This document shows, one piece after another, positions 1 to 64,000 of a DNA stretch of 64,000 nucleotides (its first letter is position 1; each line of letters opens with the position of its first letter). The notes under the pieces were generated by a model. That model ran no database searches. It was given only the letters and a program-made list of their open reading frames with translations, and was not told where the DNA came from. The position numbers and the translations under genes are program-made. Source of the DNA: Ceratodon purpureus (Eukaryota > Streptophyta > Bryopsida > Pseudoditrichales > Ditrichaceae); NCBI GenBank assembly GCA_014871385.1, contig CM026431.1:8653964-8717963 (forward strand). The letters run 5' to 3'.

Positions 1-620
1 AAGAGCTAGCTACAGTACCGGCCTCGTGACAGACGAAGCTGGTTATGTATATAATCCCACCTGCTGCAGGTGAGCGCTGTGTTGTCACACTATACTGGCC
101 AGATTAACCCCGCTTGCCGACGCGGTCGATCCGATCAGCGATTCGCAGCGCACACCTTGGACCCACCCTGCTGTCAGCGGAGGCGTGGCGGGCGCTCGGT
201 AGGTTCGGCCCACCCGTCCGCCATAAATTATTGCCTTAAGGAGCCTGTACCCAGAGCCGTCACTGAACTCAATACTAACAACATCTATAATCGACGTAGA
301 CGGTGAAAGTTATAAACTACTAAATTTCTAGATGGTGATCGTTTTTGGAAGATAACGGGTTTAGGAGCGTGGCGGGCGCCGGGCTAGGGGTGGTTCGGTC
401 CATCCACTGGCGTGAATCACTACTTGCGGGAGATTAGACCTAAAACCGTTACCACATCCTTAAAGAACACCATCTATATACGCTATAGATTCCGATGTAG
501 GTGTATGTTAGATGATGATGATGTTATTAGGGCAGTGATAGTTAGGGGAGTGGCGGGAATTGGGGTTCATCGGTTGTGTTGATAAAAGTTGAATGAAGTA
601 AATACCTAAAACTGATATTT
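1..620. repeat. Three degenerate tandem units of about 182 bp
   Basis: A GTGGCGGG(C/A) core recurs at about positions 185, 369 and 550, giving a period near 182 bp. Each core is followed by a G-rich stretch, a partly shared block and then a motif like cctaaaaccg or cctaaaactg. Units 1 and 2 are most alike and unit 3 is diverged. The small ORF across the first unit has no recognisable domain and looks like chance. The array may continue left of the window. Confidence 0.55.
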
Positions 621-740
621 GAGTGTGTTATTTTACGTGATACATCAGCCTATAATGTAGCAAAATTCTTTGTATTTTTGCATATTTTTACGTGTCGAAA
701 AAACTTAAAAAGCTACAATAAGAATCAGTATCATTAGTAG

Positions 741-889
741 AAAGACGGTCTAGGGTGATTAACAAGTATTTCAATGAGCTTGTATAAAATGCAAGTCTAC
801 ATGCTCACTAGTATACTCGTTGGTCGCCCCACTAGTATACTCGTTGGTCGCCCCACTAATATACTCATAGGTGGCCCTAGACCATCTTT
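741..889. repeat. Short element with inverted ends and an internal 24-bp tandem repeat
   Basis: The ends AAAGACGGTCTAGGG (741-755) and CCCTAGACCATCTTT (875-889) are inverted repeats with one mismatch. Inside lie two identical 24-bp units, starting ACTAGTATACTCG, and a third diverged unit. This resembles a very small non-autonomous DNA element. No clear target-site duplication is visible. Confidence 0.5.
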
Positions 890-3800
890 CGACTATTTAT
901 ACTAATTCCTATGATTAGACAAAAATTTCTCACATCCCCCCATAATGTGCTTGCAAGCCCTAGACCCTTAGAACAAACCTTCAGAATTACAACGTTTAAA
1001 TATTTTCGTTTTGGTAGATTTTGGAGTTTTTCAGTGAAGTGACGGGTTAGGGTTCCCATCTGTTTGGTGGGCAGAGGAATGTGTGTCTGCAGGGTGGGTG
1101 ATGCGATAACGCCGCGGATGTGCTTCGAAGAAGGGGTGCGCCTCCGCCCTGCAGGCTCCCCCAGTCCATGTGGCGCGCATCGGGGGAATGGAGGTGTAAT
1201 CTGACGGCTCAAAGGCGTTGGAAAGCGTTAGTGCATGTGAAAAGGAGGCGGCTGTTTGGATATGTGCTCTTATCCAGTTTGACGTGGTGGGCTGGGATGG
1301 GTTGGTTCTGTGCTACTCATCCAAGTGCCAGGCGTAAGGCCAGGATGCCACAATGGTACATTGCTACATTGCTACCCACTCTGATTCCTGAACATATGCT
1401 AATTCCTATCTATCAAATCAATATAAAATAATAAGAATTTAAAGTTCTGTTAGGAATATAATATGAAGCAATGATCTGGGAGATCCGGCAGTTACTTGTG
1501 AGTCAGTTGAATGAAGTGTCAAATTAAGGTAGAAGTACCTAAAACCAACAACTTAAGGATTTTGAGCCTTTTTTTCGGGGTTATTTTGGGGTGTAATTTT
1601 CACGTGTATAAAAATAGGTTTCTCATAGAATGCAAATTTTTTCAAAATTTTCTTCCCAATATAGATACAAATTTTTAAGCACAAAAGTATTTCGTGACCC
1701 AAAACTGATCTGTAGACTTTTCCATTGTCACACCTAGTTGGTACTAATTTCCACTCATGAGTGTATCCAAAACCACCAGCTTTTTGAGTGTTTTGATTGG
1801 TCAATTTGAATTGAGTGGACTGACAATGCTAGTTCAGTCAATTTGCAGTTAAGGACTTTGAGGGAATTTAATTTATTTTCAATTAGACATTTCAAAAAAT
1901 AGTTGTAGTACTCGAAGTGAAATTTCAGTGTTTGGCGGGCAATTCGAGCAACCATGCTAAATACATTTCTTACCTTTGAGATTATTTCAATAAATACTTA
2001 ATGTTGCCATCTTTGAGATTTCTCAAAAAAAACCTCTTTCAATACAAAATGTTCACTCCACAAAATATCAAAGTTTTCTCACTCTTTTGGGCAGTGTACT
2101 AAAAAAACTTCTTTTTTCTTTTATAAAAGTTAGAAAATTTGTTTTTCCAGGTTTTTTCAGGTTTTTTTAGGTTTTTTCTTTTTTTCACTGAAAGGATGGA
2201 CATCAATCTTTAATATGACCGTTTGAATTGAGACCCTATAACATAATGGAATTTCTAGGTAAGAAATATGAATTAGCATTTTTTCATATTTGACTTGATA
2301 AAAATATTGTTTTCAATATGCTACACTTGTCTTCTATTTGTAATTATTTTTATACAATTAGCTAACTTAGTCATCTTTGTTATGCACCAAAACCTCCAAA
2401 ATCCACAATGTAAAAGACTTAAGGAAAAAAAAAAATTAGAGCGTGTCGACCTCGTCAAAAACCGAGTCAAAAAAGTTTGTTTTTAAATTTCAATCGCTAT
2501 AATCTTTCAATCCGTACTGTCCATTATGATGGAATTCATTGGAAGATAGACTTAGAAAATAATGATTTTTTAGTCATTCATGCTATTACATTGGAAATGG
2601 TAGTTTTGAAGCGTTTTATGGTAAAACATAGTCAAGGAACTTTACAGGTTAATTTTGGAGGTTTAGGATTTTTTTGGTTGAAAACCTGAATCTCACCTAA
2701 GTATCACCCAAGTAGCACAAAAGTATCATACATAGATAACCGAATAATCTTAAAAAGAGGATAATAGTTGGATGGCCTTTCAAATTTCCTGAATCTTGAC
2801 ATGAAGTATGTTTTGGAAGGAATTTGCCTAGTTTCGGTTTGTTTCAGGTTCTGGGTTTGACTTTGAAAGTAGTGCTGCAACTTTTCCATTTTTTTTGGGT
2901 TTTCATTTCGGATTTCTCAATGGGGGTTTAAATTATTTAGATTACTGTACAAGCATGTGATTCATGTAAAGCTTGTGAATAAAAATATTCTCCATAAGGC
3001 ATATTATCGTTCCGTTTGGAAGAAGATCTCAGATATCTTTGAAATTCTGGTCCTTTTTATGATTTGACACGTCAGTAGATTGTTTTTTGAATTTACTGTA
3101 CAATGTGGTACAGAAATAATTCGAATCTTGTTTTGGAGGTTACAATACATGAATTTTGAGGAGATCTTGTAGGCTCAAGAATGCATCGAATCATGAGCTG
3201 TAAAGAAGCAACGAGATTCTAGTTATTAGAATCAAGAAATTTGTATTGGAATTGGAAAAGTATTTGATGGAGGCTTTATAAATCACTATTTATTTGATGA
3301 TTAATGGATGATAAGTCAGTTTGCACTCTAGGAGTTATTTCCATAATTCATAGAAAAATCATTGTAAGTCTTTTAAGAAAAATTGAATTGGATGCAGACT
3401 TCCCTCAAAGTTCTGTACTTGTGCATGTTTATCATGTTTGAAAATCATTCTTCCAAGCATATCACATGGTTCAACCTCAGAGGAAATAGAATCTTGTACC
3501 TTATACATTTTCCATGTTGACGAACCATTCTGACAATGCTGCTGCACAAGCTGCATGCACAATCGAGCCTTGTAAACAACCAGCCAATGCGGCACATGGT
3601 ATGTGTAAACTTAATATTTTCTTGACAACATAAAGCACTTCAATTCGTCAGCGAAGTTTCCACAATCTGGAGTTTAAAGAGAGTTGTTCTTGTCCAGGGC
3701 TCACATGCATCTACTAAATCACCGATCAGTGTTTTTGTATAATTAGCGCATAACAGCCTCTAGCGATGAGCAATGCATTCTAGTGTACTGACGTCTAATG

Positions 3801-6366
3801 TTCACACTGCCAAACCTCATGCACACGATCATGGTCGTGCACCTTTTGAATCATCTGAGTTCCAAATTGGTTGTTTGTATATGTTTAGATAGACACAAAT
3901 GTTTAACTTTATTTCTGAATCAAATACCTGAGCAGATCGAACATTACAATTTCTGTACTTGAATTGATCCCAATTCCAATAAGCAGGCCCGCAGCTACAA
4001 GCTTTTCGCACCTCGAGGCCTCGCCATAACTTGTGCGAGTGGTGGATTGATCGATTGAGTTCCTCTACGATCGATCGAGATCCCATCACTTGAATGCTAT
4101 TTCTTCGTAAACTTTGGATACGATTAATGGTCCAGAACTTGAATCAGCGTCGAGTCTGGAGCAATGACTTATGGTTGCTTTGTCATTGTGCAGGGACGCC
4201 GCTGCGAACTAGGGCATCGGCCACGTCATGGTCCTCCAGTGGACCAGTATGGCATGATCTGCTCATGCCCTTGCATTCATCGTCACCGGCCTCATGCTTT
4301 GCAGCATTCACAATCATGATAATGATAATTGGTGATCATGAGCAAGTGCCATTCCATGTTGTCAAGTGCAACAAACGTTTCAAGCTTCAAATCGACAACA
4401 CCTGGGTTCCAGCGAAAATTTGAGAGTGAAAATTGAAACGTCGGTTTGAATTATCATGAGAGTACCCGTGGATTTTGCTGTGTATCCAGGGGCATAACAG
4501 AAGTATTTGGTCACAAAATGGCTAATCTACACAAGATTTAAGGCACTCTGACATGTTTGTACGATTATGTACAGGTTCTGAGCTGGATGGCCGACTAACA
4601 TACAAATTATGGACGTGCTAATCGACTCGGGTGTCTTCTCAAAGATAATTCGAAGTGCACAGAATGCCAGATTAATGATTCTAAGAAACAAGAATTGCTT
4701 GAGATATTACAAGCATCTTATAACTATATCAATCATCCAATAAAAACAGATTTACAACTTATGAGATATTTCTAGCTACAGAGGAAGATGCCACGTCCTA
4801 TCCTGCCAAACAATTCCTGATGTGAGAATTACTAGCTGAAGGAAGCTAGATGTAAATTCTATCAAAGAACAACACTCTGTTTAGTCTCCGCTGATGCTTG
4901 GTAAGGTGACGGTTACACTAGTAGAATTCTGGATTTTAAGGACGTGTGAAATGACTCGGCGTGGAATCACTTGAGACCAATTAAAGTTTAAACTTGCGAA
5001 ATTTGCATTTTTATCACATATCTATCTCCATTCAGAAGTCGAATCACAAGCCGATGAATATTTTTCTAACCTTGGCAGACTGTCCGTAAACCAACATTAC
5101 TGTATCGACAATACCAATTCAAATATATGGTACAAGAATTCTGCAAAAGCAAGGTGAACAACTGCCAGGATTAAAGGATTTAACCTCTTCAAATATGCAA
5201 CAACGTATCACCTGCAAGCCCAAACTAATTTTAATCCTAACACTAACTTTAACCCCAGCAGACTCATGAAGTCTCTGAAACCACCAACCGAAGCTCCGTC
5301 AAATACGCAATTTTCTCAGGATAATGTCATCAAACCCTGCCTCTTCAGTTGCTGAACTCCCATAAATGCAGGATAAACCTCAAGAAATTCATCATTTTCT
5401 ACAAAATCATCTTCCCTTCCTGCCCCTTCCTCATCAGAACCCTAGTCTTCTTCTATCCAGTTCGTTGTGACAATACAAGGCGACCAGTGCATTTTCATAG
5501 TAGATCAACGAAGGAAAAATAAGTCACTGCAGCATGATCGATATGAGGATTCTGAGACTGACAGACATTCAGTCGCCTCTGCCTCAGTCCACATTCCAGA
5601 ATTTCTAGCCTCTCAAAGCCATGGCTGCAGACAAGATATGATTAAACTCCAGCTGCCAGGACAGGATTTTTCGAAGCATAAACCGAAACAAGCTTGTAAT
5701 CTGATGCACACTTGAATCATTTCACCATCGATCGTCTTCTTAGACTCTCCACCAACTGCCTACACCTGTTGGCGAAAAAAGAATTTATGGCAGTGCTAAC
5801 ACGGCTATGCCCAGTGGAAGAGGAGACACAGGTTAGCAATGATCTAATCTCCTTTTAGTTGCCTGTCAAGATTATAAAAGTAATATGGGTTACCAAGTTA
5901 AAAAGGAGAGAAATCAGAAATGGGAGCAAGAGAGAAGAGAGCTTCAAGCTCCCTGCTAAAAAAAATCATTTTCATATCTATATGAACTAGCAAACAACCT
6001 GTTGCAATGCAATAGAAGAAAACACAAGAATTGCATTGGCCATTGGAAAAGTGAGAATCAATTGAACATATGAAAAGAACATGGGAACCTTTGGGAACAA
6101 AACGGAATTGCGGATGAAAGGTATGGATGTGATATTTGGATGATTTTGTGACATAGTATTGTGACGGATATCATGCAGGATAGTGATATGGTATTGTGAT
6201 AATGTTTTTTTTAATAGAATAGATACCGTAGATGAATAGTTGGGAAGGCTTTAGGAAGGGTATGCCATATATTAATGAAAAGAAGAAGTTGGTCGTATAA
6301 TATTTGATTATATGAAGGTTTAATTTAATTAAGGAGATGTTTTTATTAAAACGTTGAGGTATTAAT
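890..6366. other. Long intergenic stretch, no supported gene
   Basis: The ORFs here are short, unconnected by plausible splice sites and match no family I recognise. A motif resembling the 3' part of the window-start units (cctaaaaccaacaacttaagg) recurs near 1538 and again near 31360 (cctaaaaccgatcacttaagg), so dispersed copies of that repeat exist. GC is moderate around 1.0-1.4 kb and 3.4-5.9 kb and low elsewhere. Confidence 0.5.
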
Positions 6367-6370
6367 TTGA

Positions 6371-6375
<5 letters not shown>

Positions 6376-6446
<71 letters not shown>
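6376..6446. repeat. (TA)n microsatellite
   Basis: About 35 uninterrupted TA dinucleotides. The poly-IY reading frame over it is an artefact. Confidence 0.95.
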
Positions 6447-6450
<4 letters not shown>

Positions 6451-8141
6451 TCAATTTCTTTTATATATATATTTAATTTTTTTAATTTTTTTTTCTACCT
6501 ATTATTTGGAATTTGTCATGAAATATATTTTGGGTTGCATTTGGTGTTTGTTTAGATGTTTCATGTAGAATTTTCATGTAATGGAAAATAAAACAAATAG
6601 ATGGTTTTCAATAAAAAAAAAGATTATGTGTTGGCCTATCCACTACAAATCATTAGCCCTTATTGAGCCAATGTAAGCCATTATGAAACTATTTAATTAA
6701 AAAAACTTAAATTCATCATCTTAAGGTATTTTTGATTCAATTTTTATGATTAAGAAAATCAAAATATAGATCTATGTTAAGATATACATTTAAAAAAATA
6801 CACACACAACTATATAAAAATATGCATGAAGAGCCAAAACACATTTGCGTTCACTATATGTTTTAGATTCAAATTTAATATTTAAAAATATATATAATTT
6901 TAGGTAATTTTTAACTTTAAAAAAAAAATTAATTAGAAAAAAAATTATGAATGCTTTTAAAATGTACATTGTATAAAGATATAGAAAATCATTTAATAAG
7001 AGGATTATGTTAAAAAAACCATAGAAAACAAGAAAAATAATCCTTCACGTGGTAAAAATTTATTGCATGTTTTTTAAAAAACACAAAATTAGGTTTCTTG
7101 TTAAGTTTCTGCAAGCATTGGCTTATAGTTAGCAAATAAGACGGACATTGTTGTTTTTATTGCATGGATTGATTTTTCTTTTAATGAATGATTGATTATC
7201 AAATTTTTAAGAATTTTAAAAAATCTAAAATCACTTGTGAATTTTAAATACAATTTTAATTTCATCGTTGTATCAAAATCATATTGAATTGAGGCACTCA
7301 TTAGTAAAAATCATAAAAATATTGCATTCAATGCCTTCAACGCAAAATACAATAGATCACCAAGAAATAAACAATTTTTCTCATCTTGCATATTAAATTA
7401 AACGATAAATTCTTGTCAAAATGTACATAATGAGTTAAAATATCTTTGCACTAAAATTTACAATATTAAATATGTATAAACCAAATTATGCAATGACCAA
7501 ATTATGCAAATCTTTGGCATTGTAGGTGCCAATGCATTATCTTTGTAGATGCCAATACATTATCATTGTAGATGCCAATGCATTATTATTTTTATAAGTG
7601 ATTATTACTTTATACGGTTAATAAACTTAAACATTCATTCTATTAGGGTATTTAAGCATTGAAAAAGTAATTACTATGTCCAAGAAATCTACATGATAAA
7701 AAAAAATTATGAAATATAATTTTTTGTTTTATTCAATGTAAAAATTTCTATAATAAAAAAATAATATAACTTTATGTTCAAATGTACATTTCTGTGAAAT
7801 ATACATCTAAGTATATAAAATTTTATAATGAGTTAAAAGAACTTCAAATTGAATATATCGATTTGAAGTTCATATTTTATATTAAAAAATAAAACATTAA
7901 ACTTTAATGATTTTTATTAAAAAAGAATACAAAAAAATAATATCTCTAATGATGTATATTGTGTGAAGCTATAAATGAGATATAAAAAAAATTATGCCCA
8001 AAGATATATAGAATAATTGAAGAATTTCAAACAATACACGAACAATCGTTAGATTAATGAAGAAATTACATGTTTAGGGGGAAAAAAAATCAAAAAAATT
8101 ATAAGTTTTCTTATTAAATTAGCTTGTAATCAATAGAGACA

Positions 8142-8192
<51 letters not shown>

Positions 8193-10060
8193 GATGCTTT
8201 AAAGTCATTTTGAATTTTCAAATGGTTTATAGGCTATTGCAAATTAATGGCAAATTCAAATCATTTGCGCCCATGGCTCTAATATGTAATCTTTTGAATT
8301 TTTATTTTCTTTTTTTGCTTAACTCTAGCTTTTAAAGCAATTCTTTATCATAACTCATGTGAAATCTTGAAACTACACTTGAAACTACATTTAAAACTAT
8401 ACTTGAAACTACATTTAAAACTATACTTGAAACTACATTTAAAACTGTACTTGAAATATGTCTCATATCAAATGGAACTCCCCTGAGAGACTTGGATATA
8501 GGTAACAAATATGAGTCGACATAATGTAATTAGGAACCAAGTTTGATGGAATTGCCGTGGCAACATATGAGGTGCTTGTGTCGGATTCCATCCACCCTTG
8601 GACCCCTCCCCATCCATTCCTCCAGCTCTATCCACTTCCTTAACTCCATCCACAGTCGGCAATTTCATTTATGGATTTTTACGCAACTTTTTAATTATTT
8701 TTTTTGCTTTTATTTTAAATTCTTTATTATTCGCAACTAAGTTGAATATGAATAAACTAACATACAAGATTTAGTGTTATTGTCTATATGGTATTTCAAT
8801 AAAAATGAAGAAAATGACAATTTAAATACATTTAGATTTATCTTTATTTGTAACATTCTTTATCTCTTTGTATATTTGTTAATTTTGGAGTGCAACAGAT
8901 TTAGTTTGTGAGCGTTGTGCGGCACACATTTTTTCCAATGAGGATACAAATCCGCCTTCTGTATGTTGTCATCACCTGTACGTTATGGTCACTAGATGGA
9001 TAAATATCTATCTATCTTTTGATTTAACTAAAGTTTTACAATTTTCAGCTTAACTTGTGATCAACCTTTAATTTGTTATACATCTTTGAGTATAACTTCA
9101 TATTTAATTTTAATTAAATTTTAAAAATAAAATAAAAATCTAAGATAAGCTAAGTTATATCTAAGTTTACAAGCTTCTAAATTCAAGCTTGGATGGTACA
9201 ATTGCCATCCAGATTTTGGCTAGAGAAATTGGAGGTAAAGGAATATCAAATGAATTTGAATACCCGAACCATCTCATTTTGTTCATCTTCGATTTTCATG
9301 ATAACTCTTTTCATACTTTAATTCTTGTTGCTTTAATCTTTGAAAATTGAAAGAAATGCTAATAAACTCTTAGGTTAATTTCCTTTAATGTAAATTCAAA
9401 TCAATAATATTTTAAATTGATATTTTTTTATTGCAAATTGAATCAATTTCATCAAACTTTGTGGGCATAAGTAGCAGTAGAAGCAAATTAGAAACTATGA
9501 CACATTAGAAACTCTTGAAAGGATTGTTTTAGCTTTCACCATATTTTCGATGTGATGATTCGTCCAAACATAAAATTGTTCAAATGCAACATAGCTATAT
9601 GCATTAAAGATTGAATAAACCAGTACTTCTTCTGCATAGTTATTTGAGATCAAGACTATGACAAAATATACACTTCCAATCATATAATATGACTAAATGG
9701 TAATCCAGGAGGCTTCTAATTTGGCAAAAAACTTTCAATAAAACTTTCAATCATATAATTTTATTTACTATATAAACAATCATTTATATATTGTTTAAAA
9801 TTCTTCAATCACTTTAAAAGTATTTTTAAAAACAATATTTTTGTTACATGTTTTTAAATATCTTCATACAATGCAAGTTATAAGCGTACTCACAATTTCT
9901 TTTTAAAAATCCTAAAATCTTGATTTTTAAAAAATAACCTTAAACTAGAGTGAACACCCAACCAATTTCAGGTCCAACATCTGAAAACACATAAGTGTGC
10001 CCTATGAGTGCCTTTGCTTTTGCGAGCTCCCGTGTTCAATGTTGAAGGTCAATTATCCAG
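6447..10060. other. Very AT-rich intergenic DNA with minor tandem repeats
   Basis: Long runs of A/T with no gene-like ORF. It contains three diverged units of about 25 bp at 7519-7590 (core tgccaatgcattat), a (TA)n tract at 8148-8188 and 24-bp tandem units at about 8377-8456. A moderately GC-rich patch at 8530-8670 gives overlapping ORFs on both strands with no recognisable domain. Confidence 0.6.
8377..8456 (+). repeat. 24-bp tandem repeat, about 3.3 copies
   Basis: The unit ACTTGAAACTACATTTAAAACTAT repeats head to tail at 8377, 8401 and 8425 with a partial fourth copy. The last full unit differs by one base, which suggests recent slippage. Confidence 0.85.
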
Positions 10061-10076
10061 TTTGTGGATCCTCTGC

Positions 10077-10643
10077 TTACAGAGCAGCATCTACATATTT
10101 GGCTTCAAACAATACTGGTTCTTCTCCAAGGCCATGATTGCGGAATTCGTCGGCAACCTCCTCTTCCTCTCCATCACCAGCCTCTCTGTCCTCGTTCAGC
10201 CACCCCTGGCAATCTGCCACTTCGGAACCCGCCTGAGCCTTCGGCTCGCGGCCTTTATTCATTAAATCACCAAAGAAGTCCTCGCTATTATCGCGTGAGA
10301 TTTTGTACTCTTGTGTTGGAAGAAGAAGCAAGCAAGGGCAGCATGAGCCATCTGGCACTCTAACAGTTCCGGGGGAACAACGGCATTTGCTCTACTTCCG
10401 CCTCATTGCATCGTCAAGTGAAAGAGAGATACCCCACTGCTTCCTCAAGGGACATTTGCAGACTGGCATCTGAGTCCAAGCTAGACATGAACACGCAATA
10501 CAGTCGCAGTCACAGTCATGTAATGGCCCTATATACCCTAATTTGTACTCTCTAATTACCGTTTCTAACCACCTCGGTTTACCGTCGAACATGTACCGTC
10601 TAACAGACTTCAACCCGTAATCGTTTCTGTATAACGTTGTCAT
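10077..10643 (-). pseudogene. Broken cysteine-rich transposon-type ORF (paralogue of the gene at 59.8-60.6 kb)
   Basis: Two minus-strand open segments, 10643-10392 and 10358-10077, lie in the same frame and are separated by a TAG (CTA on the plus strand at 10392-10394). Together they align with the ORF at 60308-59769. Shared features are an E-(Y/K)-LG-x-(I/L)-GP-x-H segment, the pattern C-x-C-x2-C-x10-C-x-C, a (F/S)-LD-(G/D)-AMR block and an identical CLLLLPTQEY block. The TAG sits where the other copy has Trp just after AMR-x-K, so a single TGG-to-TAG change is the simplest explanation. After PTQEY both proteins become acidic. Function is unknown; the cysteine pattern suggests metal binding. 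No transposase lies beside this copy, so it looks like a fragment of an element. Confidence 0.6.
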
Positions 10644-10659
10644 AAAATAACTACACTAC

Positions 10660-13600
10660 AAAGGATGTGTTGAGGTACTCCAACTGACTTCCCTCAACAT
10701 CGACAAGAGAGGTGAAGGAATACATTTAACGCTAAACTTCACATTAGGATTGTAGAGTATGTAGATAACTAGTAACTTTAAATGTTTAAATTCTTTTAAC
10801 TATAAAATATAGAGCTAAAACTGATGACCAATGCAACAAAGTTTTGGCCCATTATAATCATTTTATATAATAAATTATATGGGGCACAAAAAATCATCAT
10901 TATTGTAAGAGTCAATAGAATGTAATTCTATAAACTATTACAAATCTATACATGAAAAAGACTTGTTCTTCTATTCTATCAAAGTATTTTTTGCATTTCA
11001 ACATGAATTATGACTTCCAAATAATATATATTCAAATAGTACAAAAATTAAAAATTAAAAATTAAATTAAAGTTATTTTTATATTATTTTTTAAATGAAA
11101 CTATTTTTATTATTATGATAAAACATGATTTTTTTTTCAATATGCATTTCATAAAAATCTATGTTGTATAAAAAACTGTGTCCGTCTATCCTTTTGTATG
11201 TTCATCTATTTGTAAAAAGCCAAATCTACAAACACCCACTTGAAGCTTAATTCATGTGTTTTTTCAGTATACGCAATCTTATTAATTTCTTAAAGGATTA
11301 TTTATATATCGTTTGAAATTCTTATATATTTTAATATTAATGTATCTATTAACTTAATCCTCTTATCACATGTTTTTATATATCATCACATAATATACAT
11401 TATATATGCATACATATTTTATTTCTAAAATCTGAAATAAATTAAAAACTAAAAAATATCTTTAAATTTTGTATATTTTTAAATGTGGAATTTAAATCTA
11501 ATTAGGATAATTCATGAATAAATATTTTGGCACATCATCAAAATCTCATATAATTATGTGTATTATCAAAAACAAAATTACATCTTAACATGACTTAATA
11601 TTTTGTAAAGACTCACATAAATATATAAAGGTACATTGATCAAAATATACATAAAAAATGATTTTGAGGATTTTAAATAATATTTGAAAAAATCTTTCAA
11701 GTGCTAAAAAAGTTATATATTTTTAAAAAACATATAAATTCACTTTTAAGTAAACTTTTAAATAGGATTGACATGACAAGTAAACGGACATGGTTTTTTA
11801 ATAATATGAATTTATGGGATTTTTTTTACAATCATACATTTTAACATGTGCAATGGGTTTTCCAACAAACATGTTTCCAGATATAATTAAAGCATAATCC
11901 AACGGGGAAGAACTTGAAGTATGAGGTTACAGGAATTATTCAGTTGAGTGGCATATAAGCGTTGATGTAAAGACCATCAAGTGTATGTATGGGTTACAAC
12001 ATGGGCCGGCATGCAAGATGAATTGTATATATTGTGTGCAAAAGCACGAGCGTTTAAGGCCTATGCCGAAGGTGAAGCAGAGCAGACAACCTCCTCTCGC
12101 GGAAAAGGAACCTTGCAAGAAGGTTTGTTTGCGACTAGGATTCAAGGTGCATCATGCGACATTGACACATATTTTTGATGGAAACCCATTTTTCCAATTT
12201 TTTTCAACAGAACACATATATGCACCTTGTATGTACTAGTTCAAATTGTTGAAAAATCCCTACACTTGCGCTCCATGTTTGTATTTATGTATTTTTTTTC
12301 CTTTAGCATAAATGTTTTATATTTAATAAAATACAACTTAATTTTTTTTATAAGTCTATTATGATGTGAATTATTCGGAGTATATAACTACTATTGCAAT
12401 GCTAATACTTAAATATAATGAATGTGATTTTTTAAAATTTATTTTTGAATAATGATTTAAATAATTGTCTTGCATTAAGACAAATTGTTTGCCTTAGCTA
12501 GTAGGCCACTACACAATCTAGTAGTGATAAAATTATAAACTTATTATTATTGAATATAAGATAATGAAGAATTAATATGATAAATAAAATATACATGAAC
12601 ATTGTAAGAGCTTTAGTAAAATATTGACTAAGATTAAAGTTCTTATTTGAATGAGAGACTATGAAAACAATATTAATAATTGAAGTTATCAAGATTACCA
12701 TTTAGAAATGGATAAAGATGATAAATCAAAGATGATAAATCAAAGATGAAAGGATGAAAGTTGTGTCAAATGATTTCATTCACCTAATGAATGCATAATT
12801 ACACTACAATGAGACGTCGAAGCTTAGGGCCATCTTGTTGGGTTCAAAGAACCTTTATCAACACCAAAAATAAGTTTTTTTATAGCGCTTAAAAATCAAA
12901 GTTGGAAAAAAAACAAGTATTCTAAATTAATATTTAAAAAATGAAGGGAAATGGTTAGCATATTTTGTTAATGTGTTGAAATCTAAGCATACTTGAGACA
13001 TAGTTTGAAGAATTATAATTTTATTAATTTAGACAAAGAAGCAATAGTTATTAGCGCATTAAAGGTTGTAAATAGATTTGCTACTTTTGTAGATTTTGAT
13101 CAAAAAATTTAATGTCATGGTAAGAAAATGTAAATGATAAGCATAATGATTATATTGACCACACTTGAATTGGCTCAAAATATTTTTTATAAAGTGTGCA
13201 TTAAAATTTTTTTTTTTTTTTTTGTGGCATTTTTAATGCCAATTTGTGTATATATAAACAAAATTGATTTTATTTTTAGAAGTTTTTATTTGCATCTTTA
13301 AAAATTCAAAATGATGGATTTCGATAAAAAAATTATATAAGGATTTGTAGACATGTTTGATGTTGATAGTTGGATATTGTACTAATTGAGCATAAGAAAA
13401 ATAATGATATGAAATTAATTAATAAATGAATTCTTTTAATCTTAAAAAATTAATAAATGAATATTTTGTAATAATAAACACATAACTATACAAAACTTTC
13501 ATGATATGTTAAAATATTTTTGCATTGATTATTAGTTTTAAATTGAAATTCTATATATGTATATTTATGAATTTTAGGTGTTTTTAAGTTTTTAAATTTT

Positions 13601-14620
13601 AAATATGTTAAAAACTAGGGTTACACAATGTTACGCATAATCGTCGACAACAATTATAATTTATCATATCTTTTTATACAAACTCCATATTTTTTTCATT
13701 TAAATATAAATTAAAATATTTCATAATGATGTTTCCATTGCGGCACTCGCCAGAGAAGTGTGAAGTCTCACATTTAGGAAACAAATAAATGTATATTTAG
13801 ATGTATACTTAGGAAGTTGCAAGCGAGGCTAGATTGACGACAATCGCGACCACGACCACTACCACGCCAACGCCGACACCGCCGCGTTCCATTTTCCCTT
13901 TGTAATTTTCTTGGGTAAAAACCTTCTCCAAGTACCTCGTCGACAAAATTAAAGTAACGTTAAAAACAAATTTGCTTGTTTTTTGAATGATGGTTTGTAG
14001 TGAGTAAACTTGAAAATTGCTTAAAAACCACTTTGTGAAAAATTCCAAAAAATTCCAAAACTAACAAGTACAAAATGAAAGGTGAATGAAGTTGAGCTTT
14101 GTTTTTAAAAAAAAAATACGCTAATTGATTTTTAAATATTGTTTGAAATGACTTTTGCAATAACCTTTTGAATAGCCATCTAAATAATCTATATAACCTT
14201 TCAAATAATTTTTCAAGTTTTCAACTTCAACTTCAATCTCTTTTTTCTTTTCACGATCATATAGGACCATTGCGACGCTAATTTTTCTTCACAATTTTCT
14301 AGGATAAAACCCTCTCCAAGTTCCTCGTCGACGGAATTAAACTATTGATGCGTTTATAATGTGTGTTGTACAAAAACATACAACAAAATTTTGAAAAGAC
14401 AAATAAAAAATAGTTGCTTATTTTAAAAGACACATAAATTAAATTTCTTGTGGAATTGTGACAAATGCACACAATTTTTTTTAACTTAGATTTAAATTTA
14501 GAGGAGGAAGAAATTTTTTGCCGCAACTGAATGCAAACATAAATAAGTATTACAGTTACTAAAAACAATAACATAATTTCTGGAACAAAATAACAAATCA
14601 CGTCCCACCTGAGAACTGCG
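10660..14620. other. AT-rich intergenic DNA, no supported gene
   Basis: The ORFs are low-complexity and on both strands. A small GC patch at 11940-12180 gives overlapping ORFs on both strands and no family match. The region contains poly-T and AT tracts and one diverged direct duplication, annotated separately. Confidence 0.55.
13893..14345 (+). repeat. Diverged direct duplication, offset about 390 bp
   Basis: The stretch at 13900-13951 (aattttcttgggtaaaa, then ctccaagtacctcgtcgac) recurs with substitutions at 14291-14341 (aattttctaggataaaa, then ctccaagttcctcgtcgac). The sequence between looks like one repeat unit of unknown origin. Confidence 0.45.
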
Positions 14621-14628
14621 GACCTAAA

Positions 14629-15016
14629 TCAGGACATCACGGGGCCATTCTGGGCGACGCCCCTTGGGACATGGAACACGGCACGCCATCACCCAAAGCC
14701 GTCGCCGTACCCAACTCCCACCCGCTCATCTACACTTTTATAGATCCAAGAGCCTAAATTATACGTGGTAGGTAGATGATGGTGGTTCTGGACATAGTGC
14801 CGAATTTCAATATGCATCCTGGAAGGATGCATACCAAAACGCGTTACTACCCTCAGAACCACCATTATCTACCTAATACGTATATTTTTAGCTCTTGGAT
14901 CTATAAAAGTGTAGATGAGCAAGTGGAAGTTGGGTACGGCGACGGCTTTGGGTGATGGCGTGCCGTGTTCCATGTCCCAAGGGGCGTCGCCCAGACGGGC
15001 CCCGTGACGTCCTGAA
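14629..15016. repeat. 388-bp palindrome just upstream of NDX
   Basis: The left arm (14629-14820) and right arm (14823-15016) are near-perfect inverted copies from TCAGGACATCAC/GTGACGTCCTGA at the outside inward to the paired gaaccacc/ggtggttc. The centre is less well paired, apart from atgcatcc/ggatgcat at the tip. It could be a foldback/MITE insertion or a local inverted duplication of promoter-proximal DNA. No clean target-site duplication is seen. Its right edge is about 40 bp from the GA-rich NDX leader. Confidence 0.75.
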
Positions 15017-15053
15017 TGACGGGCTGTTGTATGAGGACGTGGTCGTGCTCCCA

Positions 15054-15178
15054 AGAAGAGAAGGGAGAGAGAGACAGAGGGAGAGGAGAGGTGGAGACGA
15101 AGCAGAAGAAACAGAGCGAGAGAGAGAGAGAAGAGAGAGAAGAGAGAGCAGAGAGAAGAGAGAGAACAGAGGAGAGAA
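15054..15178 (+). promoter_or_regulatory. GA-rich tract in the probable NDX promoter/5' leader
   Basis: About 125 bp of GAGAGA/AGAGAG-rich sequence lies some 400 bp before the NDX start codon, followed by a C/T-rich stretch to about 15400. GA/CT tracts of this sort are common around plant transcription starts. The mutually overlapping ORFs on both strands here are compositional artefacts. Confidence 0.45.
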
Positions 15179-15582
15179 ACCTTGCGTTGCGTTGTTTTTT
15201 TCGTGGCGATGGCGAGAACCTGCAGCTGTTAGGGTCCGCCCTCCGCGTCTCCACACGGTACTGCGCCTCCCCGCACCCGGCCTGTCGCCTTGCCACATTT
15301 TTTCTCCTCTCCCTGGTCTTGTTTTTCTCTCCGTCTCCCGCTCTCTGTAGCCTCCGCGCTCCCCTTCTCTCTCTGTAACCGTTTTTTCTCTCGCCTAATT
15401 TCTTGCCGCGGTGAATATTTCTTCGCTCTTGCGTGAATAATGGCGTCGTAGCGCGCTTCGTTCTGTCTTGACGCGTCCTTTGGAGTGAAATCGTTTTGGT
15501 CAGGTTTGTGTTGTTAGGAATAGGATTGGATTGTTTGTTTTTATTTTTATTTTTTCTGGTTTGAGGTTTATCGAGGCGGAGA

Positions 15583-18500
15583 ATGCTTGGTGCTGGGATA
15601 GAGAACGGAGAGAGCCCTTACGACGTCGTGGAGGCTGATCACCAGGTTCTTGAAGCGCCCACGGAGGAATTATTAAAGCACGCGGGAGTTGATCAGCGTG
15701 GTTGTTTGCTGTTGGAGCAATCCAGAAAACGGGAGCAGGTACGGAAATTGGTGTGGTGCTGATCCTCTTTTTCATGATAATTTGTCGTCTCGTCTAATGA
15801 CGTGTTTTAGTTGGAATTGGAAGATGAGGAAGGGCCTGGGGTTTATAAATTCTTGTAGCGCTGCTTTGTTCAAGCTGCTAAGACGAATTCAGCGTTATAG
15901 CATCTGTTGGAAAATGAAATACATGAAAGAAACGACTGCTATATTGATATTCTTGATGTGTTTATGATATGAAGAGATATTGTTTGTGATTATGGTTCTG
16001 CTGCAGCTTGTAATTTTACTCTTTGAGATTAATAATTGAATTGCACTTTTTAAAGGGATTTTAGGTGATATAACGCATGTATTCTGAAAGTATATGATTG
16101 AAAGGTTACCCGAAGGTGTTTTTCTCGCAATAGTATCATGCAAGATTACCGCCCTGGATTGCTGGGAATGGAGGATTTCACCAGACAATCAGCTCCATGT
16201 TTTACGTATGGATGGGAATTTTCTCGACGTTAGGGTTAACCATTAGAGTCAATTTCCTTCGTTTTATGACTCTGAAGTCATGCAAAGTTGTGGAGGGTTT
16301 TGAATCCGTTGTCAGTGTATGTTGTTGGAATTACGCACCTAAACTTATTTTTGTTCTTCTCGGAATCATAAGCAAAGTTCGGCTAGTAGTATCACGCCAT
16401 TGTTAAAGTACTCGACAAGGTGTCCACATTTATCAACGGCTTGAGATGTAGGATTGAATTTCAATCGTGTCATTTTGTAGTGACCTTTTTTTAGGGTGTT
16501 GGGTCTTATTTAAGAAATCTGAAGATGAGAAGCTGTATTCTGTATTCGTATTTTGCATGCATGGCATTTTCGAAATTAGATCCACAAGCCGGGTGGACTA
16601 AATGACCTCTGGCTGGTCGCTGATGTGTGGTTTAGTTGTAGATGATTAATGAATGGCACTTGACGTCAGGATAGTGTTGCCATATGCAGGCAAGTGATTT
16701 AGGAGACGAGATGGCGCGGCGTGGTTCCAACGTAAGTAAATGGCCCCTCTTCTTGCCTGCATGTGATAAAAACAACCTTTTAGATTAGATTATATAGAAT
16801 TGATTTAGTATATGTTGTTAAGAAGTGTAAATCCCGATCAGCTTGTTTCATCCTCGAAAGTTCTTGTGCTATAACTAATATCTCTGTGATTATCTTACTG
16901 CAGATCATTGATGAGTTTGTGGCCGTTGAAGAACTTCATGCATTAAGTCCCAAAGACATGAGCTCACTTCTTATTGAAGAAGAGTCTCTTACACTGAAAT
17001 TAAGCTCTGCTAAAGGTGTCGTTTTCACAGTAAGTTTTTAACTTCTATTTTCTTAATAATACCAATAGTCTCGAGTATCGTCGATGTTAACTTCATCTAG
17101 ATTTCGTCTAGGTTGACGTTTACTTTTGGATGGCAATTCTCTTGTAGTGAGCAGATGAGAAATGTTTAATGTTTGTTGAAAATTTTAGCTCTTCAAATAT
17201 ATCAATAATTATCTCCGTCTTACATGCTTTGTTTTGGCTGGAAGCGAACAAGCTTCTGCCCCAGCATTGTTTATTGTTTTTTATTATTGAAACTTGATGT
17301 TTTGAAGATACTTGTCTTCATCTGTTATCTGATTGACTATGATAACTGATAAGTTGGTAGATTTTTATTTCTGAAGTTTCATGACGTGTTAGATCGTTTT
17401 CTAATTGCAGGTGGACGTGGAGAAACTTGCTGGCAGCCTTCCTTTGCATCTTATGGCATATGTTGCTTCCAGCGGCAACGAGCCCCGGTTGCGATATTGG
17501 CTACGTTCTGTGCGATTGCTTCATACTTTGAGTTCCTTAGCTCATGGTTACCCTAAACTTTCACTGGTATGCTGCCTGAATGTAATTGCATATAAATGAA
17601 TGTTGATATTTTTGTTTGGGATGAATATTCCTCAATGTGGGTTTTCTATAGATTTCTGGTTGGTATTTACTGCAATAGAAATTCTGCAGGTAGATTTTGC
17701 ATAGTGGCTCGTCCATACTTATCATTGCTCCCCTAGTTCTGGTTTCGTCCTTTACGCCATCGCTTGTGAGTTTGGTGTCCATATGGTAGACAATAGTTTC
17801 AGACATATGGGCACAAGAACAATATAGCACTAGCCATCGTTTTCGCATGTAGACTAAATTAATAGTGCATCTGCGGTTATGAGCTATCCACAAACATTTA
17901 GACAGAGTCAATGGCCGGTTGTGGTCCTTGGTGATGTGGTTCGCATCGCAGTGTGCTCCATCTGTTCTGATGTACTGTTAAGCTTGCACTGCAGTTTAAC
18001 TGTTGTGTGTCAGGTCGATCCCACATCTAGATAAAACATAAGATTTGAGGGCACAAACTACACATTTTTGGTGATATTGCAGGTATTACTACAGGACGTA
18101 AAGACAAGGATGCAGATTCTTGATCTTGTGACCTACATGCTTGTTGTTTTAGCTAATATGGAGCAGGTTTATTTCTTATCTTATTTCTCGTCTCTTGGAA
18201 GTTTTCGTGATTGGGTTGTATTCTGTCTCTTCATATTTTGTATCTCGTGATGTGATTCTACTTCTGGGTTGAACAGACAACTTTGGCATCTCGAAGATAT
18301 TTTTGAATGTTCTCATTTCCCATATACTCTGGCAGAGCTTTACCGATTATTCGAGTGATGCATGGAGTTGGTCACAGTGGGTAGGAAGCAGTAGGTCATG
18401 TTTTTTCTACACACGTGTTTTACTGCTATGTTCCAGCTCCAATGTCATCCTTTCCTGGCTTGACACTTGTACAGGAGGGTCGAGGGGGAGGCTTCATAGC

Positions 18501-21500
18501 AGTGCTTCACACTGCATCAGTGGCGTGCAGTCTTTACCTGCTAATGGCCTTTATCAGTCATGATTGGTTGGACATTGCCCATGTTCTTCTTGCTCATCCA
18601 AAGGTATTTTCACAGTTGTTTGAATTTCTACTTTAGTTTCCTGTCATTTGGGTATACTGTAGTTGCCGAGCCTTCCCGGGAAGTGATAATTGAATAAGAA
18701 GGGCAGGCACCTTAATGCAATGGCTGGATTCTGTGTTTCATTAGAATTAATGGTTTTGTATGTGGTTGATTTCTATAAATAAATTTTTTCTCAAGTAATT
18801 GAGGATGCCACCTCATTGATTTAGTGGCCTTTTAAGCGTGATTTGTCGTGCAAGGGATATGAATACCGAATATGTCTGCCGGGAAAATGATCGCTCTCAT
18901 AGTATTGTCTGTGGATTCTCGTTCTGCAACATCCACTTCTAATGTATTTTCAACTGTGATCAGGTAGACGTCTTCATGGATGCAGCCTTTGATGTTGTCA
19001 AACGAGACATTGTGTTGCTTCAAGTGAAGTTGCGCTCTCTGAGTACCAAACTCTCTGCAAAGAAGACCACATTTGAATCTGCAGAACGTGTAGCTCAAGT
19101 CACTGCATTACAGTGCGAAGCATCACTTCAAGTGCTTCAACATCTGTGTGTTACACCTACTTTTAGAGATCAAGTACTTGGCCACAAGGTCAGTTCCTTG
19201 GTGAATATTAGAGCAAAGTATTGTGTAGTGAGTGCATAAGTTCTTCTTTCTTTTTGTTTTATTTTATTTTATTTTATTTTATTTTTTTGTTTTTTGTTTT
19301 TTGGGATTTACTGAGCCTGTCATCGTTTAAGAAGTTTGCATGAAGGCTGTTCATATTAGCGTATTTTGCGTTCTTGTGGCTTCTCTACTGTCTTGCCTCT
19401 TCCTCTCAATATATGATCCTGCTGGCTAGGCATGATTATGTTTTTTATGTATAATACTGTCGTTTTAGAAGAGAAGGTTCCATTCTGTATTTCTTGATCA
19501 CATTGGCAGGTAGGCTTGGTGACCTTTTATTGTATCAGTGTATTGTCTTTGAGAACTTTGCACGAAGGGCGCTGATTACTAGTTTTCGTTTGCCAACTAT
19601 ACCAGGAGCTCTGCAAAAATGGTGGCATATTGAAATTAGTTCTGGCAGTGTTGAGGCTACAACTGCCTCCTGTATTTTCAAATTCCAAACCTTTAAACGC
19701 AACTTTCTCTCGCTCTAAAGCAAAAGCTTTGGTAATGGTGAGTGACAGAAGTACTTAAAAAGAAACCATCTTTTGAAGGAATTTCTCACTTGTCCAGATG
19801 TCTGCAGCAATGTGATGACTCTTAGTTCCTTTGCTGTGGTTACCTCTTGCTTTTCACTAGAGGTATTTGTAATATTCTCTCATCGATTCGACCACTTGTC
19901 CTGGTCTTGGATATGCATATCTGAAGGTGTATTTTTGCTATATCAGATGCTGAAATTCTGCGAATCGGAGGCGTGCTCATTCTTGGATGAAGTAGCTGCT
20001 GAACCACATGCCATGCAGCTTGCGGAGCAAGTTGCACACGAGGTGAACATTTCTTTACATCTCTGAGCAGTCTGTTTTGTTTTTATTGTACCGTAGGCGT
20101 ACAAGACGAGTGAAGCTTTTCCTCATAATCCAATGCGATTTTAATATTTCAAACTAAGACCCATAATTTGGTTTACTTTTTAAATATCCAAGACGAAACT
20201 TAAAACTCTTGTATTATATAGTTGTAAAAAGATTCACAACTGAAGATGTTTTTTGAGATTTGTCCGATTACATGTCTTGACACATCTACATTGGCAGGTA
20301 CTTTTGTTAGTGAAAGGTGCATTGCTAGAAGACCCAAGAGTTATTGAAGACGAAGAAGAAGAGAAAAAAAATCCAATGGGATTGATGCATATTACTGCTT
20401 TGCGCCTGGCTGACATATTCTCTGATGACTCAAATTTTCGCAACTTGGTGATGGACCAGATTGTGCGTGAGATTTCTACCCGCATACTTTGTTACAGTCT
20501 GCAGCTCGATCATTTACTTTAGTTCTAGTTGCAGCGAAGTGTCAGTCGGTTTGAGATATGGTCTTCTGTGCGTTTGTCATTCTTCACGTGAGTTGCAGAC
20601 TAAAGGAGTTGTGAGATTAAACCTGCCAGGTTGTTCTAGAATTTGCCAGTCATATGGGCATGAGAAGGAGCATAAGTTGATTAATGTTGCATTTTTTGCA
20701 GGCTCCTGACTTAGCTGCCGTACTAGCAGTTGTTCCAACAAAGTTCCAAGAACGTTGGTGTGGAGGCCCTATAGCTCGAGAGTTGGCTGTGGGAGAGCAG
20801 GATGCGTCTTTGATATTTGATCCATTTGAAGCCGCAGGTGAAGCTATGGCAGCTGCTGCAAAGGTGAATGGTCCAGGTGTTTTCGTCCAGGAGGACCCTT
20901 GCAATCCCCCAGACTTCCAAATTATTCCTTTGGCAGCTACTGCTCATCAGACTCGGGCAGCCCTGTTGGTGAAGTTATTTGCGAACTTTTATTGTTTCAA
21001 TGCGGAGGTCTGCCCAGGTATGCTACTCACCTATTTTTCTCTTATGGTGCTGTTTATTGCGTATTTAGATTGATTTGGTCCTGTTTCGTCTAGTAAGCTC
21101 AAACAAGGGTTCATCTTTATCATGAACGCAAATGTAGTTCCTCATAAAAGTTTTCCTATGTTTTGATTTGAATGCATGCTTGGAGGTTTAAACAGGCAGG
21201 TCAATAGGATACATATCCCAACTTTCCTTCTAAATTTTATTTTTTTAACGATTTTCTCTAATTTCCTACTTGTACATTGACTTGTTAGTGTGCTAATGTA
21301 AAGATGCTTTCTCTTGTGGTAATTTGACTGTTGTAATGTTGTTGGTCATACTAAATATAATCCTTGTTTTGCAGCTGATGAAAAGGATCGGTTTATGGAT
21401 GTATTCTTGCGATGCCTTCAAGAAGGACCTTTAGATCCTACTCATCCGTTGTTCTTCCTAAGTTTGGAGCGAACAGCCGTGCGAATCTGTGAAAATCTTC

Positions 21501-24500
21501 GTAAATTCCTATCCATGATTCCATGACAAATTTTAGTACCACGTTCTGAGTTTAGAAAGATCTCGTATAAGCTGCTGGGTGATTTTCAATTATATTTCGT
21601 TACATGTCTTGTTTGTCTGCAAAAAAACGGGGAGGATGTGATGACTGTGACTAGTAACCGATCACGCAGCTTGTATTTCGTCATCTTCAACTCGAACCTG
21701 CTCAACTTATAATTCTATGTGTCGAATGGCAGATACGCTTTATGACTATGTGCTGACTCTGACATCGGATACTGTAGTGGACGATGATCTCGTTCTTGTG
21801 AGGTAAGTTTGCTCTGTGTAATGCCATTTAACAATGTTGTAGTGGCTATTCATTAGTCAAGTAGCTAGACGATATCTCTAAGGGGGCAGTTGTTTATTGT
21901 GAACGTCTTTTTTTCCTCAATTACATCTAATTTGGTATGGCTTTTTGGTGTGATAATGCAGTGACTTTGCGGAGGCTCTGCATCATCGGATTTGTCCTTC
22001 TTCTAGTAGTGTTGCGGTATGTCCTATTTTATATATAAGCTTTCCTTTAGGAATGAGGCTAGGCTTATCACATCACTAAGTAATTGCAAAATCAGCCAAC
22101 AACACTCTTACAGTGCATAAGCTCACAGGTTTATAAAGTTAATCAATAATTGGTTCTTGCTAACAGGGTGTCTGAACTTTACTAGCCTTTTGTTGATAAT
22201 TTAATAATCCTTAAAGTACATTAAAAACTTTCTGAAGATGGTTCTTGTAGTTGATTCTTCGGGTAGCTATGTTCTGAGTAAATTGTAGGGCGTGGATCTG
22301 CCTCAGAAGACGCAGTCAGATGAATATCTACAATGTTCCACGTTCGTCAGCAACGCAGAAGTTTATATTGACACATGTAAGGAGGCTAGAACCAAGAAAA
22401 ATTTCACTAAGAAGCATCTAAATCGTAATACGAGTTTTTTCTAACCCAAGTCTGCCATATTCGGTAAAGCAACTTAAAAATAATAAAGACACTGAGGGAG
22501 TTGTCTACTACAATTTTTCCTGAGGTGGACACTTACATTAAGTTCTGGCGTGTAAAAGCAGGATGCTCCACTGTTGAGCTTTGTCCGTGACGGACATGAA
22601 CAAAAGTTGTTGCAATGGAAGAATGAGCGGGAGCAGTTAGATCGTTGGCAGCGATTGGAGCAATTGCGTCAATCTGGTAATGATGAAATGGCTGCAATCG
22701 AAGTTGCTGTGGAGGCATCAAATGAGTCGGACAAGACTGAGTTGGATCACCGACTCAAGGTAAATTCTAAATGTCATGTTACTCTCACATTTGACCGAAA
22801 TTCTACTAATACTCTACATAAATAGTTTTTGGGAGAGCAACTTAATGCCCACAACAAGCAAGCAATATCCTCTTGTTCTAGTAGTTATGTAGAGGGACTT
22901 TTGAATGTTAAGCGTACTTCAAGCAGTGGTGCGGGTGAGCTAGCCTTCAATACCGACTCGCAACACAATTCTTAACCTATCACTGCTCTTAGAATTCCTG
23001 GAAGTTTGCTGATCTCTGAACGGCATTAAACGAAACTGTCACATTATGTTAGAGTCGACACCATGCTGAGTAAGACTACTGAAGTTCGACGTTGTGGATC
23101 ATTTGGTAGTTGGAGCAGATTCAGCACGCTTCAGCAGAAGGTACTGGCCATACTTTAGAATCTACTCCAACTGCAACAATCGTCCCGAAGATGAGGGATG
23201 TGGGAGGTCAATCCGTTCAGGATGATGGAACTACTCTCCGTTACGTAACAAAGTTGGAGAACCACGAAGATGAGGTTGGGACTCGACGTGTGGTAGTGAA
23301 AGAAGAGGTAGCATCTGGCAGCGCTAATGTCACAGAACGAGAGGACGAAGGAAGAGGGGAACAAGAAAGTGGAGGGGTGAATTTTGGCGGAATGGTGACT
23401 CCATCAACGAGAAGAACCAGTCGCGATCGGGAGCCTTATAGCAGCGAACACGGGGATGAGTCTCAACCTAAGAAGCGGAAGAGAAATATAATGAATGACA
23501 AACAAGTGAATGTGATGGAAGCGGCTCTTCAGTCAATGCCAGAAATGCAACGTTCTCCACTGGCCATCCAACAATGGACGAACCATCTTAATAAAATTGT
23601 AAGTCCTTTGCGTCTGCTCCTGGTATTCGTGTGGCTATGGCGCTTCCTACATCTTCAGGCTACATCTTAGAATGCTAGTATAAAAAACTTTTGATTTTAG
23701 TTCTGATGATCGTCTAATTCATTTCAGGGTCCGGAGGTAGCATACCATCAGCTAAAGAACTGGTATGTCTAATAACACATTTGTTCCGGTTCGAGTCTCA
23801 GGATAGCCTCCAAATTCTATTTTAGAGTGAAACATTGGTTTGTATGGGTTCCCTTTTAGGCTATCGGAGGATATTCCCATCCTGAGTGGATTTGATTCAT
23901 CATGTATATCTTCATATCTCTGAAAGTGTATTTGTATTGATGGAAGTTAGTGAGCTTGGTGTGCGGCAGGCTTAACAACCGAAAAGCCCGTATTGCTAGA
24001 CAAGAGCGTGACAAGCAACGCCAAGCAGAAGGAGATTTCCTGACAACTCGATCTGAGAAGTCCCGCCGATCCGTTGCATCGGATGACATGGATAGTCCTG
24101 CAGAGGCCTCACCTCGACTGAACGAGGACGATATAGATCATGGGGAGGTGGGTCCTCTAAAGTTATCACTTCGAACTCCCGGTACACCCTCAAATGCTGG
24201 TAGTGAAGGTGACCAAGACAAATCTGATAGTAGTTTGGTTAAAAAATGGACGTTAGGCGATGTTGTGAGTTTACGTGGTGAGGATGATCAAGAAATGGCT
24301 GTAGGAACAGTAATCCAAGTAGAAGGTTCCTGGCAGAAATATTCTCTAGAAGAGGAGAAGTTGTGCGTAGTGGAGGTTTCAGACCTTAAGGTAGAGAAGA
24401 CCACAAAACTTCCATTTCCTTCGTCAATGGCAGGTACTTCATTTGAGGAAGCTGAAACCTTAGGTGGTAAATCTTGTGTTACCTGGGCTGTCGACCACAT

Positions 24501-24570
24501 GTACAGGGTGACAACGGCATCCACACCATCTCCGCCGCACTTGAAAGAAGCAGTAAATTCTATATCATGA
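15583..24570 (+). CDS. NDX: NODULIN HOMEOBOX (NDX) family protein, 20 exons
   Basis: Predicted nuclear DNA-binding protein. In Arabidopsis, NDX acts at R-loops of the FLC antisense promoter and in heterochromatic small-RNA regulation (known for the family, inferred here). Exons: 15583-15738, 16690-16731, 16904-17029, 17411-17566, 18083-18166, 18475-18603, 18964-19188, 19606-19731, 19947-20042, 20298-20462, 20702-21017, 21375-21500, 21733-21802, 21962-22016, 22289-22360, 22562-22759, 22826-22934, 23135-23598, 23728-23762, 23970-24570. They sum to 3,351 bp (1,116 aa plus stop) with every phase compatible. Residues about 60-560 are the helical NDX N-terminal region (EKLAGSLPLHL, ACSLYLL, LADIFSDDSNFR). 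The atypical homeodomain is at about 864-928, split over three exons, with the recognition helix carrying NWLNNRKARIAR. An acidic linker leads to the conserved C-terminal domain from about 1008 (WTLGDVVSLRGEDD). The start is the first ATG in frame with exon 2. The borders of exons 15 and 17 are the least certain. Confidence 0.9.
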
Positions 24571-25451
24571 ACACCCGATCGTTACCCTTTGTGTACATGG
24601 CTCTGTGTACATGACATGTGCATATTTTATAGGACACAGTTATGCAATGAACTCAGCTCTTAAGTTTTTTGAGCATTCAATGTTTCATAACCTCCAGGTA
24701 CACGGGCCAAATTTCGAGTTGGCACGTTGTGTCTAATTGGAGGCGATTCTTTACGTTGTATGACCCTGTTATTATTCATTTCTGAATTCAACCTTCCATT
24801 ACATTGCATGCCGAAGCCTACTTCACTTATACTTTCAGCGAATCTAAGTTGGCTTTCTACTTGCTGTCATGATCTTTATGAGAAAGAGTCTTGATGTTTC
24901 TCATGAATGTCATGACACAATAGCAGCAGCAGCAGAGGTGTTTAACGTATATGCAAGTGAATTTTTTAGGCTAGAGTTTGACATGAATTGACCTAACTTT
25001 GCTCTGGATCTTAAACCTCATGAACTATTTCGAAGACAACATGGATCACATTCGACCCAAGAAATAAATAATTTCCTTTCGTATCAAGAAAATAAACTAA
25101 TCTGTGGTACGTTTACAGAGATCAACCATCAACGTAGCCACAAATAATATCCCTACAAGTGGTTTGGCAAGGATTATAACTTAGGTGTGATACACTGTAG
25201 CGTTCTCTCAACTTCATGACTCGTACAAACCAGCTTATAAATTAAGTGCAAGGGAAGCATACCCCTTCAATTAACTCAGAGCCTAGAAGTTTGTTATAAA
25301 GTTTGAACGCAAGCTGATTTCTCAATATAATTGGAGGTCAATCTAGTCAGTAACTAAAAAGTACGAAACAAAACTTGTACCTCAATGCAATCCGAACATC
25401 TAATTTTCTGCTTGTGTAAAACAGCATGGATCATATATTTTGTCATATCTT
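24571..25451. other. NDX 3' region and convergent spacer to the lipase gene
   Basis: The NDX and lipase genes converge here. The first part should be the NDX 3' UTR. No additional ORF of note is seen. Confidence 0.5.
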
Positions 25452-27841
25452 CTATGCTTGGAAAAAAGAAATTATTGGGGTGTAGACATCTGCGCTTGCA
25501 TTGGTGCCCATTACAAAATCTGCATGAGCATACTGTGGGAGGTAAATAACTTGAGGCGTTCCTTGCAATTTTTGTATCAAATCTGCGACATCGTCCGGAT
25601 CTGCAAGTGAATCGTTGCCACCATGCGCTAGCAAGATGGGCAGTGTTGCTGGAATGGCGGATACATCGTACTCCGGTGGAAAGAAAGAGTTGTATTTCTT
25701 GAGGTTGTTCCAGAAGCCATGGTCATACATGCTGAATCTTCCTGAGCGTACCACTGCACAAGCCATGCCCACTCACATGTGTTAGGAAAAGCAATTCTCT
25801 ACTAGGTCGTTCGTATCTCTTTAGGTTTAACTCTTTTCGCTGTGCTTGGGCATTGCAAAAATGATAATTCTGAGGAATTTTCGCATGATATAACATTCAA
25901 GAAACGTGCAATCCAAGTGTTTTTACAGCAAAGATGGAAGTGGTACTTACTTTGAGCCATTTGTGCCAAATTCCGCATTGAAGTGGATTGAATTGAATAT
26001 CTGTCATAGAAAGATTTTCGTGACGCGTTGAAACAACAATTTGTACCTGGATGAGAAGAACACCAAATATGTCATAAAGATTACTATTTTCAACTTGAGT
26101 TTTTTCCAAATTCCAAATCTAATATTTGAGATGGTGTCAATTCATAATGTGAAATAAGTACCTGTTATTTGACTCATGAATTCATGTCTACAATCGACTT
26201 CGGAGGATGTACATGTAATATCCATAAATTTCTTCCCTGTGTCGCTGCTCAGAACAGAAGTCTGTACATTAGAATGTAGTCACTGAAATTATGCATAATG
26301 TGGTCTCCATAGAAAGTTCATGTAGTTGGAATTGTGCTGAAAATCATGCTAAAAGAAATATTCTGTTACCCAAATTGATAACCAAAACTTTACCTATATG
26401 CGTTAAATTCTGCCACACCCGCAAGTAAAAGAATCTGCACACAGACGTAGCACCAATGTATAATTTATGAAACGATTGAAGTTGAGATTTCAAAAGTTCG
26501 GATGCTATGAGTAATGATTCTGCAAAAGAATAAAAATTACCTCATCAACGAATAGATAAGAAGCAGCTGACGCGATAGGGGAGGATATGTGTCCCAAAGA
26601 GGCAATAGGACTCAACAAAGCTGCTTTAGATACAAGGTTGACAGTAGGTCCTTCAGAGAATGTTGCAAGTGCCGTCATTGTTCCCTGTGAACTCACACAA
26701 AACTTTATTATCGTCTTGAATTTTTGTTACCATCTGCATCCATCACAACTGGGCAAAGGAAATTTGCCAACCGAAACTTGATAAAATTCAACAGCAATTT
26801 ATTTCTTCTGCTTTATAAATGAATTATGTCAAAACATACGGTCAAAGTGGGATACATTGTCATCCTAGCAACATATTCTAGGCAAGAAAAAGACACCTGA
26901 GAATATCCAACGTAATTGATTTGTTCTTTGGAGCTGTCGTAAACATGCTGTAACATTGCAGGCAAGTCCGTTTTCACAAGATTGTCCCAGGTCCAATCCC
27001 AAAACTCCTACAGAATCAAGATCAACAATAATGTAATCAGTAACGGTCCTTCAAGATGTCATGAAACTCTGAAATTGTACACACAAGAGAGTAGTGCTTC
27101 CACCTTGTCGTTTCTGGTGTATTTCAGGTGGCCAAAGGTATAGTTTGAAGACCGAGTGTTTCCGATCCACACTTCATACCCAGAGTTAGCCATCATGAAC
27201 GCCAAAGAACCATTACTTGGATTGAGCACCCATGTTTCTCCCCCCTAAACCCATGTCCACACCCATAAATTCAGTGCAGAATGAATGATCATGTATAACC
27301 TGAATATGTATAACCCTTGTGGTCACATGTAAGTTACATTTAATTTAGTACATGAGTTCCCTACTATGAACTTCTTACATGAATCATAACAATAAAAAAG
27401 CGCCCATGGAATGTATTATTTTTGAATACCTCCATAATGCCGTGATAGAGAAATGCAGGGCCTTTGGCCACCGTGAGAGGATTAGTGGTTGATATTCTTT
27501 GAACAGCAAGCAAATACCCATCTTCAGTTTGGACCTGAAAAAATGATCCACATATAAAATTCTAAGAATATGAAAAATTCTTGCGAAGGATAGGAGGCCA
27601 GCAATTTTGAACAATGAAAGCAGAGATTAAACAAATATTTGTAATTTAAATGAAAGAGCTGATTTGTACTTACCACTTCTTCGGTGCACTTGTAAATGGT
27701 TGGGCTAACAAAAGACTCACAAAACCCTGTGCTCTGTGATGGGGAGGGTAACTGAGCCCTTACTACTGCATCTTGCAACATGAGGAGGAAGAAAAAGTAT
27801 ACTACTCCCAGAACTTCCATTCCAATAACCTGCTTCAGCAT
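25452..27841 (-). CDS. Acid-lipase-type alpha/beta hydrolase (triacylglycerol lipase, LIP1-like)
   Basis: Predicted secreted or endomembrane esterase that hydrolyses acylglycerols or related esters; the true substrate is not deducible. Nine exons in transcript order: 27841-27674, 27534-27430, 27244-27104, 27007-26897, 26684-26541, 26434-26394, 26244-26162, 26046-25951, 25753-25452. They total 1,191 bp (396 aa) with phases closing. A hydrophobic signal peptide begins at MEVLGVVYFFFLLML (about residues 8-22). The lid/N-domain motif is TEDGYLL. The oxyanion region is LYHGIME. GNTRSSNYTFGH follows. The nucleophile elbow is GYSQG with Ser174 at an exon junction. Asp344 lies in HGGNDSLADPDDV and His373 in YAHADFV, so the triad is complete. 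ATG 27841 is the first base after a CAG acceptor, so translation might begin upstream or at the internal Met (27820). Length fits the family (about 390-420 aa). Confidence 0.88.
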
Positions 27842-28138
27842 CTGTTCTTCACGACAGGTCAGCAGATTGAACAAGTCTTCAAGAAATGCATATATTACAT
27901 GGGATATTACAAGAGACAAACGTTTTTCCAAGCCTAAGTAATCTTTAGGTCTCATTTTTCTAATAAGCCCTATTATGTATCACAACATTATATTATAATA
28001 TAGCATGCCACCATTCCAACTGAAGGTCAGGGTTTTGCAGCTAGTTGTAATTGGCTTCGACTGGTGCGTTGCAAAATATTTAAATTAATGACCTAACTGG
28101 TTACAGTATTTAAAACAGTGGTCGAGGAAAGTGCTTAC

Positions 28139-28360
28139 GTTGAGGTAGTGCATAGGCAAGTGGAAGCCTGGGCTGATAACCACTTCCAAGAGTAATATTG
28201 TCCTGCGATATTGGGGCAGCAGCATTCCAACTCCATTAATTTCATTCAGGGCGTGCTCAACAGGTCTAAGAAGCTCAAATGTGTTAGATTTGGAGATAAC
28301 TAGTCCTGCAAGTGTGTGATAGTTCACTGCAAGTAGGTTTCCAAAAAAGTAATAGTTCAC
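28139..28360 (-). other. Probable upstream exon (5' UTR or N-terminal) of the lipase gene
   Basis: An open minus-strand segment ends at a good donor (GTAAGC, plus-strand 28133-28138) in the same phase as the acceptor in front of the first lipase coding exon. The encoded sequence is not recognisable and the lipase already has a signal peptide, so this is more likely a transcribed leader exon than protein. Its upstream boundary is not resolved. Confidence 0.4.
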
Positions 28361-29966
28361 AGCTCACTTCACCGTCCTTTTGAGGACTCTTTAACAAAAC
28401 TACATGCCAGGAGTAAATATCCAGAGGCTAAATCAACGAGTTGCGTTAAATTAATGGCGGAGAAGAGTACATATCGCTGCTAATCCCTCGGAACAATGTA
28501 AACCGTTCTAGCTAACTCGTACGTGGCTCCTTCAGAACTTTGAGTAGAGATTAAGTGCAGAGGCTAATGAAAATGTAATTAGGGTCGTCGGAAAAGAGGT
28601 GACTACTCCTGAATATCATGCGCGATCACAGCCACACTGAGTCATGGTTTAGAAGCTGTCTTGATGAACACGCCCATGGTTACTAAATGAAGGTGCAATT
28701 GTATGTTCCTGCAGAACATGGATGCTCGATGTCTACTGCTTTCATTTTACGGTTTCTAATGAGATAGTACACTAAAGCACATGATAGACAGATACTTCGG
28801 GTCAGGTCATGATAACTGTATGTTCAAAATTTCCATAGCCACCTCCAGCCACACCCTTGAAACATATCTAATCCGACAGTTGCAATCTGGAGTTCCTTCA
28901 GCTGTTCAATATCATTCAGATTAACCAAGCAAAATATTCCAAATCAACTTCACTCACCCCAAAAATCGCAACGTCGCAGGTACAAATCTTTAGAGTCGGC
29001 GATCCACTTCAGACAGCTACTGAGCTGGAATCAGACGAAACAAGGAGGCGAACTTTAATGCGGTGCAACATTGTACCTCAACCTTAACCTGGAAAACCAA
29101 TTCACCATCTAGTTTATCGATATAATCCACGAAGTTGTCGCAGCTTCCTGAAGTTTCAATGTTCAACTACACAAAACACAATACCATCATATTTCAAGTT
29201 CGGAACACACAATGCAATAATCTACAGAGCATCATATCCTTGTTGAAAACATATACCTCACAATGAGCTGAGCAAGACTAAAGCGGTGGATGCACATATA
29301 ATCAGCTGGAGACTTACAAGAGAGTATGGCGAAGTCCGAATCTCCAGATCTTTGGCCTGTAAGTTTATAGTATCGATGAAACCTGTGTGAGCTATCAGTT
29401 AGCTCTGGCCGGTGGTGTAAGATGTGTAAGCTGGCGCGGAAGACGCTTGGGAGCCGAAAGTCGCAGGGGAGGACACGGAATGGGTGTCAGAGACACAGAC
29501 TGAGATGGGGATTTGCCACCCACTGTCCAGGTGCGGCGGCATTGATGGGATGAGCAATGCTTGAGTTAACTTGCAGTACTAACTCCACCTTAAGTTAGCT
29601 TTACGGCATGCTGATGGGTTGATCATACAGCTTATGCACGAGATCATTACAGTGGTCCAATGATTAAGTCACAGCATTACCCTCAAGCGTGTGAATGCTG
29701 TACACAAATATCTGAAAATGCGTAATTCTAATATACATGGTCACAAAATGCATGATTTGATTAATACAGGAGTATTACACTAGTTGAGGTGCTGTTGCTG
29801 TACAGTTAGTGAATTGAATACAGAGCCTGAGTATCTAGATGAACTTGTCAGGTGTCTTTTCAACATTATGAAGAGTTCAGTGTTAAGTTAATATTAATTG
29901 AACGTTGCAAGAGAATTGAGAGTGGTAGAAGCTACTGGAAACTTTGAGTTGGTAACTCAGATCTTA
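28361..29966. other. Lipase upstream region and spacer; no further gene seen
   Basis: Moderate GC with many short stop-interrupted frames. It should contain the lipase promoter and perhaps more leader exons, but no motif is clear enough to place it. Confidence 0.4.
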
Positions 29967-30084
29967 GAGCATCCACACCGGTCCGCAGCAAGCCGGGACT
30001 GGGCTTCATATTCAGGGTTGCCATTGGTTGGCACCCCGAATATGAAGCCCAGTCCCGGCTTGCTGCGGACCGGTGTGGATGCTC
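29967..30084. mobile_element. PIF/Harbinger (Tourist-type) MITE, 118 bp
   Basis: Perfect 47-bp inverted arms (29967-30013 and 30038-30084) start with GAGCATCCACACCGG and are flanked by TTA on both sides (29964-29966 and 30085-30087). A 3-bp TTA target duplication and a GAGCATC-type terminus are typical of plant Tourist/PIF-Harbinger MITEs. The identical arms suggest a recent insertion. Confidence 0.88.
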
Positions 30085-30087
30085 TTA

Positions 30088-32690
30088 TTCAGCGGAGTAT
30101 GTGTCCAAATAGGAGGTGAATGTGGAGTATGGGACATTTGGGGATTAAGGAAGTGTGAAAGAATGAAAGATGTGTTAGTTAGATACGCAGTGTGAAAAGA
30201 GCTAGCATGTTCACTGCAATAATGAGGACACTTGACCAACTCAAGTTGACACCAGGAGTACTCACTTCCACACCTAAGGGTGGCCCCGAAAACCAATCAG
30301 TACCAAAAACCAATCAGTAGGGGCAATCACCTGAAAGTTAGATTCTAGCTTCCAACTCCAAAATTTAATGTACAAGGGAGCTAGATATTAGGGTGATTGG
30401 TTTTGGGAACGCCTACGATTTTACATTCAAAATTTTAGAACTAATTCAAAAAGAGTTCAAAAATTATGATTCCATCATCACCAGCCTCCCACAAACTTTG
30501 CAGATGCCTCAAAAAATATACACTTCACCACTCCACAATATACTTGCCAAATCTGAAATTTGATTGGTTTTCAGTACCACTACCTTAGTCAAGTTCGTGT
30601 ATTCGTTAGAACTCACCCACCTGAGCCAGACCTAGAGAAAGATAAATGAGTTGATATATTATAAATTGGAATTATGTAAATCCCCTGGTGAGCGTGGCTC
30701 GGAGCCTAGGTTCTGGAGGGGTGGTGCAAATCTCTGCTCTTATTATTGTGTTTGAGTGAGGTCTTTCTTGATCTCAAGAAAACCTCCATAGAGTAATTTT
30801 AGACTTGCGGCCTAGCGGTCTTGCCACCTGGAATTTAGCAAAAACAAACCAAAAAAAAAAACGGGATGCTAAAACAAGAAGGGCTAGAAAAATGGACCCA
30901 ACCGAGCATGTCATCCAAGCTACACTTCTTGGGGGAGAAATAAAGAGTTTCTTATAAGTTGCTGGAAGTAGGTCAGCAATACAAGTTCTAGAAAGCCCTT
31001 TTGGACAGACCATACAGTCACCACCACCTGCTCCTGACTCTTGCCTCAAATTTCAATGATATTCACAGTTTCTTAGACAATTTGACAATGTAACCTGCAG
31101 TGATCAGATTGTACTCTGGCAACTTGCAAGGTGAGGGGGCCATGGACAACAAGAGTAAGCCAGGGTTCCATTCTTAATGACCTTGCAGTGTACTGAATGA
31201 CCAGAGCACTTGAAAATGAACACAAATTGTCACAGGGTACAATAGTATGTGTTTGGAGTACTTCGTACTGATATTAGCTAGAGCGCAAATACGTTGAGTA
31301 TAAATGTTGATTATGAGTACATGGAAACTTGATAATGAGAGTAAGATTAAGGTTGAGACACCTAAAACCGATCACTTAAGGATTTTAGCAAATGTGTTTG
31401 AGGTGTATAATTTAAAGAGGACTTTTCATGTGTACCAACATAAGGTTCTTGTTGAATGCAAGAAGTTTTGTAATTTTATTCTGGATATTGAAATAATTAT
31501 AATTATTTGAAGTGAAAAGTTGAAATCACACATAGTCGAGATCTAAGGTATGTTAAACCGACCACCATGACACCTGAACTTACTCATGGTGCTATTACCA
31601 AAATATTCCTATACAATTCCCTTTCTACCTATCATGTTTGATACCTTCTTCTACATCTTCCAAAATTTTGAATTTTGAAAAAGATTGTGAGATGAATTTA
31701 AAGCTTCTGAGAAATGGAGAAGTCTGTTGATCAATCATGGGTGGTCGGTTGGGTATGAGTGTCTCAACCTTAGTAACCTATACTCAAAATCCTTAGAGAG
31801 TACAAACCTTGGACGTCTGTCTACAATAGACTATAGTGACACTGGAATTATGCTAACAACATGAACATTCTAAGTATAAAATAAAATTAGATTGTATGTA
31901 TGAGTATACTACTGAATAAAAGAATATTTCTAAAACTTAAAAAAATCATTTAAATTCTAAAAGATCACAATGGGATTTATTGTTTGTTACATATTTAGAT
32001 AAATATGTTGTTTGATATTGTCACATTATAACGGAATTCTTGTATGTCATAATGGACTGTGATAGTAACTGTAAGAAGTAGTTTTGAAATATGCATGACT
32101 GTTTTTGAAAAAATTAGATTGTTGTAGAATAAAATTTGTCTTAATATAATATCTACAATAAGAAGATATAGAATCTAATGACGTAAAAAGTAGCCGAGAT
32201 GACATGTTGAGTCTTGACCTAGTAGTTGATGTCATGTACCAAAAGAATGCCACCTAAATTGTTTTTTTAAGCTTCAAGCCTGTAAAGAAGCCATTGCAAA
32301 TTCAAAACCCTAGACCATGATGGTGATCATTAAGCTCAATCGATAAGGCCACCTACTCGGCAATAAGTTGCCTCTCGTTATAGAACGAGGTAGTGGCAAA
32401 CAAGCAAGGGAAGCACAAATTCCAAATGATCAGATTAAATATCACCTTCCGGAAAATCATGGCATTCCACCAAGGCGCCTTTAGACGGCACCTAAAACAA
32501 AACGCATATATCCAACTAGGAAAATTGTCCCATTCCAACAACTTTGAGATTGCTATTGGACTCTAGCCACACAATTATCAGAAAAACCAGCTAACTATTC
32601 TACAATAACAATTGATGCACGATGGATTGATGCCATGAGCAAGAGATAAACTCAATTTAGACAAACAATACTTCGGATATTGTAGATCTA
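30088..32690. other. Intergenic DNA, no supported gene
   Basis: Only short ORFs without recognisable domains are present. Near 31345-31395 a copy of the dispersed motif also present near 1530 (acacctaaaaccgatcacttaaggatttt) is visible. Other parts are AT-rich and featureless to me. Confidence 0.5.
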
Positions 32691-32699
32691 AGATAGACC

Positions 32700-33995
32700 A
32701 CTAGACAAAAAACCCTATTACGGAAAAATGTATATTCAAATTAAAAAATGACCACATAGTGAGGTTTAAAAATTAAAAGCATGGATAGTGGCACAAGGTA
32801 TTTAACTAAATGCAGGTATTGACTTCTTTAACGCTTTTGCACCAATAGTCAAATTTTTTGCTGCAAGAGCAGTTCTATCAATAGCAACAAGTAAAAATGG
32901 CATCTTAGGCATATGGATGTTAAAATTGCTTTTCTAAACGGAAAAATTCATCGGGAAGAATGTATGGAAATTCTAGATGGTTTTGAATCACCAACAAATC
33001 CGTTCAAAGTTTATCAATTAAATTAGGTATTATATAACCTTAATTGGGCAAAGGCTTGGTAAGCCAAGATAGATTCTTGGCATATTGAACAAGGCATGAT
33101 ACGGAGTAGTGCTGACTTCAACAAGCGTTAACCCAATTTAACTTCAAGATAAATATCTCGGCATTGACTTTGTATATTTTCTATCCAGCATCTTTCTATA
33201 CTAAAGAGCCTATATATGCAAATTACTTCACAAGTACTTGATGGCAGAATACTCATCAAACAAAGTTTCTATGGAACTAAGTTTGGGACTTCAAAGAACA
33301 ATGGGCTCACTAAAGGTAGATCTTGGACTGTACCAATCGATAGTAACAAGCGTTTTTTGAGTTATCAACGCAAGGCAAGATATCAATTATGTAGTTGGCT
33401 ATGTAAGCAAATATAAAAAATGCTCTACATAGGCATATTTCTGAGCAACAAAACAAATCTTTAAATATCCCAAAGGAACAATCGATCTTGCACTTCACAT
33501 TTCCAACAATCGCCCTAAAAACATTCATACCTTTGCAAATGCAGACTAAGGCCAAGACTTAGACATACAAAGATCAACATTAGGTATTGTTTGCAAGCTC
33601 AATGTGTCAACAATATATTGAATAAGAATAATTTGAAAAGTAATATTCTTCCCGTCAACAGAGGTAGAATGCCATGTACTCTCAAAAGCCATAGCGGGCA
33701 TCGTACATCTACAAAATATCTTTGCCAAACTTGACAAAAGCCTTCTATACCCAACCCCTCTATAGTGGTAATACTTCCTACATTAGATTAGTTGATATCC
33801 TTGTATTACATGAAGAAAAAAATACACAGACTTGAGAGCTCATTTTATTAAAGAGAAACCCAATTGAGCAAAGTAGATGTAGAATATTTTCACACTTGTA
33901 AACACCAATCAAACTTCTTAACAAAACCCTTAACAAACCACAAATTTTTATTGAACAAAGAAGGATTTGGTGTCAAACCCCTATCTACTAACTCG
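32700..33995 (+). pseudogene. Decayed Ty1/Copia retrotransposon polyprotein remnant
   Basis: Translated in shifting frames with several stops, the region resembles the Copia reverse transcriptase and then RNase H. At about 32750-33030 there is a KLKAW(I)VAQG-like block, FNAFAPIVKF and AARAVLSIATSKNG. At about 33540-33620 there is an RSTLGIVCKLNVSTIYW-like block. At about 33860-33990 there is VEYFHTC, then FLTKPLTNHKF, matching the usual end of Copia pol. No LTRs, gag or integrase are seen. It is an old, non-coding fragment. Confidence 0.72.
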
Positions 33996-34728
33996 TTCAC
34001 GAGAAGAACTAAAGTCAAGGTACAACTTTGCCTCTCCCCTAGATTTGAAAGCTCTATGTTTTGCCCCACTAAACCCTCTTATATGTTTCTCACACTCCTC
34101 CTACGTAAGATAAATCCTTGGACAAAGCCCCCTTCTTACTACATAATCCCTTCTTCCTTTCAAAGCCAAAGCACCATCCAAACCTCAAAACTCCATCACA
34201 AGACTTAGTTGTTTCACTTCTGCACTCACTTGACTTAACCTTGACTCACTTCTCCCTCTTTCTCCAAATTCTTCTTTGCTTCCACAAAAGTTCAACAATT
34301 GAACAACGTCATGTCAAATATGACATCACCTAGTTTTTGAAGAACAATCTACATCAACCAATTTTCCAAAATCAAGCAGATTTCAACCTGCAACGAGTCT
34401 ACTTCAATCAGAAAATAAAGTTTAAGTTGAAACATCTTCAATTACTCAAAAAAATGGGCCTTCTTCATTTCATCACCAAAACCAAACGACATTGCAAATC
34501 AACTTCAACAATGTACATATTCAGAAACCCCACCTATGATATTCACAAACCCCACCTATGATGTTGAATGTATATCAACACTTCTCATGAGTGCGCTCTC
34601 TAAATACAATGAGGGCAGGTTTCCACATGGGGATTGGTGTGGGCAGCCGATACTCAAAAAGGAGGAACCTCTACAGAAATGGGTGGAATTATGAGGATTC
34701 AAGATGATAAATTTCATTTGTATCAAAG
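33996..34728. other. Spacer after the Copia remnant
   Basis: Short ORFs rich in Leu/Ser/His without recognisable domains. The Copia element's own 3' non-coding tail may be here, but no LTR is identifiable. Confidence 0.4.
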
Positions 34729-35400
34729 AGGAGGAGCACAATAAAGTGGACCAAAAAAGTGCTTAGCTATTTGTCAATTTCAGCCTTTTTGTAAAAATTG
34801 TACAAAAGTGATGGAAAGATGTTATTGAAGTCAATTTTTTTTGCTAATATAGATTTTCAACTTGTTTTTCTACAACTTAGAAAAGTTTTGTGCAAAGCAG
34901 ACACTCTAAAGTTATTGTATGAGGGCTTCAAATCCAAGCAAAGTGAATGCAGTCATTTGAAAAAGTAGCTAAAAAAGAATAAAAAACTATCTAAAAATCA
35001 CTTTTGAAGAAGTGGTGCCTTCTATATATTTGAGAGGTATTTTCAAATAGACAATTTATATACTCAATAATTGGTTTAGGGTTCTAAAAGTACCGGAAGG
35101 ATGTTCTTTAAGAGGGTCACTTTAGCGGTACTTTTTGTGAGTTTCTTTTCACCAAACATTGTTTTTTAAATTGGAAAAAACATCTTTTAAAGACAATGGA
35201 GCGCAACAAATGAGGAAATTAAGACTTTGGAAAGGTTCATTTTTATGATTTAGAACTAATGGTCAAATTAAGTTTCAATTGAACATGTTCCTTTAATGTA
35301 GATATGTGTGAGATGCCTTTGACATCCTAAAAAGTGACTAAAATGCTGAAAAACTACACCAAAATGCTCAAAATCAACTTTAAGCTTTAAATTCATGTTA
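34729..35400 (-). mobile_element. Truncated third copy of the 738-bp MITE, inverted orientation
   Basis: It begins with a diverged terminus (gaggaggagcacaataaagtgg, compared with GGGGGAAGCACAATAAAGTG in the intact copies). It then reads as the reverse complement of the copies at 46825 and 47728: ggtttagggttctaaaagtacc, then aacattgttttttaaattgg, then caccaaaatgctcaaaatcaac. The last stretch of roughly 60-90 bp with the other terminus is missing, and the sequence stops at the left arm of the palindromic element at 35401. Confidence 0.7.
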
Positions 35401-36509
35401 ATATTCATAAGGTGGGAAATATATATTTCTACAAAATATAAGAGAAGACAAGTGAGATAATATAATTTCAACAAGTCATGTGTCTTTATATACTATACTC
35501 AAGCGATAAAAATAGGAAAGATGTTTTTGAAAGTAAATTACACCTCATAGTTAGAATTATCTTTTTTCATGTAAACACAAATTGTTTTTAAAAAAAAATT
35601 TAAAATGAAGACTTGACTTCCAAAATAAAAATAAAAGTTAATAAATACTATAGTGAAGCGATAAAAAATAGAAAAGATGTTTCTAAAAGTATAATACACC
35701 TTAAATTTAGAATTATCTTTTCTTCATCGACACAAATTGTTTGAAAATAAAGATAAGTGAAGATTTGACTTCCACAATAAAAATAAAAGTTAGTAAAACA
35801 AGTCATTTGTCTTGATATACTATAGTCAAGTGATAAAAAATAGAATTGATGATTTTAAAAGTATAATACACCTTCAATTTAGAATTATCTTTTCTTCATG
35901 TGGACACAATTTTTTTTTTAAATTAAGATAGGTGAAGATTTGACTTTGAAAATTAAGAAATTAAAATCAAATTAAAAATCTCTTATTTAAAATTTGGAAT
36001 TTGGAATGTAGAATTTGGAATTTGCAATTTGCAATTTGGAATTTGGAATTTGCAATTTGCAATTTGGAATTTGGAATTTGGAATTTGCAATTTGGAATTT
36101 GGAATTTGGAATTTGCAATTTGCAATTTGGAATTTGGAATTTGAAATTTGGAATTTGAAGTTTTACAGATCATGTAACAGAGAGTTTGAAAGTGAGAATA
36201 ACATAATAGGAAATAACAAAGGTAAATCAAAAATCAATCCAATTTCAAAGAAACATATGAAGAAATCATTTCAAAAATAAAGTTTTATTAAATTATTTAA
36301 ATATCATTTCTTAAACCTTTTCAATTCAGATGTATTATTGTAAACCATCTTCTATTTTCTATCATTTATCCCCTTTTCTAATACTTTTTTAGCCTCTTTC
36401 TCTTCTTTACGTTGTTGTACCAAGACACTCAGTGCAGCCATTTGCCTTTTTAATTTTTCACAAGCTGCTTTAATCACTTTTTCCTTTAAAACTAATGCTA
36501 TTCCAATTT
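35401..36509 (+). repeat. Left inverted arm of the dioxygenase element
   Basis: It contains three subterminal direct repeats, then an array at about 35989-36160 of the heptamers AATTTGG and AATTTGC. Its inner end is the reverse complement of the last ~160 bp of the dioxygenase gene. The stretch 36361-36509 is therefore an antisense copy of that gene's C-terminal coding sequence. Confidence 0.8.
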
Positions 36510-36705
36510 TCAATTGTAGTTTTACTTTTAGATGTACTTTTATTTTATACTTTTAATTTATTTTTTCAATGTTTGTACATGTTTCTCTATGTTTTATATC
36601 TTTAGTATATAGACTTATTCTTTTTATATTTCTATATTTTATTTATTTCAATACATATTTATTTTATTGATACTTGTGTTATTGAGATAAATTCATATTA
36701 TCAAT

Positions 36706-37965
36706 ATGACAACCCTTCAATTTCCTAGACTTTGTGAATGTGGAAAATATTTTACGAGTCCTAAAGAGTTTGATGACCACAAGGGAGGTAAGTTTCATGA
36801 AAAGTGGGCTTACTTGCTAAGATGCAAAACTTAGCTACTACTAGTAAACCTACGAGTGAAGATGATGTTAAAATTAGTATTCATGAAAGTGAAGTCACTA
36901 CTGTTATTCCTAAAAATAGTGGTGATGTCTCTAAATCCACTGACAAAAATTGGAATATGTTTTTGGGAATTGAAGAATCTTTGAAAATTATAGAATCACT
37001 TCGAAATGATGGTGTTTCAATCCCAAATGAAATTCAACATGTGATTAAGGTTGGACCTTACTCAAAATTCAATAGAAAGGATTATGAGGAAAATCTATTA
37101 CAAATGTCACAAGTTTCTAACTCTTCTATTTTTTATAAAAATAAAAAATTTATAGGCATGGTTCTTTTTAACAGTCTTGAAGAGAATATAAGTAAGGAAT
37201 CTTATAAGAATTTGAATATAATATATAAAAATAGGGGTATAGTAGCCAGGGGCAATACCATGGGATGATAGGAGGAGCAGACATGGTTTTAATAGGATGG
37301 AAGTATATTACTGAAACATATGATTTTGGGGAATACATACATCCAGGAAGATATGCAACACTTATTAATAAATTTCCTCCAGAATTATTAAGTGAAATGG
37401 GAACGACTTGGACATCATTGGTATTTAAAATACTACAATCTAAATTTTCTTCATGGATGAATGAATTAGAAGTACTACATCCAAATACAATACCGAACTT
37501 TTGGTGTAAAGTTGGATGTAGTCCGTTTTCGCTTTTATCTATAACAAAAAATTATTATGTGACTCCTCATATTGATGTTACAGACACACTCCACGATCTT
37601 ATAATTTGGTTTGGTTTTATAATTTGGTTTGGTTTTATAATTTGGTTTGGTTTTATAATTTGGTTTCAATCCGATAACAATACACGTCATGGGGGAGAAT
37701 TTATATTTCCAGAGTGGAATATATATATTAAACCTCAACAAGGCACGATATTAATGTTTGATTCCTCTAAAATATATCATTATACTAGAGAAACTTTGGA
37801 TTTATCCAAATTGGAATAGCATTAGTTTTAAAGGAAAAAGTGATTAAAGCAGCTTGTGAAAAATTAAAAAGGCAAATGGCTGCACTGAGTGTCTTGGTAC
37901 AACAACGTAAAGAAGAGAAAGAGGCTAAAAAAGTATTAGAAAAGGGGATAAATGATAGAAAATAG
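36706..37965 (+). pseudogene. TET/JBP-like 2-oxoglutarate/Fe(II) dioxygenase, reading frame broken
   Basis: Family members oxidise 5-methylpyrimidines in DNA; activity here is inferred only. The ATG at 36706 opens a segment with CECGKYF...DDH, a C-x-C-x12-H-x5-H zinc-finger-like pattern. It is followed in other frames by 36822-37268, 37265-37819 and about 37807-37965. The third segment has the double-stranded beta-helix signature: SLLSITKNYYVTPHID (the HxD iron ligands), GGEFIFPEWNIYI and the distal His in KIYHYT. The last segment supplies the closing strand IGIALVLKEKV and a Lys/Glu-rich coiled coil ending at TAG 37963. The frame moves by -1 at about 36810-36834, 37235-37262 and 37800-37812. 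The first shift could instead be a 47-nt intron (36788-36834, GTAAGT...TTAG). The 18-bp in-frame repeat between HxD and GGEF is also abnormal. TET/JBP genes are known in fungi, algae, protists and animals, often expanded with transposons in fungi. Confidence 0.62.
37601..37668 (+). repeat. 18-bp tandem repeat inside the dioxygenase ORF
   Basis: ATAATTTGGTTTGGTTTT occurs three times exactly with a fourth partial copy. It encodes IIWFGF repeats immediately after the HxD motif and stays in frame. Confidence 0.95.
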
Positions 37966-38867
37966 AAGATGGTTTACAATAATACATCTGAATTGAAAAG
38001 GTTTAAGAAATGATATTTAAATAATTTAATAAAACTTTATTTTTGAAATGATTTCTTCATATGTTTCTTTGAAATTGGATTGATTTTTGATTTACCTTTG
38101 TTATTTCCTATTATGTTATTCTCACTTTCAAACTCTCTGTTACATGATCTGTAAAACTTCAAATTCCAAATTTCAAATTCCAAATTCCAAATTGCAAATT
38201 GCAAATTCCAAATTCCAAATTCTACATTCCAAATTCCAAATTCCAAATTCTACATTCCAAATTCCAAATTCCAAATTTTAAATAAGAGATTTTTAATTTG
38301 ATTTTAATTTCTTAATTTTCAAAGTCAAATCTTCACCTATCTTAATTTAAAAAAAAAATTGTGTCCACATGAAGAAAAGATAATTCTAAATTGAAGGTGT
38401 ATTATACTTTTAAAATCATCAATTCTATTTTTTATCACTTGACTATAGTATATCAAGACAAATGACTTGTTTTACTAACTTTTATTTTTATTGTGGAAGT
38501 CAAATCTTCACTTATCTTTATTTTCAAACAATTTGTGTCGATGAAGAAAAGATAATTCTAAATTTAAGGTGTATTATACTTTTAGAAACATCTTTTCTAT
38601 TTTTTATCGCTTCACTATAGTATTTATTAACTTTTATTTTTATTTTGGAAGTCAAGTCTTCATTTTAATTTTTTTTTTAAAAACAATTTGTGTTTACATG
38701 AAAAAAGATAATTCTAACTATGAGGTGTAATTTACTTTCAAAAACATCTTTCCTATTTTTATCGCTTGAGTATAGTATATAAAGACACATGACTTGTTGA
38801 AATTATATTATCTCACTTGTCTTCTCTTATATTTTGTAGAAATATATATTTCCCACCTTATGAATAT
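37808..38867 (+). repeat. Right inverted arm of the dioxygenase element
   Basis: The inner 158 bp are the sense C-terminal coding end of the dioxygenase. The rest mirrors the left arm. Its heptamer array (about 38159-38280) is about 50 bp shorter than the left one. Confidence 0.8.
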
Positions 38868-39520
38868 ATTTTACAAATATATTTCAAATGTTTGATAACT
38901 TGTGTTTTTATCAAACCTTTGAAATATATTTGATGATAGGAGGCTTTTTAATGAAGACTTTTTAATGAATATATTTGAAGACTTAAACATATTTGGAGAT
39001 TGATATGTTTTTTATGAATATATTTGAAGACTTACTTTTACTTATATATATTTCATGAAGATGTATTTTATAAATTCATTTGTGGGTCTTTAATTTTCAT
39101 TTTTGAATCTTCAATTTTCATTTTTTGAATCGTTATTTTTCATTTTTGGATCTTCAATTTTCATTTTTGGATCTTTAATTTTCATTTTGGATTTTCAAAG
39201 ATGAGATTTTGGTCTATGTACCTCATATCTATGTATAATCTTTGACTTTCCATTTATGATTTTCAACCTTCCATTTATGATTTATGATTTTCCATTTATG
39301 ATTTTTAAGCTTCCATTTATGATTTTGAATCTTCCATTTATGATTTTGAATCTTCCATTTAGGATTTTAAATCTCGCATTTAGGATTTTTGATCCCCGGG
39401 TTTCCTTCATTGAAAAATTCTTATGAGCACTTTCCTTCCGGGCTCTCTTTTGTTGAATTCTTCATAGAAGGGCTTCCTCCTCCTTCAATATAAACCGAGC
39501 AAGGATTTTAATAGATCAAG
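38868..39520. repeat. AT-rich spacer with simple 20-21-bp repeats
   Basis: An imperfect inverted repeat surrounds 38870-38930 (aatatatttcaaatgtttgata and its near complement). At 39090-39190 the phrase TTCAATTTTCATTTTTGGAT recurs, and at 39250-39380 TTCCATTTATGATTTTGAA recurs about six times with variation. No gene is seen. Confidence 0.6.
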
Positions 39521-39545
39521 GGGCTGTTTGGAGGAGATGCGGTGC

Positions 39546-39606
39546 AGATGCACTAAGGGCGCCCAAGGGGGCGAGGATGCTCTAAGGGCGCCCAAGGAGG
39601 CGAGGA
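39546..39606 (+). repeat. 30-bp tandem duplication
   Basis: Two adjacent copies of a unit reading CTAAGGGCGCCCAAG followed by (G/A)GGCGAGGATG. They sit at the front of the SINE-like segment. Confidence 0.8.
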
Positions 39607-39624
39607 TGATCAAGTGGGGGTGGG

Positions 39625-39870
39625 AACAGCGCGGTTACGTGGACTGGTCAGCGCGTCAAGTACATGTGGCAAGGCAGGAGTTCGATCCTGAATCCTCAGG
39701 GATTCAAACCGCATCAGACATAAGTGACCCTGATATATGGCCGGGTACCCTGCACCTCGGGGTCGCCATTAGGCTCCCCTCGGTGTGGGCAATGACTCCG
39801 CCCATGTCAGGGATTTGCAGCATTATTAGCGGTCATAGAGCCCACGTGGCTCTCCAATTCGGAATCTAAT
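39625..39870 (+). mobile_element. Possible tRNA-derived SINE-like segment
   Basis: A sequence resembling pol III internal promoter boxes is visible: GTGGACTGGTCAGCGCG (A-box-like, about 39638) and GAGTTCGATCCTG (B-box-like, about 39679). A GC-richer unrelated body follows to about 39870. It does not fold as a full tRNA by eye. No poly-A tail or target duplication is clear. Confidence 0.35.
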
Positions 39871-40365
39871 GTATTTGTATGGGGCCTTTCACTACACGAT
39901 GTAGGCCACTGGTCTCACACAATTTTGGCTCAATTATGATCATTGTCAGACCTTCCTGTGCACATTTTTTTGATATTTTTTACATAGTTAGTGGAATCTG
40001 TTATTACTGAACAACAGCCACCCTATGCACAACAGTGGGCCACTCTACAGGCTCCCCTTTAGGAAATTCTAGGAAATTCTAGACTGCTCCAAAAAAAATG
40101 TTCCTTTGGAAGATGGACTTGTAGGAACTTTGCACTTCTTTCAAAATTAACGAAATATTTCTCAAGCAGTTTGCCATATCCATACATGAAATTCAGCCGG
40201 GAATACAACCCTCTACCTTACCACCCCTGAATAATTACGTCATTTTGAAATAATCTCGTTCCCGATCTGATCAATGTGAACAACAAGGGTTTTTTTTTCC
40301 TGCCCACGGAGTTACCTACTTTACCACCGTAGGTTAACCTACTGGTGGGAAGGGGACCACTTTGG
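39871..40365. other. Spacer, nothing recognised
   Basis: There is a short direct repeat (aggaaattct, twice at about 40060) and no ORF or motif of note. The GAR1 promoter probably lies further right. Confidence 0.4.
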
Positions 40366-40650
40366 CAGGACATCCCCACGCTGGGACTTACTAGGTGCAA
40401 CGAGCGTTTTCGGAGGGGCAGGGTTGATGAGCCCTTAGTTTTGGTTTTTTATTTTAAAATTCCTAAGGGGGTCTCTTTAGAGTAATTCGAGGCCGCAGGC
40501 CCCATTTTTGAATTCAAAATTACCAAAAATGGCCTCGGGGGGTCCAAATTGAAAATTTCAGGGTTTTGGAAGAAAAAAGCCAACCAATGGGAGTGGCTCC
40601 TAAAAACGCTCGTAGCACTAGGTAAGTCCCAGCGTGGGGGATGTTCTGTC
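40366..40650. repeat. Inverted-repeat element of about 285 bp in front of GAR1
   Basis: The left arm at about 40366-40411 (catccccacgctgggactta, then cgagcgtttt) and the right arm at about 40603-40650 (aaaacgctcg, then taagtcccagcgtgggggat) are imperfect inverted copies around a 190-bp centre. It could be a MITE. Its right end is about 125 bp upstream of the GAR1 start codon, so it may overlap the promoter or leader. Confidence 0.6.
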
Positions 40651-40774
40651 CACGCCGGAAGGGGACATCAATATGTGAGTGGAGAGGAATCGTGAATTTT
40701 CTCCATCTCTCGAGCTCCTCCGTCTCGACCTCGCACAGCCCTTCCTCTCTCCCCCCCCCCCAAACTTCAAAGTT

Positions 40775-42323
40775 ATGAGGCCGCCTTTGCGTGGGGGTCG
40801 TGGTCGGTCTGGGGGTTTCCGTGGCGCAGCTGGATCCGGAGGTTTCCGGGGCGGCAGCCGCGGTGGCAGTCGTGGTGGCTTTGGCGGTCGCGGCGGCGGC
40901 TACGATGAAGGTCCCCCGGAAGAAGTTGTTGGTATCATCGGAACCTCTATCAGTTTTTTCTTTTTGGATTTTTTTTTTAGGGTTTTCTGCCCTCTTGTTC
41001 TTTTGGTCTATCTTACTGAGCTTGGGTTCTCTTATCCAGTGTTGAAATGGTAAATATGGCGGCGTGGTATTGCAATGTAACGGCATTTAGATTGTAGTAC
41101 CGTTTCCTCATTTGGTTAGAGCTGAATCTTGTTTAGGGTTGTAACTTTAGTCAGTGTGATGGCAACCTTTTTAACCGCTTACGTGTGTCCTGTTTATCGA
41201 TGGGCTGTGGAGTGCAGTTTGGACAGCGCAGGGTTTATATGTTTATTATATATTTAGTTTCTTAGAAGTTACGAATTATGCTGTGCACTGATAAAGTTCA
41301 TCTCCCGTCTCTGTTGCTGACAGAGGTGGCCTCGTACTTGCATGCCTGCGAAGGGGAGGTAGTTACGAAGTTGATCAATGAGAAAATTCCATATTTCAAC
41401 GCTCCGATCTACTTGGAAAATAAGACTCAAATCGGGAAAGTTGAAGAGATCTTTGGCCCTATCAATGAGGCTGTACGTTTCTTTCCTCTATATGCTGTTG
41501 CACGGTCAGCGCACGATCATGTATCATCTGTTTTCTTGTGAATGAGATACCCTGCTCTTTGAACTAATGAGATTAAGTTGTTTTTCGTAGGTCCTCAGGT
41601 TTCACTTAACCTGACTAGTTAAGAAGAGTGTACTTTGCATTGAACTGTGGTGTTTAGGAGTATTCGCGTGTGTTCTATGCAGATGTTCTCTGTGAAGATG
41701 CAGGAGGGGATAATCGCACATTCATATAAAACTGGCGACAAATTTTTCATCGACCCCATGAAACTACTTCCTTTATCTCGTTTTTTACCACAGCCCAAGT
41801 AAATAATCTCAGCTCATACTGTCATTACTTTCTTTACATGTGTCGCCACTTCTAGATTTAAAGGTGGGAATAATCAGGTAAGGTTTTAAGAGTGCTTGTT
41901 TTATGTTCTTATCTGTTATTCTCATGCATTGTAGAGGAACAACACCAGGAGGTGGCAGAGGAGGTAGAGGTGGAGGTCGTGGAGGTACGCAGGCATATCT
42001 AATCCATACTTTAACTAGTCGGTATTCCGTGTGTTTCGTGTGCTGATTCGATATTATTTGAGGAAATTAGTGTTGTCTATGCTTAACTGGCACGCTTTGC
42101 CCCCCCAGCATCTTTACCTCTACACATTGAGACAGTTGTAAATCTAGTCCCATTTCTTGAAAATATAGGGCGAAGTGGAGCTAGGGGTGGAGCCCGTGGA
42201 GGAGGGTTTCGGGGTGCCCGGGGTGGTGGCGGTGGTGGTTTTAGAGGTCATGGTGGCGGAGGCAGGGGTACTGGTTTTGGTGGTCGAAGTGGCGGAGGGT
42301 TCAGGGGAAGAGGCCGGTCATAG
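40775..42323 (+). CDS. GAR1: H/ACA ribonucleoprotein subunit GAR1
   Basis: Nucleolar protein of the H/ACA snoRNP (with dyskerin/Cbf5, NOP10 and NHP2) that guides rRNA pseudouridylation. Five exons: 40775-40931, 41324-41472, 41683-41798, 41935-41984, 42169-42323. They total 627 bp (208 aa), all phases compatible. The architecture is the classic one: an N-terminal GGR/RGG-rich tail (residues about 6-45), the conserved beta-barrel core (about 53-140, with [52 protein letters not shown] and RFLPQP) and a C-terminal RGG tail ([11 protein letters not shown], ending FRGRGRS). Length matches the family. No box C/D snoRNA is evident in its introns. Confidence 0.95.
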
Positions 42324-44291
42324 ATGTCAACGTCAGGCAGCCTTGCCAGATTTCTGAACTACATTTCTGCGCTCGTTAGAGTGGTGGTTATGTTTGATTC
42401 TTCCAAATCTCTCAATGATGTGTTAATTTAGCGCAGATTACGTTTTTGACCTTACTGTAGAATCAAATACCATGTGTAATTTCCACTTCTGAGAGAGAAT
42501 TTTGAGAACTGTATAGTGGTTTGTGGTCTCTACATAACACAAGTTTGGACCCCTCCTTGAGTGTTTCTGTTTAGTCTTATTTATGCCATGCTAAAGCAGA
42601 GCCGTCTAAAAACGTTCGACATTGTAGTCAACTTGCACATGTGCGACAAACAGCTCGTTCTGTGTGTAGATTTATTGAATGTGAGTACGTTTTTTTGCTA
42701 GTGGTAATGATTTTCAATAGTTTAAACCTAATTTCAAAATCTTACAGCACAGGCAGGAAAAGAGCCGAGAAGGCAGGGCAAGGTCTCCTCTAGCAGTTGA
42801 GGTGGTACTTTTCATTGTGAGTTTCTGGTGTCAAGCCGTTGCTGGGCTGCAGTCTTTTGGCTCCTTTTTGTATCGGTTTCTCTCCTGCAATGAAACTAGT
42901 GTTCATTTGTACCTAAAAACAAAAACAACGAAAAAAACGAAAAAACGAAAAAGCAAGCAAACAAACAAAAAGAAAGAATGAACTAGCTGTTTCCCATGTA
43001 CCTAGCCTCATCTGGGTTTCTTGCAGAATCTTCATATGCTGAGCACTTGCACTGCCGTAATCGATGTTTTGCAACATCCATAATTACCGTGTGCATAGTA
43101 TCAGTGCGCAAGTGGCTGTCACTTGCTGAATTGCATATTTAAATTATTAGCCGAATGTCAACCTATTTTAACCATCGAGAACTTAGTGCTCAATAGATGA
43201 ATTTCAGCCTGGCGTTCAAGTATGTGCGCTGGATATGATTGCCAATTTTGTAGTTCGTCTGGCCGCTTGTTTGCAGCCTGAGCAATGAAGATCGAATTGT
43301 AATCTTGTTTTGATCTTGGATCTTGTCCTAATCCCCATGTTTCGGTTACTCTGTATCCCTGAGAACGGTGACCATTTCTATTCCACAAATTTTGTCGTGT
43401 TCTGAGGAGCTGTGATCAGTACTACAGTCCACTGTGAGTTTGCGCATAGCAGGGAACATACAGTAGTGCGGCAAATATTTCTCACTCAAATATATACCGC
43501 ACTACTGTATGTTGGACAACAGGGGATCAGCAACACATTGATCATGTCGTCAAGAAAATAGGCAGATTTATTTATACAAGGTGGCCAGCTAGGAATGGTA
43601 ATTCTTCTTTATATGTATCTTCACGAAGCTCGCTTTCCATACTCAATGTACTTAACAACATTTTACCACAATTTATCATCATCGTTCCTAGTTAACAACT
43701 TTATCTGCTACATTCACTCTAAAAATTTGGCAATTCCAAATTGGTTTGAATTGAAATGATGAATCACAAAAAGATTCAGCCACTGGGTGAGTACTTATTC
43801 TAGACTCACAACTACGGCTTCTTCCGTCACGCACACAACACATAAAAGGACAATTCATAAATCACAAGAAGCCTCCAGGACAATTCAAATATGGTTCTTT
43901 CGATATAGCGACATCTGTAGATTACTGTCATTTAATTTGGAAATCAAAGTTGGTAAAGGATTCTTTCCAATTGATACAAACATAGCTCCTTTTGGAGTAT
44001 ACATATCTGTGTACGTTAAAGTACTAGTTCCCATACCCCCAAAATTACTGAATTATGGACTGATCTAGGGAGCTGGGCTTGCCCTCTCACTATTGCACAT
44101 GGGTGACATACAGCTGAACGATGGAATTTCGGAGAGCGTGATCCAGGCGTAAAGCACGTCCATCATTTTATCTTAATCCTCTGGACACTAGAATTAATGA
44201 ACCTGGTTCAATTCCTAATTCCAACCACACTTCTACTAACTACGCATATCAATGAAGCCACAATTGCACTCACACAAACAGAACAGCCCAT
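42324..44291. other. GAR1 3' region and spacer
   Basis: GAR1 3' UTR followed by sequence with A-rich simple tracts (42915-42980). Apart from the hairpin at 43455-43513, nothing gene-like is supported. Confidence 0.45.
43455..43513. repeat. 59-bp hairpin
   Basis: AACATACAGTAGTGCGG (43455-43471) pairs perfectly with CCGCACTACTGTATGTT (43497-43513). The pairing continues imperfectly inward (caaatattt/aaatatata). It may be a miniature foldback element or a small-RNA-like hairpin. Confidence 0.7.
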
Positions 44292-45236
44292 CTACACAGG
44301 CGGTACAGACTTCTCCATGCCTCCGGCCTGCGAAAGCTTCAACTCCGCAGCGTCACGCTCGGCGTCTCTCTTCCACTTCATCCTCAGAACGATGAAAGCC
44401 GCCAAGACAAACACCCAGTACATGATGTATGCGGCAAGAGTACCTTTAGTAGCCTCATCACGCCATCCCACAATCGCATTCAGAATCTTCCAAATGCCAT
44501 CTTTCTTGTGGTGGCAGCAATGCAACTTCCACAGAATCGCCTCGTTCTCAGTGTACTCCTCAAACTCATGAACCGCGCCCGCGAAAAGCCCAGCTGCAAT
44601 CAAAAACAACAGCGCAGTAGAGAACACAAGAAACCACTTGAACCCGACCTGGCTGCAGCCCTTGTAAAGCAGGTAACCGGCGAGGATTCCACAGAGAGCG
44701 CCCACGATTGCGGGAATTGGAATTGCGGTGCCAGAGCCGTCAAGGCCAACTCCACCAAGAAACACAACAGCCTCAACACCCTCCCGAAGCACAATGCTGA
44801 GTGGCAACAGAAAGAGAGCGTATTTGCTGCGCTTGCTTTGCACCTCCCCTTGTTTGTTTAAGGTTTCCACTGTCACCTTCGTCAGCTTCTTCTCCCACTT
44901 AGCCCTCCACGTATCCACTCGAATCATCGAAAATCCCATGATAGTAATCAGCACCACTGCAATGAGCGACAGAATCCCCTCCCACAACGGCTCACTGCTC
45001 TCCCACGCCTCCTTCGCCACAGTATAATACAGCGAGATGAAAATGGCAGCAATCACCATGGATAACAACACTCCAATCACCACCCCGTACCACACATGCT
45101 TCTTCATCCGCCGCCGCATCACACTGTCCGACACGATGCTGTCTATCAGCACCATCATCACAGACAGTATAATAGCCGCCTCCAGGGTCTCCCTGAAGAG
45201 GATGAAGAACGCCGGAACACTGAATAGCTGCACCAT
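44292..45236 (-). CDS. FTR1: FTR1/Fip1-type high-affinity iron permease, single exon
   Basis: Predicted seven-helix membrane permease. In fungi and algae FTR1 partners a multicopper ferroxidase and takes up Fe(III). The 314-aa ORF has no intron. Motif RETLE (residues 15-19) lies in the first helix and REGVE (151-155) in a later helix; these R-E-x-x-E sites are the iron-binding signature. An acidic HEFEE (223-227) sits in the loop after the sixth helix. Hydrophobic stretches fall at about 4-31, 50-72, 88-105, 139-163, 172-192, 199-221 and 267-285. The start MVQLFSVPAFF aligns with the usual fungal N-terminus. The Cys/His cluster CCHHKK (240-245) in the last loop and the basic/acidic C-tail are extra observations. 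No ferroxidase partner is in the window. Transfer from fungi is possible but needs a phylogeny. Confidence 0.92.
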   Translation of the reverse strand: MVQLFSVPAFFILFRETLEAAIILSVMMVLIDSIVSDSVMRRRMKKHVWYGVVIGVLLSMVIAAIFISLYYTVAKEAWESSEPLWEGILSLIAVVLITIMGFSMIRVDTWRAKWEKKLTKVTVETLNKQGEVQSKRSKYALFLLPLSIVLREGVEAVVFLGGVGLDGSGTAIPIPAIVGALCGILAGYLLYKGCSQVGFKWFLVFSTALLFLIAAGLFAGAVHEFEEYTENEAILWKLHCCHHKKDGIWKILNAIVGWRDEATKGTLAAYIMYWVFVLAAFIVLRMKWKRDAERDAAELKLSQAGGMEKSVPPV

Positions 45237-45270
45237 CTTGATCGATCACACAAACACAAACACACACAAC

Positions 45271-45333
45271 CTGACCAACCTGATCAAACTGATCAACCTG
45301 ATCAAACTGATCAACCTGATCGAACTGATCGAC
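45271..45333 (-). repeat. 9-bp tandem repeat (seven units) just upstream of FTR1
   Basis: CTGATCAAC and CTGATCAAA alternate through seven consecutive 9-mers, ending with GATCGAA/GATCGAC variants. The array is about 35 bp upstream of the FTR1 start codon, in its presumed 5' UTR or core promoter. Confidence 0.9.
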
Positions 45334-45336
45334 CCG

Positions 45337-46074
45337 AACACTGAACCCGCATTCGATGAGCTCACCGATCAAGGACTGTACTAGAAGCCACCTCCCGTAC
45401 ACATACCAGTACAACGGAAGGACTGTGGCTGAATATATTGAATTCGAGTGCTGGATTTATTTTTTCAGTTCTACCGATATGTCTTTATAGTGATTCGATG
45501 CCGTGCGAGAAGGAGCTCCAGAAGTGCTTATGGAAGCGACTTCCGAAGTGGTTTTGAGCAGGCCACAGCATCCGGAGTCGGGAGCTCGGGCCCGCAGGCA
45601 TCCCGCTTCGGGCCCAGTGGGGGCGTTGACGAGGTGGCGGGCGAATGGGGCGAGGGGCGGGGGCGACAGGAGTGTGTCCCGGAGTTGACGAGCAGGTTGT
45701 TTATAGGAAGCTGTGTGTTTCCGGGATGTGTAGTTGGGGTGATGAATGGGCGGCACGCACGGACATCACCTGGGCGTGTGCCGCCTGCGTGCTCCGCTCC
45801 GGCGTCGGACCTCGGGGCGCTGGAGGCTGCAGGTCCGCCTCCTGTTGGATCAACTTGGATGCGGTGTTGTTCATGTTTTATGTTATATTTATGTTTATTT
45901 GTTTTGGCATAATTTAATTGCTGGATATGCAAATATAAATCTAGCCAGTGACGGTGAGGCAAAGGACTGATACCAGGGCCACACCAAAAACCCAAGCGGC
46001 TCCTGTCACCAGAAACATTAGACTTTAGTGTTACATATTAGAGTTATTTGTAAAGGCATCCGGTATTTGACTTA
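45337..46074. other. GC-rich FTR1 upstream region
   Basis: The stretch 45480-45850 is clearly GC-richer than its surroundings and open in several frames on both strands at once. That points to composition rather than to a gene. It is a candidate promoter/CpG-rich region for FTR1. Confidence 0.4.
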
Positions 46075-46361
46075 GATACCATGAGTTTTGCTTTATTGTA
46101 TAATTTTTTTTACTTCAAATAGTTGGGAGGCATGGAAGAACTTGGTGGTTTCACTAAATTCGGTGTGTAAGAGCTTGGTGGTCTCTAAACTCAAGGGAAA
46201 CTAGTATTGAAAGATGGAATCACGGCAAAATTAGTTTCCCTTGAGTTTAGAGACCACCAAGCTCTTACACACCGAATTTAGTGAAACCACCAAGTTCTTC
46301 CATGCCTCCCAACTATTCGAAGTAAAAAAAATTTATACAATAACGCAAAACTCACGGTATC
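46075..46361. mobile_element. Foldback element with 130-bp arms
   Basis: The left arm (46075-46204, starting GATACC) and right arm (46232-46361, ending GGTATC) are inverted copies with very few mismatches, around a 27-bp loop. The outer flanks (actta and ttttt) give no firm target duplication. The structure fits a foldback MITE, or an inverted duplication able to make long double-stranded RNA. Confidence 0.85.
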
Positions 46362-46824
46362 TTTTTAAAGCACAAGGTGACTTTAAGGATAACTCTATTC
46401 TCTGAAAATATTGGGTTAGGATTTCAGTTGGCTAGAGTTAGTGGAGTGGCTAGAAGTAGGGGTAACCTTGCAACTTACAACTCCAGCCAACTGGAATCCT
46501 AGCCATATATTTCTAGAGAATATGTAGGGCTAGTGAGTAGAGCCGCTGAGAATGTTGGTGTAGCCTGGTATAATATAGAACATTGATGTTGTTCATTCAA
46601 GTAGAGTTAGAGAGAGAAGAACTCCGGTTTCTTTTAGTAAAGAATTGGTGTAAATTAAGTGTCTTTATTTTTAAGTATTTTGAATTTACGTCTAGTGGTT
46701 ATTAAACCAAAAGTACAAGATTATGCTATCCATTAGAAGGTAAACACTATATGCATATTTTGTGTGTTCTGTGTTTCTAGTTTGCATAGCAATATAACTG
46801 TTTTGGTGTGTTTTGATTGCCAAT
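46362..46824. other. Spacer, nothing recognised
   Basis: No ORF with a domain. A small palindromic impression (ccagccaactggaatcctagcc against gatttcagttggctagag) is seen at about 46420-46505. Confidence 0.4.
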
Positions 46825-47562
46825 GGGGGAGAACACAATAAAGTGGACCACAAAGTGCAAAATGTGACCATCAACAAGTGAATATGAAGTGCGCTGTTTT
46901 TTAAGGCTCAAAGCTAATTTTGAGCATTTTGGTGTAATTTTTGAGCATTTTAGTCACTTTCTAGGGTGTCATAAGGTATCTTATATACATCTTCATAAAA
47001 AAAACAACTTCAATTGAAACTTAATTTGACCACTAGTTCTAATTCATGAAAATGAACTTTTCCAAAGTCTTAATTTCTTCATTTGGAGCCATCTATTGTC
47101 TTTAGAGGATGTTTTTTTCAATTTGAAAAACAATGTTCGGTGAAAAAAAACGCACAAAAAGTACCGTGGAAGTGACCCTCTTAAAAAGTATCCTTGCGGT
47201 ACTTTTAGAACCCTAAACCAATCAATGAGTATATTAATTGACTATTTTAGAATACTTCTTAAACATACAGAGTGCACCGCGAAATTAAAAGGATTTTGGA
47301 CAAAACCCTAAACCGTTATGTTTACTTTTCTGAATGACGACCATTCACTTTGCCTGACTTTGACGTCTCCGTTTTCCATTGTAAACTCAACATCTTCTTC
47401 CACAAATTTGGGAAGTTGAAGAAGATCAAGTCTACTTTCCGTATCCCAAACTTAATTTTGCATCAACATTACGTAAATCCCACTTTCTCTAGTCTTTACA
47501 GAAGGGGCTGAAATTGGAAAAAAGATAAGCACTTTTGTGGTTCACTTTATTGTGCTTCCCCC
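46825..47562 (+). mobile_element. 738-bp non-autonomous DNA element (MITE family copy 1)
   Basis: The inverted ends are GGGGGAGAACACAATAAAGTGGACCACAAAGTGC-like at the left and its complement with a few changes at the right (ending GCACAATAAAGTG complemented, then CCCCC). The interior matches the copies at 47728 and 34729 (tttgagcattttggtgta, then aacttcaattgaaacttaa, then atgaaaatgaact). There is no coding sequence. The flanks ccaat/tcaat resemble a short target duplication but are not identical. Confidence 0.85.
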
Positions 47563-47727
47563 TCAATTTAAAAAAGAATAACATATCATTCTATAGAAAA
47601 AATTGGAGAATCTACACATGGATTACATTCCATGCATAAAATGAAAAACTTAGTTGAATGCTATAGGTTCTAGTCCCGACGTCGTTATTGGTCTTGCACC
47701 TTACTGTAGAGAGGACCTCTTGGTTTT

Positions 47728-48465
47728 GGGGGGAAGCACAATAAAGTGTACCACAAAGTGCAATATGTGATGACTAAGAAGTGAATATGAAGTGTGCTGT
47801 TTTTGAAAGCTCAAAGCTGATTTTGAGCATTTTGGTGTAGTTTTTGAGCATTTTAGTCACTTTTTAAGATGTCGTAAGATATTTTACACGCATCTCCATA
47901 AAAAGAACATCTTCAATTGAAACTTAACTTGACCGCTAGTTCTAAATCATGAAAATGAACTTTTTCAAAGTTTTAATTTCTTCACTTGGGGACCTCTATT
48001 GTCTTTAGAGGATGTTTTTTCCAATTTAAGAAACAATGTTCGGTGAAAACAACCTCACAAAAAGTTTCACGGAAAACAGTGTTTTAAAAAACGTCCTTGA
48101 AATACTTCTCGTGCACCCAAACTTTCATTTCAAGTGGTCATTGCCATTTATACATCCGCAATTCACAAACGGAGATCCCGGTGGAGTCAAAAGTGATTTC
48201 CGACAACATTCGACATTGTTCTTATCACTTTTTCAAATGTGGACATTCACTTTGTCGGACTTTGAGGTTCTCGTACAGCATTGTAGAAGACGCAAATTCG
48301 TACCATATTTTCCCACACTTTAGAGAATCAAGTCTATTTTCTAAACCTAAACTTCTTCCCAACATACCAACAACCGAGATGCCACTTTCTTATGTCTTTG
48401 CGATAGGGGCTGAAATTGACAATGAGCGGAGCACTTTTTTGGTACACTTTATTGTGCTTCCCCCC
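47728..48465 (+). mobile_element. 738-bp non-autonomous DNA element (MITE family copy 2)
   Basis: Same length and orientation as copy 1, 165 bp downstream of it. The ends are GGGGGGAAGCACAATAAAGTG and the inverted CACTTTATTGTGCTTCCCCCC, flanked by TTTT on both sides (possible 4-bp target duplication). The ORFs within have no domain and arise from the repeat. Confidence 0.88.
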
Positions 48466-51322
48466 TTTTCAACCGAAATGTTCATATTATAGCTCCATAA
48501 TAATTGATAATTAATTTTATAAAGTACTTAGTGTTATGATAAGTGGTACTATTAATTCATATATTTAATGTTATTTGTGTATATATATGATGCTATTTAT
48601 ATTGCTAGATTAAGTAACATATTGTTGATATGTAATATTTAAAATATTAGAATCGGAGAATTTAGTTGGTATTGAATATGTGTAAGCATATTTTATTCAA
48701 AAAATCCAAAAAATACTCTTCTATATATACATGGAAGTCTTTGACATTGGTATATAGACCTATGTTTATATATTTTTATAGACCTATATTTATATATTTA
48801 TATAGACCTATGTTTATATACATATAAGTGTTTGTTTGTCAAGTATATAGACCTATGTCCACAAGACGTAGTAAAGATTCTTATACATTCATTTTTAAAT
48901 AGATTTTCCACCACTATATGTGAAAGTCCACATGAATCAATTGGGAATTCATGGCATGGAAAATAATGGCATCATTTATCTATATCCATCAATCTTTAGT
49001 AAATCTACTCTACATTTGACGGAATTGCATCTTTGAAAAATTTAGAATGTATCTTTGGACAAGTCCCTGAAGAATCTTTGGAAGAATAACAATTTGCTTA
49101 TTGAATTCATTTATTCAGATATTCAAATTATCAAGAAACTAGCATTAGTTTGTAATGGCAACCAAATGATATCCAAGCGAGTGACATGGCCACTCCTGCT
49201 CGGGTCCTGGGTGACGTCTCAGAAATGATAGTTGCAGGCTAACATAGATTCCATGCAACACACCCTCCACAGATCAAGACAAAGCGGAAGAAATAATCAG
49301 CATTTCGGATGAGCCAGGCTAACTTAGAGGCCCGGTTACCAATCACGATGGCCAAGGGACGCTACTTAAGCCTATCTAGATCTTTAGTTTTTATAGCCTT
49401 TCCAGCCTTATTTCTCCTGATTCTCTGCAACTTGGTACCACGTTAAGGTACTGCACTTGGTACTCTCCGGCCAAGTCTCCACGTCCTTGAAACCAGCATC
49501 CTTTCTGTTCTTTTAACATTCACGTTAGCGGTGGAAGGCCTTTTGGAACAGGAAGAAAGTTTTCACCTTGTCACTCAGGGCCAAGGTCTGTGTGAATCAC
49601 CGACTCCAGTGAAAGCACTATGAGCAGGGAAAATTACAGTCCGGAAATCCATGCTACGCTACTGGTAACTGGATATGTGCATTTTCACAGCTTCTCTGGT
49701 TAACGTAACTCTTTCATTAACCAGCCGGAACTATGTGTTGGTTTTACGTGATTTCCATTGTCTGAACATTTGTTTTCGAAGCTAACGAGGGACCTTCTTC
49801 GTGTTTTTTGTAATGGTGTTGGAACCAGAGCAGCTGGAGTAACGAAGGGCTTTATGAGAGCTGTTGCCGAGCCGCCCCATCATATGATAGATGAATCTTG
49901 TCTTTGCAGTTCTTGATTATGACATTATGTGTTTACAACCAGAGTGATGCGAGATATTGATGACCCTTATGGTAAATGAATGAGCAGGGAGATGGATCAT
50001 TCCGGCAATGCATAGTTGGCAGCTGTCCTTTCTGCAGATTTTGGGCTCAGGGATTGATCTCTGGTAGGTCATTTAGTAACAACAAATGTACATTACATCA
50101 CAAGAGAACGGCTCAGAGTAAGTGGCCAACGAAGAGCAACACATAATTACAAATTAGGGCGGAACTCGGCTCCGATAACCTTCATCATTCAAAATTTCAA
50201 ACTGAAATTTACGCAAAGTATATCCGCTTATGATTATGAATGATGGTGATCGTTATACACTGCGGATTAATTTTATCCTAATCCTGGCATAAACAACTGA
50301 TCGTTACCACATGCTGGATCTCCTGCTACAAAATACACTTCACTTATATATTCTTCTTACTCATGAATATCTGTCTTCTACCTAGAACTTGATGACTGCG
50401 TCATTGGGCTAATCTGCTGAATGTGCTTCGCGGTGACCTGAGAGTGCTCACTACTAGCGAAGTGGTCGTTTCTCACTCCGGACTGTAAGGGCTGGGTCGC
50501 GGCTTAGGCGCTCCTCCGGCGGTTTCTGTCTTTCCCTGCGTGGTCGCCGGTGTGGGCGGTGTGGGCCACTCCTTGGAAGGCTGAACATCGAATCAGGATG
50601 CGCGATGGTACTGGATTTATCCTGGGTGGAACCACCTCGGACAGGGTAATAAGCAAGCGCGAGCCACGTATGAATTACGACCCTCCCTCGACATAGCTAC
50701 GAGATTACTGGTCCAAGACGCCGGGAATTTTAGGTCCCACGATTTCGAGGTCGTCCTCGTTGGGGTGACTCGGGTGCCGGTTGATGCCCGGTGCTTCATG
50801 TGGGAGAATGACCTCAATGTGTACAGTACGCTTTTTTTCCTGATGATATTACTGTTGATCCACATTACGGTAGTTGTACCGCGTCGTCACTTAGATTCAA
50901 ATAGACGTCTGAGGGATGCAATTTTTTTCCTAATACTTTGAACGACCACATCCAGTCCAGTACATGACAAGCACGCCATTTCACAGAAAAAGCAGTGGAA
51001 TTCATGGGCCTGTAGTAATACGAAGATAGAAACGAAATTCAATTATCCATTATAGAAGTATGTAACGAGTGCACCACATAGCGGATACGCTCAGTCCGGT
51101 GCAATCACGCACATGATACCCGAGTGAGTTCAAAGAAAATGTTAAGCTCACACCTAATTTCCGATCACACCTACTTTACGATCACACTAACTCTCCGGCA
51201 GTCGTCAAGTTCATTTTAAAGCTCTATATCAGCCCGTCCGGATGTGCATCAAAATGATTTATGTACAGACCAAAACCCCCCAGTACTCATACTATTACTG
51301 AAGCCCTCCAATTCTGAACACA
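48466..51322. other. Spacer at the left of the CACTA region
   Basis: It is AT-rich to about 49140, with a repeat of roughly 28-31 bp at 48750-48860 (core TAGACCTATGTTTATATA), then has more balanced composition. At 50700-50830 on the minus strand a short open stretch reads HPNEDDLEIVGPKIPGVL before a stop. It could be a terminal exon of a transposon gene, but no join could be made. Confidence 0.35.
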
Positions 51323-51547
51323 TCAGTCGCTATCGGTGTCCCCGATATTGATGCTCCCCATATTCCTTCCAACATTCGCATCGTAATCTCCCGATCCCGA
51401 ACCAGAAGCCGCAACCTCTGCGTCAAATTCACACACGTAGTACAGAGATATTCTATAAGTGTAACTGCTGTTACAGGAGACATGGCTACGACTATCAGCA
51501 CTCACAAAAAGTGATACGTTATATATATTCATGAGTACGTAAGCAAC

Positions 51548-53957
51548 TCAGCAGTAGAGATTATCCTTATGTAAGTGAAAGGTGATAGATCGCTCACCGC
51601 GAGGGAGTAATAGTGGACGTCGCTGGAACCTCAGCGGTGAGAACTTCACAGAAACGTTGGAATCCGCCACATACTTGTCCACTACGATGTTGCAATCCGG
51701 CACCTGCGACGCCTCATTCCCCTCAGGTGGAAAAGCCATGTCAATTGTTTTCCATCTCATCTTCGTAAGCCACCCTTCCTGTGCCTCCTCCTCCGCCTTC
51801 CGCTTCTTCGACTCTCTCTTGAACTCCGTCTCCTTCTCTTGGAGGAAGGTCAACTGTGCTTCGGGTTCGATTGTGTAGAATCCAGCCTCCACGGCCCAGT
51901 GATCCACTGCAAAATTCAGAGGTACAGTAAGCCCACGTCGTCGCATGAGATTAAAAAAAAAATCAAGACGGGTTGTGGTTCTGAAGTCGAATAGGTTCAG
52001 TAAGGTTTAGGTGTCTCACTTCTCGACTACAATTTCAGGATGAGACAATGACAGGGGAACTCTTGAAAACTCACATTCGGCGTGAACACGGTCGGAGATG
52101 TCTACTCCGAGGACATCCTCATCGCTAACAATGTCCTCGAGGTCGCGCTCCACGCCGGCGGATGGGTGGATACTCGTTTCAGTCCTATGCCTGTCGGACG
52201 GCTCGTAATCAGAGTCCGATGTGGATCGTCCAACCTGGCGACCACCGACAGGAGAAACTGCTGACGGCCACCCATTAGCAAGTTAAAAAGTGCTTCTATT
52301 CGACTAAACACTTAAGTGTTATATCTTCAAATCTACTAACAAGCTAAACCGAGGCTATTTCTGGAGTACATAATAGTACCTGGTCCTGGTGACACGGGGC
52401 AGCTGTCCCACTCGTTGCCTCCTTCTACGATTGGTGATCCTTGTGTTGCAATAGGTGGTACTTCCGCGGATTGGACCTCTTCAACCGAGAGTGGAGCTGT
52501 ACCTGCACGAATTGGACCACACGCCTCGATACATTCTAATGATTGGCAGACGTAGTGGATTCCACCAAGCACAATGTCCTCCAATTGTAGGATTATTTAA
52601 CTAACACTGGATTGAACATCAGCGTACATAATGGATGACAGGAGACTCACCGTGGTTATTAACTATCTTCTCCGACGAGTCACTCCCAGAGCTTGCAGTA
52701 TCACTGTCTGCATGCGACGACACTATGTACAAACAGCCAGCATCTATTTCAGTACAGAACAATGTAATTTCATGTCAGAGTAGCGGAGTAGAATTCATAT
52801 TCAAGGTACTTGAAGGGAAACGGTAGGGGGGCTGACCTCCGATATGAACCACTCGCCCGTACAGTGGTGGGGAGACGACGGTGTCCGGCCTCGTTGGCAA
52901 GGCATCCTTCAAGTCGTAGCCGTTGATGAGCCTCATGTTCATCTGCCGAGGATGCCTATTAACCTCCCAGTCATCCGGAGCCCCCTCCAAGTCATTCGCG
53001 TTCAGCTCCGACGCCTCAATCCGTGGCCACCAACCGGACTCCCGTCTTGTTTTGCTTCTCAGCTCTTCTAAGGATATGAACGGACGCCCCCCCCGCTGAC
53101 ACTGCTTGGCGGCAAAGGAGGCCCAATCCACTGCGTGCCCGAGCTTCTCTGCAATCAGTCCCCGTGCAAAGGCGAGTCCAATGCAGCGCTGCTTCCCCAT
53201 TGGGCGCTGGTGGGTAACCTCGTACAGACTCTCAATCCTCTGTATCATTCTCGGACTCTCGCTCGAACCTGGCCGCGCGTACCAGAATTTGCCGTGTTGC
53301 TTTGGTCCCCATCGCTTCGCACACTTCTCCTCGTTCACGACTATGTCTGGAAGTGCGTCCCGGTCGCGTCTCGGGGCTCCCGGCAAGTATCCGTAGTTAT
53401 TCAGTTTCTTGTCCACGAAAAACCATCGTGGCGATCCCCGATGAGGGTTCCGTGGAATGTCATGGCTGTCGATGGCCATGTCTGCGAAGACATACAGAAG
53501 ACATCATATTGATTAAGTCTTCCATAGCCGAGACAGCAAGGGTTAAATTCTATTCCATTGTAAATAAAAAAAAGGCGCACTAACTACACAACTCCAGCAA
53601 AGAGGAACGAGAACCCAACAAATTCGGAGGATGAAATGGTTACGAGTCATTCAAACACACACAATATGGAGGAGAAGGGCGTCTGGACCGTCGACAAGAT
53701 ATGGAGAAGTCAGCATGGTACAAGCACATGGAAATACTATTCGGAACATAATATCATAGATGGAAGCGCGTACCTGGTTCAGTAATGAAGCCCGTGATTC
53801 TGCTTCGCACGCACCGGGGAAGGAGTGGATTAGCACACAGACGCCAGAAAGCATCAGTCGACGGGTTCGCACTCTGGAGGCTCCGCCCACCTGTGCGATG
53901 GAAGCATTGAGGAGCATCCGCCTCTCCATCTCTCAGGCGACTCGCTTTATTCTGAGG
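51548..53957 (-). CDS. Unknown six-exon gene downstream of tnp2 (transposon accessory candidate)
   Basis: Exons in transcript order: about 53957-53774, 53481-52837, 52743-52651, 52535-52380, 52260-52075, 51906-51548. All five joins are phase 1 and consistent, and the frame stays open to a TGA, giving roughly 540 aa. The large second exon has a compact domain with SPRWFFVDKKLNNYGYLPG, EKCAKRWGPKQHGKFWYA, HAVDWASFAAKQC and ESGWWPRIEASELNANDLEG. The next three exons are acidic and Ser/Asp-rich. The last has a charged coiled coil (LTFLQEKETEFKRESKKRK) followed by WLTKMRWKTIDMAFPPEG. I do not recognise the family. Position and orientation after tnp2 suggest a second CACTA ORF, such as a TnpA-like DNA-binding partner. 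The true start is unresolved because the first exon begins at an acceptor. Confidence 0.5.
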
Positions 53958-54839
53958 AAATTAGGGTTCTAGAAGACAGCCGACAATTGATTGGGGCTGG
54001 TAGTCACCTCACATCTATTGCTCCCTGTCATAATATGATGCTGAAATCCAATGCGTGACGGGTGTGGATACGCCACGATGGTCATTGTGTCACTAACCTG
54101 TCAATTCTCCACAACACCTTCCACTCATTGACGATACAGCGAGGCAGACTGCTGCTAATTACAGCCCAGAGGTGACAGAATAATGACATGTGAAACTAGA
54201 AGGAGCCGCCTCGCTGATGGGATGCTATGCGTTCTACTCATGTCTACTTCAGTGCCCCATGACGGCATGACCTACGCCTACTTTGATGGAATGGACTCGA
54301 AACGGCTGGAACTGACATGCGTATGTACTCGTCCTCTGGATTATGATTGATTAGATGGACTTCCTGAATAGACAAACAGGCTAAGATTTTGTGACAGGTG
54401 AAAGAGGCTCCGCCTACTCAGTGTCCGGTGCTGGTGACATGACCGTCCTCCGTCAGAACCTTGGCTCGTACGTGAAGCAAGTTCTGACAAGTCAGTACAT
54501 GGGACGAGCCTCTGACTCAGTTTGGACGTGTGAACATATTACCTAAGAGGGATGTGGATATACTAAACCGTGGACCTACTGATGCCCCATGGCCAGAGAA
54601 GCACACGGTATTTCTCTGAACAGAACCTAGAATATAGAGGTTGCGGAAAAACTTTTGGGGAGTTATTCAGTTACTGACCTCAGAGAGTAACCTCAACTGA
54701 TCAGTTTGCAGAATGCTGTGAGAGACTGTAATGAAGGATTCATTCGCTGAATTGACGTACCAATGTCTTAGGGAATGCCGTAGTAACACCGAGTTCAAGC
54801 TCTGCGTGAAGGGCTGATGGCATTTCAAACTCGTTAGAG
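53958..54839. other. Spacer between the unknown gene and tnp2
   Basis: No open frame of note on either strand. It may hold a 5' exon or promoter of the gene at 51.5-54.0 kb. Confidence 0.4.
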
Positions 54840-57800
54840 TTATGCATCGTCAATCGCATTAGGTACGGGAATCACTGGAACTGCTGCCTCGTCGTTGGGG
54901 ATGTCGTCCTCTGAATCGGAATGGATGTGGTCCGTTTGCATGTAAGCTGCTTCTTCGTCGACCTCTTCGTGTGCCATGACATGCACCACGTCGGCCTCTA
55001 GTACTGGCTGCCTCTGAGGCTCAGCTGCAGCCTCGCCTTGTCCTCTAGCAATGTTAAGCTCGGTGGCAGTGGTCCGACCTGGTGCGCTAAGAGAAGCGTC
55101 TGGTAGCCCATCAGTGACCCGCCGTGATCTCGGCTCCTTGTACCTCACAACCTTCCATTCTTCATTGTATGGATCATCGACAAAATAAACCTGTTCGGCA
55201 TTGGGTAGTCCATAATGACGACTGTGATAAGTGATACGATGCTCATGATGCAATTCAGAGGTTCAGCTTAGACCGGAATGCAAACATTGGGAGACTGTAC
55301 GAATGAAAGGGAATTGCGTCGATTAACTGACCTGACGGGCATGTGCGGCCATGAGATACGGCTCGACGTCTGCACTCTGTCGAGCAGCGTGTTTTACGAG
55401 CCAAAAACCGTCTTGGTCTACTTTGATTGTCGGCTCCCCTGCGAGATCAGGCTTGATCCATGAACACCTCAATACGTTGAACTTCAAATGTCCGTAGTCA
55501 ACGCGCAGTATGTCCTTAATAATTCCTACATAAAGGAGCTCCGACTCAATTTGGTTCACATCCGACACTGAAGAACGGCAGGTTTGGTTTATGATGGCTG
55601 CCACTCCAGCGTCGAAGGTTACGTGTTGTTTCCCGTCCTCTTCGTCAGTTCTGAAGTGGTAGCCGAAAGCCCACATCGAGTTATGATGCTTTACGTACGG
55701 AGACGGAAGTCTGGACATAGTCACCAGATCTGGAGAGGGGTTATGACCATCGATTCCCATTTGACGCACTCTCTCTTCGATCCAGTCTGCGAATGGAACG
55801 AGTCTCCTTGGATTGCGACCCCTAAGCGATCTTCTTTCCTCTGAGAAAATACTGCAACAGAAACGGCTGTAGAGTTAAACAGTACTCTACGTACTCGTTT
55901 TAATAACAGTTAGAGCACTCTTTATTTAGTCACCAATGCGATGACACTGACCCAAACAGTACGCATGAGGGTAGCATACCTATAGAGGTCCTCCGTGTGG
56001 ACGCAGTGACGCAAAACATGTTCGTGAAGTTTCTTCAATTCAATGTCGTCCCAGAATTGCTCACGACCCTGCCCCTCCATCACCTCCCCTGCGTCCTGTT
56101 CGTCTTCTTCCATGTCCCAGAGTAGTCTCGCAACTCCTGGATACATTTGGAAATGCTCTGTGACGAATCCGATGGCTTCCGTATACATATAACCCTGGGC
56201 AATGGATCCTTCGGGTCTGGCCTTATTACGCACGAGGCTCTTCAAGTGACCTAAGTACCTTTCCACGCTATACATCCAGCGGGCATGAACGGGCCCGCAC
56301 CAGTAAAGCTCCCTTGGCAAGTGAAGTACGAGATGGGGCATTATATTCCAATACGCCAGTGGGAAGTATATCTCCAGCAGAGAGCAAGTTTCGGCAATGT
56401 AGTTCAATAAGTTCGGGAGCTCACTCACGGTTACTTGTTTCTCGCAAATCTTCTTGAAGCAGTGCCCTAGTCGAATAACAGCTACCCGAGGTCCATCTGC
56501 GAGCGACCCTCTCAAGGCGGCAGGTAACACCTCCTCTAGAACAACATGCCAGTCGTGGCTTTTCATGAACTGGAACTTCCCTTTATCCAAGTTAACTACC
56601 TTCGACAAGTTCGAACAGTGACCAGTCGGTGTTTGAACATTCTTGATCGTCTGTAGGACTCGTCGTTTCTCACCGGGGCTAAGAACGTAGGGTGCCTGCG
56701 GCATCAGGTAGCTATCGGTTAACTCATCCCGCACAAGATGCAGACTAGGCATGACCCCTTGATCCTGTAGGTCCTTTCGCACGGCTATCGTGTCTTCTTC
56801 ACCGAGTAAAAATCCAGTAATTGTAACCGCTATATTCTTTTCCACATGCATGACGTCGAGTGTGTGCCTAACTGGAAGTTCCTATTCACAGCACCATGAA
56901 GAAAGTTGTGAGACTTCAGCTGAAAATATAAGAATGGGGGATCAGCAAGCACGACTGACCATTGCACCGAGAAACATAGTCTGCTACATATTCATCTGGT
57001 CACACAGTACCAGATCATGCGCAGGTGAGCATCGACATGTGCAATTCATGTCGTCGAACAGCATGATCATATAATCCAATTCCAGCAGTCATTATACGCT
57101 ATCTAAGAGAACAACATACGCTAAATGAATGGTTAGAAGTCCCGGTGGACAGAGCCTGGTAGTTCGAACCCCATTCACCAGCAAGTTTATCGACACCGAA
57201 AAAAAAGGCTGGGCTAAACTTCAATGACATATGTTAAGACAGCTACATCACCCCGACGTCTAGACATAGAGTCCCAAGTGATCATGACATGAAGCCACTG
57301 GAGCCACACAATATCGAGACGTCGAAGACAACATGTGCAGACTGTAAACAAGGATCAGGGGCGGCTCAGTGGCACTCTTACCTTCCAGTAAGGAAGCCTA
57401 TATAGTGAGGAAACTCGCTTGATGCCGTGCCTTCTGACGGGGTCATTTTCCTTCGGTCTTCCATACTCTCTAAGCCACCTGACACGCTCCTCTCCCCTCT
57501 GCAATGCTTCACTTCCGGTAACGGGAGTAGGGGCCACTCGGTGCTCCTCATCTATGAAGTTTGAACTGTCGCCCCTGAAGGGATGGTCTGCCCTAACAAG
57601 GAACCTGCGGGCACATCCACAGAAGACGTTCTTGTGTAAAACCTTAGAACGCCGTGATCTAAAGCCCTCCCCGCACACTGGGCAGCCAACGAACCCATTG
57701 GTTGTGCAACCAGCTAAAACGCCGTAGGCTGGGAAGTCGCCAATTGTCCAGATGATCATCGCCTTCAATATGAAATGAGACGACTCCTTATAACGGGCGA

Positions 57801-59520
57801 CATCCATGCAGTACACCCCTTCTTCCCAAAGATGTAAGAGTTCTTCAATCAGTGGCTCCATATAGATATCGAAGTAATCAGCTGTTACGGATTTAGGACC
57901 CGGGATTAGGATCCCCAACATAATAAAATAATTCTTCGTCGTAAGCCACGGTGCAATGTTGTAGTTCATGAGGAGAATAGGCCATATAGAGTAAGTACTC
58001 CTCTTGTCTGCGTGGGGGTTGAATCCATCTGTAACAAGAGCCATTCGCACGTTTCTATCGTCATGGCCAAACTCTGCATGAAATCTCTCCGAGATCCACT
58101 TCCATTGCGCTGAGTGAGAGACATGAGACATCACACCGTCCGTGACTGCGAGGGTCGCCCACCATGTCATTGCAGCTGCCTGAAGAGCACTTCGAAACAT
58201 CCGTTTGAGTCGCGGAGTAAGAGGGAAGGCCCTCGTAACCTTGAACGGCACTTCTGATCTCCCTGCTCTTCTTTTTCTCGGAGCCCTGCAATGTGGACAA
58301 ACACGAGCGTCCTTCAGGTCCTTCCGATACAGGCAACAATTGTTGGGGCAGGAGTCGATTGACTTGTAAGTGTGGCCCAACTTCCTCAAGTACTCGGATG
58401 CCTCTCTGTAAGTCTTGGGTAAGGTATTCGGCTTAGGAAGAATGGTAGTGCTTAAGGTCCGGAATAGCTCATCCAGGTAGACGTCGGAACAGCCGTGCAG
58501 CTTTCCACTACTTAGAAGCACATACGTCGTTCCCATGCTAGAGTATTCTGATCCTGGGAACAAGGGAGTAGTCGCTGCCTCCTCTAGGGCCGCGATGGAA
58601 GCGTCTGTCTCGTCGTCAGAGTCTCCCCACTGGTGCGCCCCCTCGTCTCCAGAGCTATCATCAGAAACGTCGACTGACGGTGCATCGGAGATGTCACGGC
58701 CGTCTTCACCTGCTGCATTACCTTCCTCGCGTAAGGGGATTGCCGAGTCACTGCTTCTCTCCGGACTAGGAATCCCCCCACCCCGACCTGCTCCTACGGG
58801 TGATGCTCTGTTCTCCTGCCCTAAGTCGTCGCTGACTCCATTCGGAAATCTCTGTTGGTGCGGATCTCCTCTCGGATGCTCTCCAGCATGAACCTGGTCC
58901 ACCATCACCTCTTCATGAATTCTGTCCACGATATCATGAGCTTCGACTACCATCTGCGTCACATCAATCCCCGGGTCTAAATCCCTCCGCCGTAGTGCGT
59001 TTGGACGCATTCTCGCCTGCGCTCCATAGTACCACGTAATGTGGTCCTCCCACTCGACGTCGGAGTCGTCGTCCTCGTATCCCTGGTACAACAGAACATC
59101 TTCGACTGTTAGGCAGGAGGTGCTTCATGACATGCGATATCCCAATTCATAGCATCAACCAATCGGTATTGTGTTCTTCTACTGTGCATGGAAGGTGAAG
59201 GCTCTAAGTGAATTTTCAGAATTCGAGTTCCTGAGTTGTCGTGGTTAATCTTACATATGAGCACCACATCAACACACGAAGGAAAATATGAGACATACCT
59301 CTGTCCTTCCATAGAACCACACATGCCTTCCATTATCCCTCAGGCATCTCCGGTATGAGTCGAGAGTGAGTTCCGCCTCCCGCATGTGGATTTGACATGG
59401 ACATGGCAGTTTCGTCCAACTCATCCGCCTCGCGTACGCCAACTCCCGCCTGAGTAATTTCGCTCTCCGAGACAGGATGCGAGCCTCCCCCGGTGGATTC
59501 CTTCGAATGCCCTCTTCCAT
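54840..59520 (-). CDS. CACTA/En-Spm transposase (tnp2 family), apparently intact
   Basis: DDE-type transposase that would excise and insert CACTA elements. Exons in transcript order: 59520-59299 (Transposase-associated domain, with LPCPC and W-F-Y-G-R-T-E), about 59097-57382, 56881-55980, 55851-55332, 55190-54840. The last three joins are phase-consistent; the exon 1/2 join is not settled. The second exon has an acidic N-part, a zinc-knuckle-like CPNNCCLYRKDLKDARVCPHC and the tnp2 core (DGFNPH, YSIWPILLMNYNIAPWL, LGILIPGPKS, TIGDFPAYGVLAG, GCPVCG, PYWK). Exon 3 is the DUF4218-type region (LDVMHVEKN, HDWHVVLEEVLP, YWNIMPHLVLHLPREL, RWMYSVERYLGHLK). Exon 4 is the DUF4216-type region (GIIKDILRVDYG, KVDQDGFWLVKHA) and continues into exon 5 (VYFVDDPYNEEWKVVRYKE), which ends in an acidic tail. 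About 1,230 aa and no in-frame stop, so it may be active or recently so. Confidence 0.88.
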
Positions 59521-59768
59521 TCTAAGAACATGAAGAACGACGACAGCGGTTCTTCAGACTCACGCACTGTCAATGAACAGCCATGTACATCACGGTAACT
59601 ACGTAATTAAGCACTTTCTACCCACCGAAAACTCCTTAATCACAATTGGTGCCCAACGGGTCAAGGAATGGCAGCATACCTAAATGCTTCACCTCGCAAA
59701 CCCAACAAATGTAAGCGTCTGAGCGAAATCCCCTTTTCTGTGCAGAACTATTCTGACCAGCATTGGTC

Positions 59769-60646
59769 CTATCCAAGGCGATACACCTCCTCCAAGCCGT
59801 CGAATTCAATCCGAACCAAGTCCGCTGGAAAATCAGAGCTAGAGACTTCTGCAGAAGGCTCTTCGTATTCTTCGGGACGTGTACTACCTTCCGACGGATT
59901 GTATTCCTGCGTAGGGAGTAGTAAAAGACACTTGCAGAATAGAGAGGCCGACGTCGCCAATGACGAGAGTGTATTGCACCTGCAACGCAACCACTTCACC
60001 CGCATCGCTCCATCCAAGGTGAAATACTTTCCCCACATTTTCCCGAGAGCGCAGTTGCATTTCGGATTATTAAACCACCTAAGTTTCCTACACGAACTGC
60101 AATCGCAGAACTCAATGCAGACGTGACGAGGACCGAGCACTCCTAACTCATACACCCGGATTGCGCTCTCTAACAGACTTGGTGCCCCACCAAATCGGTC
60201 AACGCGTAACGAATCTGTTCCGTAATCAGAGCTATATTCCAAATCCTCTCGATGCATCCTCTCAGTACTCTCTATCCACTTCAACCACACCACGATCAGA
60301 GTAAGCACCTCAGAAATTGTCCGTTACTCTGTAAACCCTAATTAGGAGTGTTGGGTGTGCGTCTGCAGTACACTCTTCCGGAACGCAACAGCGCAACAAG
60401 GAAAGCAGAGTACATCGGTGAGCGGGAACGCATGTGCTCTCTTGAAGGGAACGTCCCCACCTGAACAGCGTTGCAATAGAAATATTCTATGTCTTCCCAT
60501 GCACCTATAGACCATTCCAAACCTCCCGTAGTGCGTAACCAGAGTACCTTAGTCTCTTGGTGCCATCGTCCGAGGATGACCTTCAGCGACGAGGCTCCTT
60601 CAATCCCCGACCCTCGGCCCATCCAACCAATGATAGGCGCCGTCAT
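59769..60646 (-). CDS. Cysteine-rich transposon-associated gene of unknown function
   Basis: Two minus-strand open segments, 60646-60338 and 60308-59769, the second starting right after a CAG/GAG-type acceptor. The second segment has CDCSSCRKLRWFNNPKCNC, that is C-x-C-x2-C-x10-C-x-C, then KMWGKYFTLDGAMR, then CKCLLLLPTQEY and an acidic Pro/Glu/Ser tail. It is the intact relative of the broken copy at 10.08-10.64 kb. I do not recognise the domain; metal binding is inferred from the cysteines. It lies about 250 bp upstream of tnp2 on the same strand, which suggests it belongs to the same element. The join between the two segments and the real stop are uncertain. Confidence 0.45.
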
Positions 60647-61322
60647 CTGAGGGATTCTCGCGAAAGCTGCTTTTGATCTATATTATCTATTTCTAAGTGG
60701 GGAAGTTCGGTTTGTACCTGGTCGGCCTTGTCAGGTAAACAACCGGGTATATTGGTTAGTTTCTAGTAATCATCGACACGGCGTCACTTCGGAAACCCAT
60801 CCACGACGTCCATGAGTGAGGACTTCCACCATTAAACCTAGGATAGCTATGATGCTGAAGATACCTCCTCTGAGACGGAGTTCCCACTCTCCACCACATG
60901 CACCACGATGGCGGACAGTATGGTGATATTTAGCATACCGTCCCGTTTTTATCTGATTTGCAGACCAGCAGCAGTAATGGTTCAGAGCGCCGTGATCGGG
61001 AGAGTTGTGGGCGCTCTTGTCTTACTCATCGGGGGGGATTTCCACTTTCTTGCAAGGCTCTAGGGTTTAGGGATGAGATGTCGTCGCCCATGGCTCACGT
61101 CGACGGCGGCTGCCCCTGGGGTTCTCAACTGTGTCACAATGTTATTGAGAGACATTTAATCGGCCTCTGTCAATCGCATTGCTGCGCTCTCTTCCAACCT
61201 CAGGTCCACTCCCTAACCCAATGTTCGTTGTCTGCACTCGTTTGTTTCGTTAGATTCTCTGTTTCTTTTGGACACTGTTCCATCTGTTAAGTCGCGCACG
61301 GAGATCCCCAACCCGCCGTTTA
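60647..61322. other. Divergent spacer between minus- and plus-strand transposon genes
   Basis: A region of about 0.7 kb with genes pointing away on both sides. It probably contains promoters for both directions. No motif can be placed with confidence. Confidence 0.35.
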
Positions 61323-61875
61323 ATGGCGATGGACTCACGAGTACCGTCACCGAGCCGCATGTCCGCAAGAAGGATTGCCGAAGGACCGGGAGGCTTACAC
61401 CACACCATGTTAGATGTAGTCGAGTTAGCCATCTTCCGCTTGGACAGGTACCTGAAGAGACATCGCATGCCGGTGAAACCGTGGGTGATGGATTGGAAGC
61501 GCCCTCGTAGTGGCCCAGAGTCGGATTGCGATCCCGCTCATGTCCCCGCGGAGACTTTCTTGGACTCCCTGCCCCGAGAGATAGTGAAGGACAAAAATAT
61601 GGCCATTGCTAATGAATGGAGAAACACCAGTCGATAAATTCAGAATGTTGTGTCATATTAGATGCGTGTGCGTCGGGTGGATGGTATACGCTGAAGGTAG
61701 CAAGGAGTGGCCTTTAGGATTAGAAGCGTGGATTCAGGGTGATCATCGGGTTGTTGCCGCAACAGGGGAAAATCCGTTCCATGACACAGACTCCGAATCC
61801 GACCCGGACTGGGCTAACGCAGATTGGGACTGGGACGAAGAGAGGTCCACAAGCGGCACTGACGATGAGGAATAG
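61323..61875 (+). CDS. Two overlapping open segments, possible small transposon gene
   Basis: The segment 61323-61637 (HTMLDVVELAIFRLDRYLKRH, then VKPWVMDWKRPRSG) and, in another frame, 61606-61875 (FRMLCHIRCVCVGWMVYAEGSKEWPLGLEAWI, then an Asp/Glu-rich tail ending GTDDEE) read like protein-coding sequence. They need a splice or a frameshift to join. I do not recognise a family. The acidic C-terminus resembles other genes of this block. Confidence 0.3.
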
Positions 61876-62411
61876 ATACACATTCTGTAGAATGAGAGGC
61901 AAGAGCGGCTGCGGCTAACGTCATTGTCGTAATCATCTTAGTGATTTCGGAGTTTGATCCTGTCCTCCTCCCTGTACCGGGTTATGCCCATTGTATTTCG
62001 ATAATCATATGTCGCACTGCATAGTGTGACACTTCCACCGATATTGGCTCATTGTCACGTTGTATATGTTCTATACTTTTCTGTTGTGGAATTCCTCATT
62101 TTTCGTTTCCACTTTCTATTTCACGTGTCATTGAATTAACCTTGTACAGTGGGGTTTGTTATGGCTAACAGAATTTTATCCCGGTGTTATCATCCTCTGG
62201 TGGAGCTCAACATTTCGGACCTCCACATCTTTCCCAGAAAATGACGTCCACTTCCTCCGGTCAATCGAACATCCCGACACAGGTAACACACTTACGCATT
62301 AGTATATCAGATCCGTCCTAAGTTCATTTTTCTCAGTCCGTGGTGGATAAGCACGTCGCAGCTGCATTTACATTTTTATATACCTGATTCTAAAACAATG
62401 TTATCGGGGTC

Positions 62412-63634
62412 TTGAACTTGAAGAGTACATCCTCGGGACAGATGCCAGTGAACTCAAATTACCCTCAACGACCTCCGTACTTGCACCCGTGGGCGTCGCA
62501 GATGATGTACTCCGGGGCAGTTCCTCCTTCGATTGACTCTTCTTCGCAGTTGCAATATCTTTACCAAGGATGTCAGCATCCATCACTCCAGAACAATTCA
62601 GTTCCCGTGCCTCACGTCCGCAACTCCATGTCCCAATTTGCTCCCACGGGCGCCATGGAGAATTACCGACGACTATCGCTAAGTCACAGTCGCGCTATTC
62701 AGCAGAACTCCAGTCAATCACATTCTCTAAGCTCTCCTATTTCCAGCCAGCTGCCGAGGTCCCGTGGCGGAGATGGGAGTGCGAGCAAAGACACCGCTAG
62801 TGGAAGTAAGGGCCAGGGTAGCGGTCACACAGCTCGCACTGAGGGATCCGACTCCAGGATGCATAACAGCAATCACTCCGACCTTCCGCCAATACCGCAA
62901 GCCCATATCTCCCAGGCAGTACCGTCCCTTGGCCTGGATGGCGTGGTGCCTCAGTGCTATCTCCATTCGACTTCCCACCTCCGGACATGACCTCCCCAAA
63001 TGTTAGCCAGCAGCAGGTGGTGTTCGAAGCATTGCCCATCGTACCTCACAATCCAGTGGACGTGACGAGAGAGGAGGACCAGGGCATTCGGTACGAAGAA
63101 TCCAAGAGGACAGCTCAGAGAAGAGCTCAACGAGCCCGGAAAGCTTCTTTTATAGAGAAATCTCAGCAGTGGCCCATGACGATCCAATGCACTGCAGAGG
63201 GAGGAATTCCGAAGGACGTCCGACCATTCGTCCACCGGCCAATTCAGGGCATCTGCCCGAAGGTTTCTGAAAATGTCCACTATACATTTCAGAGACCATC
63301 CGGACTCTGACATCAAAGTGGTAGTAGAAGACATCGATCGCAGATTTGTATTCAACCCACCCTTGCGAGCGGGATATATCATGTGGTTTATAGAAAACTC
63401 CTACGTACATCACGGTATTTATGGCGTAAACATTGGGTTAAAACAGGACGCGGGGAGAAGCATAAGTGGTGTCCCCAGAAGTATTTTCCAGCCCTTGTTA
63501 AGTATTGGAAATCTGCCGAGGCCGAGGAAGAGAGTAAGCGCATGAAGGAGGCCCGTAACGCAGCGAAAGAGAAGAGAGACTACTCCTCGAGAGGAAGGAC
63601 CACAGTAATATTTGCAATTGACGATGCGTGGGAT
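62412..63634 (+). pseudogene. Degraded Transposase_24 (Ptta/En-Spm)-like gene
   Basis: A Ser/Gln-rich N-terminal region (62412-62990) continues in another frame with NVSQQQVVFEALPIVPHNPVD and a basic segment RTAQRRAQRARKA. Around 63270-63400 the frame moves again (VVVEDIDRRFVFNPPL). From 63383 it gives YLWRKHW, KHKWCPQKYFPALVKYWKSAE and ESKRMKEARNAAKEKRDYSSRG. That last part has the W-x3-YW-x-S-x2-(A/G)-x4-S-x7-N-x3 character of plant Transposase_24. A donor (GTAAGA) follows at 63635. The three frame changes mean it is either a pseudogene or has short introns I could not place. Confidence 0.42.
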
Positions 63635-64000
63635 GTAAGATTATTTTCTAACCCTCCATTTACTGGTGAACTTTCATTGAAGTTTGGTAGAGACTTCGTT
63701 CTTCAATGCTTTGCACAATGTCTTTGATTTCATTAATGGACATCTTCTGCTTGAAATCCCGTGATGATTGGAAAAAGATGGACAGTAATGTCTTGGCCGC
63801 GTGTTGTTCCTCCATCGAAACACCCTATTCATCAGAGAGAATCCCCACCTTTTTTTGCCTCACCTCCACTTCCGGTTGGAGAGCAGCCTACTCTGCAGTT
63901 ACTCCTATATGTTTCACCTGTTCTCCCCGCGTCCACGCTAACCTCCTCTCTCACCCTATTGTTTTTCATCCCCACAGTGAACCTCTCTCCTCGTTATCCC
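63635..64000. other. Probable intron or 3' part of the Transposase_24-like gene
   Basis: It begins with a GTAAGA donor. No acceptor or conserved exon is identified before the window ends. The final 150 bp are rich in C/T. Confidence 0.3.

Follow-up and report, generated by a model that had tools for sequence, protein, structure and literature searches.

The locus at 35401-38867 of the window, that is, of the whole stretch of 64,000 nucleotides of Ceratodon purpureus DNA analysed here, is probably a dead copy of a TET/JBP-type dioxygenase gene similar to CMD1 of Chlamydomonas that has spread genome-wide, and the inverted arms at its sides probably stem from a recent inverted duplication. Two inverted arms stand at the locus and its gene carries several lesions; the genome contains a multi-copy family with intact paralogues and a conserved active site. 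According to this explanation, the sequence from the last codons of the gene through its 3' flank would recently have been duplicated, in inverted orientation, on the 5' side of the gene, giving rise to two arms of ~1.1 kb. The intact copies may engage DNA by their zinc-finger-like N-terminus and their core could then flip out and modify 5-methylcytosine, the presumable benefit being, by analogy with the TET genes borne by fungal transposons, that methylation is lifted from the DNA in which the gene resides.

The pseudogene and its lesions

The window copy of the gene is broken by three frame breaks and an early stop, as listed here together with its intact relative at locus L021.

36706..37965, + strand: TET/JBP-like pseudogene, single exon, to the early stop; homology to the intact L021 gene extends to ~38010
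36808..36815, + strand: 8-nt insertion, breaks the frame
37263..37270, + strand: 8-nt insertion, breaks the frame
37568..37585, + strand: H-I-D-V-T-D codons, with two Fe ligands and the Asp aligned with CMD1 D350
37595..37648, + strand: in-frame tandem expansion of 54 nt (18-nt unit) between HxD and GGEF
37790, + strand: 1-nt deletion, breaks the frame directly before the right arm
37963..37965, + strand: early stop codon (CAG in L021), 18 codons short of the end of the L021 frame
L021:7260-8522, - strand: intact relative, ORF of 420 aa

Its layout comprises an N-terminal CxC...Hx5H zinc-finger-like motif, the dioxygenase core and a Lys/Glu-rich C-terminus. The HxD...GGEF...H signature described in the sequence-only reading is indeed found where that reading had placed it, on the + strand and in the order H-I-D (from 37568), GGEF and H (37778-37780). 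No joining of its translation is required, since the relatives are single-exon genes; the window copy is broken by insertions, a deletion and a stop. An exon-intron model (GT-AG intron of 47 nt at 36788) was dropped because intact copies are intronless, and an in-frame 24-nt difference near 36906 was discarded as a lesion: it is an extra repeat in L020 and L021 that L022, L023 and the window do not have.

The inverted arms

The two arms are inverted copies of each other, with a similarity far above chance, and the presence of inverted arms of about 1.1 kb around the gene is thus confirmed.

35401..36509 (1109 nt), - strand: left arm, inverted copy of 37808-38867
36352-36509, within the left arm: antisense copy of the C-terminal ~50 codons of the gene
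37808..38867 (1060 nt), + strand: right arm, with the C-terminus of the gene, its 3' flank, a minisatellite and related repeat units at a spacing of 156-172 nt
38868..39374, + strand: outward extension of the right-arm sequence, common to other loci and with no counterpart beside the left arm
34725..35391, strand not assigned: truncated copy of another repeat, with fuller copies at 46824-47562 and 47727-48464

The arms had been thought to enclose the gene; its core does lie between them, but its last ~50 codons belong to the right arm. In alignment, 7 substitutions and 49 gap columns separate them, and a single substitution, at 35599, falls outside an AATTTGG minisatellite; by comparison, the dS between the window copy and L020-L023 is 0.108-0.162. 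By itself, arm identity is compatible with recent duplication, gene conversion and recent transposition alike.

The interpretation of the locus as a TIR-flanked element was not supported by closer analysis. Homology extends through 38867 in all 20 arm-matching loci read (L020-L039) and, hence, the outer arm ends are not the ends of an element, but lie inside a longer repeat. No target duplication is visible by eye at 35401/38867, and the only other two-armed copy among the 40 scored of 160 candidates (C49:30593-34052) is colinear with the window locus over 9.5 kb at 99.86% and is this very locus on a duplicate contig. A lack of further copies with the same arms had been put forward as evidence against an element; this lack is observed for the arm pair, within the candidates scored, but not for the gene. 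The left-flank repeat is cut at 35391, its last ~75 nt missing without reappearing to the right of the arms, and joining 210 nt of left flank to 200 nt of right flank in an empty-site test did not recover the interrupted repeat.

Dispersal of the gene family

Matches to the dioxygenase gene number at least 113 in at least 63 loci, spread over all of contigs C1-C13; these counts are lower bounds, with 100 of 393 candidates scored. The proposal of a mobile gene is sustained to the extent that many scattered copies exist in the plant, but not as regards a TIR-flanked element to carry it. Two intact genes of the window type were read, encoding 420 aa (on C4) and 414 aa (on C5). Loci with an open frame lie at C4:3387762, C5:4133375, C3:11037415, C11:7967372, C6:69210175 and C6:35505562. 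Across 412 codons, the L021 gene and a paralogue on C5 display a dN/dS of 0.28 (NG86) or 0.10 (YN00), and broken copies compared with L042 also yield low values (window 0.29, L022 0.34, L023 0.33), whereas pairwise values within the young subfamily are 0.42-0.80. The low ratios against L042 in broken copies point to constraint on the older lineage, and not to present use of the intact copies; as judged from these ratios, the family shows past constraint along that lineage.

We consider it possible, though not probable, that retroposition or segmental duplication scattered the gene with no dedicated element involved, intronless copies landing and then decaying. All copies read align without introns, and the shared segments are compatible with such a passive process: L020 and L021 have 2.7 kb in common at 98.6% with no termini found, L040 and L041 are 94% identical over 1.98 kb, a segment whose ends are sharp and lack a clear TIR or TSD, and a tandem array of gene copies with a period of 1353 exists at C2:5970373-5978820. 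However, neither a poly-A tail nor a target duplication was seen at the few boundaries inspected, and 63 loci over C1-C13 are many for passive spread.

A somewhat unlikely alternative is that the locus is what remains of a long-armed element, foldback- or Harbinger-like, with the TET-like gene as cargo; ancestral copies would have carried a long arm on either side, and this copy would have lost the outer ~530 nt of the left arm. The dioxygenase would then be carried by a non-autonomous element that is mobilised in trans and that it protects. All five window-type loci with flanks read (the window and L020-L023) have arm-like sequence, either downstream and in direct orientation or upstream and inverted, always with the same outward polarity, and the upstream inverted sequence of L022 and L023 (84-85%) would also be explained by a long-armed ancestor. 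Moreover, the arm core recurs as the central part of a 1.88-kb family bounded by short TIRs. In 11 of its 13 copies, as read from their ends, the termini are accompanied by matching TNA duplications of 3 bp, from which we take the family to be PIF/Harbinger-like. A similar terminus lies beyond the right arm:

39538..39553, - strand: terminus like the TIR GAGCATCTGCACCGCA of the 1.88-kb non-autonomous family (1 mismatch)

The genome is rich in DDE_Tnp_4 transposases: of 596 candidates, 150 were scored and all 150 exceed the cut-off. On the other hand, a matching left terminus was not found in the window, the termini of the family (up to 3 mismatches) were not found in L020-L023, and the copies of the 1.88-kb family read contain no match to the dioxygenase gene. 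Both arms were seen at no gene locus read other than the window and its duplicate contig, although the upstream sequence read for L020 and L021 spans ~1.3 kb and a left arm could lie farther out, and no target duplication accompanies the arms. The scored DDE_Tnp_4 match nearest to any of the 63 TET loci is 22 kb away, so that a 20-kb radius catches none, a weak test with ~1 expected by chance.

Enzyme family and predicted activity

The probable identity of the window gene as a CMD1-like dioxygenase is best approached through its intact relatives. Tet_JBP (PF12851, curated cut-off 34.9 bits) is the best Pfam match of the L021 protein, at E 9.7e-4 and a sub-threshold 18.8 bits. The second intact relative, L042, likewise falls below the cut-off (13.2 bits), with 2OG-FeII_Oxy_3 (0.011) outscoring Tet_JBP (0.051). 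A divergent paralogue at C11:7967873 exceeds the cut-off at 35.9 bits, with a match in none of 14 control genomes, and its relative L040 stays below it at 31.2 bits. The best solved relative of the L021 protein is Chlamydomonas CMD1 (E 5.6e-8), and a three-paralogue profile against the PDB returned CMD1 at 1.7e-11 and all others at E >= 0.4. These comparisons support the view that the window enzyme is closest to TET/JBP, with CMD1 as its only credible PDB match. The TET/JBP-like label of the sequence-only reading is thus supported by CMD1, by the best Pfam match of L021 and by the C11 paralogue; L042 and the below-cut-off scores of the window subfamily count against it. Having CMD1 as the nearest protein of known structure points faintly to the green lineage, but the PDB contains few TET relatives. 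An AlphaFold model of the L021 protein built without alignment reached a pLDDT of 35 and was discarded. A viral origin was also set aside: phage matches were weak and scans of viral contigs yielded no relative, using short exact peptide patterns that miss distant ones.

The active site follows the same trend. The Fe triad H291/D293/H343 aligns with CMD1 H345/D347/H397, and D296 with D350, which contacts N4 of 5mC in CMD1 (PMC7854593); all four residues are present in seven of the eight copies read, L023 being broken. Of the vitamin-C pocket of CMD1, S335, T337, V342, I356, W358, F371 and T399 (PMC7854593) are matched in the alignment by S281, T283, V288, I302, W304, F317 and T345. W304, the equivalent of the W358 that is said to exclude 2-oxoglutarate (PMC7854593), is kept in seven of eight copies, the eighth having a stop at that position, and is replaced by M or F in two phage 2OG homologues. 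In the three paralogues aligned, W304, T283 and T345 are present and none of the positions 10, 13 and 15 beyond the distal His is an Arg; in divergent paralogues, G replaces S281 and A replaces V288. L040 carries additional Args at positions 4 and 7 beyond this His, and in this copy a 2OG-binding Arg might possibly be masked by an alignment slip. The pocket (equivalents of W358, T337 and T399, and no Arg at 10/13/15) suggests a CMD1-like co-substrate, ascorbate, and with the D350 and W358 equivalents kept, an ascorbate-using CMD1-like activity is predicted. It is very improbable that the enzyme is instead a 2OG-using prolyl-hydroxylase-like protein with no action on DNA bases: 2OG-FeII_Oxy_3 does score near or above Tet_JBP in the window subfamily, and a PHROG_61 2OG oxygenase match (E 7.6e-7) and phage matches annotated as 2OG-Fe(II) oxygenases point the same way, but the only credible PDB match is CMD1, with which D296 and W304 agree, one paralogue exceeds the Tet_JBP cut-off and the two aligned phage proteins lack W304.

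A bolder scenario, which we deem unlikely, would make the multi-copy moss family one of mobile CMD1-type enzymes that bind DNA through a zinc finger and turn 5mC into 5-glyceryl-methylcytosine (5gmC) with the use of ascorbate, their genes acting selfishly against methylation silencing.

Relation to known systems

In the usual view, DNA demethylation in land plants relies on glycosylases. Iyer et al. 2014 (PNAS) reportedly described that some Viridiplantae had acquired TET/JBP genes by lateral transfer. In fungi, TET/JBP genes are carried by DNA transposons (KDZ, hAT, Harbinger, EnSpm, Helitron and others; PMC12730594). The moss genes resemble these in reaching many copies within one genome, but no transposase is linked to them and their best solved match is CMD1. 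KDZ transposase (PF18758) gave no match in the genome, a weak test since none of the 14 control genomes matched either. PIF/Harbinger-like non-autonomous elements have the arm core sequence in common with the locus, but their 1.88-kb copies lack the gene. The intact CMD1-like moss genes might provide a plant parallel to fungi, in which TET genes multiply as mobile elements do, and they make direct tests possible in a laboratory plant. According to a 2025 paper (PMC12458080), 5gmC has not been reported outside Chlamydomonas; its formation in the moss, if real, would mean that a land plant bears a DNA base modification derived from vitamin C.

CMD1 of Chlamydomonas reinhardtii (PDB 7cy4-7cy8; PMC7854593) has the Fe triad, D350 and pocket residues in common with the window subfamily, and its R244, H249, S414, F416 and R418 lie outside the HMMER alignments with the moss proteins. 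In comparison with CMD1, the moss protein adds the N-terminal zinc-finger-like motif, the Lys/Glu-rich C-terminus and multi-copy dispersal.

A dispersed gene family with a broken copy in the window

Sequence comparison shows that Ceratodon purpureus carries a dispersed gene family that has intact members, was under constraint in the past and shares a catalytic core resembling that of TET/CMD1, CMD1 being the Chlamydomonas enzyme that modifies 5-methylcytosine with vitamin C as co-substrate. The genome searched comprises 362 Mb in 151 contigs, one of them of 110.5 Mb, presumably the giant sex chromosome of this moss. A protein search, with 100 of 393 candidates scored, gave at least 113 matches, about half of them with stops, which merge into at least 63 loci on contigs C1-C13, C49 and C55, with the window and its C49 duplicate counted as two. 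Intact reading frames of the window subfamily lie on C4 (locus L021; C4:3387762-3389021, L021:7260-8522; 420 aa) and on C5 (locus L042; 414 aa), and a third, on C3 (361 aa), comes from a subfamily with 32% identity; further open frames occur among the genome matches listed.

The sequence-only reading had proposed a TIR-flanked element whose sole gene was a TET/JBP-like dioxygenase. The gene, on the plus strand and with the HID...GGEF...H signature, is indeed present between arms in inverted orientation, the positions of which proved exact. Its relatives at other genomic sites have a single exon, and judged against the uninterrupted 420-aa frame of L021 the window copy is broken. The features, with gene differences relative to L021, are:

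34725-35391, left flank of the arms, truncated copy of another repeat (a family of about 740 nt)
35401-36509, left arm, inverted copy of the right arm
36808-36815, gene copy, 8-nt insertion
37263-37270, gene copy, 8-nt insertion
37595-37648, gene copy, tandem expansion of 54 nt that keeps the frame, between the HxD and GGEF motifs
37790, gene copy, 1-nt deletion
37808-38867, right arm, inverted copy of the left arm, holding the coding C-terminus of the gene
37963-37965, gene copy, early stop

Several other arrangements of the family were observed. Seven TET-gene fragments (residues 272-380) stand in tandem at C2:5970373-5978820 with a period of 1353 nt, and on the 110-Mb contig a gene copy lies near a tandem array of a 515-nt unit derived from arm sequence (L020:1-5018, C6:72287000-72292017; at least nine complete units plus an incomplete one). 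The divergent paralogues L040 and L041, on C3 and C11, share a 1.98-kb unit containing the TET-like gene (L040:1672-3647 and L041:981-2935; 94%), with sharp ends and no clear TIR or TSD. Some distant matches (e.g. C2:20031383-20031940, C12:8275018, C6:18869046) start or stop at query residue 307, as if another subfamily had an intron there. No KDZ transposase was matched in this genome or in the control genomes, and the scored DDE_Tnp_4 matches all lay more than 20 kb from any TET locus, where chance would predict about one inside that distance.

Family assignment and active site

The TET/JBP label suits the family as a whole better than it does the window subfamily. A Tet_JBP search gave 8 matches among 59 candidates in this genome, one of which passes the cut-off (C11:7967873, 35.9 bits), and matches in 0 of 14 control genomes. 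Tet_JBP was the best Pfam family for L021 (E 9.7e-4; 18.8 bits, short of the cut-off of 34.9) and the sole match of L040 (E 1.5e-7, 31.2 bits). On the other hand, 2OG-FeII_Oxy_3 came first for L042 (0.011, against 0.051 for Tet_JBP) and for the window piece alone (E 0.032, followed by 2OG-FeII_Oxy_6 at 0.14 and Tet_JBP at 0.17), and the window subfamily fails the Pfam score cut-off for Tet_JBP. In the PDB, CMD1 was matched by the window piece alone (E 0.0014), L021 (5.6e-8), L040 (1.5e-4) and a three-sequence profile (1.7e-11); with this profile, TET2, NgTET and CcTET gave no match up to E 10. Taken together, these matches make the family TET/JBP-like overall, with CMD1 the closest of the solved structures.

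In the HMMER alignment, the Fe ligands H291/D293/H343 fall on CMD1 H345/D347/H397 and D296 on D350, which contacts N4 of 5mC according to PMC7854593. Likewise, S281, T283, V288, I302, W304, F317 and T345 align to S335, T337, V342, I356, W358, F371 and T399, all vitamin-C contacts in that paper. The same source describes W358 as sitting where TET2 and NgTET1 have the Arg that binds the C5 carboxylate of 2-oxoglutarate (2OG), and offers it as a reason for the inability of CMD1 to use 2OG. W304 is present in 7 of the 8 copies read, the exception being a stop codon in L022, and the position is M or F in two phage 2OG oxygenases. Other substitutions are S281G and V288A in L040 and L041, and D296N in L023, the last part of which is broken. 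No Arg occurs 10, 13 or 15 positions after the distal His in three aligned paralogues (position 13 being CMD1 R410 by count); L040 has Args 4 and 7 residues after it. R187, invariant in four aligned sequences and Q in the broken L023, may be the counterpart of CMD1 R244. At the N-terminus, a C-x-C...H-x5-H motif gives a weak zf-met match (0.036 and 0.013 in the L021 and L042 searches).

Comparison of L021 with L042 over 412 codons gave dN 0.186, dS 0.657 and a ratio of 0.28 (NG86), or 0.10 by YN00. Leaving out codons with gaps or stops, dN/dS was 0.29-0.34 for broken copies against L042 and 0.42-0.80 for pairs within the young subfamily. These ratios show constraint on the older lineage rather than current use of the intact copies.

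Origin of the inverted arms

The arms lack the behaviour expected of TIRs. The arm query matched 36 other loci, and in all 20 of those fetched the sequence extends beyond the equivalent of 38867 (in L030 by just 49 nt), making this position a mere stop point of the left-hand copy. Inspection of the outer arm ends by eye revealed no target duplication. The roughly 75 nt missing from the left-flank repeat were not found again right of the arms, so the locus is not a simple insertion. The sole other two-armed locus found, with 40 of 160 candidates scored, lies on the 46-kb contig C49. It represents a duplicate of the window locus: 9.5 kb, with the flanks, align colinearly at 99.86%, and the four lesion sites that were compared are present in both.

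Alignment of the two arms shows 7 substitutions and 49 gap columns, all substitutions but one (35599) falling inside an AATTTGG minisatellite, whereas the window gene differs from the copies at L020-L023 by a dS of 0.108-0.162. This disparity fits a recent duplication, though the outcome of gene conversion or of a recent transposition would be the same.

As a rival explanation, the flanks may have had a Harbinger-like history, given the arm-like sequence at L020-L023 and the ends of a family that shares the arm core. Arm-like sequence lies upstream of the gene and inverted in L022 and L023, and downstream and direct in L020 and L021; this arrangement would follow if the ancestral copy had a long arm on each side, just about 1.3 kb having been read upstream of L020 and L021. 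Moreover, the arm core occupies the central part of a non-autonomous family of 1.88 kb whose termini are GAGCATCTGCACCGCA; one such terminus, with one mismatch, lies inside the window (39538-39553). Among the 13 of 16 fetched loci with inspected ends, 11 carry matching TNA duplications by eye, L037 lacking its left end and the right end of L026 being out of view. We take such duplications to point to PIF/Harbinger.

Possible function and relation to known systems

The putative zinc finger would bind DNA, and the enzyme would flip the base and modify 5mC, with ascorbate a likelier co-substrate than in classical TETs. By analogy with PMC12730594, methylation silencing might be relieved on DNA carrying the gene.

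Many-copy TET/JBP families are already known from fungi, and the moss family resembles them in copy number. CMD1 is likewise known from an alga, yet the CMD1-like moss family is many-copy and zinc-finger-bearing, and it is this combination in a moss that is new. TET/JBP genes were reportedly described in some Viridiplantae in 2014, and their presence in plants as such is hence not claimed as new.

Other features of the window

The window also contains a plant NDX homeobox gene with a Nodulin_C domain, together with:

44292-45245, minus strand, iron permease FTR1 match, 317-aa open frame
46824-47562 and 47727-48464, fuller copies of the family of about 740 nt, with mirrored ends near GGGGGAAGCACAATAAAGTG...CACTTTATTGTGCTTCCCCC
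55323-59124, minus strand, CACTA-type tnp2 transposase in several open frames, accompanied by DUF4218 and a piece of DUF4216 that scores below threshold

Self-complementary hairpins occur at 14629-15015, 46039-46397 and 29966-30085 (387, 361 and 121 aligned nt; 86-93%).
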